64,000 bases of DNA from Blattabacterium cuenoti (GTDB taxonomy: Bacteria > Bacteroidota > Bacteroidia > Flavobacteriales > Blattabacteriaceae): NCBI RefSeq assembly GCF_014251255.1, contig NZ_CP059182.1, positions 186,001 to 250,000 of the forward strand, written 5' to 3'. Positions 1 through 64,000 of this stretch are shown here, one piece after another. Numbering within the stretch: the stretch's first letter is position 1; the number at the start of each line of letters is the position of its first letter. The translations under genes were made by a program, and so were the position numbers. The notes under the pieces were generated by a model. It worked only from the letters and a program-made list of their open reading frames with translations, was not told the origin of the DNA and searched no databases.

Positions 1-248
1 TCTAATGGTCCTAATTCTAGGACATTCATTTTTCTAACAGAAAAATACATAATTATAGCTTTTTTTATCCATTCATTAACTATCCACTTTCCATTTAAAA
101 ATTCAGAAACTCTTATGTTTCCTTGTTCTATATGATCTATAACTTCAATTACCACATTTTGTATCTTTCTATCTGAATTCCACATTTTTTTTTTATTCCA
201 AGCTTTTTCTATTTCTAATTTAAGATTATCTTTTTTAAGGGTATTCAC
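1..248 (-). CDS. dapD: Tetrahydrodipicolinate N-succinyltransferase, N-terminal part (cut by window edge)
   Basis: Reading the minus strand from a GTG at 248 gives an open frame that runs off the left edge (about 82 codons visible). The N-terminal helical segment matches DapD: an IEKAWN stretch near residue 15, then an IRVSE stretch and NEWIKKAII. DapD transfers a succinyl group to tetrahydrodipicolinate in the lysine/meso-diaminopimelate pathway, which supplies both protein and peptidoglycan. There is no ATG in frame upstream; TTG at 257 is the only other conventional start. A TACTTTTG -7-like element lies just upstream (272-279), giving a short leader consistent with the GTG start. The catalytic left-handed beta-helix lies outside the window. 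Confidence 0.85.
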   Translation of the reverse strand, partial: MNTLKKDNLKLEIEKAWNKKKMWNSDRKIQNVVIEVIDHIEQGNIRVSEFLNGKWIVNEWIKKAIIMYFSVRKMNVLELGPL

Positions 249-271
249 TTGACACAAATCTTTAAAAGAAA

Positions 272-279
272 CAAAAGTA
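272..279 (-). promoter_or_regulatory. Candidate -7 element for dapD
   Basis: The minus strand reads TACTTTTG, matching the Bacteroidetes TAnnTTTG -7 consensus. It lies 24 bases upstream of the dapD GTG. No clear -33 TTG is seen. Chance matches are common in such AT-rich DNA. Confidence 0.4.
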
Positions 280-304
280 GTAAAAAATAAAACAAGTATA
301 TCTA

Positions 305-745
305 ATGACAAAAAAAATATTGGGAATAGATTATGGAAATGTAATCACTGGTTTATCTATAACAGATTCTAAACAAATATTTGCATTTGGACTAAATGCA
401 ATTCCCACTAAAAAATTAATGAGTTTTTTATCTCTGGTTATAGATCATGAAAAAATAGAAAAAATTGTTATAGGATTACCAAAAACATTAAAAAATAAAA
501 ATGCTTTCATAGAAAAGTCTATTCAAAAATTTATTTATGAATTTCATAAAAAATATCCTAAAATTCTTATAGAAAGATTAGATGAACGATTTACATCTAA
601 AATGGCTTTTGATACTATGATTGAATTAGGATTCAAAAAAAAAAAGAGAAAAAAAAAAATAATTTTGAACGAAATTAGTGCTATTATTATTCTACAATCT
701 TATCTTACTTATCTTAAAAAAAAAGGAGAGAATAAAAAAAAATAA
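305..745 (+). CDS. ruvX: RuvX/YqgF-family putative Holliday junction resolvase
   Basis: 146 residues with an RNase H-like fold signature: KILGIDYG at 4-11 with the first acidic residue D9, IGLPK at 56-60 and LDERFTSKMAF at 92-102. Family members act in pre-16S rRNA 5' end processing and have been proposed as Holliday junction resolvases. The last conserved helix usually begins with an acidic D before E/S-x-S-A; here it reads N122-E123-I-S-A, so one candidate catalytic Asp may be Asn. Just before it, two A11 runs encode K111-K118. Divergent from dapD; def follows three bases after the stop. Confidence 0.85.
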   Translation: MTKKILGIDYGNVITGLSITDSKQIFAFGLNAIPTKKLMSFLSLVIDHEKIEKIVIGLPKTLKNKNAFIEKSIQKFIYEFHKKYPKILIERLDERFTSKMAFDTMIELGFKKKKRKKKIILNEISAIIILQSYLTYLKKKGENKKK

Positions 746-748
746 ATT

Positions 749-1294
749 ATGGTTTTACCTATAATCATTTATGGAAATCCTATTCTTAGAAAAAAATGTC
801 TAGATGTAGACATTCTTTCTTGTAGTAGTAGAAAAAATATAAATCAATTGATAAAAGATATGTTCGAGACGATACATACAGCCAAAGGAATAGGATTAGC
901 CGCTCCTCAAATTGGAAAAAATATAAGACTTTTTATACTAAAAGTAGAGGAAACTACATTAGTAGCAAAGAATGCTAAAAAAAAAATAAATAATTCTTAT
1001 AAAGAGGTTTTTATTAATGCAAGAATATTAAAACACTATGGAGAAGAATGTAAATTTTATGAAGGTTGTCTTAGCATTCCTGGAATCATGGGATTTGTGA
1101 ATAGAAAATCTCATGTGTTAATAGAATATTATGATCACAATTGGAGAAAAAAGAAACAAATTTTTAAAGGAATATGTGCGAGAGTAATTCAACATGAATA
1201 TGATCATCTTAATGGAAAACTTTTTATAGATTCTTTTTCTTCTTATAAGAAAAAATTAGTAAAAGAAAAATTAATTCATTTATTAAAAAAATAA
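749..1294 (+). CDS. def: Peptide deformylase
   Basis: 181 residues. All three metalloprotease motifs are present: GIGLAAPQIG (47-56), EGCLSIPG (105-112, metal ligand C107) and QHEYDHLNG (148-156, ligands H149 and H153, catalytic E150). It removes the formyl group from the initiator Met of nascent proteins. Located three bases after ruvX and probably co-transcribed with it; converges on rplT with nine bases between the stops. A lysine-rich insertion around residues 73-85 separates motifs 1 and 2. Confidence 0.96.
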   Translation: MVLPIIIYGNPILRKKCLDVDILSCSSRKNINQLIKDMFETIHTAKGIGLAAPQIGKNIRLFILKVEETTLVAKNAKKKINNSYKEVFINARILKHYGEECKFYEGCLSIPGIMGFVNRKSHVLIEYYDHNWRKKKQIFKGICARVIQHEYDHLNGKLFIDSFSSYKKKLVKEKLIHLLKK

Positions 1295-1303
1295 AAAAAA
1301 TTA

Positions 1304-1654
1304 TTATGAAATAATGTAATCAACTATTTTTTTGAAAGTTTTTGGATCATTCATAGAAAAATCGGAAAGAAATTTTCTATTAAGTTTAATTTTTTTATCG
1401 GATAATTTTTTCATAAAAACAGAATAAGACATCTTTCCTGATTTACGGATTCCAGCGTTAATACGTTGAATCCAAAGAGATTTAAAATCTCTTTTCCTTC
1501 TTTTTCTTCCTGAAAAAGCATAACTGAAAGATTTTTCTACAGCATTTTTTGCCACTGTATAAACTTTACTTCTTGCTCCATAAAAACCTTTTGCTGATTT
1601 AAGTATTTTTTTTCTTCTTCTTCTAGAGGAAACTGCATTTGTAGATCTAGGCAT
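1304..1654 (-). CDS. rplT: 50S ribosomal protein L20
   Basis: 116 residues, highly basic. The N-terminus MPRSTNAVSSRRRRKKILK and the following GFYGARSKVYTVAKNAVEKSF and RRKRDFKSLWIQRINA stretches are diagnostic of L20, which binds 23S rRNA early in 50S assembly. Last gene of the thrS-infC-rpmI-rplT operon, 11 bases after rpmI. In E. coli L20 represses its own operon; no matching operator can be identified by eye here. Confidence 0.97.
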   Translation of the reverse strand: MPRSTNAVSSRRRRKKILKSAKGFYGARSKVYTVAKNAVEKSFSYAFSGRKRRKRDFKSLWIQRINAGIRKSGKMSYSVFMKKLSDKKIKLNRKFLSDFSMNDPKTFKKIVDYIIS

Positions 1655-1665
1655 TTAAATAACAA

Positions 1666-1854
1666 TTAAAGTTGTTTTTTTATATTTTTTTTATCTGAAT
1701 TTTTCAATATAGAAAACCGAGAAAGATTTCTTTTTCTCCTTTTCGATTTTTTGGTTAAAAGATGATTTTTGAACGCATGTTTCTTTTTTATAGATCCACT
1801 AGATGTTTTTTTAAATCTTTTTTTTGATCCTGATTTTGTTTTTAATTTTGGCAT
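1666..1854 (-). CDS. rpmI: 50S ribosomal protein L35
   Basis: 62 residues from the Met that gives [15 protein letters not shown], the family-typical N-terminus; another in-frame ATG two codons upstream (1860) would add Met-Asn. The [22 protein letters not shown] core is nearly invariant in L35. A small basic protein of the 50S subunit. It sits between infC and rplT as in the classic operon. The C-terminal tail (DKKNIKKQL) is lineage-specific. Confidence 0.96.
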
Positions 1855-1864
1855 ATTCATATTA

Positions 1865-2452
1865 TTATGAAAATTTTTTGGGAGCTAATATCATATACAT
1901 TCTTTTACCTTCCATAATTGGCATTTGTTCTACTCTTCCATATTCTTCAATTTCTTCTGCAAATTTTAACAATTTTATTTTTCCTTGATCTTTATACACG
2001 ATAGAACGTCCTTTAAAAAAAACAAATACTTTTACTTTATCTCCACGCATTAAGAATTTTTCAGCACTTTTTATTTTCACTTTTCCATCATGATCTCCTA
2101 TTTGTGGTCCAAATCTGATTTCTTTAGTATTAACTTTTACTTGTTTTGCTTTAAATTGCTTTTTTTTCTTTTTTTGTTCATACAAAAATTTCTTATAATC
2201 CAATATTTTGCATACTGGAGGATCTAATTTAGGATTCATTTCAACCAAATCTAATTCTTTAGATTGAGCAATCTGAAGAGCTTCTTGTATAGAGTAAATT
2301 CCATTCTTTAGAGAAGAATCTCCACCTATACCTATACCTACTAAACGAACTTTACTGGAATCAATGTTTGTATTAATCCTATGTTTCTCTTTTTTTCTAG
2401 GGAGTGGACGAAAAATTTTTTTCTTTCCTCTTGAAAATTTATTTTTTATAAT
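1865..2452 (-). CDS. infC: Translation initiation factor IF-3, probable AUU start
   Basis: The frame encodes a complete IF3. An N-terminal arm ([16 protein letters not shown]) leads to the N-domain with [21 protein letters not shown], then [39 protein letters not shown]. The C-domain has [13 protein letters not shown] and ends in APKKFS. From the upstream TAA stop to M49 (in NPKL context) the frame has no ATG and no GTG; the only TTG lies inside the conserved N-domain and would truncate it. The best start is ATT at 2452-2450, overlapping the thrS stop; ATA at 2449 or ATT at 2461 are alternatives. From 2452 the protein is 195 residues. AUU is the known E. coli infC start used for autoregulation by IF3. 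Confidence 0.88.
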
Positions 2453-3723
2453 GTATAAAATTTTTTATTAGTTTCTTTTTCTTTAAAAATGGTTTGTATT
2501 CCATTAGAAATAGTGAAGACTCCTATATGACCTATTCCATGACGTCTAAGTGAAATCATCTCGTTTCTTTCTTCTTTTTCTCCTAAAATCACCATATAAG
2601 GAATTTTAGAATCTTCTGAATCTTTTATTTTTTTATGAATCTTCTCATTCCTACTATCAATAAAAACACGAATATCGTTATTTAACATCAAATTTAAAAT
2701 TTTTTTTGCATACACTATATATTTATCACTTATAGGAAGTATAACGACCTGATTAGGAGCTAACCATAAAGGAAGATTTCCTTTTGTATGTTCTATAATA
2801 ATAGCTATAAGACGTTCTAAAGAACCAAAAGGAGCACGGTGAATCATTACGGGACGATGTTTTTCATTATTTTTTCCTTTATAATATAAATTAAACCTTT
2901 CAGGTAAATTATAATCTATCTGAATTGTTCCTAGTTGCCAATTTCTCCCCAAAGAATCTTTTATAAGAAAATCTAATTTTGGTCCATAAAAAGCTGCTTC
3001 TCCATAATTTATAGATGCTTTTATTCTTTCTTCTTTAACTATTCTTAAAATAATTTTTTCAGCTTTGTTCCAATTTGTTTCTGATCCAATATAGTTATTG
3101 GTTTTTTTTGGGTCTCTAAGAGAGATTCTTACTGTATATTCTAAAAAACCTAAACGACGAAAAACGTAAATAACTAAACTTATTACTTTTTTAAATTCTT
3201 CTAATAATTGATCATACGTGCAAAAAATATGAGCATCATCTTGTGTAAAACATCTGACTCTTGTCAGACCATGAAGTTCTCCAGTTTTTTCATAACGATA
3301 GACTGTTCCAAATTCTGCAAAACGTTTAGGAAGATCACGATAAGACCATTCTTGTGAACGGTAAACTTCACAATGATGAGGACAGTTCATTGGTTTTAGA
3401 AGAAATTCTTCTTTTTGACGAGGAGTTTGAATTGGTTGAAAACTATCTTTTCCATATTTATTCCAATGACCACTTCTAATATATAATTTTTTATGTCCAA
3501 TATGAGGAGTCACAATCATTTCATATCCTGATTCTTTTTGAATATTAGTTAAAAATTCTTCTAAATTTTTTCTAAAAATTGTTCCTCTAGGTAACCACAA
3601 TGGTAATCCTGTTCCTACTTCGTCAGAAAAAATAAAAAATTTTAATTTTTTACCTATTTTTCTATGATCTATATTTGTATCTTCTTTTTTTTTTGAAATT
3701 GAAGACAATTTATCTACTGACAT
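2446..3723 (-). CDS. thrS: Threonyl-tRNA synthetase lacking the TGS and editing domains
   Basis: 425 residues, whereas bacterial ThrRS is usually about 640. The protein begins at the catalytic core: DHRKIGKKLKFF (19-30) and LPLWLPRGTIFRKNLEEF. It keeps the zinc ligands C114 (KPMNCPHHC), H165 (DDAHIFC) and the HRAPFGSLERL His, class II motif 2 (VYRYEKTGELHGLTRVR) and the C-terminal anticodon-binding domain. The N1 (TGS) and N2 (editing, deacylation of Ser-tRNA-Thr) regions are absent. A TAG stop lies two codons upstream of the ATG, and only 75 bases separate it from glpF, so they are not hidden by a frameshift. Head of the infC-rpmI-rplT operon. Confidence 0.93.
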   Translation of the reverse strand: MSVDKLSSISKKKEDTNIDHRKIGKKLKFFIFSDEVGTGLPLWLPRGTIFRKNLEEFLTNIQKESGYEMIVTPHIGHKKLYIRSGHWNKYGKDSFQPIQTPRQKEEFLLKPMNCPHHCEVYRSQEWSYRDLPKRFAEFGTVYRYEKTGELHGLTRVRCFTQDDAHIFCTYDQLLEEFKKVISLVIYVFRRLGFLEYTVRISLRDPKKTNNYIGSETNWNKAEKIILRIVKEERIKASINYGEAAFYGPKLDFLIKDSLGRNWQLGTIQIDYNLPERFNLYYKGKNNEKHRPVMIHRAPFGSLERLIAIIIEHTKGNLPLWLAPNQVVILPISDKYIVYAKKILNLMLNNDIRVFIDSRNEKIHKKIKDSEDSKIPYMVILGEKEERNEMISLRRHGIGHIGVFTISNGIQTIFKEKETNKKFYTL

Positions 3724-3798
3724 ACACTACGGAACTAAACTAACTACTCTAAATTACCTGAAAAAATCATATGAAATAAGTTACAAGTTTTTTTTTTA

Positions 3799-4545
3799 TC
3801 ATGATAAAAAAAATAAATACAATGCAGAAGCAATTATACTTCCTACAATAGGGCCTAATACAGGAATAAAAGCGTAATTCCAATTACTTTTTCCTTTTCC
3901 AGGGATTGGGATGATAGAATGAATAATTCTTGGTCCTAGATCTCTAGCGGGGTTCATAGCATATCCAGTTGTTCCTCCTAAAGATAATCCAATTCCTAAT
4001 ACAATTAAAGATGATGAAAAAGCCCCTAATCCTAATTCTACAATAGAATATTTTGTTTCATGAAAAACAATGAATTTTTCTGTAAGAAAGAAAGAAACAA
4101 ATATAAAAATAAAAGTAGCGAGTACTTCACTTAAAAAATTTGAAAAAAAATTTTTTATAGAAGGAATCGTCGTAAAAACAGATAATTTATACTGTTCATT
4201 TTTAGTTTCTAAAAAATGATCCTTATATAAAATACAGACTAATAAAGATCCTAACATTGCTCCTATGAATTGAGAAATAATATAATAAGGAACAAGGATC
4301 CAATCAAATTTACCAATTATAGCTAACCCTATTGTAACAGATGGATTTAAATGTGCTCCGCTATAAGGATAAGAAACTAAAATTCCCATGAAAACAGCTA
4401 AAGACCATCCAACAGAAATAGTTAGCCATCCACCATCTCCATGTCCATGTCCTTTGGTTTTAGATAAAAAAACATTAGCTACAACTCCATTTCCTAAAAA
4501 AACTAGAATCATAGTTCCTATTATTTCTGCATATATTTTTGTCAT
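3799..4545 (-). CDS. glpF: Glycerol facilitator / aquaporin-family channel
   Basis: 248 residues, MIP family with about six membrane segments and two half-helix loops: GAHLNPS (63-69, NPS instead of NPA) and GYAMNPARD (194-202). The Asp after NPAR is typical of aquaglyceroporins, and the position next to glpK and glpD supports glycerol uptake across the inner membrane. A Gly/His-rich loop (GHGHGDGG) follows the first helix. ATG start; 58 bases after the glpK stop, so probably co-transcribed. Confidence 0.9.
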   Translation of the reverse strand: MTKIYAEIIGTMILVFLGNGVVANVFLSKTKGHGHGDGGWLTISVGWSLAVFMGILVSYPYSGAHLNPSVTIGLAIIGKFDWILVPYYIISQFIGAMLGSLLVCILYKDHFLETKNEQYKLSVFTTIPSIKNFFSNFLSEVLATFIFIFVSFFLTEKFIVFHETKYSIVELGLGAFSSSLIVLGIGLSLGGTTGYAMNPARDLGPRIIHSIIPIPGKGKSNWNYAFIPVLGPIVGSIIASALYLFFLS

Positions 4546-4603
4546 ATTTTTTTTAAATTTTAGACAGACAAAACCTTTATTTCTTTTTCAGATTTATTTT
4601 TCT

Positions 4604-6103
4604 TTATTTGTTTGTGTGGGAAGACCAAGAACGAGTTGTTTTTACTGCTCTTTTCCAACCTTGAATTCGTTCCCAACGATTTGACATTCCTTTTGGTTCA
4701 AAAATTTGTTCTAATTGCCATTTGTCTTGAATTTCTTCAAGACTTGTCCAATAATTTACAGCTAATCCTGCTAAATAAGCTGCTCCAGCTGCTGTAAGTT
4801 CAGATATTTTGGATTTAACAACTTTTACATTCAAAATTTCAGATTGAAATTGCATTAATAATTTATTTACTGTTGCTCCTCCATCTACACGTAGTTCTTT
4901 GATAGAAATACCGGAATCTGCTTCCATAGCTTTAAGAACATCCATATTTTGAAAAGCAATACTTTCCAAAGCAGCTCTCACAAAATGAGCAGAAGAAGTT
5001 CCTCTCGTAATTCCAACGATAGTTCCTCTTGCTTGTTGATCCCAATAAGGAGCTCCCAATCCAGAAAAAGCTGGTACCATATAAATACCTTCTGTATTTT
5101 CTACAGAAGAAGCGAGTGTTTCAGCTTCACTAGAAGATAAAAGCAACCCTAATCCATCTCTTAGCCATTGAACAACAGCTCCTGCAATAAATACACTTCC
5201 TTCTAAAGCGTATTGAACTTGATCCTTTATTTTCCAAGCAATGGTAGTAATTAAATTATTTTGAGAAAAAACAGGTGTTTCTCCTACATTCATTAACATA
5301 AAACAACCTGTCCCATAAGTGTTTTTTACCATTCCAATTTTAGTACACATTTGACCGAAAAGAGAAGCTTGTTGATCTCCTGCAATTCCAGATATGGGAA
5401 TTTTATGAGAAAGAATGTGTCCAGTAGTGTATCCAAAAATCTCACTAGAAGATTTCACTTCTGGAAGCATTGTTTTCGGAATATCAAATAAGTTGATTAA
5501 CTCTTGGTCCCAACTAAGTGTATGAATGTTAAAAAGCATGGTACGAGATGCATTAGTAACATCTGTCACATGAATTTTTTTTCCGGTTAAATTCCAAATT
5601 AACCATGAATCTATAGTTCCAAAGGCTAATGTTCCAGAATAAGCTTTTTTTCTAGCTCCTGGAACATTATCTAAAATCCATTTAATTTTAGTGGCAGAAA
5701 AATATGGATCTATAATAAGTCCCGTTTTTTTTCTAATCATTTCAGTTAACCCGTCACATTTAATTTGATCACAATAATCTGATGTACGTCTGTCTTGCCA
5801 AACGATAGCATTGAAAATAGGTTCTCCTGTTTTTCTATCCCAGACAACAGTAGTTTCTCTTTGATTAGTGATTCCTATTGAAACAATATTCTCTCCTTCT
5901 AAATTTGCCTTTAAAATCGCTTCCAAAGCAACTGAAGCTTGTGTAGACCATATTTCTTCTGCATTATGTTCTACCCATCCAGGGGAAGGATAAATTTGTG
6001 TAAATTCTCTTTGAGCTACAGAAATAATGTTTCCAATTTTATCAAAAATAATAGCTCTAGAACTAGTGGTTCCCTGATCTAATGATAGCACATATTTTTT
6101 CAT
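4604..6103 (-). CDS. glpK: Glycerol kinase
   Basis: 499 residues from the ATG giving [20 protein letters not shown]; an in-frame ATG at 6142 would add 13 atypical residues. FGGY-family features are complete: phosphate-binding DQGTTSSR (9-16), ERE-type [24 protein letters not shown], and the C-terminal [12 protein letters not shown] and [10 protein letters not shown]. It converts glycerol to glycerol-3-phosphate, trapping glycerol brought in by GlpF. Length is normal (E. coli 502). Lies between glpD and glpF on the same strand. Confidence 0.96.
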
Positions 6104-6166
6104 AAGTATATTAGTGAATGATGATAATAATGGTGTTTCCAACTTTTGAATTAACGATTAACGATA

Positions 6167-7795
6167 TCAAACTACTGGATAATAATATTGCATAGCTAAC
6201 TCTTTGAAAGCAGCTACCTGTGATTTTTCCCATTCTTCATCTTTAGAAAGTTCTTGAGCCATTAATGCTGCTACTCTTGGGGCTATATCTATTGCTTTTT
6301 TGGCATTTAAAAATAATAAACGAAATCTTCTTGCTAAAACATCTTCAATTGTTCTAGCCATTTCATGACGTACCATCCATATAACTTCTGCCTTAGTACA
6401 ATAATAAGAAGTGTTTTGTGTTTGTGAAATAAGTGAATCTCCTAATAAAGGATTCTCCTCAATTAATTTTTTAATATGATATTCATCTTCTCCATATTTT
6501 TTCCAATAAGAATTTGGATTCTTGCATTCGTAAGAAAAAGCTCCATAAATTTTTATATTTTTTGTTGAAGAAGGAACTTTATTTAAATTTCCTATTTCAA
6601 TAGCTTTATTAACAGTTTCCTCAGCCATTTTTCTATATGTGGTCCATTTTCCACCTATAATTGTAACCAGTCCAGAAGGACTTATCATAAGTTTATGAGA
6701 TCTAGAAATATCTTTAGCGGAAGTAGTAGAAGATAAATGGTGAGGAACAACAAGAGGTCGTAATCCTGAAAAAGCACTTAATATATCAGATTTTCTAGGA
6801 GAATGGATAAAATATTTTTTGAAAGTTTGCAAAATAAAGTCTATTTCTTTTTCTAAAGGTTTGGGGTCAAGAATACATTTATCCAAAAAAGTATCTGTAG
6901 TTCCTACTAAAACATGATCATACCATGGAACACTAAACAAAATTCTTCCATCAGAAGTTTTTGGTATTACTATAGCATTAGAACTACTAAAAAAAGATCT
7001 TTTTAACACAATATGTGTTCCTTGACTAGGTTTTATCAAAATGGGACATGTACATTGATCCATTTTTGAAATGGAATCAGAAAATACTCCAGTTGCATTA
7101 ATAACTATTTTGGAATAAATAGAATATTTTTTTTTCGTTTCAAGATCATCCGCTACAACTCCAGATATTTTATTTCCAACTTTCTTGATAAGATTTTTTA
7201 CTTGAAAATAGTTTAACAAGACGCCTCCTTTTTTAACGCAAGTTTGTGCTAAATTAATAGCTAAACGAGAATCATCAAATTGACCATCATAATATAAAAT
7301 TCCTCCTTTTAACTTATCAGGTTTCATTTCAGGAAAAATATTTAATATTTCCTTTTTGGATAAAAATTTGGATTTTCCAAAACTTAGTGAACCCGCTAAC
7401 CATTCGTAAAGTTTTAAACCACTCCAATACAAAAAACCCATTCTCCAACTAAAAATTGGAATAACAAATCGTTGTATCTTAACTAAATGAGGAGCATTTT
7501 GCAACAAAAGACCTCTTTCTTGTAATGCTTCATAAACTAATTTAATATTTCCTTGAGCTAAATACCGTATTCCTCCGTGAACTAATTTAGTACTTCTACT
7601 AGAAGTTCCTTTGGAAAAATCAGATTGTTCCAAAAGAAGAGTTTTATATCCCCTAGAAGCTGAATCCAAAGCAATTCCTAATCCTGTGGCTCCTCCTCCA
7701 ATAATGATAACATCCCAAACATTTATATCATCTAAAATCTTCAAAAATCTATCTCTATTTAATAAAAAACCTTTCATCATGGGTTCCTCATTCAA
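6167..7795 (-). CDS. glpD: Aerobic glycerol-3-phosphate dehydrogenase (FAD, quinone-linked)
   Basis: 542 residues. The FAD-binding Rossmann motif IIIGGGATGLGIALDSASRG lies near residues 31-50, followed by GTSSRSTKLVHGGIRYLAQG, the GlpD family signature. The C-terminal domain carries the WMVRHEMARTIEDVLARRFRLLF block. It oxidises glycerol-3-phosphate to dihydroxyacetone phosphate at the inner membrane, giving electrons to quinone and so to the cbb3 oxidase encoded at 49699-53483. First gene of glpD-glpK-glpF; a -7-like element lies at 7854-7861. Confidence 0.95.
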   Translation of the reverse strand: MNEEPMMKGFLLNRDRFLKILDDINVWDVIIIGGGATGLGIALDSASRGYKTLLLEQSDFSKGTSSRSTKLVHGGIRYLAQGNIKLVYEALQERGLLLQNAPHLVKIQRFVIPIFSWRMGFLYWSGLKLYEWLAGSLSFGKSKFLSKKEILNIFPEMKPDKLKGGILYYDGQFDDSRLAINLAQTCVKKGGVLLNYFQVKNLIKKVGNKISGVVADDLETKKKYSIYSKIVINATGVFSDSISKMDQCTCPILIKPSQGTHIVLKRSFFSSSNAIVIPKTSDGRILFSVPWYDHVLVGTTDTFLDKCILDPKPLEKEIDFILQTFKKYFIHSPRKSDILSAFSGLRPLVVPHHLSSTTSAKDISRSHKLMISPSGLVTIIGGKWTTYRKMAEETVNKAIEIGNLNKVPSSTKNIKIYGAFSYECKNPNSYWKKYGEDEYHIKKLIEENPLLGDSLISQTQNTSYYCTKAEVIWMVRHEMARTIEDVLARRFRLLFLNAKKAIDIAPRVAALMAQELSKDEEWEKSQVAAFKELAMQYYYPVV

Positions 7796-7853
7796 TTCAT
7801 ATAATAATTTAAAAACGACAAATAATATAAAAAAATTTTAAATATTAAATGGA

Positions 7854-7861
7854 CAAAATTA
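7854..7861 (-). promoter_or_regulatory. Candidate -7 element for the glp cluster
   Basis: The minus strand reads TAATTTTG, a TAnnTTTG match, 59 bases upstream of the glpD ATG in the 132-base spacer after ffh. No operator-like palindrome was recognised there. Confidence 0.4.
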
Positions 7862-7927
7862 AAAATATTTTCAATAGTAGACAATTATTATCAAAATTGA
7901 TTAAATATTTTATAATTATAAGTAAAT

Positions 7928-9271
7928 TTATCTTTTTATTTTTGATAAAAAATTTTTTATCATTTGTTGTCCAGAATTAGAATTCATATTAATAGTTTTC
8001 ATCATTTTGCTTATAATATCAAATTGTTTTAAAAAAAGATCAATTTCTTTTAATGAAACTCCGGACCCTTTTGATATTCTTTTTTTTCTTATAACATCAT
8101 CAAGTTTTTTAGGATTATTTCTTTCATAGGGAGTCATGGATAAAATGATAGATTCTATTCTTTTAAAAGAATCTTTTTTAGTAGTTGTTTTTCCAAAAAA
8201 ACTTTCTATTCCAGGAATCATAGATATAATATTTCTTATGTTTCCTATTTTTTTTAGATGTTGAATTTGCTCTAAAAGATCCTCAAAATTAAAACGGTTT
8301 TTTGAAATTTTATTATAAATTTTTTGAGTTCTTTCCTTATCAAATTGTTCCTTAACTTTTTCTACAAAAGAAACAATATCTCCCATTCCTAAAATTCTAT
8401 TAGCTATTCTATCTGGATAAAAAATTTCTATATCTTCTATTTTCTCTCCATTGCTAATAAATTTAATGGGTTTTCCCACAATCTTAGACATAGTAATAGC
8501 TGCTCCACCTCTGCTATCTCCATCTAACTTTGTCATAACTATTCCGTCAAAATTCAAAACTTGAGAAAAAATTTGAACGGTATTTATAGCATCTTGTCCC
8601 GTCATTCCATCTACAACAAACAAAGTTTCATTTGGATGACAGGATAAATAAATTTCTTGAATTTCATCCATCATTGTTTTATTAATAGCCAATCTTCCAG
8701 CAGTATCAATGAGAATCACATCATGATCTTTTTTTTTAGCATAAAAAATAGATTCTTTAACAATTTCTATTACATTTTGACTGTTTTTAGAAAAAACAGG
8801 AAGATTTGCTTTTTCTGCAATAATTTTCAATTGATCTATAGCTGCAGGACGGTAAATATCTGCAGCTACTAACAAAGGGGATTTTGATTTATTTTTTTTT
8901 TTCAAAAAAAAAGCTAATTTGGAAGAAAAAGAAGTTTTTCCACTTCCCTGTAATCCACATATTAAAATAATGGAAGGTTTTTTGTCTAAATTTATTTCTG
9001 TACTTTCCCCCCCCATAAGGGATACAAGTTCATCGTATACTATTTTGATAATTAATTGTTTTGGATTTAAAGAAGTAAGAACTTTTTTTCCAATAGATTT
9101 TTCTTTTACATTTTGAATAAATGTTTTAGCAATTTTATAATTCACATCTGCATCTATAAGAGCTATCCGTATTTCTTTTAATGTGTTTGCAATGTTTTTT
9201 TCAGTGATTCTATTCTTTCCCTTCAAAACATGAAGAGCTTTTTCCAATTTTTTTTGTAATTGTTCAAACAT
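7928..9271 (-). CDS. ffh: Signal recognition particle GTPase Ffh (SRP54)
   Basis: 447 residues. N domain, then G domain with P-loop GLQGSGKTS (106-114), DTAGRLAINK, TKLDGDSRGGAA and the closing GxG region, then a methionine-bearing M domain (SMIPGIESFF, SKGSGVSLKEIDLFLKQF, MMKTINMNSNSGQQMIKN). It targets nascent membrane proteins to the translocon together with 4.5S RNA and FtsY. No 4.5S RNA gene was found in this window. A G8 run on the coding strand (9007-9014) encodes Met-Gly-Gly at 86-88. Confidence 0.97.
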   Translation of the reverse strand: MFEQLQKKLEKALHVLKGKNRITEKNIANTLKEIRIALIDADVNYKIAKTFIQNVKEKSIGKKVLTSLNPKQLIIKIVYDELVSLMGGESTEINLDKKPSIILICGLQGSGKTSFSSKLAFFLKKKNKSKSPLLVAADIYRPAAIDQLKIIAEKANLPVFSKNSQNVIEIVKESIFYAKKKDHDVILIDTAGRLAINKTMMDEIQEIYLSCHPNETLFVVDGMTGQDAINTVQIFSQVLNFDGIVMTKLDGDSRGGAAITMSKIVGKPIKFISNGEKIEDIEIFYPDRIANRILGMGDIVSFVEKVKEQFDKERTQKIYNKISKNRFNFEDLLEQIQHLKKIGNIRNIISMIPGIESFFGKTTTKKDSFKRIESIILSMTPYERNNPKKLDDVIRKKRISKGSGVSLKEIDLFLKQFDIISKMMKTINMNSNSGQQMIKNFLSKIKR

Positions 9272-9310
9272 AATTGAATTATTTTTTTTTAGGACGACTT
9301 TCTTTTGCTC

Positions 9311-11095
9311 CTACATACGATCAAGCATTTTTATTCCTAATAATTTCATTCCATCTTTTAAAATATTTCCTGTTACATGAATAACATTCATTCTAATATT
9401 ACTATGAATAATATCTAGAGGATCTATTATTTTTTTGTTTTGATAAAAATGATTAAAAACCTGAGAAACTTCATAAATATAATTAGCGACTAAAGAAGGA
9501 TTCAACTTCTCTGCGGATTTCCTTAATACTAATGGATACTTTTGAAGAATTTTAATCATGTTTCTTTCATATGGATCAAATTTCGCATTATTCCAATATT
9601 CATTAGTTAATGAACATAAATCAAAAAATTTTCGTTCTAAAGAACGAATTCTAGAATAAGTATATTGAATATATGTTCCTGTATTTCCCTTAAAATCTAT
9701 AGATTTTTCAGGATAAAAAATAATTCTTTTTTTTGGATCTACTTTAAGAAAATAATATTTTAGAGCTCCTATTCCTATTATTTTAGAATATTCTTTTTGT
9801 TCTTTTTTTGAAAAATCTTTTAATAAATTTTTTTTAGCAATGGAATACATTTTTAATATTAGACTATCCGCATCTATAATGTTTCCTTCTCTGGATTTCA
9901 TTTTACCACTTGGTAAATCAACCATTCCATAAGAAAAATGAGATAATTTATTGACCCATTTATATCCTAAACGGTTTAATATTATAAAAAGAACTTGAAA
10001 ATGATAATCTTGTTCTTTTCCTACAATATAGATTAATTTATCTATCTTGTATTTCCTAAAACGTTCTACAGCGGTTCCTATATCTTGAGTAATATATACA
10101 GAAGTTTTATCTGATCGTAAAAGAAGTTTTTGATCAAAACCTTCTTTGATTAAATCTATCCAAATTGATCCATCTTTTTTTTGGAAAAAAATTCTTCTTT
10201 TGAGACCTTCTTTTAGAATATTTTTTCCAATTTCATAAAGATTACTTTCATATTCTATTTTATCAAAAGTTATCCCTAGTTTTTCATAAGTCTCTTTAAA
10301 TCCACTATAAACCCATTTATTCATCTTTTTCCAAAGCTTTATAGTTTCTTTATCTCCAGATTCCCATTTTTTTAATAAATCCCTAGACTTTTGTAGAATT
10401 GAAACTTTTTCCTTCTGTTTTTTATGTTTGTTGTAATGATTATCATTATTTTTAGTTTCTTCACGATGAATTTTATCAAATAAACAATAATATTTTCCTA
10501 CAAAATGGTCTCCTTTCATTTTTACGCTATCTGGAGTTTCTCCTTTTCCAAACTCTTTCCAAGCTATCATAGACTTGCATATATGGATTCCCCTATCATT
10601 AATTATTTGAATTCTTATTATTTTATGTCCAACTGTTTTCAATATTTCTGATACGGAAGAACCAATTAGACTGTTTCTAATGTGTCCCAAGTGAAGAGGT
10701 TTATTCGCATTAGGAGAAGAATATTCTACCATGATATTTTCAGATGGTAATTTGAAATCATGAAAATCATTAATTAACATTTTTTTTAAAAGATGAAGAT
10801 AATACTTATCCTCATAAATAAAATTTAAAAAACCTCCAATAATAGAAAAAGATATAAATCCCATTAATTTGTTATGGACATAATTTCCAATATGTTTTCC
10901 AATTTTTTCTACAGGTTCTTTTAATTTTCCGGACAAAGGAAACAAAATTAAAGTAATATCTCCTGGATATTCTTTTTTGGTGTATTGATATTGAAAATCT
11001 AATTTTGGACAAGGATTTAACCCATATAAAATAGAAATACCCTGTTCTATCACTTCCTCTATGGATTTAAAATCATTATTACTACTACTATTCAT
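9311..11095 (-). CDS. argS: Arginyl-tRNA synthetase
   Basis: 594 residues. Class I synthetase: SSPNANKPLHLGHIRNSLIG at about 126-145 contains the HIGH-type HLGH (135-138) and GKMKSREG is the KMSKS-equivalent, as is normal for ArgRS. The N-terminal additional domain and C-terminal DALR anticodon-binding domain (YTYSRIRSLERKF, then ILKDGMKLLGI at the end) are both present. Attaches arginine to tRNA-Arg. 39 bases upstream of ffh on the same strand. Confidence 0.97.
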   Translation of the reverse strand: MNSSSNNDFKSIEEVIEQGISILYGLNPCPKLDFQYQYTKKEYPGDITLILFPLSGKLKEPVEKIGKHIGNYVHNKLMGFISFSIIGGFLNFIYEDKYYLHLLKKMLINDFHDFKLPSENIMVEYSSPNANKPLHLGHIRNSLIGSSVSEILKTVGHKIIRIQIINDRGIHICKSMIAWKEFGKGETPDSVKMKGDHFVGKYYCLFDKIHREETKNNDNHYNKHKKQKEKVSILQKSRDLLKKWESGDKETIKLWKKMNKWVYSGFKETYEKLGITFDKIEYESNLYEIGKNILKEGLKRRIFFQKKDGSIWIDLIKEGFDQKLLLRSDKTSVYITQDIGTAVERFRKYKIDKLIYIVGKEQDYHFQVLFIILNRLGYKWVNKLSHFSYGMVDLPSGKMKSREGNIIDADSLILKMYSIAKKNLLKDFSKKEQKEYSKIIGIGALKYYFLKVDPKKRIIFYPEKSIDFKGNTGTYIQYTYSRIRSLERKFFDLCSLTNEYWNNAKFDPYERNMIKILQKYPLVLRKSAEKLNPSLVANYIYEVSQVFNHFYQNKKIIDPLDIIHSNIRMNVIHVTGNILKDGMKLLGIKMLDRM

Positions 11096-11134
11096 AAAAA
11101 AAATAAATTAGATCAATATCTACTACTCTTCCTA

Positions 11135-12196
11135 CTACAAATATTTCTTTAATTGAAATCTCCATCCAAAAGGATCTTCCGATAAATTATGTTGTATGTC
11201 TAATAAACTTTTTTTTAATTTAAGAGAAATTCTTTCTTTTTCTGTAAGATCCGGTAAAAAAAAATTATCTCCTTGATAACTAATTGTTTTAAAATAATTC
11301 ACCACTACTGCGGTTCCACATCCAAAAGCTTCTTTTAAGACTCCTTTTTTTAAACCATCTATGATTTCTGAAACTTTTAAATCTCTTTCTTGTACATCGA
11401 TCCCTTCTTTTTTTGCTAAAGAAAGAATACTCTTACAAGTAATTCCACTTAATATATTATCATTTGCTTTTGGAGTAATGAGTTTGTTTTTTAACCAAAA
11501 GAAAACATTCATTGTTCCAGACTCTTCTACTAATGTATGAGTAGATGAATCAGTCCATAAAACCTGATCAAATCCTTCTTCTTTCGCTAATCTAGTGGGA
11601 TAAAAAGAAGATGCATAATTTCCCGCAGCTTTAGTAAACCCTACTCCTCCTGATGCAGAACGACTATATTTTTCTTCTATTTTTATTTTTAAAGGAGATT
11701 TATAATAAGACCCCGCAGGAGTAGATATAATCATAAATAAATAATCATTAGATGGTTTAGCAGATAAAACTCCATCTATTGCAATTAAAAAAGGACGAAT
11801 ATACAAAGATTGTCCATAATTTTTAGGAATCCAATCTCTATCTATATCTATTAATTTTTTTAATCCATTCATAAAAATAGATTCTGGAATAGGAGGCATT
11901 TCTAAACGAATAGCAGATCGATTTATTCTTTTAAAATTTTCTTCTGGACGAAATAAAAATACTTCTTCATTTTTATCTTTATAAGCTTTCATTCCTTCAA
12001 AGACAGCTTGTCCGTAATGAAAAACGAGAGAGATAGGAGAAACCCATATATTTCCAAATGGTTTAATAATAGAATTCTTCCATTTTCCATTTCTAAATTC
12101 TGAAAAAAACATGTGATCAGAATAATGATTTCCAAAAGAAATATCATTGAAATTCATTTCCTTTATCCTTGAATGCAAGATTTTTTCTATTTTCAT
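11135..12196 (-). CDS. ilvE: Branched-chain amino acid aminotransferase
   Basis: 353 residues, fold-type IV PLP enzyme. Recognisable blocks: FHYGQAVFEGMKAYK, LYIRPFLIA, GGVGFTKAAGNYASSF with the Schiff-base Lys, and the GTMNVFFW/SGITCKSIL region. It exchanges amino groups between Val/Leu/Ile and their 2-oxoacids, the last step of synthesis or the first of breakdown. Its neighbour upstream is a branched-chain-type oxoacid dehydrogenase E1, which would take the oxoacids onward. A TATCTTTG element lies at 12250-12257. Confidence 0.93.
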   Translation of the reverse strand: MKIEKILHSRIKEMNFNDISFGNHYSDHMFFSEFRNGKWKNSIIKPFGNIWVSPISLVFHYGQAVFEGMKAYKDKNEEVFLFRPEENFKRINRSAIRLEMPPIPESIFMNGLKKLIDIDRDWIPKNYGQSLYIRPFLIAIDGVLSAKPSNDYLFMIISTPAGSYYKSPLKIKIEEKYSRSASGGVGFTKAAGNYASSFYPTRLAKEEGFDQVLWTDSSTHTLVEESGTMNVFFWLKNKLITPKANDNILSGITCKSILSLAKKEGIDVQERDLKVSEIIDGLKKGVLKEAFGCGTAVVVNYFKTISYQGDNFFLPDLTEKERISLKLKKSLLDIQHNLSEDPFGWRFQLKKYL

Positions 12197-12249
12197 AAAA
12201 CAATAAACAATAAAAAAAAACTTAATTTTAATTTTTGTTCAATTTTAAT

Positions 12250-12257
12250 CAAAGATA
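12250..12257 (-). promoter_or_regulatory. Candidate -7 element for ilvE
   Basis: The minus strand reads TATCTTTG, identical to the element before trpE, 54 bases upstream of the ilvE ATG in the 91-base spacer after the E1 gene. It suggests ilvE has its own transcription start. Confidence 0.4.
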
Positions 12258-12287
12258 ATAATAAATATTTTTTTTTTTTTATAGTTT

Positions 12288-14744
12288 TTATGAACTATCA
12301 TGCATAATTTGCAAAACTTTCTCCACAATATTTTCGACAGAGGGTTTTGAAAAATAATCTCCATCAGATCCATAAGGAGGTCTATGTTCTTTAGCTGTAA
12401 TTGTAATAGGAGGACTATCTAAATAATAATATCCATTTTGTTCTTCCAATATTTTTTGTAGTAGATAAGCAGATGCACCTCCAGGAACGTCTTCGTCTAT
12501 AATTAATAAACGATTTGTTTTTTTTAAACTTTTTACAACATCCTTTTTAATATCAAAAGGTAATAAAGATTGAATATCAATAATTTCAGTATCTACATGA
12601 ATTTTAGACAATTCTTCTGCCGCTTCATTCACAATTCTCCATGTAGAACCATAAGTCACAATGGTAATATCTTTTCCTATTCTTGTAATTTCCACTATTC
12701 CTATTGGAGTTCTAAAATACCCCAAATTCTCTGGTAATTTTTCTTTGATTCTATATCCATTAAGACATTCAACCACTAAAGCTGGATCATCCCCAGATAA
12801 CAAAGTATTATAAAATCCAGCTGCTTTTACCATATTCCTAGGAACAAGAACTAAAATCCCTCTTAAATAATTAACGAGCCCCCCCATTGGAGATCCAGAA
12901 TGCCATATTCCCTCTAAACGATGTCCCCTAGTTCTAATAATAACAGGAGCTTTTTGCCCTCCTCTTGTTCTATATTGTAAACAAGCAAGGTCATCACTCA
13001 TGATTTGCAAAGCATATAATATATAATCTATATATTGAATTTCCACTATAGGACGAAGTCCACGCATTGCAAGACCTATTCCTTGTCCAAGGATAGTTGA
13101 TTCTCGTATTCCAGTATCAAAAACACGTGTTTCTCCATATTTTTTTTGAAGGCCTTCTAATCCTTGATTAACGTCTCCTATTTTCCCTACATCTTCTCCG
13201 AAAATTAAAAGATCAGGATATAATTCTAATAATTTATCAAAATTATCTCTTAAAACAATTCTTCCATCTACTTCAAAAGAAGTTTTCCTATTATATACAG
13301 GAAGAACTTCTGTTATTTTTACCGATGCTTTTTCAGAAAGACTATACAAGTGTGAAGAATAATTTTCTTGTTCTTTATTATATTTTTTTTTTATCCATTT
13401 TTTCAAAATATCTTTACAAGAAGATTTTTTATTTTCCAGAAAATATAAAGATTTTCGTACTACACGAAAAATGGATTTTTTTAAAAAATGTTTCTCCTTA
13501 TTAAAAGAAAAAGAATGTAATTCTTTAACAAATTTTTGAATCCATTTCTCATTAGGAAATGAGTATTGTAATTTTTTTAGAAAAAAAACAGCTTCATCCT
13601 TTATTTTTTCAATAGGATTTTGAAAAGCTTCCCAAGCCATCTCTTGTTCTTTTTTAACATATTCTTTAGCTTCTATATCTATTTGATTTAAAGAATGAAC
13701 ATTAGCAATGTTACGAAAAACTCCTTTATCTGTTTGAACTTTAAAATTCAAAATCCAATCTCTGAATTTTTTTATTCCATCATTTTTCATTTCCCATTCT
13801 AAACGTTCTTTGGATTTATATCTTTCATGTGATGAAGATGTAGAATGTCCTTGAGGCTGAGTTAAATCAGTAACATGAATAATTACTGGAATATGTTCAT
13901 TACGAGCTATTTTTTCTGCTTGAACATATCTTTTTGTAAGATCCATATAATTAGATCCATTTACACGAATAATTTCTATTCCATTTTCTTTTTTTCTTCT
14001 CTGAAATCCAGATAAAAGATCACTGATGTTTTTTTTTGAAAATTGGTATTTATTAGGAACTGAAATTCCATATTCATCATCCCAAATAGAAAGAATAATA
14101 GGTATTTGCAAAACGGATGCCGCGTTCACAGTTTCCCAAAATAATCCTTCAGAAATACTTGCATTTCCAATAGTTCCAAATGCTACTTCATTTCCATTAT
14201 TGGAAAATATTTTATGTGTTTTTCTTAAATTTTTTAATTCTTTATAAATTTTAGAAGCTTGAGCTAAACCTAATAGTCTTGGCATTTGAGCTGCTGTAGA
14301 AGAAATATCCGCAATAGAATTTTTTTGATCTACAAGATTTTTCCAACTCCCATTATGATTATTTAATAAACGTGTCCCAAAATGTGCAGTCATCATTCTT
14401 CCAGATGAAACAGGTTCGGCATCTAAATCAGAATGTGCATATAACTGAGAAAAAAAATTTCTAACATTCAAAACTCCAATAGCCATCATAAAAGTTTGAT
14501 CTCTATAATATCCAGACCGAAAATCTCCATTTTTAAAAACTTTTGCCATAGCCAATTGAGGAATCTCTTTTCCATCTCCAAATATTCCAAATTTAGCTTT
14601 CCCATTTAAGACTTCTTTTCTTCCTAAAAGACTTGTTTCACGACTAATACGTGCTAATTTATAATCATTTAAAATTCTTTTTTGAAAGGAATCAAAAGAT
14701 GAAATTTCATTTTCATTATTCTTATTCTTTTTATTCATGATCAT
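12288..14744 (-). CDS. 2-oxoacid dehydrogenase E1, alpha-beta fusion (branched-chain type)
   Basis: 818 residues. The N-terminal half is an E1-alpha: FGTIGNASISEGLFWETVNAASVLQIPIIL spans the thiamine-diphosphate site, with WDDEYGISVPN after it. From about residue 490 the protein is an E1-beta: LLIFGEDVGKIGDVNQGLEGL, then FDTGIRESTILGQGIGLAMRGLRPIVEIQY. Fused E1 of this layout is common in Bacteroidetes and usually annotated as 2-oxoisovalerate dehydrogenase; substrate is inferred, with ilvE next door as support. E2 and E3 are not in the window. A lysine-rich linker (about 400-470) joins the halves. G7 run at 12879-12885. Confidence 0.85.
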   Translation of the reverse strand: MIMNKKNKNNENEISSFDSFQKRILNDYKLARISRETSLLGRKEVLNGKAKFGIFGDGKEIPQLAMAKVFKNGDFRSGYYRDQTFMMAIGVLNVRNFFSQLYAHSDLDAEPVSSGRMMTAHFGTRLLNNHNGSWKNLVDQKNSIADISSTAAQMPRLLGLAQASKIYKELKNLRKTHKIFSNNGNEVAFGTIGNASISEGLFWETVNAASVLQIPIILSIWDDEYGISVPNKYQFSKKNISDLLSGFQRRKKENGIEIIRVNGSNYMDLTKRYVQAEKIARNEHIPVIIHVTDLTQPQGHSTSSSHERYKSKERLEWEMKNDGIKKFRDWILNFKVQTDKGVFRNIANVHSLNQIDIEAKEYVKKEQEMAWEAFQNPIEKIKDEAVFFLKKLQYSFPNEKWIQKFVKELHSFSFNKEKHFLKKSIFRVVRKSLYFLENKKSSCKDILKKWIKKKYNKEQENYSSHLYSLSEKASVKITEVLPVYNRKTSFEVDGRIVLRDNFDKLLELYPDLLIFGEDVGKIGDVNQGLEGLQKKYGETRVFDTGIRESTILGQGIGLAMRGLRPIVEIQYIDYILYALQIMSDDLACLQYRTRGGQKAPVIIRTRGHRLEGIWHSGSPMGGLVNYLRGILVLVPRNMVKAAGFYNTLLSGDDPALVVECLNGYRIKEKLPENLGYFRTPIGIVEITRIGKDITIVTYGSTWRIVNEAAEELSKIHVDTEIIDIQSLLPFDIKKDVVKSLKKTNRLLIIDEDVPGGASAYLLQKILEEQNGYYYLDSPPITITAKEHRPPYGSDGDYFSKPSVENIVEKVLQIMHDSS

Positions 14745-14760
14745 TGATAGACAAAAATTT

Positions 14761-14768
14761 TATTTTTG
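14761..14768 (+). promoter_or_regulatory. Candidate -7 element for ndk
   Basis: TATTTTTG, a TAnnTTTG match, 51 bases before the ndk ATG in the divergent spacer with the E1 fusion gene. Confidence 0.4.
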
Positions 14769-14818
14769 TAAAATACAGTAATTTTCATTATATGAAATAA
14801 AGAAAAAAAAATACATTT

Positions 14819-15256
14819 ATGATTTCCCATTTAAATGGAAAAATTACATGTGCCATTATAAAACCTGATGCAGTAAAAAAAGGATATACAGGAGATATCC
14901 TATATAGGATAACAAACGCAGGGTTTCATATTAGAGCGCTGAAAATGATGGAACTTTCAAAAAAGTCAGCAAAAAAATTTTATTCAGAACATGAAAAAAG
15001 TTCATTTTTTGATTCTTTAATAGAATTTATATCCTCTGGTCCTATTGTTTCTGTTCTTCTAGAAAAAGAAAATGCAGTAAAAGATTTCAGAATTTTAATA
15101 GGAAATACCAATCCAATTTACGCAGCAGAAGGAACCATACGAAAACTATATGCAAGTTCTTTAGAAAAAAACGCTATTCATGGATCAGATAGCAATAAAA
15201 ATGCTTTTAAAGAATGTCAATTTTATTTTTCTAATATAGAAATTTTTCTTAAATAA
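14819..15256 (+). CDS. ndk: Nucleoside diphosphate kinase
   Basis: 145 residues. ITCAIIKPDAVKKG opens the fold, ALKMMELSKKSAKKFYSEH follows, and the catalytic His is in NAIHGSDS near residue 120. It balances NTP pools by phosphate transfer from ATP. Length matches the family. Followed after 29 bases by lemA and probably co-transcribed with it. Confidence 0.96.
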   Translation: MISHLNGKITCAIIKPDAVKKGYTGDILYRITNAGFHIRALKMMELSKKSAKKFYSEHEKSSFFDSLIEFISSGPIVSVLLEKENAVKDFRILIGNTNPIYAAEGTIRKLYASSLEKNAIHGSDSNKNAFKECQFYFSNIEIFLK

Positions 15257-15285
15257 GAAATTTTTGGTCAAAAATTAAAAAAAAA

Positions 15286-15894
15286 ATGAAAAAAGTTTTT
15301 TTAATTACAATTTCCACTATTTTGATATTTCTATTTGTAATAGGAATGTGGATCACTGGAACATACAATCAATTGGTTAAATTAAATGAAAATATAAAAA
15401 CACAATGGGGACAAGTAGAAACTGTTTATCAACGTAGAGCAGATCTCATTCCAAATTTAGTGAATACAGTCAAAGGATCTGCTAATTTTGAGAGAAAAAC
15501 ACTCCATAAAATAATAGAAGAAAGAGCAAAAGCAACTTCTACTAATATAAATTCAAATGATTTAAGTCAAAATCAAATCAACAAGTTTCAAAAAGTACAA
15601 GAAGAGTTTAACAATTCTGTTAACAGATTCTTATTAATTGTAGAAAATTATCCAGATATTAAATCCACACAAAATTTTTATGAATTACAAAACCAATTAG
15701 AAGGAACAGAAAATCGTATTAATGTAGAAAGAAATCGTTTTAATGATAAAGTAAATAACTTTAACATTTATAGAAATCAATTTCCTAAATTTATAATTGC
15801 AAATTTTTTTCCTCAATTTAAAGAAAAAGGTTATTTTCAATCTCAAATAGGATCAAAAAAAGCTCCTGATGTATATTTTCATAATAATGAATAA
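15286..15894 (+). CDS. lemA: LemA-family membrane protein
   Basis: 202 residues. One N-terminal membrane segment (FLITISTILIFLFVIGMW), then the LemA signature TYNQLVKLNENIKTQWGQVETVYQRRADLIPNL and helical NQLEGTENRINVERNRFNDKVNNFN. LemA proteins are envelope-anchored and of unclear function. In many Bacteroidetes they sit next to TPM-domain proteins, as here (next gene downstream). Confidence 0.9.
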   Translation: MKKVFLITISTILIFLFVIGMWITGTYNQLVKLNENIKTQWGQVETVYQRRADLIPNLVNTVKGSANFERKTLHKIIEERAKATSTNINSNDLSQNQINKFQKVQEEFNNSVNRFLLIVENYPDIKSTQNFYELQNQLEGTENRINVERNRFNDKVNNFNIYRNQFPKFIIANFFPQFKEKGYFQSQIGSKKAPDVYFHNNE

Positions 15895-16031
15895 AACATT
15901 AATTTTCATAAAAAAAAAGAATGAAAAAATGATTAATTTTTAATTATATTTAAGTTTATGTTATGTCATATTATGAATATGAACAAAAAGTATTAAGTTT
16001 GTATGTTATGAAAAACGAAAAAAAATTTGTA

Positions 16032-16862
16032 ATGATAAAAAAAAATTACATAATAAAAACTATAAATTTTTTATTCTTTTTATTTATTTGCACAACTAAT
16101 CTGGTGCAAGGAAAATTTAATATCCCTGAACCGACACCTGGAATTAAAAAAATATATCCTGTTCAAGACTATGCAGGAATATTGTCAAAAACTCATAGAA
16201 ATACTTTAAATAAAAAACTTTTTTCATATTCTAAAATAACATCTACAGAAATTGTAGTTTGTATAATACAAAATCTTCATGGAGAAGATCCAAATCTTTT
16301 GGCTTGCAAATGGGGGGACCAATGGAAGATTGGAAAAAAACATAAAGATAATGGAGTTATGATATTATTATCTATTCAAGATAAAAAAATGTCCATCCAA
16401 AATGGATATGGAATAGAACCATATATTACCGATTTTTCTAGTAAAAGAATCATACAAAAAACAAAACCTCTATTGAGAAGAAATCTTTTTTATAAAGCTT
16501 TAGATTTTAGTACCAACGAAATTTTTGTTCTTTTGAAGAAGAAATTTTTTAATGAAAAAGAAAAGAAAAAACTCTATTTAAATATCCATAACGAAAAAAA
16601 ATATAAAAATCATTATTTCTCGCTATATTTCCTTTTGTTTCCTATCAGTGTTTTATTGATGACATTTTTCCTATCTATATCTAAAAAAAATAAAATAGAA
16701 ATAGAATTTTATTCATTATTCATGAATACAATTTTAACAGACTTTTTATTAAAAAATCAACATTTACAAAATCACAATGAAAATGAAGATAATTTTGATG
16801 GATTTGATGGATTTGGGGGAGGAGGATTATTTGGAGGTGGTGGATCTAGTGATAAGTGGTGA
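16032..16862 (+). CDS. TPM-domain (YgcG-type) secreted or membrane protein
   Basis: 276 residues from the ATG that places a signal peptide first (MIKKNYIIKTINFLFFLF); in-frame ATGs at 16008 and 15963 would add a polar extension. The TPM domain follows: VQDYAGILSKTHRNTLNKKL, STEIVVCIIQNL, GKKHKDNGVMILLSIQDKKMSIQNGYGIE. After a second membrane segment (about residues 196-216) the C-terminus is Gly-rich (DGFGGGGLFGGGGSS), as is typical. Its biochemical role is unknown in this group. Pairs with lemA. Confidence 0.85.
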   Translation: MIKKNYIIKTINFLFFLFICTTNLVQGKFNIPEPTPGIKKIYPVQDYAGILSKTHRNTLNKKLFSYSKITSTEIVVCIIQNLHGEDPNLLACKWGDQWKIGKKHKDNGVMILLSIQDKKMSIQNGYGIEPYITDFSSKRIIQKTKPLLRRNLFYKALDFSTNEIFVLLKKKFFNEKEKKKLYLNIHNEKKYKNHYFSLYFLLFPISVLLMTFFLSISKKNKIEIEFYSLFMNTILTDFLLKNQHLQNHNENEDNFDGFDGFGGGGLFGGGGSSDKW

Positions 16863-16868
16863 GAAATT

Positions 16869-19523
16869 TTATTTATAATTTTTTAAATATTCTTTTAAAT
16901 TCGCTATTTTTTCAATAGTATCATTTTCTTTCTTTTTTTCCTTTAAAAGAATTTTTTTTGGGACGGACATGACATATTTTTTGTTTGATAAATTCTTCCG
17001 TATCATGGATAATAAATTAGAAAAATATTGAATTTTTTTTTCAATTTGAATCACATCCATTTTTTTATATAAATCATCATTTTCGTCTTTTATGAAAGAT
17101 AAAAAATATTTTTCTTTTCCTGAAAAAAAAGGAAACAATTGACCTTGTTTTGGTTTTTTCAAACCCATAATAATTTGAGATAAGTTGGCTAATTTTAAAA
17201 TAACTGAATCACATTTTTTTTTATGATGATTTATTGAAAATAGCACAAGTTTTTTTTTGTAAGGAATCCCTCTTATATTCCTTATATGTCGTATTTGAGA
17301 TACAATTTGTATAGCTTTTTCAAAAGAAACTAATATCTCATGGTTATATGATTTTTTTTTAGGCCAAGGAGAAATAATTAACGCTTCTTCTAAAGTTCTT
17401 TTTTTAAGAAGATTCCATATTTTTTCTGTAATAAAAGGCATATAAGGATGCAGTAACTTTAACAAGTTTTCAAAATATTTGATAGTGTTCAAATACACAG
17501 TTTTTGATATAAAATTATCAGAAGAAATAGGTTTAATAATTTCAAGAAAATAAGAACAAAAATCATTCCAAATAAATTTGTATAAAATCATTAACGATTC
17601 ATCCAATTTATATTCTTTAAAATATTTTTCTAAAATTTCTAGAACATAATAAAAACGATTTTCAAACCATATTAAAGCAATCTTAGATGACTCGGAAATA
17701 TTTGTTTTTTTATTGGATATTTTCCAATTTTGGATCAAACGAAAAGCGTTCCATATTTTGTTAGAAAAATTTCTTCCTTGTAAACATATTTTTTCTTCAA
17801 AATGAAAATCTTTTCCTGCACTTGCTCTAAGCATGATTCCCATACGTACAGCATCTGCTCCATATTCTTCAATCAAATCCATAGGATTTGGAGAATTGTT
17901 TAATGATTTAGACATTTTTCTATTGAGAGAATCTCTCACTATTCCTGTAAAATAAACATTTTTAAATGGTCTTTCTTTTTGGAAGAAAAATCCTGCTATA
18001 ATCATACGTGCTACCCAAAAAAATAAAATATCAGAACCTGTAACTAAATCTTCAGTAGGATAATAATAAGATATTTCCTGATTATTAGGATTATAAATTC
18101 CGTCAAATACAGATATAGGTAAAATCCAAGAGGAAAACCAAGTATCTAAAACATCTGTTTCCATCCAAATTTGATCGGATCTCAATTTTTTATTTTTGCT
18201 TTTTTTTCTAGCCTTTTTTAAGGCTTCTTCCAAATTTTCTGCTACAACAAAATCATCATTGTTTTTTCCATAAAAATAAACAGGAATACGATGCCCCCAC
18301 CATAATTGTCTAGATATATTCCAATCGCGAATTTTATTCATCCATTGAAAATAAATTTTTTCAAATTTACTTGGATGAAATTTAATTTTCCCCTTTTTGA
18401 CTGCTTCTACAGCAGGAAGAGATATTTTTTTCATTTTTAAAAACCATTGTAAAGATAATTTTTGTTCAATTATAGATTGAGTTCTTTCTGAAAAACCTAT
18501 TTTATGGTTATAATTTTCTTCTATATTAACTAAACTTTTCAAGTGAGATAATTCTTCAATAATTTTTTTTCTAACTTCAAAACGATCCATTCCTCTGTAA
18601 TGAAGTCCTTTTTCATTGAGAGTTGCATCTTCATTAAAAATATTTATAACATCTAAGTGGTATTTATCAGCAATATTTTTATCGTTAATATCATGAGCTG
18701 GAGTTATTTTTAAACATCCTGTTCCAAAATTTGGGTCTACAGATAAATCTTGAATAACAGGAATTTCTCTATTTATTATTGGAACTATAACCTTTTTTTT
18801 TATTAAATGAGAATAACGCAAATCGTTTGGATGAAAACAAACAGCAGTATCTCCAAATATTGTTTCAGGACGAGTTGTGGCAACAGTGATATAATTATTT
18901 CTTTCTCCTTTTATTTTATATTTTATATAAAAAAGTTTTCCTTTCTTTTCTTTATAAATCACCTCTTCATCAGAAAGAGTGGTTCTTGCTTCCGGATCCC
19001 AATTCACGACATGATAACCCCTGTATATATATCCTCTTTCATACAAGTCTATAAAAATTTTTGTAATAGATTGAGATAAATTTTTATTCATAGTAAATTG
19101 AGTTCTGTTCCAATCACAAGAACACCCCAATTTTCTTAGCTGATTAAAAATAATATCTTTATGTTTTTTATACCATTCTAAAACATGATATAAAAATTTT
19201 TCTCTTCCTATAATAATTTTTGATAATCCTTGTTTTTTTAATACATTTTCAACTTTTGCTTCTGTGGCAATAGAAGCATGATCCGTTCCAGGTATCCAAC
19301 AGGAATTATACCCTTTCATTCTAGCATGTCTAATCAATACATCTTGTATAGTATTATTCAAAATATGTCCTATATGAAGGATTCCAGTAATATTGGGTGG
19401 AGGCATTAAAATTGTATAAGGGATTCTATTGTCTGGATAAGAAACAAAGTAATTTCCCTTCATCCAACGATGATATATTTTTTCTTCTACAAATTTTGGA
19501 TCATATTTAATAGAAATATCCAT
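16869..19523 (-). CDS. valS: Valyl-tRNA synthetase
   Basis: 884 residues. Class I motifs PPPNITGILHIGH (HIGH at 50-53) and NRKMSKSLNNS; the CP1 editing domain carries VATTRPETIFGDTAV. LWWGHRIPVY and DTWFSSWILP are also typical. A C-terminal coiled-coil arm (IQIEKKIQYFSNLLSMIRKNL) is present, so unlike ThrRS this synthetase keeps its editing region. It converges on the TPM gene with six bases between stops, and is divergent from folA with only 26 bases shared. Confidence 0.97.
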   Translation of the reverse strand: MDISIKYDPKFVEEKIYHRWMKGNYFVSYPDNRIPYTILMPPPNITGILHIGHILNNTIQDVLIRHARMKGYNSCWIPGTDHASIATEAKVENVLKKQGLSKIIIGREKFLYHVLEWYKKHKDIIFNQLRKLGCSCDWNRTQFTMNKNLSQSITKIFIDLYERGYIYRGYHVVNWDPEARTTLSDEEVIYKEKKGKLFYIKYKIKGERNNYITVATTRPETIFGDTAVCFHPNDLRYSHLIKKKVIVPIINREIPVIQDLSVDPNFGTGCLKITPAHDINDKNIADKYHLDVINIFNEDATLNEKGLHYRGMDRFEVRKKIIEELSHLKSLVNIEENYNHKIGFSERTQSIIEQKLSLQWFLKMKKISLPAVEAVKKGKIKFHPSKFEKIYFQWMNKIRDWNISRQLWWGHRIPVYFYGKNNDDFVVAENLEEALKKARKKSKNKKLRSDQIWMETDVLDTWFSSWILPISVFDGIYNPNNQEISYYYPTEDLVTGSDILFFWVARMIIAGFFFQKERPFKNVYFTGIVRDSLNRKMSKSLNNSPNPMDLIEEYGADAVRMGIMLRASAGKDFHFEEKICLQGRNFSNKIWNAFRLIQNWKISNKKTNISESSKIALIWFENRFYYVLEILEKYFKEYKLDESLMILYKFIWNDFCSYFLEIIKPISSDNFISKTVYLNTIKYFENLLKLLHPYMPFITEKIWNLLKKRTLEEALIISPWPKKKSYNHEILVSFEKAIQIVSQIRHIRNIRGIPYKKKLVLFSINHHKKKCDSVILKLANLSQIIMGLKKPKQGQLFPFFSGKEKYFLSFIKDENDDLYKKMDVIQIEKKIQYFSNLLSMIRKNLSNKKYVMSVPKKILLKEKKKENDTIEKIANLKEYLKNYK

Positions 19524-19549
19524 GAATTAAATATAAAAAAAAATAATAA

Positions 19550-20080
19550 ATGATGATTATCTTGATTGCTTCTGTTTCTAAAAATGGATTTATAGGAAAA
19601 AAGAATAAATTAATGTGGCATTTACCTAATGATTTAAAACGGTTTCAAAAACTTACTTTTGGAGAAGTAGTTCTTATGGGAAGAAAAACTTTTGAATCTA
19701 TTGGAAAAATTCTTCCAAAAAGAAAAAACATTATTTTAACAAAAAATAAAATACATTTTTTATCTAATCATTTAAATATAATAAAAAATAATAATAATGT
19801 TAAAATACTTTCTTCTTTGGAAGAGATATATCATTTAAACTACGATAGAATATTCGTTATAGGAGGAGAGAAAATCTATAATTCTACAATCAAAAAAGCA
19901 AACATTATAGAACTAACTATTGTTCACGAAAAATTTAATGGAGACACACGATTCCCAAAAATCGATTTAAAAAAGTGGAAAAAAATATATGAATTTTTTA
20001 ATGAAAAAGATAGACATCATTTGTATAATTATAGTTTCATAAGATATGAAAAAAAAAATGCTTTACTCTCTTCTATCTAA
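19550..20080 (+). CDS. folA: Dihydrofolate reductase
   Basis: 176 residues (ATG ATG tandem at 19550/19553). IASVSKNGFIGKKNKLMWHLPNDLKRFQKLT and GEVVLMGRKTFESIGKILPKRKNIILT are the substrate/NADPH-binding blocks, and IFVIGGEKIYN the second nucleotide-binding block. Regenerates tetrahydrofolate, feeding FolD and MetF encoded nearby. The last 18 bases overlap the 3' end of the convergent BFN gene. Confidence 0.96.
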   Translation: MMIILIASVSKNGFIGKKNKLMWHLPNDLKRFQKLTFGEVVLMGRKTFESIGKILPKRKNIILTKNKIHFLSNHLNIIKNNNNVKILSSLEEIYHLNYDRIFVIGGEKIYNSTIKKANIIELTIVHEKFNGDTRFPKIDLKKWKKIYEFFNEKDRHHLYNYSFIRYEKKNALLSSI

Positions 20081-20692
20081 TTCTTTTTTAATACGTGCCG
20101 CAAGTTCATAACATTCATTAATGACTGCATGATTTAATAAAACATTAAGATCTTTTTCAGTCATTTTTTCTAACTCTTGTTGAGTTCTTTCTTTAAAGAA
20201 AATAGGAATAGTTTTTTCAAAACTTCCTTCATAATTCTCATTTTCCTCTTGAGAAAGAGGAAATCCATTTTCAAAATAGATGCCAGCTTTATCAAATATT
20301 TCTTTCGTAGTATAAATAGGAGCTTGGAATCGTACAGCTAAAGCTACTGCATCAGATGTTTTTGAATCTATTTTATGTTCTTTTTTTTCTTTCTCTTTCT
20401 TTAATAAAATATAAGAAAAAAATATTCCATTGACTAATTTATATATTACAACTGCTTTTATATTAATGTAATATATTTTAGAAAAAGTAAAAAATAGATC
20501 ATGAGTAAAAGATCTGGATGGATCTCTTTTTCCTAAAGCGGAAGCAATAGATTGAGCCTGTAAACTTTCTATGATAATGGGGAGTTTTATTCTTCCAGCT
20601 CCTTCTTCTTCTAACAATAAAACATATATTCCGGATTGTATTTGACTCAAGGATATTCCACGTATAGCTAATTTGATGAGTTTTTTTTCCAT
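20063..20692 (-). CDS. Bifunctional nuclease (DUF151/BFN) family protein
   Basis: 209 residues. The N-terminal DUF151/BFN domain is recognisable from ILLLEEEGAGRIKLPIIIESLQAQSIASALG (approximately 23-54, one or two residues differ) and SDAVALAVRFQAPIYTTKEIFDKAGI. The C-terminus (LNVLLNHAVINECYELAARIKKEL) resembles a UvrB/UvrC-type UVR helix pair. Homologues are widespread in Bacteroidetes; the nuclease activity was shown for plant relatives and is not certain here. A CAAAAATA (minus TATTTTTG) element at 20706-20713 sits close to the start. Confidence 0.8.
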   Translation of the reverse strand: MEKKLIKLAIRGISLSQIQSGIYVLLLEEEGAGRIKLPIIIESLQAQSIASALGKRDPSRSFTHDLFFTFSKIYYINIKAVVIYKLVNGIFFSYILLKKEKEKKEHKIDSKTSDAVALAVRFQAPIYTTKEIFDKAGIYFENGFPLSQEENENYEGSFEKTIPIFFKERTQQELEKMTEKDLNVLLNHAVINECYELAARIKKELDRRE

Positions 20693-20951
20693 AGAAAAAA
20701 TATATCAAAAATATTGATTAAATATACTAAATTTGAAAGTAACTTTTTATTTTTACATTTTTATTTTGGTTCATAAACCAAGTTATAAATCAAGCTAAAT
20801 AAAGAAAAAATCCTAATAAAAATTTATTGTCGTTATATTGTTGTTCTATATAATAGAAGAATATTTTTATATATTAGCATAAAGTCAGTGCAAGTGAAAA
20901 CAAGAATGAATCTAATTCAATTAGAGTGAATTTTCAATAAAAATTATTATT
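20693..20951. other. Divergent intergenic region with a small inverted repeat
   Basis: 259 bases between the BFN gene and the lipoprotein gene. It holds TATTTTTG on the minus strand (20706-20713) and TAAATTTG on the plus strand (20728-20735), both -7-like. A perfect 6-bp inverted repeat, TTGGTT / AACCAA, lies at 20766-20781 with a 4-base loop. If the plus element is used, the lipoprotein mRNA has a leader of about 210 bases. No ORF or tRNA seen. Confidence 0.45.
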
Positions 20952-21638
20952 ATGAATACTACTAGATTTATAATTTCAACAATTTTTTCTATAATGTTAG
21001 GAACCTTTTTGGCATCTTGTCATGATGAAATTTCTTTTACTGAAAAAAATGAAAAGGAACAAGATCCTCTTTCTTATTATAGACCTATTCCACCTGTTCA
21101 AATGCTAGATTCTCAATTTCCATTATCCTATTCTTATTTATCTGATCCTCCTTCAAATTTTAACTATTATCATGAAGAAAATGATGAAAATGACGATCTT
21201 ATTTTGGAAAAAAAAAATTTTTCAAATAGTGATTTAAAAATGATAGAAGAGAAAATCAAAAAAACGGAAAAAACAATAGGAAGATTAGAAAAAGAGGGGG
21301 ATTTCCATGAAAAAGAGTATGTAAATATGATTATAGTTCATAAAAGATTTTTAGATAAAGTGAAAGGAAGAAGAAAAAAAATGAAGACTTCTCCCAACGG
21401 ATCTGAAGAACAATTGAAAGCTAGAAAAGAATATGAAATTTATAAAGATATGAGAGTAGGAAGATTAGATGGTCTTCAAAGCAAAAAAAATCTTTTAAGT
21501 GACATTATCAAAACAATAGAAAGAGCAAAAAACAAACGATTAAATCTTCTCAAGATACAAGAAAAAATACAAAAGACTATTTCTTCTACTCCTCCTACTC
21601 CCACTCCTACAACAAATCCAGAACAAAAAAAACAATAA
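20952..21638 (+). CDS. Lipoprotein of unknown function, coiled-coil
   Basis: 228 residues; I do not recognise the family. The N-terminus is a lipoprotein signal: TTRFIISTIFSIMLGTFLASC with lipobox LASC and lipidated C23. An acidic linker (HEENDENDDLILEKK) is followed by long charged helices (about 85-205, e.g. LKMIEEKIKKTEKTIGRLEKEG) that look like a coiled coil, and a Thr-Pro tail (TPPTPTPTTNPEQKK). Such a protein would sit on the inner leaflet of the outer membrane or the periplasmic face. pdhB follows after 33 bases, but no functional link is evident. Confidence 0.75.
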   Translation: MNTTRFIISTIFSIMLGTFLASCHDEISFTEKNEKEQDPLSYYRPIPPVQMLDSQFPLSYSYLSDPPSNFNYYHEENDENDDLILEKKNFSNSDLKMIEEKIKKTEKTIGRLEKEGDFHEKEYVNMIIVHKRFLDKVKGRRKKMKTSPNGSEEQLKARKEYEIYKDMRVGRLDGLQSKKNLLSDIIKTIERAKNKRLNLLKIQEKIQKTISSTPPTPTPTTNPEQKKQ

Positions 21639-21671
21639 TTAATTTTTTTTAACTGAATGATTTTTTTTATT

Positions 21672-22655
21672 ATGAAAGAGATGACCTTTAGAGAAGTAAT
21701 AGCTGAAGCTATGAGTGAAGAAATGAGAAGAGATAGTTCCATATATCTTATGGGAGAAGAAGTCGCTCAATACAATGGAGCCTATAAAGCTTCTAAAGGA
21801 ATGCTAGATGAATTTGGTCCCAAAAGAGTTATTGACACTCCTATATCGGAATTAGGATTTTCTGGAATAGGAGTGGGTTCTGCTATGAATGGATGTAGAC
21901 CTATTATTGAATTTATGACATTTAACTTTTCTTTAATAGCAATGGATCAAATTATTAATAATGCAGCCAAAATACGTTATATGAGTGGAGGGCAATGGAA
22001 TATTCCTATTGTTTTTAGAGGTCCAACTGGTTTTGCTGGTCAACTAGGAGCTACACATTCTCAATCCTTTGAGAGTTGGTATGCAAGTTGTCCTGGATTA
22101 AAAGTTGTTATTCCATGTAATCCATATGATGCAAAAGGACTTTTAAAATCTGCAATAAGAGATAATAATCCTGTAATTTTCATGGAATCTGAACAAATGT
22201 ATGGAGATACAATGATGATTCCAGAAGAAGAATATCTTCTTCCTATTGGAAAAGCGGATATCAAAAAAGAAGGAACTGATATAAGTTTAGTTACCTTTGG
22301 TAAAATTATGAAAATGGCTTTAACCATAGCAAAAGAATTAGATAAAGAAAATATTAGTGTAGAAATAATAGATATTCAAACTATTCGTCCATTAGATTAC
22401 GAATCTATACTTTTCTCTGTGAAAAAAACCAATCGTTTAGTAATTTTAGAAGAATCATGGCCATTTTCTTCAATAGCATCTGAAGTTTCGTATATCGTAC
22501 AAAAAAAAGCATTTGATTATTTAGATGCTCCTATCAATAGAATCACAATTCTAGATACACCTGCTCCTTATGCTTCCAATTTAATTAAAGATTGGTTTCC
22601 TAATAAAGAAAAAATAATAAAAGCTATCAAAGAAACTCTTTACTATACTTTTTAA
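21672..22655 (+). CDS. pdhB: Pyruvate dehydrogenase E1 component, beta subunit
   Basis: 327 residues from the ATG giving MKEMTFREVIAEAMSEEMRRD; an ATG at 21657 would add five hydrophobic residues. Features: VYLMGEEVAQYNGAYK-like N-terminus, DTPISELGFSGIGVGSAMNG, FMTFNFSLIAMDQIINNAAK, GPTGFAGQLGATHSQSFESWYA and VILEESWPFSS. Forms the alpha2-beta2 E1 that makes acetyl-CoA from pyruvate with thiamine diphosphate. The alpha subunit, E2 and E3 are not in the window. Converges on metF, four bases between stops. Confidence 0.93.
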   Translation: MKEMTFREVIAEAMSEEMRRDSSIYLMGEEVAQYNGAYKASKGMLDEFGPKRVIDTPISELGFSGIGVGSAMNGCRPIIEFMTFNFSLIAMDQIINNAAKIRYMSGGQWNIPIVFRGPTGFAGQLGATHSQSFESWYASCPGLKVVIPCNPYDAKGLLKSAIRDNNPVIFMESEQMYGDTMMIPEEEYLLPIGKADIKKEGTDISLVTFGKIMKMALTIAKELDKENISVEIIDIQTIRPLDYESILFSVKKTNRLVILEESWPFSSIASEVSYIVQKKAFDYLDAPINRITILDTPAPYASNLIKDWFPNKEKIIKAIKETLYYTF

Positions 22656-22659
22656 ATTA

Positions 22660-23622
22660 TTAATAAATTGCTTGAACTATTTTATAAATATTTTCTGGTT
22701 TATCCATAGTATAATAATGAATTACTTCTACTCCAGAGTTTTTTAACTCTTTGGATTGATGTATTGCCCATTCTATTCCAATAGAAGAAACTATCTTTTT
22801 ATCTTGAGCTTTTTCAATTTCTTTTACTAACTCATTGGGAATGTTTAAATAAAAACAAGAAGGAAGACTTTTCAATTGTTTTTTAGAAGAAATAGGTTTA
22901 ATTCCAGGAATTATAGGAACAGAAATTCCTTCTGATCTGCATCTTTTAACAAAAGAAAAAAATTTTTTATTATCAAAAAACATTTGAGTAACAATATAAT
23001 TTGCACCAGCTTCTATTTTTTTTTTCAAAAAAAAGAGATCACTTTCAATATTAGGAGCTTCTAAATGTTTTTCTGGATATCCGGCTACTCCAATACAAAA
23101 ATCAAATAATGGTACATTTTTTTGTTCAAAAGTCTTATCAAGATACTTTCCTCTATTCAAATCTTGAACTTGTCTTACTAATTCTACTGCATATTGATGT
23201 CCATCTTTTTTAGCAAAAAAACTCTTTTCAGATTTAAGAGGATCTCCTCTAAGAACTAAAACATTATCTATTCCTAAAAAATTGAGATCTATTAAAGCGT
23301 TTTCTGTCATTTGTTTATTAAAACCACCACAAATAAGATGTGGAACTGCATCTACTCCGTATTTATTCATAATTGCAGCACAAATCCCTACAGTTCCTGG
23401 ACGTCTTGAAATAGTTTTTTTTTGTAAAAGTCCATTTTCTTTTTCCACATAAATAAATTCTTCACGATGATATGTCACATCAATAAAAGGAGGGTTAAAT
23501 TCCATTAAAGGATCCAAAGTATAAAAAATGTCTTTAATATCATGTCCTCTTAAAGGAGGTAAGATTTCAAAAGAAAACAAACTTTTTTTTTTAGCTTTAG
23601 CTATATGATCAATTACTTTCAT
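22660..23622 (-). CDS. metF: 5,10-methylenetetrahydrofolate reductase
   Basis: 320 residues, TIM-barrel flavoenzyme. FSFEILPPLRG at the N-terminus holds the catalytic Glu; VDVTYHRE-like, NVLVLRGDPLKS, FCIGVAGYPEKH and GANYIVTQMFFD are family blocks. Produces 5-methyl-THF for methionine synthesis. With folA and folD in the same 7 kb it covers much of one-carbon metabolism. Confidence 0.95.
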   Translation of the reverse strand: MKVIDHIAKAKKKSLFSFEILPPLRGHDIKDIFYTLDPLMEFNPPFIDVTYHREEFIYVEKENGLLQKKTISRRPGTVGICAAIMNKYGVDAVPHLICGGFNKQMTENALIDLNFLGIDNVLVLRGDPLKSEKSFFAKKDGHQYAVELVRQVQDLNRGKYLDKTFEQKNVPLFDFCIGVAGYPEKHLEAPNIESDLFFLKKKIEAGANYIVTQMFFDNKKFFSFVKRCRSEGISVPIIPGIKPISSKKQLKSLPSCFYLNIPNELVKEIEKAQDKKIVSSIGIEWAIHQSKELKNSGVEVIHYYTMDKPENIYKIVQAIY

Positions 23623-23685
23623 ACATAATGAATTCTTCTAGAGAGAAATAATCAATATTAATATTTTTTTATATATTCAATTATT

Positions 23686-24972
23686 TTATGATTCTATTGA
23701 ATCAAATCCTGTATAAGGAATTAAAACTTTAGGAATAATGATTTTATTTTCCGTTTGATTATTTTCTAATAAAGCGGACATAAGACGTGGTAAAGCCAAA
23801 GCGCTTCCATTTAAAGTATGACATAATTCCATTTTTCCTTTTCCTGTAGTAGTTTTACATCGAAGATGTAATCTATTGGATTGAAAATTCGTACAATTTG
23901 AAACAGAACTTACTTCTAACCATTTTTTTTGTCCTATAGAATAAACTTCAAAATCATAAGTCATTGCAGAAGAAAAACCCAAATCTGTTCCGTTTAAACG
24001 AATTAGTCTAAACGGTAATTCTAAAGATTTTAAAATTTTTTTAATATGAAAAATCATTTCATTTAAGTAATAGTAAGAAGTGTTAGGTGTAGTAATCTGA
24101 ATAATTTCAACTTTTTCAAATTGATGTAATCTATTTAATCCTCGTACTTTAGATCCATAAGATCCAGCTTCTCTCCTAAAACAAGAAGTATAAGTTGTGG
24201 CTTTTACAGGCAGATCTTTCTCTAGAAAAGTATTATCTCTAAAACAATTCATAAGAGGGACTTCTCCAGTTGGAATAAGATAAAGATTATCTTTTTCTAT
24301 CAAATACATTTGATCTTCTTTATCTGGTATTTGTCCTGTGGAATATCCAGACATTTCATTAATAAGATAAGGTAAACTATATTCTATATATGAAGCACGT
24401 ATATTTTGATCTAAAAAATATTGGATTAAACTCCTTTGTAAGGAAGCCCCTTTTCCAATAAAAACAGAAAATCCAGATCCACTTATTTTTGTTCCTAAAT
24501 CAGAACTAAATAAATGAAACTTATTAGACAGTTCCCAATGGGGAAGAATTTTTTTAATAGAATTACAAATAGGATTTTCTTGAAAATATTGAAAAAGAAT
24601 ATCTTTTTCTGTATTTTTTTTTATTTTTTCATCAGGAATATTAGGAATTTGATTTAATTTTTCTTCTAAATTACTAACAATATTTTTGAATTCTATATTC
24701 AAGTTTTTTTTTTGTTTTTTTAAACAAATAGATTCTTCTTTCAAAGAATTTATTTGATTTAAACAATTTTCTTTCTTCTTAAGAAAAAGACTTATTTTTT
24801 TAGATATTAAATTTTCTTTTTCTGATATACCATTTAGAATATATTGTATTTTCTTTTTTTTCTTATCTAAAATTAATATATCATCGATCAGACCGACCTT
24901 ATAAAAGTTTCTTTTACTTAATCCTAATAAAACTTTTTTTCTATTTTTCTTTATAAAAGATGCTTGAAGCAT
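23686..24972 (-). CDS. serS: Seryl-tRNA synthetase
   Basis: 428 residues. The N-terminal coiled-coil arm (about 35-110, lysine-rich) leads to the class II catalytic domain: GTGEVPLMNCFRD-like LIPTGEVPLMN, TSCFRREAGSYGSKVRGLNRLHQFEKVE (motif 2) and NGSALALPRLMSALLENNQ (motif 3). Aminoacylates tRNA-Ser. Divergent from rsmA. Confidence 0.96.
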   Translation of the reverse strand: MLQASFIKKNRKKVLLGLSKRNFYKVGLIDDILILDKKKKKIQYILNGISEKENLISKKISLFLKKKENCLNQINSLKEESICLKKQKKNLNIEFKNIVSNLEEKLNQIPNIPDEKIKKNTEKDILFQYFQENPICNSIKKILPHWELSNKFHLFSSDLGTKISGSGFSVFIGKGASLQRSLIQYFLDQNIRASYIEYSLPYLINEMSGYSTGQIPDKEDQMYLIEKDNLYLIPTGEVPLMNCFRDNTFLEKDLPVKATTYTSCFRREAGSYGSKVRGLNRLHQFEKVEIIQITTPNTSYYYLNEMIFHIKKILKSLELPFRLIRLNGTDLGFSSAMTYDFEVYSIGQKKWLEVSSVSNCTNFQSNRLHLRCKTTTGKGKMELCHTLNGSALALPRLMSALLENNQTENKIIIPKVLIPYTGFDSIES

Positions 24973-25046
24973 AAAAGAAATTTAAATCATGTATAAAAAA
25001 ATACAAGATACAAAAAATGCATTTTTATTATTTGTATATTTGTGTG

Positions 25047-25820
25047 ATGAGAAGTTTTTTTTATAAAAAAAAATTAGATCAACATTTTTTAAAAGATAAA
25101 AATATAGCTAAAAAAATTGTAAAAAATCTTTCTTTTCAGGACTATAATACAGTTGTTGAAATAGGACCAGGATTAGGGATATTAACTACTTATTTGTTAA
25201 GTATATGTTCTAAAGTTTTTTTAATAGAAATAGATGAAGAACTAATTTTCTTTTTAAGGAAAAATTTTTCTATTTCCAATAATCAAATAATCCATAAAGA
25301 TTTTTTAAAATGGAACCCTGAAGAAATTAACCTTAAAAACTTTGCATTGATTGGAAATTTTCCTTATAGTATTTCTTCTCAAATATTGTTTCATCTACTA
25401 AAATACAATCAATACATTCCAGAATGTATTGGAATGTTTCAAAAAGAAGTAGCAGAACGTATAATTTCTCATGAAGGAAAAAAGACTTATGGAATTTTAT
25501 CTGTTCTTATACAAACATTTTATGATGTGAAATATCTTTTTACTGTTAAAAAACACGTTTTTTTTCCTGTTCCAAATGTACAATCAGCAGTTCTTCTCTT
25601 GAAAAGAAAAAAAAAAATAAAGGCTTTTAATAAAAATATTTTGTTCAAATGCGTAAAGATGTCCTTTAATCAGAGAAGAAAAATATTGAAAAATTCTTTA
25701 AAATCTTTTATAAAAAAAATACCAAATTTTTATAATCTTCCATTTTTGAATAAAAGAGCAGAACAATTATCCATAAGAGAATTTATTCAATTAACAAATG
25801 AAATAGAAATTAGAAAATGA
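25047..25820 (+). CDS. rsmA: 16S rRNA m6,2A1518/A1519 dimethyltransferase
   Basis: 257 residues from the ATG giving MRSFFYKKKLDQHFLKD; an ATG ten codons upstream gives an atypical start. SAM-binding VVEIGPGLGILTTYLL, acidic IEIDEEL, and the catalytic NFPYSISSQILFHLL (NLPY-type, here NFPY) are present. Dimethylates two adenosines near the 16S rRNA 3' end. Its stop overlaps the folD start as ATGA. Confidence 0.95.
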   Translation: MRSFFYKKKLDQHFLKDKNIAKKIVKNLSFQDYNTVVEIGPGLGILTTYLLSICSKVFLIEIDEELIFFLRKNFSISNNQIIHKDFLKWNPEEINLKNFALIGNFPYSISSQILFHLLKYNQYIPECIGMFQKEVAERIISHEGKKTYGILSVLIQTFYDVKYLFTVKKHVFFPVPNVQSAVLLLKRKKKIKAFNKNILFKCVKMSFNQRRKILKNSLKSFIKKIPNFYNLPFLNKRAEQLSIREFIQLTNEIEIRK

Positions 25821-26692
25821 CTCAACTATTAAATGGGAATCAACTAGCAACAGAGATAAGAAAAGAAATTTCTAAAGAAATAGATCAAAAGATACGAAAG
25901 AAAAAAAAACGTCTTCCTCATCTTGGAATTATTTTATCAGGAAATAATAGTTCTAGTTTGACATATGTCAATAGAAAGATACAAGAATGTAAAGATATAG
26001 GAATTAAATCTACTTTAATTCATTTACCAAAATGGATTTTAGAACATGAAATATTAGAAGAAATTAAAAAAATGAATGAAAATCCATTAATAGATGGGAT
26101 TATTGTCCAACTTCCTCTTCCAAAACATATCAATGAAGAAAATATAATTTTATCTATTAATCCAAAAAAAGATGTAGATGGATTTCATCCTGAAAATTTT
26201 GGAAAAATGTCTTTAAATATGAATGCTTTTTTTCCTGCTACTGCATTAGGAATATTAACTATTTTAGAAAAAAACCAAATTAAAATATATGGAAAACATA
26301 CTGTAGTTATTGGAAGAAGCAGAATTGTAGGAAGACCAATCAGTATTTTACTAAGCAGTAGAAAAAATACTGGAAATAGTACTGTGACTCTTACTCATAG
26401 TCGAACTTCTAATATAGAATACTATACAAAACAAGCAGATATAATTATTATAGCAATAGGAGTTCCAGGTTTTTTAAAAGGAGAAATGATAAAAAAAGGA
26501 GTTGTCATTGTAGATGTAGGAATCACTAGAATTCAAGATGGAAATAAATCCTTTTTAAAAGGAGATGTTGATTTTAATAGTGTTTATGGAAAAGCCTCTT
26601 ATCTGACACCTGTTCCAGGTGGAATAGGACCTATGACACGTATTATGCTTATGAAAAATACTTTAATAGCTGCATTAAAAAATAATTGTTAA
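25817..26692 (+). CDS. folD: Methylene-THF dehydrogenase / methenyl-THF cyclohydrolase
   Basis: 291 residues. SSLTYVNRKIQECKDIGI carries the Y-x3-K pair, DGIIVQLPLPKHI the cyclohydrolase block, and VVIGRSRIVGRPISILL the nucleotide-binding region; VTPVPGGIGPMTRIMLM-type (LTPVPGGIGPMTRIMLM) closes the protein. Interconverts 5,10-methylene- and 10-formyl-THF. Translationally coupled to rsmA by a 4-base overlap. A bidirectional terminator-like hairpin follows. Confidence 0.96.
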   Translation: MTQLLNGNQLATEIRKEISKEIDQKIRKKKKRLPHLGIILSGNNSSSLTYVNRKIQECKDIGIKSTLIHLPKWILEHEILEEIKKMNENPLIDGIIVQLPLPKHINEENIILSINPKKDVDGFHPENFGKMSLNMNAFFPATALGILTILEKNQIKIYGKHTVVIGRSRIVGRPISILLSSRKNTGNSTVTLTHSRTSNIEYYTKQADIIIIAIGVPGFLKGEMIKKGVVIVDVGITRIQDGNKSFLKGDVDFNSVYGKASYLTPVPGGIGPMTRIMLMKNTLIAALKNNC

Positions 26693-26702
26693 TAATAAAA
26701 AC

Positions 26703-26725
26703 AAAACACAAAATTTATGTGTTTT
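26703..26725. terminator. Bidirectional terminator-like hairpin between folD and hisIE
   Basis: AAAACACA / TGTGTTTT form a perfect 8-bp inverted repeat around a 7-base loop, with an A-run on one side and a T-run on the other. It lies exactly between the convergent folD and his operon ends, so it could stop transcription in both directions. Confidence 0.65.
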
Positions 26726-26732
26726 TAAACAA

Positions 26733-27353
26733 TTAATGATTTCTTTTATTGTGTCTTTTTTCTAAAACATCTACAACATCTTGAATAGTACACTCTTTAC
26801 TCTGTAAAAGTAACAAATAATGAAACAACAAATCTGCAGATTCATTTAAAAATAAGTTTTTGTTATCTTCTCCTTTGACAGATTCAATAAGAACTTCCAC
26901 AGCTTCTTCTCCAAATTTTTGGGATATTCTATTAATTCCTTTTTTGAAAAGTTGAAATACATAAGAATTTTTTTTATCTTTGTTTCTTATCCTATTAGAA
27001 ATTAGATTTTCTAAAAAAAATAGAAAATTGATTCTATTTAATTCTTTCCAGCAAGTATCCGTTCCTTTATGACAAATAGGACCTGTTGGATTTGCTTTAA
27101 TCAATAATGTATCTTTGTCACAATCAATTAATATATCTTGAATCAAAAGATAATTTTGACTAATTTCTCCCTTTGTCCATAATCTTTTTTTGGATCTACT
27201 ATAAAAAGTTACTTTTTTTTCTTCAATGCTTTTTCTATATGCTTCTTTATTCATATAACCTAACATTAAAACTTTATCAGTTTTTGAATCTTGAACAATA
27301 ACAGGAATTAATCCATCTTTAAAATTTATTTCTTCTTCTTGAATAAATTTCAT
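26733..27353 (-). CDS. hisI: Phosphoribosyl-AMP cyclohydrolase / phosphoribosyl-ATP pyrophosphatase
   Basis: 206 residues, bifunctional HisIE. The N-terminal cyclohydrolase has MLGYMNKEAYRKS, FYSRSKKRLWTKGE and CDKDTLLIKANPTGPICHKGTDTCW (metal-binding Cys/His). The C-terminal MazG-like pyrophosphatase has GEEAVEVLIESVKGE and ADLLFHYLLLL. Catalyses steps 2 and 3 of histidine synthesis. Last gene of the his operon, 12 bases after hisF. Confidence 0.96.
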   Translation of the reverse strand: MKFIQEEEINFKDGLIPVIVQDSKTDKVLMLGYMNKEAYRKSIEEKKVTFYSRSKKRLWTKGEISQNYLLIQDILIDCDKDTLLIKANPTGPICHKGTDTCWKELNRINFLFFLENLISNRIRNKDKKNSYVFQLFKKGINRISQKFGEEAVEVLIESVKGEDNKNLFLNESADLLFHYLLLLQSKECTIQDVVDVLEKRHNKRNH

Positions 27354-27365
27354 TTTTTATAAAAA

Positions 27366-28172
27366 TTATGAAAATATTTGATTTTGATTATCAATCATTC
27401 TCCCCCTATCATCTACAAATCGAATGGGGATGTTCTGATTGATTAGATAATATTTTAGTTCAGGTATTTTTATTTCTTTATAATGAAAAATACTAGCAGC
27501 TAAAGCTGCATCTGCTTTTCCATTTTTAAAAACTTTATAAAAATCTTCTAATTTTCCAGCTCCTCCTGAAGCAATAACAGGTATGGAAAGTTTTTCAGAT
27601 ATTTCTTTAGTTATGTCTAAAGCAAATCCACTTTTTGTTCCATCATGATTCATTGAAGTTAATAGTATTTCTCCTACTCCTCTATCATAAGCTTCCTTTG
27701 CCCAATCTAAAGTTTTTCTTTTAGTAGAAACCCTTCCTCCATTTAAATAAACCCTCCATTCATTCTTTTCGTATTTTGTGTCAATTGCCAAAACAATGCA
27801 TTGACTTCCAAATCGACTAGAAAGAATTTCTAAAAGCTTTGGATTTTCAAAAGCTGCAGTATTAATAGATATTTTATCCGCACCTGCATTTAATAATAAT
27901 TCAACATCTTTTTCTTCTCTAATTCCTCCCCCCACAGTAAAAGGAATATTAATATGACGAGCTACTTCTCTTACTAAACTTAATAAAGTTTTACGTTTTT
28001 CATTTGTAGCTGTAATATCTAAAAATATTAATTCATCTGCTCCTTCTTTCGTATACCAACTTCCTAATTCAATTGGATTTCCAGCATCCTTTAAATGTTT
28101 AAAATTTACCCCTTTTACAGTTCTTCCATTTTTTATGTCTAAACAAGGAATAATACGTTTAGTTAATAACAT
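27366..28172 (-). CDS. hisF: Imidazole glycerol phosphate synthase, cyclase subunit
   Basis: 268 residues, (beta-alpha)8 barrel. [19 protein letters not shown] at the N-terminus contains the catalytic Asp; [15 protein letters not shown] and [10 protein letters not shown] form the phosphate sites; [13 protein letters not shown] is the second half-barrel repeat. Uses ammonia from HisH to make imidazole glycerol phosphate and AICAR. Overlaps hisA by ten bases. The GGG-rich VGGGI codons form a G6 run (27928-27933). Confidence 0.97.
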
Positions 28173-28903
28173 CTTTTTTGATTATTTTTTTTCCAATTCA
28201 TAAGTTCTGATAAGAATATTTTCTTTTCATATATAGCTTTTCCAATAATTGCTCCATAGCATCCCAAATCATATAATTGATTGATATCCTCTATATTTCT
28301 AATTCCACCACTTGCAATAAGTTCAAGATTTGGAAATTTTTTTCTAATTTTTTTATATAAAGAAAAAGAAGGGCCAGAAAGAACTCCGTCTTTAGAGATG
28401 TCTGTACAAAAAATTTTTTTTACTCCATGAGTCTCTTTTTCTTTTAAAAAATCCCAAAAAGAAATATTCGAAAATTTTGTCCATCCATTAATTGCTATTC
28501 TATTGTCTTTAATATCTACTCCAAGTAAAATTTTATTTTTTCCATAAATATGAACCCATTTTTTTAGAAGCAAAGGGTTTCGTACAGCAATACTTCCAAT
28601 AGTTGCCATATATCCTCCATTTTCAAAAACAAGACGAACATCCTCATCTGTATGAATCCCCCCCCCAAAATCAATAATAAGATGTGTATACATCGCAATT
28701 TTTTCTAATATTTTCCAATGAACCACTTTTCCTTTTCTTGCTCCATCTAAATCTACTAGATGTAATCTAGATATTCCATGATCTTCTAATAAAAATGCAA
28801 CATCTAATGGATCATTATTATAAATTTTTTTTTGATGAAAATCTCCTTGTATTAAACGAACACATTTTCCATCTATAATATCTATAGCCGCAATAATATT
28901 CAT
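28163..28903 (-). CDS. hisA: ProFAR isomerase
   Basis: 246 residues, barrel related to His[19 protein letters not shown] holds catalytic D8; [13 protein letters not shown] and [13 protein letters not shown] are the two phosphate-binding loops, with the second catalytic Asp in [12 protein letters not shown]. Residues G80-G82 are encoded by three consecutive GGG codons, giving a G9 homopolymer (28658-28666) that is exceptional in this AT-rich DNA. The frame is intact as given. Confidence 0.96.
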
Positions 28904-28919
28904 TTTTTTTATTATATGA

Positions 28920-29510
28920 TTATAATCGAATAAAATTTTCTAATATTTTATGTCCTACATAAGAAGATTTTTCAGGATGAAATTGAACTGCATAAAAGTT
29001 TTTTTTTTGTAAAGCAGCACTATAAGAAACTATGTACTTTGTTTCAGCCACAGTGTATTTTCCTAAAGGAACATAATAACTATGTACAAAATATTGATAA
29101 CTTCCATCTGGAATATTTTCAAATAAAGGACCTTTTAAATTGTGAATTGTATTCCATCCTATTTGAGGAATTTTCTCATTCTTATTTTCTGATTGAAACT
29201 TTTTTACAGAAAAATCGAAAACTCCTATACATGGAGTACTTCTCTCTTCCGAATGTTTACAAAGCAATTGCATTCCTAAACAAATTCCTAATACAGGTTG
29301 TTTTAGTTCAGAAAGAAGAACATCTAATTTATTTTTTTTCAAATATTTCATAGCAAAATGAGCTTCTCCTACACCAGGAAGAATAACTTTTTCAGCTGTT
29401 CGAATAGATTCTTGTGAATCTGTTACAATTGCTTCTACTCCTATTCTTTCCAAAGAAAAAAGAACAGATTGCACATTCCCAACAGGATATTTTATAATAA
29501 TTGTTTTCAT
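28920..29510 (-). CDS. hisH: Imidazole glycerol phosphate synthase, glutaminase subunit
   Basis: 196 residues, class I glutamine amidotransferase. The nucleophile elbow is LGICLGMQLLCKHSEE and the His/Glu pair lies in FYAVQFHPEKSS near the C-terminus. PGVGEAHFAMKYL and GWNTIH-type (IGWNTIHNLKG) are HisH-specific. Supplies ammonia to HisF. Confidence 0.96.
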   Translation of the reverse strand: MKTIIIKYPVGNVQSVLFSLERIGVEAIVTDSQESIRTAEKVILPGVGEAHFAMKYLKKNKLDVLLSELKQPVLGICLGMQLLCKHSEERSTPCIGVFDFSVKKFQSENKNEKIPQIGWNTIHNLKGPLFENIPDGSYQYFVHSYYVPLGKYTVAETKYIVSYSAALQKKNFYAVQFHPEKSSYVGHKILENFIRL

Positions 29511-29531
29511 AATTTTCTCATTAAAAAATTC

Positions 29532-30719
29532 TTACAAAAGACCTTTAGAACTGGGTAAATGGAATTCCCTATTAGGATTCTTTTGTATAGCCATCTTTAT
29601 AGATCTGGCAAAAGCTTTAAAAATAGATTCTATTTTATGATGTTCATTATTTCCTATAGCATGTATATGTATATTACATTTTGCAGATGAAGAAAAAGAT
29701 TGAAAAAAATGAAAAAACATTTCTGTAGGAATTCCTCCTATTTTTTCTCTATAAAATTGAACTTTCCAATATAATAGACTTCTTCCTCCAAGATCCAATG
29801 AAACTGTAGCTAAACAATCATCCATAGGAAGTGAAAAAAAACCATAACGTTCTATCCCCCGTTTATCTCCAATAGCTTTATAAAATGCTTCTCCTAAGGT
29901 AATTCCAGTATCTTCTATTGAATGATGCTCATCTACATGAAGATCCCCTCTTGTATGAATATTTAAATCGATAAAACTATGAAACGAAATTTGTTGTAAA
30001 AGATGATCAAAAAATCCAATTCCTGTTTGTATATGAGATTTTCCTTTTCCATAAAGTCGAATAGTTACTTTTACATTTGTTTCTAATGTAGTTCTTTGAT
30101 GTATGAATTTCTTGGAAAGATCTTTAAGTTTTAAATATTCATAAATATCTTTCCAGTTATCAGTTTGTAACACAACTACATTTTTTATTAGAATCTCCTT
30201 ATTTTCTTTTGTATTAGTATTAGAAAAATAAAATTCTTCTTCTTTAAAAAATTGATTATCATTATGATGATTATTTATCCATATGGATTTACATCCTAAA
30301 TTTTTAGCAAGTAAAACATCTGTAATCCTATCTCCAATAACAAAAGATTCTGATAAATTGTAATTAGAATTTTTTAAAAAAAAAGTTAACATTCCTGTTC
30401 CAGGTTTTCTATTAGGAGATTTTTCTTCTGGAAAACTTTTATCTATATGAACAGAAAAAAAATGAATTCCTTCCGTTTTCAAAATTTTTAATATGTGATT
30501 ATGTATGGGCCAAAAATACTTTTCTGGAAATTTTTCAGTTCCTAATCCATCTTGATTAGATACCATAACTAAATCATAGTTCAATTCCTGAACAATTTTT
30601 GATAAAAAAAATAGAACCTTTGGATAAAAATTTATCTTACTAAAGGCATCAATTTGATAAGTAGGAGGAACTTCTCTAATAATGGTTCCATCTCTATCTA
30701 TAAATAATATTTTTTTCAT
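29532..30719 (-). CDS. hisB: Histidinol-phosphatase / imidazoleglycerol-phosphate dehydratase
   Basis: 395 residues, bifunctional. The N-terminal HAD phosphatase has FIDRDGTIIRE with the nucleophile Asp, VMVSNQDGLGT and FVIGDRITDVLLAKNLG. The C-terminal dehydratase (from about 210) has TGIGFFDHLLQQISFHSF, DEHHSIEDTGITLGEAF and the second HIHAIGNNEHHKIESIFKAFARS. The E. coli enzyme's Cys/His zinc loop before RKP is replaced by IDKSFPEEKSPNRKPGTGML, without cysteines; I believe this is normal in Bacteroidetes. A region of about 30 extra residues (150-205) links the domains. Confidence 0.95.
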   Translation of the reverse strand: MKKILFIDRDGTIIREVPPTYQIDAFSKINFYPKVLFFLSKIVQELNYDLVMVSNQDGLGTEKFPEKYFWPIHNHILKILKTEGIHFFSVHIDKSFPEEKSPNRKPGTGMLTFFLKNSNYNLSESFVIGDRITDVLLAKNLGCKSIWINNHHNDNQFFKEEEFYFSNTNTKENKEILIKNVVVLQTDNWKDIYEYLKLKDLSKKFIHQRTTLETNVKVTIRLYGKGKSHIQTGIGFFDHLLQQISFHSFIDLNIHTRGDLHVDEHHSIEDTGITLGEAFYKAIGDKRGIERYGFFSLPMDDCLATVSLDLGGRSLLYWKVQFYREKIGGIPTEMFFHFFQSFSSSAKCNIHIHAIGNNEHHKIESIFKAFARSIKMAIQKNPNREFHLPSSKGLL

Positions 30720-30729
30720 TTTTTATCAA

Positions 30730-31857
30730 TTAATTATTGATTTTTTTTGGATGATCCCCAAAATATTTTTTAGAATATTTTTTAATTTGGTTTATTAAAT
30801 ATTTGTTTTCATCATGAGTTCCTACTGTGATTCTTAAACATTCATTGCATAAAATAATTTTTGAACGATCTCTAACGATTATATTATTTTCAATCAAATA
30901 TTTATAAAGATTCCTTGAAGAATTTGTTATTTTTACTAATAGAAAATTAGAAGAACTAGGATAGACTTTCTCTATTATGGGAATCTCCTTTAAAGATTTT
31001 TTCATATATTTTCTTTCTAAAAGAATATTTTTTAAATGAAAAAAAAATAAATCTTTATTGTCCAATGCTTGGATAGCTATTTCTTGCGAAATTTGATTCA
31101 CATTATATGGATATTTTACTTTGTTCATCCATTGAATAATTTCTTCAGAAGCAATAGCCATTCCTATTCTCAATCCAGCTAATCCCCAAGATTTAGAAAG
31201 TGTTTGTATAAGAATTAAATTAGGATATTTCTCTATTTCTAGAGAGAAAGATTCTTGATCTGAAAAATCAATATAAGCTTCATCCAAAACAACTATTCCT
31301 GAAAATTTTTTTATAACTTTTTGAATATCTTCTCTTTTTATATCATTTCCAGTAGGATTATTTGGAGAACAAATAAAAATTATCTTACTATACTGGTTGA
31401 TCACATTTTCTATTTTTTTTAAATTTAATTGATATTTTTCTTTTGTAAGATGAATTTTTATAACATCCACTTCATGAATTTTTCCGCTAATTTCATACAT
31501 TCCATAAGTAGGAGGAAAAATAATAGAATGATCAATTTTTGGACGCGAAAAAATACGATAAATTAAATCAATAATTTCATTACTTCCATTTCCTAAAAAT
31601 ATTTTAGATGAAGGGATATTCTTTATTTTTGAGATTTTTTCTTTTAATTCCATTTGTAATGGATCTGGATATCTATTATAAGAATTAGAAAAAGATAAAG
31701 GAGATCCAAAAGAATTTTCATTAGCATCTAAAAAAATAAAATCTTTTTCTTGAAATTCCTCTCTAGCTGAGAGATAAGGATCCATATTAAGAATATTATC
31801 TCTTATTAATGAATTTAAATCAAAATTTGAAAAGAAGATTGTTTTGGATTGATTCAT
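30730..31857 (-). CDS. hisC: Histidinol-phosphate aminotransferase
   Basis: 375 residues, fold-type I PLP enzyme. FLDANENSFGSP, FLGNGSNEIIDLIYR, PPTYGMYE, CSPNNPTGN, VVLDEAYIDFS and the PLP Lys in TLSKSWGLAGLRIGMAIA are all present. Transaminates imidazole acetol phosphate. Two bases after hisD and ten before hisB. Confidence 0.96.
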   Translation of the reverse strand: MNQSKTIFFSNFDLNSLIRDNILNMDPYLSAREEFQEKDFIFLDANENSFGSPLSFSNSYNRYPDPLQMELKEKISKIKNIPSSKIFLGNGSNEIIDLIYRIFSRPKIDHSIIFPPTYGMYEISGKIHEVDVIKIHLTKEKYQLNLKKIENVINQYSKIIFICSPNNPTGNDIKREDIQKVIKKFSGIVVLDEAYIDFSDQESFSLEIEKYPNLILIQTLSKSWGLAGLRIGMAIASEEIIQWMNKVKYPYNVNQISQEIAIQALDNKDLFFFHLKNILLERKYMKKSLKEIPIIEKVYPSSSNFLLVKITNSSRNLYKYLIENNIIVRDRSKIILCNECLRITVGTHDENKYLINQIKKYSKKYFGDHPKKINN

Positions 31858-31859
31858 AA

Positions 31860-33167
31860 TTATTCATTTTTTAATCGAATATTAATAGATTTTTTATGTG
31901 CTATTAATCCTTCTTCAGAAGACAAAATATCTATACAATTTGATAAATTTCGTAATCCTTTTTTGGAAATTTTTTGAAAAGTAACTTTTTTAAGGAAACT
32001 CTCTACAGAGATTCCACTATAAGATTTTGCATATCCATATGTAGGAAGAACATGATTTGTTCCAGAAGCATAATCTCCAACACTAACTGGGGAATAATTT
32101 CCTAAAAAAACAGATCCAGCATTTTTTATCTTATTTCCCCAATAAGAAGCGTTATTGCAATTAACAATAAGATGTTCTGGAGCAATTTGATTAATTAAAT
32201 CAATACATTCTTCCATGGAAGAAAGAATAATTATTTTACTATTTTCTAAAGATTTCTTAATGATATGTTGTCTATCATACAGATGAAAAAATTGTTTTTT
32301 TAATTCTTCTTTTACTTCTTTAATCCAATAATCATTAGATATAGTAATTAAAATAATATAACTTTCTGGATCATGTTCTGATTGAGAAAGTAAATCAGAA
32401 GCAACATATTCTGTATTAGCAGTTTCATCTGTTAATATCACAATTTCTGAAGGTCCTGCAGGCATATCTATAGATACAATTTCTTTTTGAGAAACAATTT
32501 GTTTAGCTATTGTAACATAGGAGTTTCCTGGTCCAAATATTTTATAAACGGAAGGAACACTTTCAGTTCCATAAGCCATAGCTGCAATAGCTTGAGCACC
32601 TCCAATTTTATATATTTTTTTAATTCCTACATACTTAGCAGTATATAAAATAGAAGGATTAATTTTCCCATTTTTATTAGGAGGAGTACATAAAACAATA
32701 TCTTCGCATCCTGCTAATTTGCTAGGAATTCCTAACATCAAAATCGTGGATAATAAAGGAGCAGATCCTCCAGGAATATACAACCCTATTTTTTCTATTG
32801 GAATAGATTTTCTCCAACAGATGACTCCTGGAGAGACTTCTATTTTTGATTCCTCATGTATTTGTTCTTTGTGAAAACGTAAAATATTTTCATATGCTAT
32901 ATGAATCGATTTTTTTAAACAATTTGAAATTTTTAAATTGGATTTATCAATATCTTCTTCTGTTACTTGAATACATTTTAAATTAAAATGATCATATTTT
33001 TTCGTATAAGTTTTTAAAGCAACATCTCCATATAATTTTACATTATTTATAATAGATAGGACAATCTCCGTCAATTGATCTACGTTTCTTGCAGGTCTTT
33101 TTATGATATTTCTCCATTTTTTTTTTGAAGGGTAAGAATATACTTGAATATTATTATCCATATTCAT
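31860..33167 (-). CDS. hisD: Histidinol dehydrogenase
   Basis: 435 residues. Recognised by IEKIGLYIPGGSAPLLSTILMLGIPSKLAGC, GGAQAIAAMAYGTESVP, KIFGPGNSYVTIAKQ, DMPAGPSEIVILTDETAN and the zinc/catalytic SEHDPESYIILIT and IAPEHLIV blocks. NAD-dependent oxidation of histidinol to histidine, the last pathway step. Second gene of the operon, 19 bases after hisG. Confidence 0.97.
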   Translation of the reverse strand: MNMDNNIQVYSYPSKKKWRNIIKRPARNVDQLTEIVLSIINNVKLYGDVALKTYTKKYDHFNLKCIQVTEEDIDKSNLKISNCLKKSIHIAYENILRFHKEQIHEESKIEVSPGVICWRKSIPIEKIGLYIPGGSAPLLSTILMLGIPSKLAGCEDIVLCTPPNKNGKINPSILYTAKYVGIKKIYKIGGAQAIAAMAYGTESVPSVYKIFGPGNSYVTIAKQIVSQKEIVSIDMPAGPSEIVILTDETANTEYVASDLLSQSEHDPESYIILITISNDYWIKEVKEELKKQFFHLYDRQHIIKKSLENSKIIILSSMEECIDLINQIAPEHLIVNCNNASYWGNKIKNAGSVFLGNYSPVSVGDYASGTNHVLPTYGYAKSYSGISVESFLKKVTFQKISKKGLRNLSNCIDILSSEEGLIAHKKSINIRLKNE

Positions 33168-33186
33168 CTTATTTTTTTTTGTAATT

Positions 33187-34044
33187 TCACAGTATAATTT
33201 TTTCTATTGGAAGAACTAATATATCTTGTGCTCCAAGTGCTTTTAAATTTTCTATTATCCCCCAAAAATCGTTTTCATTTACTACAGAATGGACAGAACT
33301 GCATTCTGAATTCGCTAAAGGAAGAATTACTGGACTTTTAATTCCGGGAAGATAAGAAATTATTTTTTCTAATCGCTCATTAGGAACGTTTAAAAGAATA
33401 TATTTATTATTTTTAGCTTTTTTTACGGCTCGTATTCTAAATAATAACTTATCCATTATGATTTTTTGCGGATCTTCTAAATGAAGATGAGAAGCCAAAA
33501 CGGCTTCAGATTGAAGAATCGTTTCTACTTCTTTTAATCCATTCATAAATAATGTAGATCCACTACTCACTAAATCACAAATGCAATCAGCTAATCCAAT
33601 TCCAGGTGCGATTTCAACGGCTCCAGAAATTTCGTGAATTTCTGCTTGTATATATTTTTTTTCGAAAAATTCTCTAACTAAAAAAGGATAACTTGTTGCA
33701 ATACGTTTTCCATTTAAATCATTTAAATCATTATATCTAATGGATTTAGGAACAGCTATAGAAAGACGACATTTTCCAAAACCCAAAGTTTCTTTTATTT
33801 GTATTTTTTTTCTTTTTTCTAAAAGAACATTTTTTCCCACTATTCCTATATCAGCAACTCCATCTTCTAAATATTGAGGAATATCATCATCTCGCAAAAA
33901 AAGGATTTCCAATGGAAAATTAAGGGCTGTAGTTTTCAATTTATCTATACCAATATTAACCTCAATGCTGCAATCTTTAAGCAACTTAATGGAGTCTTCA
34001 TAAAGACGTCCTGATTTTTGAATAGCTATTTTAAGTTTATCCAT
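33187..34044 (-). CDS. hisG: ATP phosphoribosyltransferase, long form
   Basis: 285 residues. KLKIAIQKSGRLYEDSIKLL, FLRDDDIPQYLEDGVADIGIVGKN, RIATSYPFLVREFFEKK and ADCICDLVSSGSTLFMNGL form the catalytic part. The extra C-terminal domain (about 215-285, LPGIKSPVILPL... ) marks the long form, which is feedback-inhibited by histidine in other bacteria and needs no HisZ. First gene of the his operon; preceded by a structured leader (34066-34186). Confidence 0.96.
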   Translation of the reverse strand: MDKLKIAIQKSGRLYEDSIKLLKDCSIEVNIGIDKLKTTALNFPLEILFLRDDDIPQYLEDGVADIGIVGKNVLLEKRKKIQIKETLGFGKCRLSIAVPKSIRYNDLNDLNGKRIATSYPFLVREFFEKKYIQAEIHEISGAVEIAPGIGLADCICDLVSSGSTLFMNGLKEVETILQSEAVLASHLHLEDPQKIIMDKLLFRIRAVKKAKNNKYILLNVPNERLEKIISYLPGIKSPVILPLANSECSSVHSVVNENDFWGIIENLKALGAQDILVLPIEKIIL

Positions 34045-34065
34045 GATAGATAGGAAAAAAATAAC

Positions 34066-34100
34066 AAAAGCTTACTATTTTTTATCTTTTGTAAGCTTTT
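34066..34100 (-). terminator. Terminator-like hairpin in the his leader (possible attenuator)
   Basis: AAAAGCTTAC / GTAAGCTTTT is a perfect 10-bp inverted repeat with a 15-base loop. On the minus strand it is followed by GTTA and seven T's, 22 bases before the hisG ATG. No gene upstream needs a terminator in this direction, because xth is transcribed the other way. Confidence 0.55.
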
Positions 34101-34129
34101 TATTTGATTAGTAAAGTAATCTTTATAGA

Positions 34130-34153
34130 TTAAGAAAAAATATTATGATGCAT
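34130..34153 (-). other. Micro-ORF Met-His-His in the his leader (possible leader peptide)
   Basis: The minus strand reads ATG CAT CAT AAT ATT TTT TCT TAA (M-H-H-N-I-F-S-stop), 29 bases upstream of the hairpin. Tandem His codons would suit attenuation, but two codons are few compared with the seven of enteric HisL, and translation is unproven. Confidence 0.35.
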
Positions 34154-34178
34154 TTATTTATTGCATGATGTATTACAG

Positions 34179-34186
34179 CAAATATA
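34179..34186 (-). promoter_or_regulatory. Candidate -7 element for the his operon
   Basis: The minus strand reads TATATTTG, a TAnnTTTG match. A start about six bases downstream would give a leader of about 129 bases containing both the Met-His-His micro-ORF and the hairpin. Confidence 0.45.
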
Positions 34187-34270
34187 AAAAACTATTTTGA
34201 ATATTATTATTGAACCTTTTTGAAACTCTATTTTTTTTATTCATGATTATTTTTAACCAAAAAATTTTTT

Positions 34271-35047
34271 ATGAAAATTGTTAGTTATAATATCAATGGA
34301 ATCAGATCTGGGATTAATAAAGGATTACTCCATTGGATTGAAAAATGTTCTCCAGATATCTTGTGTTTTCAAGAAATAAAAGCTTTTCCAGAACAAATTA
34401 ACACAAGTCTCTTTGATTATTTGGGGTATTATCATTATTGGTTCCCTTCAGAAAGAAAGGGATATAGTGGAGTAGGAATTTTATGTAAAAAAAAACCAAT
34501 CCATGTAGAATATGGAATAGGATTAAATTCTCTTGATAAAGAAGGACGAATTATACGTATAGACTTAAAAAACAATATATCTGTCATAAGTCTTTATATT
34601 CCCTCTGGAAAAAACATGGAAAATAGATTGAATTTTAAATTTTATTTTCTTAATCAGTTTTTTCATTACATAAAAAAAATGAAAAAAGAATTTCCAAATC
34701 TTATTATTTGTGGAGATTACAATATCTCTCATAAAGAAATAGATATTCATGATCCTATAAGAAATAAGGAAATTTCTGGTTTTTTACCAGAAGAAAGAAA
34801 ATGGATGACGCATTTCTTAAATTTAGGATTCATAGATAGTTTTAGAAACTATATTAAAGAAGCCCACCATTATAGTTGGTGGAGTTATAGTTATAATGCT
34901 AGAAAAAACAATAAAGGTTGGAGAATTGATTATTCCATGGTCAGTACATCTTTGAAAAAAGAAATGAAAAATGCTTATTTACTCCCTGAAATACGATATT
35001 CAGATCATTGTCCTATTGTATTAGAATTATATAAAAAAATGAAATAA
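34271..35047 (+). CDS. xth: Exodeoxyribonuclease III
   Basis: 258 residues, exonuclease-endonuclease-phosphatase fold. VSYNINGIRSGINKGLLHWIE, DILCFQEIKA with the metal-binding Glu, LIICGDYNISHKEID, WWSYSYNARKNNKGWRIDY and YSDHCPIVLEL with the catalytic Asp-His. AP-endonuclease of base excision repair. Its TAA stop abuts the convergent tRNA-Lys gene with no spacer. Confidence 0.96.
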   Translation: MKIVSYNINGIRSGINKGLLHWIEKCSPDILCFQEIKAFPEQINTSLFDYLGYYHYWFPSERKGYSGVGILCKKKPIHVEYGIGLNSLDKEGRIIRIDLKNNISVISLYIPSGKNMENRLNFKFYFLNQFFHYIKKMKKEFPNLIICGDYNISHKEIDIHDPIRNKEISGFLPEERKWMTHFLNLGFIDSFRNYIKEAHHYSWWSYSYNARKNNKGWRIDYSMVSTSLKKEMKNAYLLPEIRYSDHCPIVLELYKKMK

Positions 35048-35120
35048 TGACCTGACTGGGATTCGAACCCAGGACCCTTACATTAAAAGTGTAATGCTCT
35101 ACCAGCTGAGCTACCAGGTC
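35048..35120 (-). tRNA. trnK: tRNA-Lys (TTT)
   Basis: 73 nt cloverleaf on the minus strand: acceptor GACCTGG pairs with TCAGGTC (one G-U), D arm GCTCAGCTGGTAGAGC, anticodon loop CTTTTAA giving TTT, and T arm with GGTTCGAATCC. The discriminator is A, and the 3' CCA is not encoded because the next three bases are the xth stop. Confidence 0.95.
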
Positions 35121-35222
35121 TATCTCCTATTTTTTTTGAGTAAAAAAAACTGTTTTTTTATTGTTATAATGAACAAATATACTACTAATTTTATATATTA
35201 TTTTTTTTGTATTGTATGTTTT

Positions 35223-35738
35223 ATGAAAGTGACTTTAATTGGATATATGGGAAGTGGAAAAACTTCTATAGGAAAAATGTTATCTAAACAATTGAAATTT
35301 GACTTTTATGATTTAGATGATCTTCTTGTTACAGATCAGCATGATTCTATTTACAATATTTTTAAAAAAGAAGGAGAAAACTCTTTTAGAAAAAGAGAGC
35401 ATTTAATGCTTAAAAAAGTTTTAAAAAAAAACAAAAAATATATTTTATCTGTTGGAGGTGGAACTCCTTGTTATTATAATAACATTGACTTATTAAATAA
35501 ATTTTCAAAAACTTTTTATCTAAAAACTAATTTTTACACTTTGTGTAAAAGATTATATTTAGAAAAAAAAACGAGACCATTAATCGCGCATTTTTCCAAG
35601 AAAGAATTATTTCAATTTATTAGGAAACATTTTTCAAAAAGAATTTTTTTTTATGAAAAATGTTTCCTAAAAATAGATACTACTGGAAAATCCAAAAAAG
35701 ACATTGTTCAAGAAATTACACAATTCATCATTTCATGA
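35223..35738 (+). CDS. aroK: Shikimate kinase
   Basis: 171 residues from the ATG giving MKVTLIGYMGSGKTSIGKML (P-loop about 7-14). The open frame extends upstream into the tRNA, but that extension is not homologous. FDFYDLDDLL holds the Asp for shikimate and magnesium, and ILSVGGGTPCYYNN and KTRPLI are the substrate and lid residues. Feeds chorismate synthesis with AroA (57915) for the trp operon. The stop is five bases before tilS. Confidence 0.95.
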   Translation: MKVTLIGYMGSGKTSIGKMLSKQLKFDFYDLDDLLVTDQHDSIYNIFKKEGENSFRKREHLMLKKVLKKNKKYILSVGGGTPCYYNNIDLLNKFSKTFYLKTNFYTLCKRLYLEKKTRPLIAHFSKKELFQFIRKHFSKRIFFYEKCFLKIDTTGKSKKDIVQEITQFIIS

Positions 35739-35742
35739 TATT

Positions 35743-37089
35743 ATGAATAAATTATTATTTAACAAATATGATCATTTTTTTTTAGAAAAAATTATAAAAA
35801 ATTTTCCAATAGAAAAAAAAAAAATATGTGTTGCTGTCAGTGGAGGATTAGATAGTATGGTTCTTTTAAATTTATTACTTCATATTCCTAGTATTACAGC
35901 ATTAGGAGTTGCGCATTGTAATTTTACATTAAGAAACAGAGAATCTAATAAAGACGAATGCTTCGTAAAAAACTTTTGTTTAAAAAATCATATAACATAT
36001 CATATTAAACGATTTAATACTTTTGATTTTTCTAAAAAACATAAATTATCTATACAAATGGCATCTAGAACACTTAGATACAATTGGTTTAATGAATTAT
36101 TGTTAAACAATTCGTATGAGTTAATAGCATTAGGACATCATTTAAATGATTCCATAGAAACTTTCTTTATAAATTTAATGAGAGGAACAGGAACAAAAGG
36201 ATTATTAGGAATCCCTAAACAAAATGGAAAATTCATTCGCCCTCTTTCTAATTTTACAAAAAAAGAAATTTTTTTTTATGCGAAAAAAAGAAATATAAAT
36301 TGGAGATTAGATAAAAGTAATTTAGATACTAAAAAATATTTAAGAAATAAAATACGTTCTATAATGTCCGTTTTTTCTATAAAAGGTATAAAAAAAAGTA
36401 TAGATTACCTTCATCAAGAAAATTTTTTAATAGAAAAACAGATTGAAAAAATTAATCAAGAAATAACAATAGAAAAAAAAAATAATCCATTTTTATGGAA
36501 AATCTCATGTCATAAAATGATGAATTTAAAACCTTTATCTTTTTATTTATTTAAATTATTTTTTTCTTATGGATTTTCTAAAAACATAAAAAATTTAAAA
36601 GATCTTCTTTATGCACAATCAGGTAAACAATTGATATCTAAAAAATATCGTATTATTAAAAATAGAAATTTTTGGATATTAATATCAAATTCATTTTTAT
36701 TTGAAAATAAAAATAAAGTTTTTTTAATTCCCAATATAAGTAGTAATAATGATCATAAAAAAATGTCATTGCCTATAAATGTAAAATTTTCTTTTCACAA
36801 AAAAATAGAAAAGAATAAAAAAATAGTATTTATAGATTTTGATAAAATTCAATTTCCATTAAAATTAAGAACATGGAAAAAAGGAGATTATTTTTATCCT
36901 ATAAATATGAAAGGAAAGAAAAAATTAAGTAAATATTATAAAGAAAAAAAATTTTCTCTTTTAGAAAAAGAACAAACATGGTTATTAGTAAACGGAAATA
37001 AAGATATTATTTTAGTTTTAGGAAATCGTTTAGATAATAGATTTAAAGTTACAGTAAAAACAAAAAAAATATTAGGAATTAAAATATGA
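35743..37089 (+). CDS. tilS: tRNA(Ile)-lysidine synthase
   Basis: 448 residues from the ATG giving MNKLLFNKYDHFF. PP-loop motif AVSGGLDSMVLLNLLLH (SGGLDS 33-38), GVAHCNFTLR, LALGHHLNDSIETFFINLMRGTG and IRPL are diagnostic. Modifies C34 of tRNA-Ile(CAU) so that it reads AUA, a very frequent codon in this AT-rich DNA. The C-terminal domain is strongly lysine/asparagine-rich but full-length. Confidence 0.94.
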   Translation: MNKLLFNKYDHFFLEKIIKNFPIEKKKICVAVSGGLDSMVLLNLLLHIPSITALGVAHCNFTLRNRESNKDECFVKNFCLKNHITYHIKRFNTFDFSKKHKLSIQMASRTLRYNWFNELLLNNSYELIALGHHLNDSIETFFINLMRGTGTKGLLGIPKQNGKFIRPLSNFTKKEIFFYAKKRNINWRLDKSNLDTKKYLRNKIRSIMSVFSIKGIKKSIDYLHQENFLIEKQIEKINQEITIEKKNNPFLWKISCHKMMNLKPLSFYLFKLFFSYGFSKNIKNLKDLLYAQSGKQLISKKYRIIKNRNFWILISNSFLFENKNKVFLIPNISSNNDHKKMSLPINVKFSFHKKIEKNKKIVFIDFDKIQFPLKLRTWKKGDYFYPINMKGKKKLSKYYKEKKFSLLEKEQTWLLVNGNKDIILVLGNRLDNRFKVTVKTKKILGIKI

Positions 37090-37175
37090 TTATAATATCA
37101 TTAATATTAAAATACAATTTTACTTATTGAAGTAAATATATTATTATATAATACAATTTGAATTAGTATTTTTTT

Positions 37176-37183
37176 TAATTTTG
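37176..37183 (+). promoter_or_regulatory. Candidate -7 element for serC
   Basis: TAATTTTG, a TAnnTTTG match, 27 bases before the serC ATG in the 120-base spacer after tilS. Confidence 0.4.
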
Positions 37184-37209
37184 ATAGAAAGAATTAGTAA
37201 GTTCTATTT

Positions 37210-38277
37210 ATGATAATACATAATTTCAATGCAGGCCCCTCTATTTTACCAAAACAAGTAATTAGAAAATCAGCTCAATCTGTTATTTCTTTTAATAAAA
37301 GTGGATTATCCATACTTGAAATTTCACACAGAAGTAAAGATTTTATGGAAATAATAGAGAAAACAACAGAATTAGTTAAACGTATTATGAATTTAAATGA
37401 TGATTATTCCATTTTATTTCTTCAAGGAGGAGCGACTTTGCAATTTACAATGATTCCATATAATTTAATGAATAAAGAAGCCGCTTATTTAGATACAGGA
37501 ATATGGGCAAATAATGCTATTAAAGAGGCAGAAAAATTTGGTAAAGTAAGAATTCTTTTTTCAGGAAAAGAAAAAAACTATACATATATATCTAAAAATT
37601 ATGAAATTCCAAATGAAGTAGATTATTTTCATTGTACTTCCAATAACACGATTGTTGGAACACAAATGAAAACATTTCCTAATACTTCTTCTATTCCAAT
37701 AGTTTGTGATATGTCTTCTGATATATTTAGTAGAAAATTAAATTTTTGTCAATTCAGTTTGATCTATGCTTCTGCACAAAAAAATGTAAGTTCTGCAGGA
37801 ATGACTCTTGTTATAGTAAAAAAAGAAATTTTAGGAAAAATTAAAAGAAATATTCCCTCTTATTTAGATTACATAATTCATATTAAAAATAATCGTATTT
37901 TAAACACTCCAAATGTATTTTCTATTTATACTTCTATGTTAACATTAGAATGGATAGAAAAAAAAGGTGGTCTTTCCATTATAGAAAAAGAAAACAAACA
38001 TAAAGCTCAATTGTTGTATAATGAAATAGACAAAAATAATCTCTTTGAAAACAAAATTCATAAAGAAGATCGTTCTAATATGAATGTTACTTTTTTTTTA
38101 AAAAGAAAAAATCTAGAAAAAGAATTCAATAAAATGTGGAAAAAAGAAAACATTGTTGGATTAGATGGACATAGATATTTAGGAGGATATCGTGCAAGTG
38201 TTTATAATGCTTTGTCATTAGATAGTGTTCGATTTTTAATACATCTCATGAAAGAATTTGAAAAAAAATTTTCATAA
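37210..38277 (+). CDS. serC: Phosphoserine aminotransferase
   Basis: 355 residues. HNFNAGPSILPKQVIRKSAQ at the N-terminus, LEISHRSKDFMEIIEKT, FLQGGATLQFTMIPYNLM, and the PLP Lys in YASAQKNVSSAGMTLVIV; GGYRASVYNALSLDSV ends the protein. Makes phosphoserine for serine and, in other bacteria, for the pyridoxal-phosphate pathway. Confidence 0.95.
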   Translation: MIIHNFNAGPSILPKQVIRKSAQSVISFNKSGLSILEISHRSKDFMEIIEKTTELVKRIMNLNDDYSILFLQGGATLQFTMIPYNLMNKEAAYLDTGIWANNAIKEAEKFGKVRILFSGKEKNYTYISKNYEIPNEVDYFHCTSNNTIVGTQMKTFPNTSSIPIVCDMSSDIFSRKLNFCQFSLIYASAQKNVSSAGMTLVIVKKEILGKIKRNIPSYLDYIIHIKNNRILNTPNVFSIYTSMLTLEWIEKKGGLSIIEKENKHKAQLLYNEIDKNNLFENKIHKEDRSNMNVTFFLKRKNLEKEFNKMWKKENIVGLDGHRYLGGYRASVYNALSLDSVRFLIHLMKEFEKKFS

Positions 38278-38286
38278 TGCATCATA

Positions 38287-38952
38287 ATGAATAATCATCC
38301 GATTCAAAATCGTTTTTTTTTTGTAAAGAGATTCATTCCAAAAAATATCAAAATTTTAGTAGTCTCTAAAAATCAAGAAGTTTCTCGTATAAAAAAATTA
38401 TACGAAATAGGACATAGAGACTTTGGAGAAAATTATGTACAAGAAATGATCAAAAAATATAAAAAGTTGCCAAAAGACATTCGTTGGCATATGATCGGAA
38501 GAATTCAAAGTAATAAATTAAAATACATAATTCCTTTTATTCATTTAATCCATAGTGTTCAAAAATTTAAACATATTCAAATCATAAATAAAGAAGCATC
38601 AAAACAGAATCGTGTTATAAATTGTCTACTACAAATAAAAATTTGTAATGAAAAAAACAAATCAGGCATAACATATCAAAAAGCCAATCACATATTAGAA
38701 GATAAAAGATATCAGAAAGACATGAAAAATGTAAAAATTATTGGACTTATGGGAATGGCGTCTTTCCAAAAAAAAATTCAAGAAATACGTTATGAATTTG
38801 ATTATTTAAAAAATATATATAATGATTTAAATAAGAATCACAAACATTTTTGTATTCTTTCTATGGGAATGAGTAGAGATTACCCTATAGCTATAGAATA
38901 TGGAACTACTTTGATTCGTTTAGGAACATTGATTTTTGGAGATAGAAAATAG
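38287..38952 (+). CDS. YggS-family PLP homeostasis protein
   Basis: 221 residues, PROSC/YggS family. ILVVSKNQEVSRIKKLYEIGHRDFGENYVQEM contains the PLP Lys, WHMIGRIQSNKLKYII follows, then GLMGMASF and SMGMSRDYPIAIEYGTTLIRLGTLIFG. Non-enzymatic PLP carrier in the cytosol. Nine bases after serC. Converges on trpA with nine bases between stops. Confidence 0.93.
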   Translation: MNNHPIQNRFFFVKRFIPKNIKILVVSKNQEVSRIKKLYEIGHRDFGENYVQEMIKKYKKLPKDIRWHMIGRIQSNKLKYIIPFIHLIHSVQKFKHIQIINKEASKQNRVINCLLQIKICNEKNKSGITYQKANHILEDKRYQKDMKNVKIIGLMGMASFQKKIQEIRYEFDYLKNIYNDLNKNHKHFCILSMGMSRDYPIAIEYGTTLIRLGTLIFGDRK

Positions 38953-38961
38953 AAAAAATTT

Positions 38962-39732
38962 TTAATTAATTATTTTTTTTATATATTTTTTAATACTATA
39001 TTCCAGTTTTTTTTCATTTAATGATTGAATAAAAGAACTCCCAATAATTCCTCCATTTGCATATTGACATGATAATTCAAATGTTTTTTTATTTTGAATT
39101 CCAAAACCAATCAGTTTTGGAATTTTTGTTGATAATTTGTTAACTCTTTCAAAAAAAGATGTTTGTTCTTTCTTAAAAGAAATATTTTTTCCTGTTATGG
39201 AGTTAGAAGAAACTAAATATAAAAAACCATCTGTAATACTACTTAAGAAAGATATTCTTTGTGAGTTAGTTTTTGGAGTAATTAAAAAAATCATGGACAA
39301 TAGATATTTTTTAAATAAATTTTGATATTTTTTGATAAAAAAATCAACAGGTAAATCAGGAAAAATCACCCCGGATATTCCTAATTCATTGCATTTTTTT
39401 AAAAAATGTTCTTCTCCGAATTTATAAAATTGATTATAATATCCCATAAGAAGAATAGGAATTTTTGTTTCATTTCTAATTTTTTTTATTTGTGAAAATA
39501 ATAAAGAAACATTCATTCCGTTTTTTAATGCAATTTTATGACTATTTTGTATCACTACTCCATCTGCCAAGGGATCAGAATAAGGAATTCCTATTTCAAT
39601 TAGATCTACAGGAAGTGTTTGCAATGTTTTTATTATGATTTCTGTACTATTTAAATAAGGATAACCTGCAGTAAAATATATACATAATATATTTTTATCT
39701 TTTATTTGAAATAATTTATGAATTTTATTCAT
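38962..39732 (-). CDS. trpA: Tryptophan synthase alpha chain
   Basis: 256 residues, TIM barrel. CIYFTAGYP, LIEIGIPYSDPLADGVVIQNSH (catalytic Glu in the first part, Asp in DPLADG), ISGVIFPDLPVDFF, and the terminal GFGIQNKKTFELSCQYANGGIIGSSFI phosphate site. Cleaves indole glycerol phosphate. Overlaps trpB by eight bases; last gene of the trp operon. Confidence 0.95.
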   Translation of the reverse strand: MNKIHKLFQIKDKNILCIYFTAGYPYLNSTEIIIKTLQTLPVDLIEIGIPYSDPLADGVVIQNSHKIALKNGMNVSLLFSQIKKIRNETKIPILLMGYYNQFYKFGEEHFLKKCNELGISGVIFPDLPVDFFIKKYQNLFKKYLLSMIFLITPKTNSQRISFLSSITDGFLYLVSSNSITGKNISFKKEQTSFFERVNKLSTKIPKLIGFGIQNKKTFELSCQYANGGIIGSSFIQSLNEKKLEYSIKKYIKKIIN

Positions 39733-40921
39733 TATTTTTATTTAAATTAAAAAAAAAGCGATTATAAACATCTATATCTTTATCTCCTCTTCCTGATAAA
39801 TTGATAACGACAATATCATCCGTTTTAAATTGTATTTTCCTTAATACAGCTAATGCATGAGAACTTTCCAAAGCAGGAATAATTCCTTCTAGTTGAATTA
39901 ATTCATATCCTGCTTTTAAAGCTTCTTTATCTGTAGAATGTAAAAAATTTACACGTTTTTTTACAAAAAGATTCGCATGCATTGGTCCGATTCCTGGATA
40001 ATCTAATCCGGCAGATATGGAATATGCAGGAGTTACTTGACCATATTGATCCTGTAAAACAATCGTCATACTTCCGTGTAATACTCCTTTAGTTCCACAA
40101 TGTATTGAAGCGGCTGTTTTTTTTGTATTTATCCCTAATCCTGCAGCTTCAACTGCTATGAGATTCACAGATTCATTTTCTAAAAAATGATAAAAAACTC
40201 CTGCAGCATTACTTCCACCTCCTATACAAGCAATAACATAATTTGGAAAAGAATTTCCTTCTTTTTCTTCTAATTGTGTTTTTATTTCTTCACTAATAAT
40301 AGATTGAAAATCTGCTACCATTTGAGGATATGGATGTGGACCTACAGTTGATCCTATCAAATAATAACTTTCTGGATTATTAATCCAATAACGAATAGCC
40401 TCATTTACCGCATCTTTAAGAGTTTTTTCTCCACTACATACCGGAATTACTTCTGCTCCAAGTATTTTCATTCTAATAACATTAGATAATTGACGTTGCA
40501 TATCTATTTCTCCCATAAAAATAATACATTCTAAATTCATTAAAGCACAAGTAGTTGCAGTAGCAACTCCATGTTGACCTGCTCCCGTTTCAGCAATGAT
40601 TTTTCTTTTTCCTAATTCTTTGGCTAATAATGTTTGTCCTACAGTGTTATTGATTTTATGCGATCCTGTATGATTTAAATCTTCTCTTTTCAGATAAATT
40701 TTAGCTCCATATTTATCAGAAAATTTTTTACAAAAAAATAAAGGACTAGGTCTACCCACATAATTATGAAGTACTTTTTTATAAAATTTTTGAAATTTTT
40801 GACTTTTTATTATTTTTTTATATTTATCTTGCAGTTCTTTTATGTTATTATGTAACATTTCAGGAATAAAAGCTCCTCCAAATTCATCATAATAACCATT
40901 TTCATCAACTAAGTATTTCAT
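39725..40921 (-). CDS. trpB: Tryptophan synthase beta chain
   Basis: 398 residues. GRPSPLFFCKKFSDKYGAKIYLKREDLNHTGSHKINNTVGQTLLAK contains the PLP Lys (HKINN), ETGAGQHGVATATTCALMN the active-site Glu, and CIGGGSNAAGVFYHF the phosphate-binding loop. Condenses indole with serine. Four-base overlap with trpF. Confidence 0.97.
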   Translation of the reverse strand: MKYLVDENGYYDEFGGAFIPEMLHNNIKELQDKYKKIIKSQKFQKFYKKVLHNYVGRPSPLFFCKKFSDKYGAKIYLKREDLNHTGSHKINNTVGQTLLAKELGKRKIIAETGAGQHGVATATTCALMNLECIIFMGEIDMQRQLSNVIRMKILGAEVIPVCSGEKTLKDAVNEAIRYWINNPESYYLIGSTVGPHPYPQMVADFQSIISEEIKTQLEEKEGNSFPNYVIACIGGGSNAAGVFYHFLENESVNLIAVEAAGLGINTKKTAASIHCGTKGVLHGSMTIVLQDQYGQVTPAYSISAGLDYPGIGPMHANLFVKKRVNFLHSTDKEALKAGYELIQLEGIIPALESSHALAVLRKIQFKTDDIVVINLSGRGDKDIDVYNRFFFNLNKNNE

Positions 40922-41541
40922 CGTTTTCTTATTTCTTTTATAAAATTATTAATGGAAGTTTTATCTTTATTTCCCGGTGAAATTTCAAATCTACTATTAA
41001 TATCAATTCCAAACATTTTAGGATGTGAAAAGTTTTTAATATTTTCAATATCTTCTATTCCAATTCCTCCACTTAAAAAAAATGGAGTATCAAAATGATA
41101 TTCATATAATTTATTCCAAGTAAATTTTTTCCCACTCCCTCCATAGAATGGAGTTTGACTATCAAATAAAAAATAAGAACAAGAATAAATATAATTTTTA
41201 ATTTTTTTAAAAGAAAAAGAATCATCAATTCTAAAAGATTTTATTAATTTTAATCCATTTTTTTGAGTAAGATCTTCACAATAAGAAGGACTTTCTGTTC
41301 CATGTAATTGAACAAAATCTAATTTTTTCCCTATTTTTAGGATATTTTCTTTTGATTCATTTACAAAAACTCCAGTTTTTAATATTCCTTTTTTTAATTT
41401 TGGAGGAAAAAAATTTTTTCCTACAAATCTAGGAGAATAAGGATAAAATATAAAACCTATAAAATCAGGAAATAAATTGGAAATTTTTTCAATATTTAAT
41501 TTAACTCCACATATTTTTATTTTTAATAATTTGAATTCCAT
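40918..41541 (-). CDS. trpF: Phosphoribosylanthranilate isomerase
   Basis: 207 residues, small (beta-alpha)8 barrel. LKIKICGVKL holds the catalytic Cys, FVQLHGTESP and FLFDSQTPFYGGSGKKFTW the Asp and phosphate loop, and FFLSGGIGIEDI the final loop. Its own gene here, separate from trpC as usual in Bacteroidetes. No base lies between the trpC stop and its ATG. Confidence 0.94.
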   Translation of the reverse strand: MEFKLLKIKICGVKLNIEKISNLFPDFIGFIFYPYSPRFVGKNFFPPKLKKGILKTGVFVNESKENILKIGKKLDFVQLHGTESPSYCEDLTQKNGLKLIKSFRIDDSFSFKKIKNYIYSCSYFLFDSQTPFYGGSGKKFTWNKLYEYHFDTPFFLSGGIGIEDIENIKNFSHPKMFGIDINSRFEISPGNKDKTSINNFIKEIRKR

Positions 41542-42342
41542 TTATTGTTCTTGTATAACTTTTAATGCTTCTATCATATTTTTACAGCTTTTTCCAGGAT
41601 CATTTGTTTTCATAAAATGTTCTCCAATTAAAAATCCTTTAAATCCTTGTTTTTGTAAAAAAACAATTTTTTGAATATTATCAGATATTCCACTTTCCGC
41701 TATTTTAATATGATGATTAGAAATTTTTGATGATAATTTTAAACAATGTTCAGGATTTACAATAAAAGTTCGTAAATTACGGTTATTAATTCCTACTATA
41801 ATATTTTTGTTTCCTGTTATTTTATCAATTTCATTTTCTTTGTGAATTTCTATTATTACTTCTAAATCAATGCTTTCTGCTAGTGAAGCAAAATTTTTTA
41901 TTTGTTTTTTAGAAAGAATTTCTGCAATTAATAAAATAACATCAGCTCCCATAGATTTAGATTCTATAATTTGATACTCATCAAGTATAAAATCTTTTCT
42001 AAGTAATGGAGTAGAGACAATGGAACGTGATTTGATGAAATCTTCATTTTTTCCATAAAAAAAATAACGTTCTGTAAGAATAGATATCCCACTTGCTCCA
42101 GCACTTTCATAATCTTTAACGACTTTTTCTACTAAAACATTTTTATTAATAATTCCTTTAGAAGGTGATTTACACTTAAATTCTGCAATAATTCCAGTTT
42201 TTGTTTTTTTAATTTTTTTGATTAAAGAAATGCATTTTCTTTCAAAAAAAAGAAATTTTTCCAATTTCTTTATTGGATAGAACTCTTTATTTATAAAAAT
42301 TTCTTTTTGTTTTAGGAATAAAATTTTATCAAGAATATTCAT
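41542..42342 (-). CDS. trpC: Indole-3-glycerol phosphate synthase
   Basis: 266 residues. IIAEFKCKSPSKGII has the catalytic Glu/Lys/Ser, GASGISILTERYFF, PLLRKDFILDEYQIIESKSMGADVILLIAEIL, IIVGINNRNLRTF and KIAESGI are family blocks. Closes the indole ring. Four-base ATGA overlap with trpD. Confidence 0.96.
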   Translation of the reverse strand: MNILDKILFLKQKEIFINKEFYPIKKLEKFLFFERKCISLIKKIKKTKTGIIAEFKCKSPSKGIINKNVLVEKVVKDYESAGASGISILTERYFFYGKNEDFIKSRSIVSTPLLRKDFILDEYQIIESKSMGADVILLIAEILSKKQIKNFASLAESIDLEVIIEIHKENEIDKITGNKNIIVGINNRNLRTFIVNPEHCLKLSSKISNHHIKIAESGISDNIQKIVFLQKQGFKGFLIGEHFMKTNDPGKSCKNMIEALKVIQEQ

Positions 42343-43331
42343 AAGGTTAATAATTTTTTAAGAATATTCTTTGCTTTTCCACTTTCTAAAGAATTTTTTG
42401 CTTTTTCATAATTACTTTCAAGACTCTCTTGATTTAACAAACTTAATGCAAATGTTGCATTGATCAAAACAACTTCTTTTTGAGCTAATGTTCCACTTCC
42501 AGATAAAATGCTAATGAATATACGAGCATTTTCTTCTGTATTTTTTCCTCCTTTTAATTCATCAGGATTAAATTTAGTTTTTCCTAACTCTTTTAAAGAA
42601 TAAAATCGTTCTCCATTTGGAGTATAACATTTAATATCACTCGTTAAAGAAATTTCATCATATCCATCTAAACTATGAATTATAGCATAATTTTTTTTTG
42701 TATTTTGATACATATAATGATATATTCTTGCTAATTCTAAATTATTTACTCCTAATAATTGATTTTTTGGATTTCCTGGATTTAATAATGGACCAAGCAT
42801 ATTGAAAATAGTTTTTATTCCCAACTCTTTTCTAACTGAAGAAAGAAAATTTAATATAGGATGAAATATAGGAGCATGTAAATAGCAAATTCCTACTTTT
42901 TCTAATTGTTTTTTCAAATTTTCTTCTTTATTAGTAAAGTTATATCCTAATTGTTTTAAAATATTTGAAGATCCAGTAATAGAAGAAGAACCAAAACTTC
43001 CATGTTTAATAACTTTCTCACCTGCGCCTGCAACTATAAAACACGCTAAAGTAGAAATATTGAAAGTATTTTTTTCATCTCCTCCTGTTCCAACAATATC
43101 AATGGCATTAAATTCTGTTAAATTAATTTGTATACATGATTCCATTAAAGCTTGACAAAAACCTCTTATTTCCTCTAAAGTAGGACTTCTCATATTATAT
43201 ACAGTAGTTAAAGCTACTGCTTGATTTTTATTGATTTTTCCTTTAGAAAAATTGAGAAAAACATTTCTAGCTTCTTCTTTTGTAAGAGTATTTTCCAAAA
43301 AAAGATGGTTTAATATATTTTTCATAATCAT
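42339..43331 (-). CDS. trpD: Anthranilate phosphoribosyltransferase
   Basis: 330 residues if it starts at the ATG overlapping the trpG TGA as ATGA (43331); an ATG two codons later (43325) is equally possible. The frame extends further upstream inside trpG, without homology. DIVGTGGDEKNTFNISTLACFIVAGAG is the PRPP and anthranilate signature, followed by KHGSFGSSSITGSSNILKQLG and FNMLGPLLNPG. Second step of Trp synthesis. Confidence 0.94.
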   Translation of the reverse strand: MIMKNILNHLFLENTLTKEEARNVFLNFSKGKINKNQAVALTTVYNMRSPTLEEIRGFCQALMESCIQINLTEFNAIDIVGTGGDEKNTFNISTLACFIVAGAGEKVIKHGSFGSSSITGSSNILKQLGYNFTNKEENLKKQLEKVGICYLHAPIFHPILNFLSSVRKELGIKTIFNMLGPLLNPGNPKNQLLGVNNLELARIYHYMYQNTKKNYAIIHSLDGYDEISLTSDIKCYTPNGERFYSLKELGKTKFNPDELKGGKNTEENARIFISILSGSGTLAQKEVVLINATFALSLLNQESLESNYEKAKNSLESGKAKNILKKLLTL

Positions 43332-43921
43332 TTTTTTATATTCAGCCAATTTTCTATAATTTTTTCTCCGAATGGAGTTAAAATAGATTCTGGATGAAAT
43401 TGAACCCCACAAACATCATAAAATTTATGACGTAAAGCCATTATTTCTCCTTTATCTCCAACAGCAGTAATTTTTAACAAGTCACTAGGAAAATTATGAG
43501 AAGAAATAATCCAAGAATGATAACGTCCAACTTTTATTTTTCTAGGAATTTTTTGAAAAAGGACTTCTAGAGGATCTATAATTTTTATGAAACTAGTAAT
43601 TCCATGAGAAACTTCCTTTGTATTAAGAAGTGTTGCTCCAAAAACTTCTCCTATAGCTTGTTGTCCTAAACAAACACCTAAAATACTTTTAGTAGAAGCA
43701 AATGTTTTTATTAAGGGTTTTAAAATATGAGATTCATCAGGAATACCAGGGCCTGGAGATAAAATAATTTTACTATATTTTTCTACATCAGAAAGTTTTA
43801 TTTCATTGTTTCTAGATACTTTTACAGGATTTTTTGTTATTTTTTTTACGACGTGAACAAGATTATATGTAAAAGAATCATAATTATCCAGTATCAATAT
43901 TTTTTTATTTTTCATCATCAA
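43328..43921 (-). CDS. trpG: Anthranilate synthase, glutaminase component
   Basis: 197 residues, class I amidotransferase. LDNYDSFTYNLVHVV, ILSPGPGIPDE, the nucleophile in LGVCLGQQAIGEVFGA and the His/Glu in CGVQFHPESILTP. Provides ammonia to TrpE; may also serve 4-amino-4-deoxychorismate synthase, as in some bacteria (inference). Ten bases after trpE, overlapping trpD. Confidence 0.95.
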   Translation of the reverse strand: MMMKNKKILILDNYDSFTYNLVHVVKKITKNPVKVSRNNEIKLSDVEKYSKIILSPGPGIPDESHILKPLIKTFASTKSILGVCLGQQAIGEVFGATLLNTKEVSHGITSFIKIIDPLEVLFQKIPRKIKVGRYHSWIISSHNFPSDLLKITAVGDKGEIMALRHKFYDVCGVQFHPESILTPFGEKIIENWLNIKK

Positions 43922-43931
43922 TATCTATTCA

Positions 43932-45338
43932 CTAAATAGTTTCAGCTAATTCTATAGCTTTAAATAGAGCCATGAGTTTATTATTCACTTCTTCTAATTC
44001 TTTTTCTTCTTTAGAATCAGAAACTATTCCAGCACCAGCTTGAAAAAAAAGAGTATTTTTTTTACTTATAAAAGAACGAATAACAATAGCTGTATTAATG
44101 TAGCAATTATTTAATCCAAAAAACCCAATAGCTCCTCCATATACTCCTCTATGTTGGTTTTCTATTTGATCTATTAATTCCATAGCTTTATATTTAGGAG
44201 CTCCGGAAAGAGTTCCTGCAGGAAATGTATCTCCAAATACTTTCATAAGAGAAATATTATCTTCTAATTTTCCGGAAACTTTAGAGACCATATGTAACAC
44301 ATGAGAGTAACTTTGTATTTCTTTAAAATATTCTATTTTAACATTAGATGAATTTTTGCTCAAATCATTTCTTGCTAAATCTACTAGCATAACATGCTCT
44401 GCATTTTCTTTGGAATTTTTTATAAGATCTTCAGATAATTTTTTGTCTTCATCATCATTCTCTGATCTTCGTATAGTTCCTGCTATAGGATTAATAGAAG
44501 CAATTTTATTATTAATAATTAGTTGTGATTCAGGGGAAGCTCCAAATAATTTATAACTTCCATAATCAAAATAAAATAAGTATGGAGAAGGATTAATAAA
44601 TCGTAAAGCACGGTATACATTAAATTCATCTCCTTTAAATTTTTGTTGAAATTGACGAGATAATACTATTTGAAAAACATCTCCACGTAAACAGGCTTTA
44701 ATTCCTTTAAAGACCATTTTTTGATATTCTTTGTCAGTTATATTTGAAGAACGATTTCCTATAGATTTAAAAGAAAAAAATGAAAAATTTTTTCTTTTAA
44801 CTAATTTAATTAATTGATCTATGGAGGTATTTTTTATGTTAGAAAATTGATGTTCAATTAGATACATATTGTTATAATAATGGTGAAATATGATTAAGTT
44901 TCCATAGAAACAAAATCTTATTTGAGGTAAATTATATGTTTCTTTAATAGAAGTGTGGAATTGAATATTTTCAAAATATTGTATACTATCATAAGATATA
45001 TATCCATATAACCCAGAATAAAATTTTGAATAATTTTCACTCTTAAACTTTTTAAAAAAATTGTCTATTAAAATTGGAAGATCCAATTTATCATTAATAA
45101 AAATATGTTTGTGAACACAATTGGGATAAGATATTTTTACTACATTTTTATCCAAAATAAGTTCCGAAACTGGATTTATGCAAAGAATAGAAGAGTAATT
45201 TTTTGTAAATTGATAATCAGAAAATTCTAACAACAATGTATTTGGAAAACGATCTCTTAATTTTAAATATAATTCTATTGGTGTAGTACTATCCGCTAAA
45301 AGTTTTTTCTGAATAGTTCTAAAATGAAATTCGAACAT
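43932..45338 (-). CDS. trpE: Anthranilate synthase, chorismate-binding component
   Basis: 468 residues. Chorismate-utilising fold: FQIVLSRQFQQKFKGDEFNVYRALRFINPSPYLFYFD, SPESQLI, INPIAGTIRRSENDDEDKKLSEDLIKNSKENAEHVMLVDLARNDL and FPAGTLSGAPKYKAMELIDQIE. The N-terminal region keeps a feedback-site-like LLLEFSDYQ (a variant of the LLES box). First gene of trpE-G-D-C-F-B-A, behind a GC-rich structured leader. Confidence 0.95.
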   Translation of the reverse strand: MFEFHFRTIQKKLLADSTTPIELYLKLRDRFPNTLLLEFSDYQFTKNYSSILCINPVSELILDKNVVKISYPNCVHKHIFINDKLDLPILIDNFFKKFKSENYSKFYSGLYGYISYDSIQYFENIQFHTSIKETYNLPQIRFCFYGNLIIFHHYYNNMYLIEHQFSNIKNTSIDQLIKLVKRKNFSFFSFKSIGNRSSNITDKEYQKMVFKGIKACLRGDVFQIVLSRQFQQKFKGDEFNVYRALRFINPSPYLFYFDYGSYKLFGASPESQLIINNKIASINPIAGTIRRSENDDEDKKLSEDLIKNSKENAEHVMLVDLARNDLSKNSSNVKIEYFKEIQSYSHVLHMVSKVSGKLEDNISLMKVFGDTFPAGTLSGAPKYKAMELIDQIENQHRGVYGGAIGFFGLNNCYINTAIVIRSFISKKNTLFFQAGAGIVSDSKEEKELEEVNNKLMALFKAIELAETI

Positions 45339-45344
45339 GATTTA

Positions 45345-45448
45345 TGGTATTTTTTATGAGAAAAGTTTGCCCTAAAGACAAGTTCTAGGAGACGGGGACG
45401 TTGTTGGACAGTTTTCTCCAACTAACTTCTTAACTGAAAGAATACCAT
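45345..45448 (-). ncRNA. GC-rich structured RNA candidate in the trpE leader (strand uncertain)
   Basis: Between trpE and the rest of the intergenic region lies a block far richer in G+C than its surroundings (around 45389-45420). On the minus strand it forms several stems: ATGGTATT (about 45441-45448) with AATACCAT (about 45345-45352), AAGAAGTT with AACTTTTC, the hairpin GTTGGA / TCCAAC around 45401-45422, and CCTAGA / TTTAGG. A TATCTTTG -7-like element at 45471-45478 would start a minus-strand transcript just before it, favouring a trpE mRNA leader. The plus strand folds similarly and ends in T5, so an independent 6S-like RNA cannot be excluded. No tRNA, tmRNA, RNase P or 4.5S motif matches. 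Confidence 0.5.
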
Positions 45449-45470
45449 TCTCTTTTTATCTAATCTATAA

Positions 45471-45478
45471 CAAAGATA
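45471..45478 (-). promoter_or_regulatory. Candidate -7 element for the trp operon
   Basis: The minus strand reads TATCTTTG, a TAnnTTTG match, 133 bases upstream of the trpE ATG and immediately before the structured block. Confidence 0.45.
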
Positions 45479-46049
45479 AATAAATTTTTCATATTTATTA
45501 TTGATTTTAATTATAAAAAGTACAATTTAAATTCAAAAAAATGAAAGAATCTATTTTGGAAATAATAAACAACAAAAATTTATTTTTAAAAATAAAGGAG
45601 TTCACATAAGTTTTATTCAAAATATTCTTTCATCTTGAGTTGATCAAAAATATCAACATCTACTAAACTAAAAAAGTATTTCAACAATAACAAGATGAAA
45701 TGAATGTTTTTTTCATTTCTAATGGTCTTATTGTAAGATAAAATATAACATCAATTGAATCAAGATAAAATGAATAATCAAATCAAGGTGAAGAAATAGA
45801 TTTTAAAAGCCTAAATAGAATTTCTATTCCTTAAATAAGGGGAAGATTTTTGTTAGATTATTTTTGAATTTGAAAATATTCAGAATTGTATTTTACACGA
45901 AACAAATAATGAAAAAAAAGAATATTTTTCTCTTAATTAAAAGAGGATTATTGAGGATTATTATGGAATTTTTTTACTTGATTTAATTTTACAAAATATG
46001 TAATTTTATTTTTTTATCTTATAGTTTAAACTTTATACTTTATGAAAAA
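45479..46049. other. Longest gene-free stretch; AT-rich with several inverted and direct repeats
   Basis: No convincing gene. Visible items: a 22-codon ORF at 45541-45609 without homology; nested inverted repeats TTTCATCTTG (45628-45637) / CAAGATGAAA (45691-45700) around GTTGAT (45639-45644) / ATCAAC (45652-45657); a direct repeat CAAGATGAAATGAAT (45691) and CAAGATAAAATGAAT (45761), 14 of 15 identical; palindromes AATAGAA-T-TTCTATT (45814-45828) and CCTTAAATAAGG (45829-45840); and a tandem GAGGATTATT (45943-45962). It could be gene debris or carry small RNAs; the sequence does not decide. Confidence 0.5.
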
Positions 46050-46715
46050 ATGAAAGAATTTTTTTGTTTTATTTTTTCTTTTTTTGTAACCTTTTTCTTT
46101 TTATTTTCAAAAGAAAAAGAAGAAGAAAAAAATTATAAAAAAAATGTAATTAAATATATTAAAGATCATGTGAAGTTTGCTCTTGAAGAAATGGAAAAAT
46201 TTAAAATACCAGCTAGTATTAAATTAGGACAAGGAATTTTGGAATCTTCAAGTGGAAATAGCACATTAGCAAAACTCACAAATAATCATTTTGGAATAAA
46301 GTGTGGAAAAGAATGGAAAGGAGATATTTATTATCATGATGATGATCTTCCAAAAGAATGTTTTAGAAAATACAAATCGGTTAGAGAATCTTTTAATGAT
46401 CATTCAAAATTTTTAAAAAAATCTCGTTATTCTAAACTATTTCTTTTAAAAATTAAAGATTATCAATCTTGGGCAATTGGGTTGGAAAAAGCTGGATATG
46501 CAACTTCGTTAAATTATTCTGATCAACTGATTTCTAAAATAGAAAAGTATTCTCTTTGGATCTTTGATGAAGAAACATCTCAAGAAATAGAAAAAAGAAT
46601 AGACAAACATTTAAATAAAATAAAAATGAAAGAAAAAGAAACAAAAAAAACTATTCTTAAATCTTTTTTTCAAAAGATTTATTTTCTTTTAAAAAGAAAG
46701 CTAACAAAAAATTAA
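46050..46715 (+). CDS. Glucosaminidase-domain (GH73) peptidoglycan hydrolase
   Basis: 221 residues. A hydrophobic signal or anchor (FFCFIFSFFVTFFFLFS, about 4-20), then the glucosaminidase domain: IPASIKLGQGILESSSGNS with the likely catalytic E65, NNHFGIKCGKEWKG and YKSVRESFNDHSKFLKKSRYSKLF, GLEKAGYATS. The lysine-rich C-terminal tail is not conserved and no LysM domain is present. It would trim or remodel peptidoglycan in the periplasm. gcvH follows after 12 bases. Confidence 0.87.
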   Translation: MKEFFCFIFSFFVTFFFLFSKEKEEEKNYKKNVIKYIKDHVKFALEEMEKFKIPASIKLGQGILESSSGNSTLAKLTNNHFGIKCGKEWKGDIYYHDDDLPKECFRKYKSVRESFNDHSKFLKKSRYSKLFLLKIKDYQSWAIGLEKAGYATSLNYSDQLISKIEKYSLWIFDEETSQEIEKRIDKHLNKIKMKEKETKKTILKSFFQKIYFLLKRKLTKN

Positions 46716-46727
46716 TAATTATTATTC

Positions 46728-47120
46728 ATGAATCCCAATAATTTAAAATATAGCAAAAGTCATGAATGGGTGGGGGTCGATCTATATAACAAAGAAATTT
46801 ATGTTGTCGGAATTACTCATTTTGCCCAAAATGAATTAGGAGATATTATTTACTTAGACATAGATGATGCTATTGTAAAAACGGAAATAAAAGAAGGAAA
46901 TGTTTTTGGAACAATAGAAGCAGTGAAAACCGTTTCAGATTTGTTCATGCCAGTTTCAGGAAAAATACTTGAAATTAATCAAAATATAAAATCAAAACCA
47001 GAATTAATAAATAAAAATTCTTATGATGATGGATGGATTATGAAAATTAAAATTTTGCATAAAAAAGAATATGAAAAACTAATGTCTTTTGAAGAATACA
47101 AAAAATATATAGAAAAATAA
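46728..47120 (+). CDS. gcvH: Glycine cleavage system H protein
   Basis: 130 residues. YSKSHEWVGVD near the N-terminus, the lipoylated Lys in GTIEAVKTVSDLFMPVSG (K67) and NKNSYDDGWIMKIK near the C-terminus. Shuttles the aminomethyl group between GcvP and GcvT, which are not in the window. Length is normal (E. coli 129). Confidence 0.96.
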   Translation: MNPNNLKYSKSHEWVGVDLYNKEIYVVGITHFAQNELGDIIYLDIDDAIVKTEIKEGNVFGTIEAVKTVSDLFMPVSGKILEINQNIKSKPELINKNSYDDGWIMKIKILHKKEYEKLMSFEEYKKYIEK

Positions 47121-47207
47121 ATGTACAATGTATTTAAATAAAATATAAATAAAAATAAAAAAGAAAGAATAAAAAAGAATAAACTTGATTATTTATTCAA
47201 TAATGAT

Positions 47208-49481
47208 ATGAAAATAGTTGAAAACTTTGATTTTCTTGATGATGAAAAAATTGAAGAAAAGATAATTGATTTTAAACAGAAAAATATTACTTTTATTCGC
47301 TTTTTGATTCCTTCTATTCATTGTAGTTCTTGTGTTTTCCATTTGGAAAATTTGTCTAATCTTCATAAAGATATCTTTGAATCTACAGTTGATTTTCCCA
47401 ATAAAAAAGTTGGAATTACATTTAATAATGTAAACTTAAAACTAAGTGAATTAGCAAGATATCTTGATAAAATGGGTTATAAACCATCTATTAATTTTGA
47501 ATCCGTAGATAAAAATATGGATTTTAATAGTAATAAAAATAAAAAAATATTTGATAGAAAATTAGTAGGAAAATTAGCCATTTCTTTTTTTTGTTTCGGA
47601 AACATTATGCTTTTATCTATTCCAGAATATGTAGGGGCTTATGAAGAAGATTTATGGTTTTTAGAGCATCGTTATTTTTTTCGTTATTTAATGATTATTC
47701 TTTCTTTACCTGTAGTTTTTTTTTCTTTTATAGATCATATAAGAGATGCATTTTTAGGATTAAAAAAATATATTTTTAATATAAATGTTCCAATTTCTAT
47801 TGGAATATTAGTTCTTTTTTCATGGAGTTGTTATGAAGTCTTTTCTGATTTAGGATCTGGATACTTTGATAGCCTTTCTAGTTTTTCTTTATTTTTACTC
47901 ATTAGTAGGATGCTTCAAATTCATACTCATCATAAAATACTGTCTTTTGAAAAAAATTATAAATCTTTTTATCCTATTTCTGTTACGAAAATACAGAATA
48001 ATGAATTTCATGAAAAAGAAGAAAAAATTTTACTTTCTCTTTTAAAAAAGGGAGATATCATTCTCATTAAAAATGAAGAAATTATTCCTGCAGATTCTTT
48101 ATTAATAAAAGGAAAAGCAATATTGGACAATAGTTTTATTACGGGAGAATCTTATTTGGTAGACAAAAAAATAGGAGATCGTATTTATGCTGGATCAAAA
48201 CAAAAAGGAGAAGCTATTTTTTTAAAGGTCATTAAAAATGTAGATCAAAGTTATTTAAGTCTATTATGGAAAAAAAATTTTCGTGATAAAAAATCATTTT
48301 CATTTCATATTAATTCTTTAACTAATAAATTAAGTCAATACTTTACTCCTATTGTTTTGATTATTTCGTTAATAACGGGAATATATTGGTCATTTTCTAC
48401 TAATGTAGAAAAAGTATTTCAAACAATTTTTTCTGTTTTAATTATTACTTGTCCTTGTGCATTAGTTCTTTCAAATCCATTAATATTAGGAAATATTATA
48501 CGGTATTTTTCTAAAAAAGGATTTTATGTCAAAGATATTTTTACAATGGAACGAATTTCCACTATAAGTACTTTAGTGTTTGATAAAACAGGAACTATTA
48601 CGGATCCAAATAAAGAAAAGATTTTTTTTGTAGGAAATATTTTAAAAAATTACGAAAAAAAAATGATTACTTCTTTATTAAGAAATTCAAATCATCCTTT
48701 GAGTAAAAGAATATTAAAAGAATTATCTGTAAATATAAAAGAATATTATCCTATAAAGGATTTTAAAGAAGTAATTGGAAAAGGATTAGAAGGAAGAATT
48801 AATAACGTTTCAGTAAAGATTGGATCTGAAAAATATTTAGGAATTACTACTACTAATTGTTACAAAAACAATACAAAAACAAGTGTTTCTATTTCTATAG
48901 ATGATAAATTTATAGGTTCTTTTTTCTTTAGAAATCATTATCGTGATGAAATAGAAAAAATATTTAAAAATTTAAAAAAATATAAAATTGTTATTCTTTC
49001 CGGAGATAGTAATGAATTAGAAAAAAAATATTTAGAGTCTATTTTACCCATATCAAGTAAAATATTTTTTCATCAAAGTCCAGAAGAAAAACTAAATTAT
49101 GTAAAAAAATTACAAAATAAAGGAGAAAAAGTAATGATGTTTGGAGATGGAATTAATGATTCTTTTGCATTAAATCAAAGTGAAGTAGGAATTGCTGTAT
49201 CAGAAAATACTAGTAGTTTTTTTCCAAACTGTGATGCTTTTATTCATTCTAGTAATTTAGATAAAATTTTTTTATTTCTAAAAGTATCTAGAATATCGAT
49301 TATACTGGTAATAACTAATTTTATAATTAGTTTATTTTACAATGGAATAGGAATTTTAGTTGCTGTAACTGGACATTTAAAACCTTTTATTGCTGCTGTT
49401 TTAATGCCCTTAAGTTCTTTATCAGTTATCATATTTTCTATGTTGTCTACTTGGATAATTTCACGTAGATTTCTATCTTAG
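47208..49481 (+). CDS. ccoI: Copper-type P1B ATPase of cbb3 oxidase assembly
   Basis: 757 residues. N-terminal heavy-metal domain with C39-S-S-C42 (IHCSSC), transmembrane metal site C415-P-C417 (ITCPCALVLSNP), phosphorylation motif D459KTGTI, TGES (ITGESYLVD) and GDGINDSFALNQSEVGIAVS. CcoI/FixI-type ATPases supply copper for the CcoN active site. The position immediately before ccoS and ccoN supports this over general copper export. Confidence 0.92.
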   Translation: MKIVENFDFLDDEKIEEKIIDFKQKNITFIRFLIPSIHCSSCVFHLENLSNLHKDIFESTVDFPNKKVGITFNNVNLKLSELARYLDKMGYKPSINFESVDKNMDFNSNKNKKIFDRKLVGKLAISFFCFGNIMLLSIPEYVGAYEEDLWFLEHRYFFRYLMIILSLPVVFFSFIDHIRDAFLGLKKYIFNINVPISIGILVLFSWSCYEVFSDLGSGYFDSLSSFSLFLLISRMLQIHTHHKILSFEKNYKSFYPISVTKIQNNEFHEKEEKILLSLLKKGDIILIKNEEIIPADSLLIKGKAILDNSFITGESYLVDKKIGDRIYAGSKQKGEAIFLKVIKNVDQSYLSLLWKKNFRDKKSFSFHINSLTNKLSQYFTPIVLIISLITGIYWSFSTNVEKVFQTIFSVLIITCPCALVLSNPLILGNIIRYFSKKGFYVKDIFTMERISTISTLVFDKTGTITDPNKEKIFFVGNILKNYEKKMITSLLRNSNHPLSKRILKELSVNIKEYYPIKDFKEVIGKGLEGRINNVSVKIGSEKYLGITTTNCYKNNTKTSVSISIDDKFIGSFFFRNHYRDEIEKIFKNLKKYKIVILSGDSNELEKKYLESILPISSKIFFHQSPEEKLNYVKKLQNKGEKVMMFGDGINDSFALNQSEVGIAVSENTSSFFPNCDAFIHSSNLDKIFLFLKVSRISIILVITNFIISLFYNGIGILVAVTGHLKPFIAAVLMPLSSLSVIIFSMLSTWIISRRFLS

Positions 49482-49503
49482 ATAGAAGAAAATTTTTAGG
49501 GAT

Positions 49504-49689
49504 ATGGATATATTAATTCTTATGATATTATCTAGTATTTCTTTGGGGGGTATTTTTCTTATTATTTTTTTAATAAGTCTTTATTCTGGTCAATTTGATG
49601 ATTATGAAACTCCTAGAGTTAGGATTTTAATTGATGATGATATTCTTTATTATAAGAATAATAAAGAAAAAAATGAATCAAATGAATAA
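49504..49689 (+). CDS. ccoS: cbb3 oxidase maturation protein CcoS
   Basis: 61 residues. A single N-terminal membrane helix (ILILMILSSISLGGIFLIIFLISLY), then SGQFDDYETPRVRILIDDD, the CcoS signature. Required elsewhere for loading heme and copper into CcoN. 22 bases after ccoI, nine before ccoN. Confidence 0.92.
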   Translation: MDILILMILSSISLGGIFLIIFLISLYSGQFDDYETPRVRILIDDDILYYKNNKEKNESNE

Positions 49690-49698
49690 TAATATATT

Positions 49699-51900
49699 AT
49701 GATGACGAAAATAGAACCAGAAACATGCTATTATAACAATCATATTGTTAAAGCTTTTCTATATGCAACTATTTTTTGGGCTACTGTTGGTTTTTTGGCT
49801 GGATTAATTATTGCTCTTATGTTATTTTATCCTGAATTTCCTGAATTTTTACTAGGAAATAAATTAAGAAATTCTCATGGAATGATGGGATTTGGACGTT
49901 GGAGAATGTTACATACCAGTACTACTGTTTTTGCTTTTGTTGGAAATGTTATTTTTACAGGATCTTATTATTCTTTGCAACGTCTTTTAAAAACAAGAAT
50001 TTTTAGTGATGTTCTTAGTTGGATTCATTTTTGGGGATGGCAAATATTTATTCTTTCTACTTGGATAACTTTTTTATTGGGAATAAATACTAGCAAAGAA
50101 TATGCTGAACATGAATGGCCTATAGACATATTGATTCTTTTTATTTGGATTGTCTATGGAATCAATATGATAGGAAGTATCTTAAAAAGAAGAATTAAAC
50201 ATCTATATGTTAGTATTTGGTTTTTTTTAGGAACATGGGTAGCTGTAGCTATGTTGCATATATTTAATAATCTTGAATTACCTATTTCTCTTCTATCTTT
50301 TAAAAGTTATTCTATATATGCTGGAGTACAAGATGCTTTAATGCAGTGGTGGTATGGACATAACGCTGTTGCATTTATTTTAACAACTCCTATACTTGGG
50401 TTAATGTATTATTTTGTTCCAAAAGCATCTAACCAACCTATTTTTTCTTATAAACTTTCTATTATTCATTTTTGGTCGTTAATTTTCATATATATATGGG
50501 CTGGGCCACATCATTTAATGTATACCTCTCTTCCTAATTGGGCTCAAATGTTGGGAACCATCTTTTCCATTATGTTGATTGCTCCTTCTTGGGGGGGAAT
50601 GTTAAATGGATTGTTAACCTTAAGAGGAGATTGGAAAAAAGTAAAAAAAGATCCTATTCTAAAATTTTTTACTGTAGGTATTACTTGTTATGGAATGGCA
50701 ACTTTTGAAGGACCTATGCTTGCAACTAAAACACTGAATTCTATTGGTCATTTTACAGATTGGGTTATTGCTCATGTTCATTTAGGAACTTTAGGGTGGA
50801 ACGGATTTATGGCTTTTGGAATAATTTATTGGATAACAAAAAGATTATGGAATACTAAATTGTATTCTACTTCATTAGCAAATATTCATTTTTTTTTAGG
50901 AATACTTGGAATTATATTGTACATATTTCCTATGTATTTTGGATCTGTATTACAATCTGAAATGTGGAAAAAATTTAATCCTGATGGAACTCTAGCATAC
51001 AAAAATTTTTTAGATACAGTTTTATCCATTATTCCTTTTTATAAAATTAGATTTTTAGGTGGAATTCTTTATTTTTTAGGATTTATTCTGATGATTTATA
51101 ACATATTTAGAACTATAAAAAAAGGTTCTTTTCTTGAGAAAGAATCTTTTCAAAGAATTCCACTTTATGACGATAGTAGTAATAAAAATGAAAAGTTTCA
51201 TAGTTGGTTAGAAAGAAAACCTATACAACTAACTCTCCTTTCTTTTGTAGCTGTTTTTATTGGAGGATTTATAGAAATTGTTCCTACTTTAGTAATAAAA
51301 TCTAATGTTCCTACTATTAATAGTGTAAAACCTTATAAAGCTCTTGAATTAGAAGGAAGAGATCTTTTCGTAAGAGAAGGATGTAATGCATGTCATAGTG
51401 CGCAAGTTCGTCCATTTAGAGATGAAGTTGTTCGTTATGGAGAATATTCTAAAGCAGGAGAATTTGTATATGATCATCCATTTCTTTGGGGATCTAAACG
51501 AACAGGACCTGATTTAGCAAGAGAAGGAGGAAAAAATCCTAATTCTTGGCATTATAAACACATGTATAATCCTCGTTCTACATCTCCAGGATCTATTATG
51601 CCAAGGTATCCTTGGTTAGTTTACAATAAATTAGATAGATCAAATACAGAAAAAAAAATAAAATCTATGATAAAATTAGGAGTTCCATATTCTTCAGAAT
51701 ACATAAAGAATTTCCATTATGATATGGATTATCAAGCTAATAAAATTGTTTCTGATATATATAATGAATATCCAGAAATAAAAAAAGAGATAGATTTACA
51801 AAAAAGAAAAGAAAAAGAAAAATTTGTTCCTTTGGAAAAAAGAGAGATTATAGCTCTTATTTCTTATTTGCAACGTTTAGGAATAGATATTAAATCTTAA
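49699..51900 (+). CDS. ccoNO: cbb3-type cytochrome c oxidase, fused subunits I and II (CcoN-CcoO)
   Basis: 733 residues. The first about 490 are the CcoN heme-copper core: HGMMGFGRWRMLHTSTTVFAFVGN (heme His), WWYGHNAVAFILTTPILGLMYYFVPK (copper-B His), WAGPHHLMYTSLPNWAQ and VIAHVHLGTLGWNGF (heme His pair). After a membrane anchor the CcoO part carries heme c motif C562-N-A-C-H566 and SPGSIMPRYPWL with the axial Met. Terminal oxidase with high oxygen affinity. The fusion is common in Bacteroidetes. A G7 run lies at 50591-50597. Confidence 0.94.
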   Translation: MMTKIEPETCYYNNHIVKAFLYATIFWATVGFLAGLIIALMLFYPEFPEFLLGNKLRNSHGMMGFGRWRMLHTSTTVFAFVGNVIFTGSYYSLQRLLKTRIFSDVLSWIHFWGWQIFILSTWITFLLGINTSKEYAEHEWPIDILILFIWIVYGINMIGSILKRRIKHLYVSIWFFLGTWVAVAMLHIFNNLELPISLLSFKSYSIYAGVQDALMQWWYGHNAVAFILTTPILGLMYYFVPKASNQPIFSYKLSIIHFWSLIFIYIWAGPHHLMYTSLPNWAQMLGTIFSIMLIAPSWGGMLNGLLTLRGDWKKVKKDPILKFFTVGITCYGMATFEGPMLATKTLNSIGHFTDWVIAHVHLGTLGWNGFMAFGIIYWITKRLWNTKLYSTSLANIHFFLGILGIILYIFPMYFGSVLQSEMWKKFNPDGTLAYKNFLDTVLSIIPFYKIRFLGGILYFLGFILMIYNIFRTIKKGSFLEKESFQRIPLYDDSSNKNEKFHSWLERKPIQLTLLSFVAVFIGGFIEIVPTLVIKSNVPTINSVKPYKALELEGRDLFVREGCNACHSAQVRPFRDEVVRYGEYSKAGEFVYDHPFLWGSKRTGPDLAREGGKNPNSWHYKHMYNPRSTSPGSIMPRYPWLVYNKLDRSNTEKKIKSMIKLGVPYSSEYIKNFHYDMDYQANKIVSDIYNEYPEIKKEIDLQKRKEKEKFVPLEKREIIALISYLQRLGIDIKS

Positions 51901-51903
51901 TTC

Positions 51904-52068
51904 ATGATAAGTTTTTTTAAACATTATTTTTCAACTGAAAAAAATATTGGAATTTTTCAAACTATTATATTAATTTTATTTTTAATGACTTTTTTTTTCA
52001 TTTTGTTTTTTGTGTTTTCAAAATCTAAAAAATATTATAAAAAAATAAGTGAGTTGCCTTTAGAATAA
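51904..52068 (+). CDS. ccoQ: Small cbb3 oxidase subunit CcoQ
   Basis: 54 residues, beginning three bases after the ccoNO stop. One membrane helix (IIIL-rich, about residues 18-39: IFQTIILILFLMTFFFILFF) and a short tail with SKSKKYYKKISELPLE; the [MI]SELPL ending is typical of Bacteroidetes CcoQ. Assigned mostly from position and topology. Confidence 0.8.
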   Translation: MISFFKHYFSTEKNIGIFQTIILILFLMTFFFILFFVFSKSKKYYKKISELPLE

Positions 52069-52092
52069 TAGAAAAAAAACAGGAATATTTTT

Positions 52093-52962
52093 ATGAGATC
52101 CAAAATTCCTTCTTTTATTATGATTCCTTCTACTTTATCTATTATAATGTTTATGTTCTATGTTTTTTTAGGATATAACTATATAGGTCATCCAATAACT
52201 ATATCTTTTTTTGTAACGGTAACAATTTTATTATTTATTTTAGATACTATTGATGATTTAATATTTCGCAGGAAAATAAAATTTTTAACAGAAAAAGAAA
52301 AACGTGCAATTTTTGAGGAAAATGAAGGAAATTATTTTTTTAAGCTTTATCAATTTATATTTGATGATCCTAAAAAGATAAATAATCAAGGAGTCAAAAA
52401 AATAGATCATGGATTTGATGGAATTATAGAATTAGACAATAAACTCCCAATGTGGTGGATTCACCTCTTTTTTCTTACAATTATTTTTTCTTTCATTTAT
52501 TTTTTTTCTTATTTATTTACAGATTTTTCTAATCCTTATAAGGAATATGAAATAGCTTATAAAAAGCAGTTAGAAGAAATAGAAATTTTTGAGAAAAAAA
52601 AACCTCAAATTACTATAGAAAACGCTTTTTTTGACAAAAAGTTTGTAGATAGTGGAAAAATTCTTTTTGAAGAAAATTGTGCTACTTGTCATAAATCTGA
52701 TGGAAGTGGAAACATAGGGCCTAATTTAACAGACGATTACTGGATAAATATAGTTGATAAAAATTTATATAAGAATATATTTTCTATAATTTGGAATGGA
52801 AGTCAAAATAATCCCACTATGCGAGCTTTTGGAAAGTCAGGAGAAATTAAAGGAAATGATATTCAAAAAATATCTAGTTATGTTTATTTCATAAATAAAA
52901 AATCAAAAAAACCTATAAAATATAAAGAACCTCAAGGAAAAAAAATCATGGATTGGAACTAA
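52093..52962 (+). CDS. ccoP: cbb3-type oxidase subunit CcoP, single heme c visible
   Basis: 289 residues. Two N-terminal helices, a cytosolic linker with DHGFDGIIELDNKLPMWWIHLFFLTIIF (the FixP N-domain signature, DGI-ELDN-P-WW), a third helix, then one c-type heme motif, C196-A-T-C-H200, with NIGPNLTDDYW and MRAFG (axial Met). Proteobacterial CcoP has two CXXCH motifs; only one is present here. Accepts electrons for CcoNO. Confidence 0.9.
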   Translation: MRSKIPSFIMIPSTLSIIMFMFYVFLGYNYIGHPITISFFVTVTILLFILDTIDDLIFRRKIKFLTEKEKRAIFEENEGNYFFKLYQFIFDDPKKINNQGVKKIDHGFDGIIELDNKLPMWWIHLFFLTIIFSFIYFFSYLFTDFSNPYKEYEIAYKKQLEEIEIFEKKKPQITIENAFFDKKFVDSGKILFEENCATCHKSDGSGNIGPNLTDDYWINIVDKNLYKNIFSIIWNGSQNNPTMRAFGKSGEIKGNDIQKISSYVYFINKKSKKPIKYKEPQGKKIMDWN

Positions 52963-53021
52963 TTGATAGTTATCATGTTTATTGATAATATTTTTTTTAA
53001 AACGTTTTTTAAATTTGAATA

Positions 53022-53483
53022 ATGAAAATAAAATTTTCATGGGAAATAGGAATTGTCCTATCTTTATTTGTTTTTATAGTTTTTATTATTTATACTGCAT
53101 TTTTTTTTCCTCATGTAGGAAGTCAACTTGTATCAGATAAATATTATGAAGAAGAAATAAAATATCAAGAAATTATAAATGAAAAGAAAAATGCATTAAA
53201 ACTTCCTAAAAAAATTAAAATATCCATTTTATCTTCTGGAATCAAGATCATATTTCCACAAATTCTTATAGACGATAAGAATAATGTTCATGGTTTTTTT
53301 ACTTTATTCCGATATTCGTCTAAAGATTTAGATATTTCACGTTCTTTTGAAAAGATAAAAAATTCAAATAAAACATTCTTTATTCCTAAAAAACTATTGA
53401 AAAAAGGATATTACAAACTTATAATTAGATGGAAATCTAATGAAAAAAAATATTTTCTTGAAAAGAATTTTTTTTGGTCATGA
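53022..53483 (+). CDS. ccoH: FixH/CcoH-family cbb3 assembly protein
   Basis: 153 residues. N-terminal anchor (WEIGIVLSLFVFIVFIIYTAFF), then VGSQLVSDKYYEEEIKYQEIINEKKNA, the FixH signature, and a beta-rich periplasmic domain ending KGYYKLIIRWKSNEKKYFLEK. Assists oxidase assembly. In many Flavobacteria a ferredoxin-like ccoG lies between ccoP and ccoH; here only 59 bases do, so ccoG is missing at this site. Confidence 0.88.
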   Translation: MKIKFSWEIGIVLSLFVFIVFIIYTAFFFPHVGSQLVSDKYYEEEIKYQEIINEKKNALKLPKKIKISILSSGIKIIFPQILIDDKNNVHGFFTLFRYSSKDLDISRSFEKIKNSNKTFFIPKKLLKKGYYKLIIRWKSNEKKYFLEKNFFWS

Positions 53484-53551
53484 AAAAAACATTATAACGG
53501 TTTATTTTACTTTCAATTCATTTTCTGTTTTCAAAATTATTTTATTATATA

Positions 53552-55837
53552 ATGAGAAAAAATATAAGTAGTTTTCGTGAAGAATCCTTAGACTATCATA
53601 GTCAATTCCCTCCTGGAAAAATACAAATTACTCCTACTAAAAAATACAGTAGTCAAAGAGATTTATCTTTGGCATATTCTCCTGGAGTTGCAGAACCTTG
53701 TAAAGAAATAGCTCGTTCAGCTAACGAAGTTTATAAATATACTTCCAAAGGAAATCTTGTCGCTGTAATTACTAATGGGACAGCTGTATTAGGTCTTGGA
53801 GACATTGGAGCGTTAGCATCTAAGCCTGTTATGGAAGGAAAAGCTCTTTTATTTAAAATATTTTCCGGAATCGATGTTTTTGATATAGAGATAGATGAAT
53901 CTGATCCAGATAAGTTCATAGATGCAGTAAAAGCTATAGCTCCAACTTTTGGAGGAATTAATTTAGAAGATATAAAAGCTCCAGAAGCTTTTGAAATAGA
54001 ACGAAGACTTAAATCAGAACTAAATATTCCTGTAATGCATGATGATCAACACGGAACAGCTATTATTTCAGGTGCAGCATTAATTAATGCTATTAACTAT
54101 GTTGAAAAAAATATTCATCATATAAAAATGGTGGTGAATGGAGCAGGAGCTGCAGCAATTTCTTGCACAAGAACTTACAAACAACTTGGAGTAAATCCTA
54201 AAAACATTCTTATGTTTGATAGTAAAGGGTTATTACATACTTCAAGAAAAGATTTAAACAAAGAAAAAAAAGAATTTGCAGTAAATACTTCTTCTATTCA
54301 AAAATTAGAACAAGCAATTCAAAATGCTGATGTTTTTATAGGATTATCTATAGGTGGTATTTTAACTCCAAAAATGTTAAAAAGTATGGCAAAAGATCCT
54401 ATTGTTTTTGCTATGGCTAATCCTGATCCAGAAATTGATTATAATTTAGCAGTAAAAATACGCCCAGACGTCATTATAGCAACTGGAAGAAGCGATTATC
54501 CTAACCAAGTAAACAATGTATTAGGATTTCCTTATATTTTTAGAGGAGCACTAGATGTTCATGCAAGGATCATCAATGATAAAATGAAATTAGCAGCTGT
54601 TCACGCCATTGCTTCTTTAGCAAAAGAGCCTGTTCCAGAACAGGTAAATATTGTTTATAATAAAAAAAATCTTTCTTTTGGGAAAGAATATATTATTCCT
54701 AAACCTTTTGATAATCGATTGATAACTCGTGTAGCTCCTGCTGTTGCAAAAGCCGCTATGGATTCTGGAGTAGCAAGAAGTCCTATTTTAGATTGGAAAA
54801 TCTATCAAGAAAAACTACTTGATAGAATGGGATACGAAAGTAAATTACTTCGTATGATTCAAAATAGAGCACGTACAAATCCTAAAAAAATTGTTTTTTG
54901 TGATGGAATAGAATATGATATTATTAAATCTGTTCAAATACTTAATGAAGAAGGAATTGTTTCTCAAGCTATTGTTTTAGGAAATGAATATAGAATCAAA
55001 CGATTAATTGATGAAAATAATTTAGATGTAGAATTGAAAATAATAGATCCTGAAAAAGAAGAAAATAAAAAAAAAATAGATTTTTATGCTAAAATTCTTT
55101 GGAAAAGAAGAAATAGAAAAGGATTAACTCTATATGATGCAAAAAGTCGCATGCGTACCCCTGATCATTTTGGAGCAATGATGGTGGATCAAGGAGAAGC
55201 AGATGCTGTGATTACGGGATACTCAAGAAGTTTTTCATTAAGTTTACGACCTATGTTAGAAGTTATAGGAAGAGCCGAATCTGTTCATAAAATAGCAGGA
55301 ATGATAATTTTATTAACTAAACGTGGTCCTCTATTTTTAGCAGATACAGCCGTTATTCCAGATCCAACTATACAAGAATTGGCTAGAATAGCATTAATGG
55401 CTTCTAATGTCGTAAAAGCTTTTGATATAGAACCACATATAGCTATGTTATCTTTTCAAAACTTTTCATCTAGTTCTAAAACTTCTTCTAAAGTTTCTCA
55501 AACCGTTGCTTTTTTGCATAAAAAATATCCAAATTTAATAGTAGATGGAGAATTACAACCAGATTTTGCTTTAAATGAATTTTTGCTAGCTAGCAAATTT
55601 CCTTTTTCTAAACTTGTTAAAAAAAGAGCAAATATCTTTATTTTTCCTAATCTTGAATCAGGAAATTTAACTTATAAATTTATTAGAGGATTAGGATTAG
55701 GAAATGTTCAAACCATCGGTCCAGTTATGTTAGGAATGCGAAAGCCAGCACATGTAATGCAAATGCAATCAAATATAGAAGAAATCGTAAATCTGACTAC
55801 TTTATCTGTAATAGATGCACAAATAAGAAAAAATTAA
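53552..55837 (+). CDS. maeB: NADP-dependent malic enzyme with phosphotransacetylase-like domain
   Basis: 761 residues. The N-terminal malic enzyme (about 1-420) has SLAYSPGVAEPCKEI, VITNGTAVLGLGDIGALASKPVMEGK, DDQHGTAIISGAAL and NGAGAAAISC (nucleotide site). The C-terminal part (about 430-761) resembles phosphate acetyltransferase: IVLGNEYRIKRL, MRTPDHFGAMMVDQGEADAVITGYSRSF and NLESGNLTYKFIRGLG. It oxidatively decarboxylates malate to pyruvate; the second domain is usually regulatory. Its last 41 bases overlap convergent murI. Confidence 0.94.
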   Translation: MRKNISSFREESLDYHSQFPPGKIQITPTKKYSSQRDLSLAYSPGVAEPCKEIARSANEVYKYTSKGNLVAVITNGTAVLGLGDIGALASKPVMEGKALLFKIFSGIDVFDIEIDESDPDKFIDAVKAIAPTFGGINLEDIKAPEAFEIERRLKSELNIPVMHDDQHGTAIISGAALINAINYVEKNIHHIKMVVNGAGAAAISCTRTYKQLGVNPKNILMFDSKGLLHTSRKDLNKEKKEFAVNTSSIQKLEQAIQNADVFIGLSIGGILTPKMLKSMAKDPIVFAMANPDPEIDYNLAVKIRPDVIIATGRSDYPNQVNNVLGFPYIFRGALDVHARIINDKMKLAAVHAIASLAKEPVPEQVNIVYNKKNLSFGKEYIIPKPFDNRLITRVAPAVAKAAMDSGVARSPILDWKIYQEKLLDRMGYESKLLRMIQNRARTNPKKIVFCDGIEYDIIKSVQILNEEGIVSQAIVLGNEYRIKRLIDENNLDVELKIIDPEKEENKKKIDFYAKILWKRRNRKGLTLYDAKSRMRTPDHFGAMMVDQGEADAVITGYSRSFSLSLRPMLEVIGRAESVHKIAGMIILLTKRGPLFLADTAVIPDPTIQELARIALMASNVVKAFDIEPHIAMLSFQNFSSSSKTSSKVSQTVAFLHKKYPNLIVDGELQPDFALNEFLLASKFPFSKLVKKRANIFIFPNLESGNLTYKFIRGLGLGNVQTIGPVMLGMRKPAHVMQMQSNIEEIVNLTTLSVIDAQIRKN

Positions 55838-56699
55838 AAATATGTGTTTTAAAAAAAACTTTTTTTCCAAAAAGAATTTTAACTTGTTCTTTAAAGAAAG
55901 AAGAAACAGAATTAGATGTAGTATAAAAGATAGGAGGATGAAGAGGATCATCATCATTCCATGTTTTTTGAATAGAAATAGTATTTTTATTAGAGTTATT
56001 AAGATATAATAAATTATTATCATATAATTTTTTTTGTATATACTGAACGACTATCTTTTGTACATCAATTATATGAACTTTTCCGTGAAAAAAATTATTT
56101 ATTTCATTTTTTATAAATAGATAATGAGTGCAAGCTAACAATAATGTGTCTATTGATTGAAAACGATTTAAATAAAATTCAACGATAGGATTCATATTTT
56201 TTTTTTCAAATCCATTTTCAATAATAGGAGCTAACAAAGGAGTAGCTATTTGTTGAATTACATTCTCTAAATCTAGATGATGAAAATATTTTTTTATTTC
56301 TTTTATAAAAAAATTTGAACGTATAGTAGCAGGAGTTCCCATTATTCCTATTCTTTTTATAGAAGAAATTAATGTCTTATTTTTTATTATAGGTTCTATA
56401 ACATTAAATATTAATAATTTTCTCCCAAATTCTTCTTGAATATTATTTAAAGCATTGGATACTATTGTATTACAAGCTACCACTATCGCTTTACACTTTT
56501 TTTTGTATAGAAAAGAAGCAATTCTCATTGAATATTTTCTAATAAATTCTTTAGATTTATTTCCATAAGGCATATTTTCAGTATCTCCAAAATAAATAAT
56601 CCATTCATTAGGCATATGAATTTGAATTTCCTTAGCTATAAGAAGTCCGCCAATTCCAGAATCAAATATTCCAATTGGAGATGATGGAACTTTTATCAT
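55797..56699 (-). CDS. murI: Glutamate racemase
   Basis: 300 residues. IGIFDSGIGGLLIAKEI, FGDTENMPYGNKS, AIVVACNTIVSNAL and LLACTHYLFIKNEI hold the two catalytic cysteines. Makes D-glutamate for peptidoglycan, consistent with a retained wall (see dapD and the GH73 gene). About 30 residues longer than usual: a hydrophobic C-terminal extension (HIFNFFLFVHLLQIK) reads into the maeB 3' end. Its ATG overlaps the rpsT stop as ATGA. Confidence 0.94.
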   Translation of the reverse strand: MIKVPSSPIGIFDSGIGGLLIAKEIQIHMPNEWIIYFGDTENMPYGNKSKEFIRKYSMRIASFLYKKKCKAIVVACNTIVSNALNNIQEEFGRKLLIFNVIEPIIKNKTLISSIKRIGIMGTPATIRSNFFIKEIKKYFHHLDLENVIQQIATPLLAPIIENGFEKKNMNPIVEFYLNRFQSIDTLLLACTHYLFIKNEINNFFHGKVHIIDVQKIVVQYIQKKLYDNNLLYLNNSNKNTISIQKTWNDDDPLHPPIFYTTSNSVSSFFKEQVKILFGKKVFFKTHIFNFFLFVHLLQIK

Positions 56700-56938
56700 T
56701 TCTTTAAATGAAAATTTTTACTTAATTTGTTTTTTAACCTTGCAGCTTTATTCATATGGATTATATTTCTTTTAGCTAACTTATCTATCATAGATAGTAT
56801 TTTGTAAAATTTTTCTTTTTTATTTTCTTTTATTAATTTTTTAATAGCTGTTCTTGTACTTTTATACAGATATCTGTTTCGTAGCCTTCTGACATGATTT
56901 TGCCTAATTCTTTTTATAGCAGATAAATGATTTGCCAT
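56696..56938 (-). CDS. rpsT: 30S ribosomal protein S20
   Basis: 80 residues, basic helical. MANHLSAIKRIRQNHVRRLRNRYLYKSTRTAIKKL, then IDKLAKRNIIHMNKAARLKNKLSK, the conserved C-terminal block. Binds 16S rRNA. Directly downstream of tRNA-Glu and overlapping murI, probably one transcript. Confidence 0.96.
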   Translation of the reverse strand: MANHLSAIKRIRQNHVRRLRNRYLYKSTRTAIKKLIKENKKEKFYKILSMIDKLAKRNIIHMNKAARLKNKLSKNFHLKK

Positions 56939-56961
56939 AATTTAATCTGTTTTATGTTTTA

Positions 56962-57033
56962 TAGCCCATAGGGGAATCGAACCCCTCTTTTCAGGATGAA
57001 AACCTGATGTCCTAACCAATAGACGAATGGGCC
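56962..57033 (-). tRNA. trnE: tRNA-Glu (TTC)
   Basis: 72 nt cloverleaf on the minus strand: acceptor GGCCCAT with ATGGGCT (G1-U72 wobble), D arm TCTATTGGTTAGGA, anticodon stem TCAGG/CCTGA with loop TTTTCAT giving TTC, and T arm GGGGTTCGATTCCCC. CCA is not encoded. 23 bases upstream of rpsT. Confidence 0.94.
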
Positions 57034-57102
57034 TTTTCTAAAATCTTATTTAGGACAAATTAAATTTTTTTTCTCTTTAATACAAGTTACAAGTATTTTA
57101 CT

Positions 57103-57110
57103 TACATTTG
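57103..57110 (+). promoter_or_regulatory. Candidate -7 element for the NlpC/P60 gene
   Basis: TACATTTG, a TAnnTTTG match, in the 201-base spacer between tRNA-Glu and the NlpC/P60 gene. A start near 57116 leaves room for a translation start upstream of the GTG at 57235. Confidence 0.35.
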
Positions 57111-57234
57111 TTTATAATGTTTTACGTTTAGTTTTAATTTTTGTTATTTTATATTTTTTTCATAACACACATAAGAAAAAGTAAAAATTATTCCGATTTT
57201 AAAGAATATAAAAAATTCTAAAATTGTTTTATTC

Positions 57235-57930
57235 GTGTTGTTCTATTATCATTTTTTTTCTATCCCTTTATTTGGTGGTGGGAATATAAAATATAATCAG
57301 AAAAAATATGAAAAAATTTCTTTTAGAAAAAAAAAACAAAAACCATTCTTATACTCAGACAAGAAAAAATCAATCAAAAATCATTTCTTATACTCAGACA
57401 AGAAAAAATCAATCAAAAATCATTTCTTATACTCAGACAAGAAAAAATCAATCAAAAATCATTTCTTATACTCAGACAAGAAAAAATCAATCAAAAATCA
57501 TTATCCAATTTTGGATAACAAACTTCTTTTTAAAAAAAAAACTGATTCTATTATTCAAATAGCTAAAGACTATATAGATACTCCATATAAATATGGAGGG
57601 ACCAACAAAAAAGGAATTGATTGTTCTGCTTTCATAAAAAATATTTTTTATTCTCACAAAATATTATTGCCACGTGTGTCTTACCACCAAGCTAAAAAAG
57701 GTTTTTTCGTCCCAAAAAAGAAAATAGAAAAAGGAGATCTATTATTTTTTGCAACAGGAATCTCTAAAAAAATTAATCATGTGGGAATGGTGATTCATGT
57801 TGAAAATCATAAAAGTATATTTTTTATTCATGCTTCTACATCAAACGGAGTAACAATTTCTCAATTATATCAAAAATATTGGAATAATAAATTTATTACA
57901 GCAAGAAGAATTCTTCAATTGTCAAAATAA
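57235..57930 (+). CDS. NlpC/P60-family cell-wall hydrolase with 13-residue tandem repeat
   Basis: 231 residues if it begins at GTG 57235; no ATG is available. The frame is open upstream from 57175 and reads ILKNIKNSKIVLFV into the hydrophobic VLFYYHFFSIPLF, like a signal peptide, so the real start may be a rarer codon between 57175 and 57235. Residues 38-89 are four perfect copies of FLYSDKKKSIKNH. The C-terminal NlpC/P60 domain has YKYGGTNKKGIDCSAF (catalytic C130), GDLLFFATG and NHVGMVIH (catalytic His). Such enzymes cut gamma-D-Glu-diaminopimelate bonds. The 3' end overlaps aroA by 16 bases. Confidence 0.85.
   Translation: MLFYYHFFSIPLFGGGNIKYNQKKYEKISFRKKKQKPFLYSDKKKSIKNHFLYSDKKKSIKNHFLYSDKKKSIKNHFLYSDKKKSIKNHYPILDNKLLFKKKTDSIIQIAKDYIDTPYKYGGTNKKGIDCSAFIKNIFYSHKILLPRVSYHQAKKGFFVPKKKIEKGDLLFFATGISKKINHVGMVIHVENHKSIFFIHASTSNGVTISQLYQKYWNNKFITARRILQLSK
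57346..57501 (+). repeat. 39-bp tandem repeat, four copies
   Basis: Four back-to-back copies of a 39-bp unit that starts TTCTTATACTCAGACAAG, inside the NlpC/P60 gene. All copies appear identical, and the length is a multiple of three, so copy changes keep the frame. Encodes a Lys/Ser-rich linker between the signal and the catalytic domain. Confidence 0.95.
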
Positions 57931-59177
57931 TCAATTGAAAATCCTAAATGTTTTAAATCTTTCCAAAAATCAGGATATGATTTATCGACAACATCTGGTT
58001 CCTCTATTTGAAGAGAATAACATAATCCAAGTGGAGAAAAAGACATAGCCATTCTGTGATCTTGATAAGTTTTTATTCTTATAAATGAATTTATTTTCTT
58101 TGAAAAAAAGTCTTTTATTTCTAAAGAAGAATTTGTAATATGTATTTTTATTCCTAATTTGAATAATTCATTTTTTAATGCTTGTAATCTATCTGTTTCT
58201 TTGATTTTTAATGTTTCTAATCCTTTTAATATACATTTTATCCCTAATGATGCACAAGTGACCACAAGAGTTTGTGCAATATCTGGAGTTTTATTTAAAT
58301 CTAAATCAATAAATTTTAATGGAGTAAAATTGGATTTTTTATTTAGAAAAATTTTTTTTTTACTAAAAATAGTGGATATTCCAAAATATTTTTCGTAAAT
58401 GAAAGAGACTTCTTTGTCTCCTTGTAGACTTTCATGAGTGTATGATTTTAAAGCTATATTGCATTTTTTTGATATAGCGGCCATAGAATAGTAATATGAA
58501 GCAGAACTCCAATCTGATTCTATAGAAAAACATTTTTTAACTTTTTCTTTTCCTGGAAAAATATGAATTATCTTGTTCTTCCAAGAAACTTTTATTCCTA
58601 CTTGATTTAATAAGTCAAAAGTCATTTTGATATATGGAATAGATGTAATTTCTTCTTTTAAAGAAATTTTCAATCCTATATCGAATTTACTGGCTATTAA
58701 CATCAAGGAACTAATATATTGACTACTAATTTTTGCATTAATATCAATTTCCCCTCCTAATATTTTTTTTCCAATAATTTTTATTGGAGGGTATCCTACT
58801 TTTTCTAAATAATAAATTTCTGAACCTAATTTTTTTAAAGCATCTACAAGAACGGATATAGGTCTCTCTTTCATTCTATTGGATCCTGTTAAAATTACTT
58901 TTTTTCCTTCTTGTATAGAAAAATAAGAAGTTAGAAAACGCATGGCCGTTCCCGCATGATGAATATCTATTAAAGAATTAGAAATAATATGATCATTCAA
59001 ATTTTTTTTTAAAATTTCTGTATCCTGACAATTAGAAAGATTTTCTATATGAATATCATTTGGATAAATAGCTTTTAAAATTAAAAGACGATTCGATATA
59101 CTTTTAGATCCTGTTATAGATATAGAACCATATAGTAAAGAATTTTCTAGTTTATGAATAGTAATATAAGAAGACAT
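57915..59177 (-). CDS. aroA: 3-phosphoshikimate 1-carboxyvinyltransferase (EPSP synthase)
   Basis: 420 residues. TGSKSISNRLLILKAI, HHAGTAMRFLTSYFSI, LTGSNRMKERPISVLVDALKKLG, SSQYISSLMLIASKF and the C-terminal TLKIKETDRLQALKNELFKLG and YQDHRMAMSFSPLGL are all present. Sixth step of the shikimate pathway, supplying chorismate to TrpE. Six bases after the MazG-like gene. Confidence 0.94.
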   Translation of the reverse strand: MSSYITIHKLENSLLYGSISITGSKSISNRLLILKAIYPNDIHIENLSNCQDTEILKKNLNDHIISNSLIDIHHAGTAMRFLTSYFSIQEGKKVILTGSNRMKERPISVLVDALKKLGSEIYYLEKVGYPPIKIIGKKILGGEIDINAKISSQYISSLMLIASKFDIGLKISLKEEITSIPYIKMTFDLLNQVGIKVSWKNKIIHIFPGKEKVKKCFSIESDWSSASYYYSMAAISKKCNIALKSYTHESLQGDKEVSFIYEKYFGISTIFSKKKIFLNKKSNFTPLKFIDLDLNKTPDIAQTLVVTCASLGIKCILKGLETLKIKETDRLQALKNELFKLGIKIHITNSSLEIKDFFSKKINSFIRIKTYQDHRMAMSFSPLGLCYSLQIEEPDVVDKSYPDFWKDLKHLGFSIDYFDN

Positions 59178-59182
59178 ATTTT

Positions 59183-59521
59183 TTATTTTAATTTTTCATT
59201 ATTATGGTGTCTTTTATGATCTCTTATTTTCTTTTTTTTTAACTTTTTATTAAAAGATTCTTCCAAATTAATTCCCGTTTGATTTGCCAAACAGATTAAG
59301 ACAAATAAGACGTCTGCTAATTCTTCTCCAAGATCATCTATTGTATTATTCTTTTTGCATTCTTTTTTTTGAGATTGCTCTCCATAATTTCTTGCAATAA
59401 TTCTAGAGACTTCACCTACTTCTTCAGACAATAAAATAGTGTTAGTTAATATATTAAAATAACGTACTCCATGATTTAGAATCCAATGATGAACTAATTT
59501 TTGTATATCTTTTATTTCCAA
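59183..59521 (-). CDS. MazG-like nucleotide pyrophosphohydrolase
   Basis: 112 residues, all-alpha NTP pyrophosphatase. SEEVGEVSRIIARNYGEQS gives EExxE-type metal ligands and DLGEELADVLFVLICLANQTGINLEESFNKKLKKK the second ExxD pair. Probably hydrolyses non-canonical or surplus nucleoside triphosphates. Nine bases after the transketolase C-terminal gene, same strand. Substrate unknown. Confidence 0.85.
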   Translation of the reverse strand: MEIKDIQKLVHHWILNHGVRYFNILTNTILLSEEVGEVSRIIARNYGEQSQKKECKKNNTIDDLGEELADVLFVLICLANQTGINLEESFNKKLKKKKIRDHKRHHNNEKLK

Positions 59522-59530
59522 GATGATTTT

Positions 59531-60529
59531 TTATTTATGATTGATATATTGATTCTTTTTTTTTAGAACTAATATTTTTTTTACATGATTTATGATTGAT
59601 TTACGATCGATTTTATATTTCTTTAACAATTCCATTGGTTTTCCACTTTCTCCAAAAGTATCATTTACTGCAACTATACTTTGATAAACAGGATGTTTTT
59701 TTTGGTTAGTATTGGTCGTAATAATTCTAGCAACACTCTCTCCTAATCCTCCTAAATAATTATGTTCTTCTGCAGTAACAACACATTTTGTTTTCTTAAT
59801 AGAATTTAAGATCGTTTTCTCATCTAATGGTTTTATTGTATGAATATTAATTACTTCACAATTAATTTTTTCTTCTTCGTATAATATTCTAGCTGCTTCC
59901 AATGATTCCCAGACTAAATGCCCTGTACTAATGATAGTGATATCTTTTCCTTTTGTTAAAATAATTGCTTTTCCAATCTCAAATTTTTGATTCAATTCTG
60001 TAAAATTAGCGACAGAAGGACGTCCAAAACGGAAATAAACAGGACCTGAGTAATCAGCTATCGCTAAAGTGGCGGCGTAAGTTTGATTGTAATCACAAGT
60101 ATTTATAACGGTCATTCCAGGAAGCATTTTCATCATTCCAATATCTTCTAGACTTTGATGTGTAGCTCCATCTTCTCCTAAAGTTAATCCAGAATGTGAG
60201 GCACATATTTTTACATTTTTACAAGAATAAGCAATGGATTGACGTATCTGGTCATAGACTCTAGATGTGGCAAAATTAGCAAATGTTCCAGCAAAAGGAA
60301 TATATTTTCCAATGCTAAGTCCAGCTGCTATGCTTATCATATTTGCTTCTGCAATTCCAATTTGGAAAAAACGTTCAGGAAATTCTTTAGAAAATTGATT
60401 CATAAATAAAGAGTTAGTAAGATCCGCACACAATGCAACAATTTTTTTATTTTTTTTTCCTAAAAAAGTCAAAGCATTTCCAAATCCAGCTCTAGTTTCT
60501 TTCAATCCTTTATTTTCATATAATTTCAT
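59531..60529 (-). CDS. Transketolase, C-terminal subunit
   Basis: 332 residues. Pyrimidine-binding and C-terminal domains: VALCADLTNSLFMNQFSKEFPERFFQIGIAEANMISIAAGLSIG, FATSRVYDQIRQSIAYSCKNVKICASHSGLTLGEDGATHQSLEDIGMM. Works with the N-terminal subunit as a two-gene transketolase of the pentose phosphate pathway. Overlaps the N-terminal gene by 14 bases. Confidence 0.92.
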   Translation of the reverse strand: MKLYENKGLKETRAGFGNALTFLGKKNKKIVALCADLTNSLFMNQFSKEFPERFFQIGIAEANMISIAAGLSIGKYIPFAGTFANFATSRVYDQIRQSIAYSCKNVKICASHSGLTLGEDGATHQSLEDIGMMKMLPGMTVINTCDYNQTYAATLAIADYSGPVYFRFGRPSVANFTELNQKFEIGKAIILTKGKDITIISTGHLVWESLEAARILYEEEKINCEVINIHTIKPLDEKTILNSIKKTKCVVTAEEHNYLGGLGESVARIITTNTNQKKHPVYQSIVAVNDTFGESGKPMELLKKYKIDRKSIINHVKKILVLKKKNQYINHK

Positions 60530-61403
60530 AATTTTTCATTTTTGTTATTGGAAAATCTCCTAAACTGTCAGGAACAGGAAGTTGAGAAAGGGCTTTTTCC
60601 AATTCTTCTTGATTAGGAGATTTTCCATGCCATAAATGATTTCCTTTCATAAAATCGACCCCATACCCCATTTGGGTATGTAAAATAATTAAAATAGGTT
60701 TTCTTTTCCCAATTTCATTTTTTGCTTTTTTTAAAACATTAATAACTTTTTCTATATGGTTTCCTTTTAATTCTTCTAAAACTATCCAATCAAAAGATTC
60801 AAATTTTTTTTTAAGATTTCCAAGAGATAATACTTTATCAGTAGGTCCATCTATTTGTTGTCTATTGTAATCTACAGTTGCTATATAATTATCTATATGT
60901 TTAGCTCCTGCATATAAAACAGCTTCCCATATTTGTCCTTCATTTAATTCTCCGTCTCCATGTAAACTATAAACTATTTTATTAAATTCTTTACTGAGTT
61001 TTTTTGATAATGCTGCTCCAATGGCAACGGACATTCCTTGTCCTAAGGATCCAGAAGAAATTCGTATTCCTGGAAGACCTTTTTGTACAGAAGGATGTCC
61101 CTGTAAACGAGAATTTAATTTTCTGAAAGTTGATAATTCTTTTATGGAAAAGAAACCTGTACGAGCTAATATACTATAATAAACAGGAGATATATGTCCG
61201 TTTGATAGAAAAAAAAGATCTTCTCCTTTCCCATTCATAGTAAATTTTTTAGGATTGAAAGACATAATTTCTTTATATAAAGCTACCAAATATTCTGTAC
61301 ATCCCAAAGATCCACCAGGATGTCCTGAATTAGCGTTATTGATCATTCTTAAAATATCTCTTCTTACTTGAGTACATAAATCCTTTAAATCATTTACATT
61401 CAT
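60516..61403 (-). CDS. Transketolase, N-terminal subunit
   Basis: 295 residues from the ATG giving MNVNDLKDLCTQVRRDILRMI. The frame is open to an ATG at 61544, but that 47-residue lysine-rich extension is unlike the family. Thiamine-diphosphate domain: NANSGHPGGSLGCTEYLVALY, NGKGEDLFFLSNGHISPVYYSIL, GSLGQGMSVAIGAALSKK, and YSLHGDGELNEGQIWEAVLYAG with the GDG-x-N motif. A minus-strand TATTTTTG (61549-61556) lies upstream. Confidence 0.92.
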   Translation of the reverse strand: MNVNDLKDLCTQVRRDILRMINNANSGHPGGSLGCTEYLVALYKEIMSFNPKKFTMNGKGEDLFFLSNGHISPVYYSILARTGFFSIKELSTFRKLNSRLQGHPSVQKGLPGIRISSGSLGQGMSVAIGAALSKKLSKEFNKIVYSLHGDGELNEGQIWEAVLYAGAKHIDNYIATVDYNRQQIDGPTDKVLSLGNLKKKFESFDWIVLEELKGNHIEKVINVLKKAKNEIGKRKPILIILHTQMGYGVDFMKGNHLWHGKSPNQEELEKALSQLPVPDSLGDFPITKMKNYEII

Positions 61404-61548
61404 ATTCTTATTCTTAAATTTTATTTTCTTTCTCCATTTCAATAACATGAAATTATTGAATTGTTTTTTTTTTGAAAAAATTTTATTTCTCTTTCTTTTC
61501 TTACAAAAATGTAAAATTTTTACATGAAATTTATAGAATTTCAAAACA

Positions 61549-61556
61549 CAAAAATA
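61549..61556 (-). promoter_or_regulatory. Candidate -7 element for the transketolase genes
   Basis: The minus strand reads TATTTTTG, just upstream of the distal ATG at 61544. If used, initiation at 61403 gives a leader of about 140 bases; initiation at 61544 would be nearly leaderless. Confidence 0.35.
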
Positions 61557-61566
61557 ACAATTAATT

Positions 61567-62007
61567 ATGAGTATTTTAAATAAAAAAGCAAGATTTCAAT
61601 ATCAATTTATTGAAGAATATATAGCTGGTATACAATTATTTGGTACTGAAATTAAGTCTATAAGACAAAATAAAGCAAATATCACGGAAAGTTTTTGTCA
61701 AATAAAAAATGGAGAATTATATTCTATTAATATGTATATATCTGAATACAAATTTGGAACAAATTGGAATCATAAAAGCAGAAGAGAAAGAAAATTATTG
61801 TTAAATAAAAAAGAATTAATGAGGATAGAAAAAAAATTAAAAAATCCTGGATTAACTGTAATTCCTACTAAATTATTTATTAATGAGAAGGGATTTGTAA
61901 AATTACAAATAGTTTTAGCAAAAGGAAAAAAAGTATATGATAAACGTGAATCTATACGAAAAAAAGAAATGATTCGTGAATTAATGAAAAAGAAAATAAG
62001 TTATTAA
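61567..62007 (+). CDS. smpB: tmRNA-binding protein SmpB
   Basis: 146 residues. KKARFQYQFIEEYIAGIQLFGTEIKSIRQNKANITESFCQIKNGELYSINMYI and a basic C-terminal tail (KKVYDKRESIRKKEMIREL) match SmpB. Delivers tmRNA to stalled ribosomes. The ssrA RNA gene is not in the window. Divergent from the transketolase genes. Confidence 0.95.
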   Translation: MSILNKKARFQYQFIEEYIAGIQLFGTEIKSIRQNKANITESFCQIKNGELYSINMYISEYKFGTNWNHKSRRERKLLLNKKELMRIEKKLKNPGLTVIPTKLFINEKGFVKLQIVLAKGKKVYDKRESIRKKEMIRELMKKKISY

Positions 62008-62077
62008 CATTATTAATAACAAAAAAAAAATTAAAAGAATAATAAAAATTTATTTAACTCTTTATATAAGATTACAC

Positions 62078-62085
62078 TATATTTG
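62078..62085 (+). promoter_or_regulatory. Candidate -7 element for the outer-membrane protein gene
   Basis: TATATTTG, a TAnnTTTG match, 36 bases before the ATG at 62114 and with no other gene between. Confidence 0.45.
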
Positions 62086-62113
62086 TTGGTATTCAAAGAA
62101 ATTATATAGTTTT

Positions 62114-64000
62114 ATGAAAAACGTCAATTTTTTTATTATTACTTTATTTATTTTTCTTTCATTTTTTTCGTTTTTATTTTCTCAATCTTATACTAAAAAG
62201 TATAAATGGTTTATTAAAATAAGATCGCATGATATAAATTATTATCCTATTCCTAAAAATAGATCTATTTTTACTGCCAAATCAACTTTATTAGATTTTT
62301 TTGAAAAAAAAAACAATACAATTAATCCTTTTTTTTCCGATGTAGAAATCGGATATTTTTTCAATAGAAGAATAGGTTTTTATTTGAATAGTATGTTAGG
62401 AATGGTTGATAATCAGAGATGGAATAAAATGGATTATTTTTTTGTGAAATTCATTCATGGAATGAATATTCATCTATTTTCAAAATATAAAATTGATCCT
62501 TATTTGAGATTAGGAGGAGGATATCATCAATATAATTACGAAAATAGCATGTTAAAATTAAAAACTGACAATTCAAATTTCTATAAGTTAAATCAAAAAC
62601 ATTTTGTTCTGTTTAATGGAGGATTGGGAATAAATTTTTGGATTGTTTCTAATGTGGGGTTAAATGTTCAAAGTGATTACAATTATGTTATTTCATATCT
62701 TTCTAAAGACTATTTGAATTTTTGGGGACATTCTGTGGGATTAACATTTCGTTTTGGAAACAATGATGATCATTATGATGATGATTATATTAAAATTAAA
62801 AAAAATGAAAAGGAAAAACAAAAAGAAAATAAAGAAATTACTGATATAGAAAAAGAAAAAAAAGAAGAAAATACTACTTCTACTACGACACTTTCTTCCC
62901 CTCTTGACCTTAAAGAAAAAACACTTACTAATACTACTTCTACTACGACACTTTCTTCCCCTCTTGACCTTAAAGAAAAAAAAGAAGAAAATACTACTTC
63001 TACTACGACACTTTCTTCCCCTCTTGACCTTAAAGAAAAAAAAGAAGAAAATACTACTTCTACTACGACACTTTCTTCCCCTCTTGACCTTAAAGAAAAA
63101 AAAGAAGAAAATACTACTTCTACTACGACACTTTCTTCCCCTCTTGACCTTAAAGAAAAAAAAGAAGAAAATACTACTTCTACTACGACACTTTCTTCCC
63201 CTCTTGACCTTAAAGAAAAAAAAGAAGAAAATACTACTTCTACTACGACACTTTCTTCCCCTCTTGACCTTAAAGAAAAAAAAGAAGAAAATACTACTTC
63301 TACTACGACACTTTCTTCCCCTCTTGACCTTAAAGAAAAAAAAGAAGAAAATACTACTTCTACTACGACACTTTCTTCCCCTCTTGACCTTAAAGAAAAA
63401 AAAGAAGAAAATACTACTTCTACTACGACACTTTCTTCCCCTCTTGACCTTAAAGAAAAAAAAGAAGAAAATACTACTTCTACTACGACACTTTCTTCCC
63501 CTCTTGACCTTAAAGAAAAAAAAGAAGAAAATACTACTTCTACTACGACACTTTCTTCCCCTCTTGACCTTAAAGAAAAAAAAGAAGAAAATACTACTTC
63601 TACTACGACACTTTCTTCCCCTCTTGACCTTAAAGAAAAAAAAGAAGAAAATACTACTTCTACTACGACACTTTCTTCCCCTCTTGACCTTAAAGAAAAA
63701 AAAGAAGAAAATACTACTTCTACTACGACACTTTCTTCCCCTCTTGACCTTAAAGAAAAAAAAGAAGAAAATACTACTTCTACTACGACACTTTCTTCCC
63801 CTCTTGACCTTAAAGAAAAAAAAGAAGAAAATACTACTTCTACTACGACACTTTCTTCCCCTCTTGACCTTAAAGAAAAAAAAGAAGAAAATACTACTTC
63901 TACTACGACACTTTCTTCCCCTCTTGACCTTAAAGAAAAAAAAGAAGAAAATACTACTTCTACTACGACACTTTCTTCCCCTCTTGACCTTAAAGAAAAA
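62114..64000 (+). CDS. Outer-membrane beta-barrel (OmpA/OprF-like N-domain) protein with expanded 20-residue repeats, 3' end outside window
   Basis: 629 codons are visible with no stop before the window edge. Residues 1-24 look like a signal peptide (NFFIITLFIFLSFFSFLFSQS). Residues about 25-215 alternate like membrane beta strands, e.g. VEIGYFFNRRIGFYLNSMLG, IDPYLRLGGGYHQY, FNGGLGINFWIVSNVGLNV, and end GHSVGLTFRFG, a typical last strand. A charged linker (DDHYDDDYIKIKKNEKEKQ) leads to K250, where a 20-residue unit, KEENTTSTTTLSSPLDLKEK, repeats 19 times. By analogy with Bacteroidetes OmpA-family proteins a C-terminal peptidoglycan-binding domain may follow; this is inference. Confidence 0.8.
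   Translation, partial: MKNVNFFIITLFIFLSFFSFLFSQSYTKKYKWFIKIRSHDINYYPIPKNRSIFTAKSTLLDFFEKKNNTINPFFSDVEIGYFFNRRIGFYLNSMLGMVDNQRWNKMDYFFVKFIHGMNIHLFSKYKIDPYLRLGGGYHQYNYENSMLKLKTDNSNFYKLNQKHFVLFNGGLGINFWIVSNVGLNVQSDYNYVISYLSKDYLNFWGHSVGLTFRFGNNDDHYDDDYIKIKKNEKEKQKENKEITDIEKEKKEENTTSTTTLSSPLDLKEKTLTNTTSTTTLSSPLDLKEKKEENTTSTTTLSSPLDLKEKKEENTTSTTTLSSPLDLKEKKEENTTSTTTLSSPLDLKEKKEENTTSTTTLSSPLDLKEKKEENTTSTTTLSSPLDLKEKKEENTTSTTTLSSPLDLKEKKEENTTSTTTLSSPLDLKEKKEENTTSTTTLSSPLDLKEKKEENTTSTTTLSSPLDLKEKKEENTTSTTTLSSPLDLKEKKEENTTSTTTLSSPLDLKEKKEENTTSTTTLSSPLDLKEKKEENTTSTTTLSSPLDLKEKKEENTTSTTTLSSPLDLKEKKEENTTSTTTLSSPLDLKEKKEENTTSTTTLSSPLDLKEKKEENTTSTTTLSSPLDLKEK
62861..64000 (+). repeat. 60-bp minisatellite, 19 units to the window edge
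   Basis: 1140 bases made of 19 complete 60-bp units. Unit 2 (62921-62980) differs in its first ten bases (encoding TLTN instead of KEEN); the other 18 appear identical. The unit length keeps the reading frame. The array continues past the window. A second frame through the unit is also free of stops. Confidence 0.97.

What the first reader, a model, noticed from the sequence alone, without database searches (positions are those of the whole stretch)
62861..64000. Perfect 60-bp minisatellite expands a surface barrel protein in a streamlined symbiont genome
Nineteen in-frame units (18 identical) add at least 380 Thr/Ser- and Lys/Glu-rich residues after an outer-membrane barrel. The rest of the window has almost no repeats and very tight gene packing, so perfect identity implies recent expansion or gene conversion. 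The unit resembles a mucin-like spacer and could vary in length between symbiont populations, changing how the barrel or a C-terminal wall-binding domain reaches across the periplasm. This is the best candidate here for an undescribed variable system.
Basis: partly seen in the sequence, partly recalled or inferred. Interest (0 to 1): 0.75.

Follow-up and report, generated by a model that had tools for sequence, protein, structure and literature searches.

The report
Expanded linker repeat in symbiont OmpA
A cockroach symbiont's only OmpA-type protein, which fixes the outer membrane to the cell wall, carries 38 near-perfect copies of a 20-residue unit in its flexible linker; comparison across the genus shows that this linker repeatedly grows unrelated repeats, most likely by DNA copying slips in a stretch whose length hardly matters.

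Summary
The array is real and twice as long as the window shows: 38 units of 60 bp, 36 identical, units 1 and 38 sharing a variant end. The 1182-aa protein is a Blattabacterium OmpA-type tether of outer membrane to peptidoglycan: signal, 8-strand barrel, linker, two TSP3-like modules, OmpA domain. It is the genome's only PF00691 match.

The unit is species-specific; the position is not. Across the genus the region after the barrel carries unrelated arrays again and again (22 in 60 kb of gene, 2 in 121 kb of flank). All 22 periods are divisible by three and all follow the barrel. The close relative EUPOLsin has none. Best account: slippage-driven growth of a permissive linker under selection for frame, not a tuned or mucin-like device.

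Unexpected: 11 of 49 genomes lack the OmpA domain (about four losses on my tree). Most then carry Lys/Arg-rich repeat tails, with charge flipped from negative to positive, while peptidoglycan genes remain. Tail function is untested. The count of 38 rests on an assembly whose method is unknown. Lineage-specific repeats in Blochmannia tolA are a published precedent.

The parts
62114..64000 (+). In-window part of the ompA-type gene; the whole ORF is G000:C1:248114-251662 (1182 aa), ending 1662 bases past the window
62114..62185 (+). Signal-peptide-like N-terminus (MKNVNFFIITLFIFLSFFSFLFSQ)
   Evidence: sequence; predicted as a helix
62186..62758 (+). 8-strand OmpA-type outer-membrane beta-barrel
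   Evidence: PF13505 in 9 of 12 aligned barrels, not in this one alone; 8 strands predicted (mean pLDDT 66); Foldseek top hits OmpA, OprF, NspA, OmpW
62759..62869 (+). Low-complexity Lys/Glu/Asp-rich start of the linker; its last 18 bases equal the end of the repeat unit
62870..62929 (+). Repeat unit 1, variant end (NTTSTTTLSSPLDLKEKTLT), same as unit 38
62930..64000 (+). Units 2-19 (last one cut), identical NTTSTTTLSSPLDLKEKKEE; the array goes on to unit 38 outside the window
61567..62007 (+). Upstream neighbour smpB; smpB-like and tatC-like ORFs flank the gene in relatives too and were used here as syntenic markers (names from sequence recognition, no profile search run on them)
57235..57930 (+). 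NlpC/P60 peptidoglycan hydrolase with a second, smaller array (13 aa x 4.6) before the catalytic domain; same kind of event

Best explanation
This is a recently expanded coding minisatellite in the linker (presumed disordered from its composition) of Blattabacterium's only OmpA-domain outer-membrane protein. SHOWN: intact barrel-linker-TSP3-OmpA architecture with an open frame; 38 units, 36 identical; the same linker carries unrelated in-frame arrays in many congeners and none in the close relative EUPOLsin. INFERRED: the first duplication arose by slippage between the AAAGAAAAAA tracts 60 bp apart that flank the unit, and the array grew by further slippage or RecA-dependent unequal exchange (recA is present). 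It persists because the linker's length matters little, while selection keeps the frame open so that the OmpA domain is still made and reaches peptidoglycan. It would work as an entropic tether, with unit number effectively neutral.
For: Full ORF and unit census; PF00691 at aa 1089-1163; match of the C-terminal part to PDB 5WTL, an OmpA family protein with TSP3-like modules, E 2.8e-45; barrel fold. The Asp/Arg pair of the OmpA domain is kept here and, by pattern scan plus inspection of its two exceptions, in all but one (G014) of 38 OmpA-bearing proteins. 22 arrays in 60 kb of gene against 2 in 121 kb of flank, 22/22 with periods divisible by 3, all after the barrel. Unrelated units in G008, G001, G005, G021, G032 and others scattered on the tree. 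EUPOLsin has under 50 linker residues and no array. 18-bp identity between flank and unit end. recA in 49/49. Free-living homologues run from barrel straight into TSP3, so the linker looks genus-specific.
Against: No polymorphism data, so neutrality and recency are inferred. In the part of the genome sampled, arrays are found in envelope proteins (OmpA, NlpC/P60, YajC, PBP1A; PBP1A was chosen deliberately), which could mean selection rather than tolerance. Perfect identity over 2.2 kb could instead reflect continuing homogenisation. The unit is richer in GC (33%) than the genome sample (26%), so it is not just an AT-rich slippage product. The shuffle control does not model codon constraint.
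Confidence: 0.72

Rival explanations
1. The array is selected: a length-variable spacer tunes how the barrel and wall-binding domain reach across the periplasm, or varies between symbiont populations.
For: Frame always kept (22/22); recurrent expansion at the same site in many lineages.
Against: Linker length differs by an order of magnitude between close relatives with no shared unit; the random-coil size of 760 residues (about 27 nm by a textbook scaling formula) already exceeds what a short linker needs; free-living relatives have no linker.
Confidence: 0.13
2. The copy number (or the whole array) is an assembly artefact.
For: 2.3 kb of 60-bp repeats cannot be spanned by short reads; a relative's sequence (G033) has an N gap exactly in its repeat region.
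Against: Short-read assemblers tend to collapse rather than inflate such arrays (general knowledge); the array has a variant unit at both ends and an in-frame exit; arrays recur in independent assemblies.
Confidence: 0.1
3. The unit is a glycosylated, mucin-like or host-facing stalk.
For: Ser/Thr/Pro-rich half of the unit; one N-T-T sequon per unit.
Against: No STT3 match in the genome; the unit lies after the barrel and before an OmpA domain, hence periplasmic by family topology; units in relatives share no motif.
Confidence: 0.04

Closest known systems
OmpA family with TSP3-like repeats (PDB 5WTL, OmpA family protein)
   Same: TSP3 modules followed by an OmpA domain; best solved match to the C-terminal part
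   Different: Homologues from free-living members of the same order have 4-5 TSP3 modules and no linker; here two modules stand behind an inserted linker of about 800 residues
Blochmannia tolA tandem repeats (PMC4389277)
   Same: Insect endosymbiont; periplasm-spanning envelope protein; 80-100 bp in-gene arrays whose length and sequence differ between species
   Different: Other protein, other phylum, 4-7 copies rather than 38
Wolbachia VNTRs and ankyrin-gene repeats (PMC3287509)
   Same: Endosymbiont tandem repeats thought to vary by slippage and concerted evolution
   Different: The two VNTRs are intergenic and the coding ones are folded ankyrin repeats

Membership tests
OmpA family (barrel plus PF00691) | C-terminal OmpA domain above the family cut-off | tested here: met
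   39.6 bits against cut-off 27.2
OmpA family (barrel plus PF00691) | N-terminal 8-strand outer-membrane barrel | tested here: met
   PF13505 in 9 of 12 aligned barrels; predicted 8 strands at moderate confidence; OmpA/OprF structural matches
OmpA family (barrel plus PF00691) | Asp and Arg of the diaminopimelate-binding site | tested here: met
   GCTD...MKRA present; aligned with 5WTL, pattern scan
OmpA family (barrel plus PF00691) | Binding to peptidoglycan in the cell | not testable with these tools
   needs biochemistry
Coding minisatellite / VNTR | Tandem units above chance | tested here: met
Coding minisatellite / VNTR | Copy number varies between individuals or strains of one species | not testable with these tools
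   one genome per species held; between species the arrays differ wholly
Mucin-like glycosylated stalk | Glycosylation machinery and sites | tested here: inconclusive
   No STT3; O-glycosylation genes not searched

The most novel reading that the evidence does not exclude
In Blattabacterium the repeat-prone region after the barrel is an evolutionary route by which the OmpA peptidoglycan-binding domain is replaced: lineages that lost the domain carry long Lys/Arg-rich repeat tails that hold the wall by charge instead, and the 38-unit array shows the same instability before domain loss.
Probability: 0.15. Interest if true: 0.75.

Novelty: new variant of a known kind. Interest (0 to 1): 0.48.

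Why it matters
It gives a genus-wide natural experiment on how little the length and sequence of an outer-membrane/wall tether matter, and on how a shrinking genome that keeps recA can still gain coding DNA. The domain-loss lineages, which keep peptidoglycan genes but carry positively charged repeat tails, make a testable case of a wall anchor being replaced. The arrays may also serve as strain markers.

Tried and rejected
First genome-contig scan with the single barrel found nothing; the alignment query then found EUPOLsin, ALLACbim and AMAZOsp. A PDB sequence search with the barrel alignment gave nothing. A unit search in relatives gave only short low-complexity matches. Two key Blattabacterium genome papers (MBE 2021, GBE 2018) are not held, so the sequencing method is unknown. 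Peptidoglycan loss as the cause of OmpA-domain loss rejected: murD in 49/49, at least two transpeptidase domains in 49/49. A literature search for charge-based outer-membrane tethers gave nothing usable.

Full report
OBSERVATION. The 60-bp array is present: 19 unit starts from 62870 at constant spacing, TRF score 2249, shuffles reach at most 93. The window is G000:C1:186001-250000 of a single 632,233-base contig. Past the window the array runs to 38 units, 36 identical, units 1 and 38 with the same variant end, and the frame continues to a stop after 1182 aa. The fragment scenario is refuted.

ORGANISM. The genus is Blattabacterium. Relatives with chromosome lengths 622,952, 605,745, 587,248, 636,850, 629,165 and 634,449 equal those of BNCIN, BCpu, Bmda, BBge, BGIGA and BBor, and 632,490 equals BPAA, in Table 1 of PMC6039017. 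Which strain the window is from was not determined.

PROTEIN. Signal-like N-terminus; barrel (PF13505 in 9 of 12 aligned barrels, though not in the window's own; eight strands, mean pLDDT 66 from five sequences; OmpA, OprF, NspA and OmpW as structural neighbours); linker with the array; two TSP3-like modules; PF00691. Best solved relative 5WTL. It is the only PF00691 match in this genome.

THE LINKER ACROSS THE GENUS. Homologues in free-living members of the order go from barrel directly into TSP3, so the linker appears to be a Blattabacterium addition. In 47 relatives' loci, TRF arrays of score 100 or more number 22 in 60 kb of gene and 2 in 121 kb of flank, one of the two being the same gene's tail past an N gap; all 22 periods are multiples of three and all start at or after nucleotide 689 of the ORF as cut. 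Units share no obvious sequence: 54 bp in G008, 30 in G001, 21 in G005, 18 in G021, 33 in G032, 75 and 66 in G020, and so on. Three genomes instead amplify the 81-bp TSP3 module (G027, G061, G064). On a RecA-plus-barrel tree, array-bearing genomes form 12 separate clades; the barrel is part of that tree and several nodes are weak.

AGE AND ORIGIN. EUPOLsin, in the same clade as G000 and G008 (support 1.00, inner order 0.41), has no array. Barrel DNA differs by 18.5% and recA by 6.7%; zero differences among 36 units then bound the array at roughly 1.5-4% of the split, if units are not homogenised and mutate at those rates. The 18 bases before unit 1 equal the end of the standard unit, and AAAGAAAAAA occurs on both sides of a single unit, which suggests a microhomology slip as the first step. 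This is inference. RecA is present in 49/49.

DOMAIN LOSS. PF00691 is absent from 11 of 49 genomes. The barrel gene remains in ten; in G017 the smpB-like and tatC-like genes are adjacent and the gene is gone. By a loss-only count on the tree there are four clades, fewer or more if weak nodes are wrong. Seven of the ten keep long tails, six of them strongly basic (G063 with net +156 and RGRGRAPV-type repeats; G009, G010, G020, G028, G036); G033 is interrupted by an N gap. G024, G025 and G065 end soon after the barrel. Net charge per residue has a median of +0.16 against -0.07 in OmpA-bearing linkers, not corrected for relatedness. In the OmpA-bearing set the stretch was cut before the OmpA domain by a pattern that failed in G008 and G060, so those two values include the domain. 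murD is found in 49/49. Transpeptidase matches fall from three to two in six genomes, all OmpA-less. Free-living G041 and G054 already end in a short Lys-rich tail after the OmpA domain, so a basic end is not new in itself.

OTHER ARRAYS. In 180 kb examined of the own genome (window, five arbitrary 20-kb stretches, two targeted loci, with some overlap) the strongest coding arrays besides OmpA are in NlpC/P60, YajC and PBP1A; PBP1A was fetched on purpose, so this is not an unbiased sample.

PRECEDENT. Blochmannia tolA carries species-specific tandem repeats (PMC4389277). Three Blattabacterium papers searched by term mention no OmpA repeat; two main comparative papers are not held, so absence from the literature is not shown.

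VERDICT. Real, intact, probably recent, and ordinary in mechanism; the recurrent use of one linker and the domain-to-tail replacement are the parts worth following.

Noticed in passing
L061:868-3195 (G063): Barrel protein whose OmpA domain is replaced by a very basic Arg/Gly/Pro/Val repeat tail (RGRGRAPV and RRKAPV types), 776 aa, net charge about +156 after the barrel.
   Followed up: partly
L062:6185-7645 (G017): The ompA-type gene is missing: the smpB-like gene is followed directly by the tatC-like gene. In the same genome PBP1A has a C-terminal KPETKSTGK-type repeat tail of about 400 residues (L063:1139-4447).
   Followed up: partly
G009, G010, G017, G020, G025, G028: These six genomes have two instead of three transpeptidase-domain matches; the missing one is that near the mur cluster (probably FtsI). 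All six also lack the OmpA domain.
   Followed up: no
L064:1168-3648 (G063); L065:3142-3236 (own genome): PBP1A in G063 ends in many copies of an NKELKTDDNI unit; the own-genome PBP1A has an EKEN x 8 array near its C-terminus.
   Followed up: partly
G001:C1:260224-261545 and similar places in other relatives: In about half of the relatives the murD match is split over two adjacent ORFs (about 160 and 306 aa), while in the own genome and others it is whole; possible gene fission at one site.
   Followed up: no
L038:10549-10624: A 25-bp x 3 array in the own genome, not inside any ORF of 60 aa or more, downstream of the tatC-like gene.
   Followed up: no
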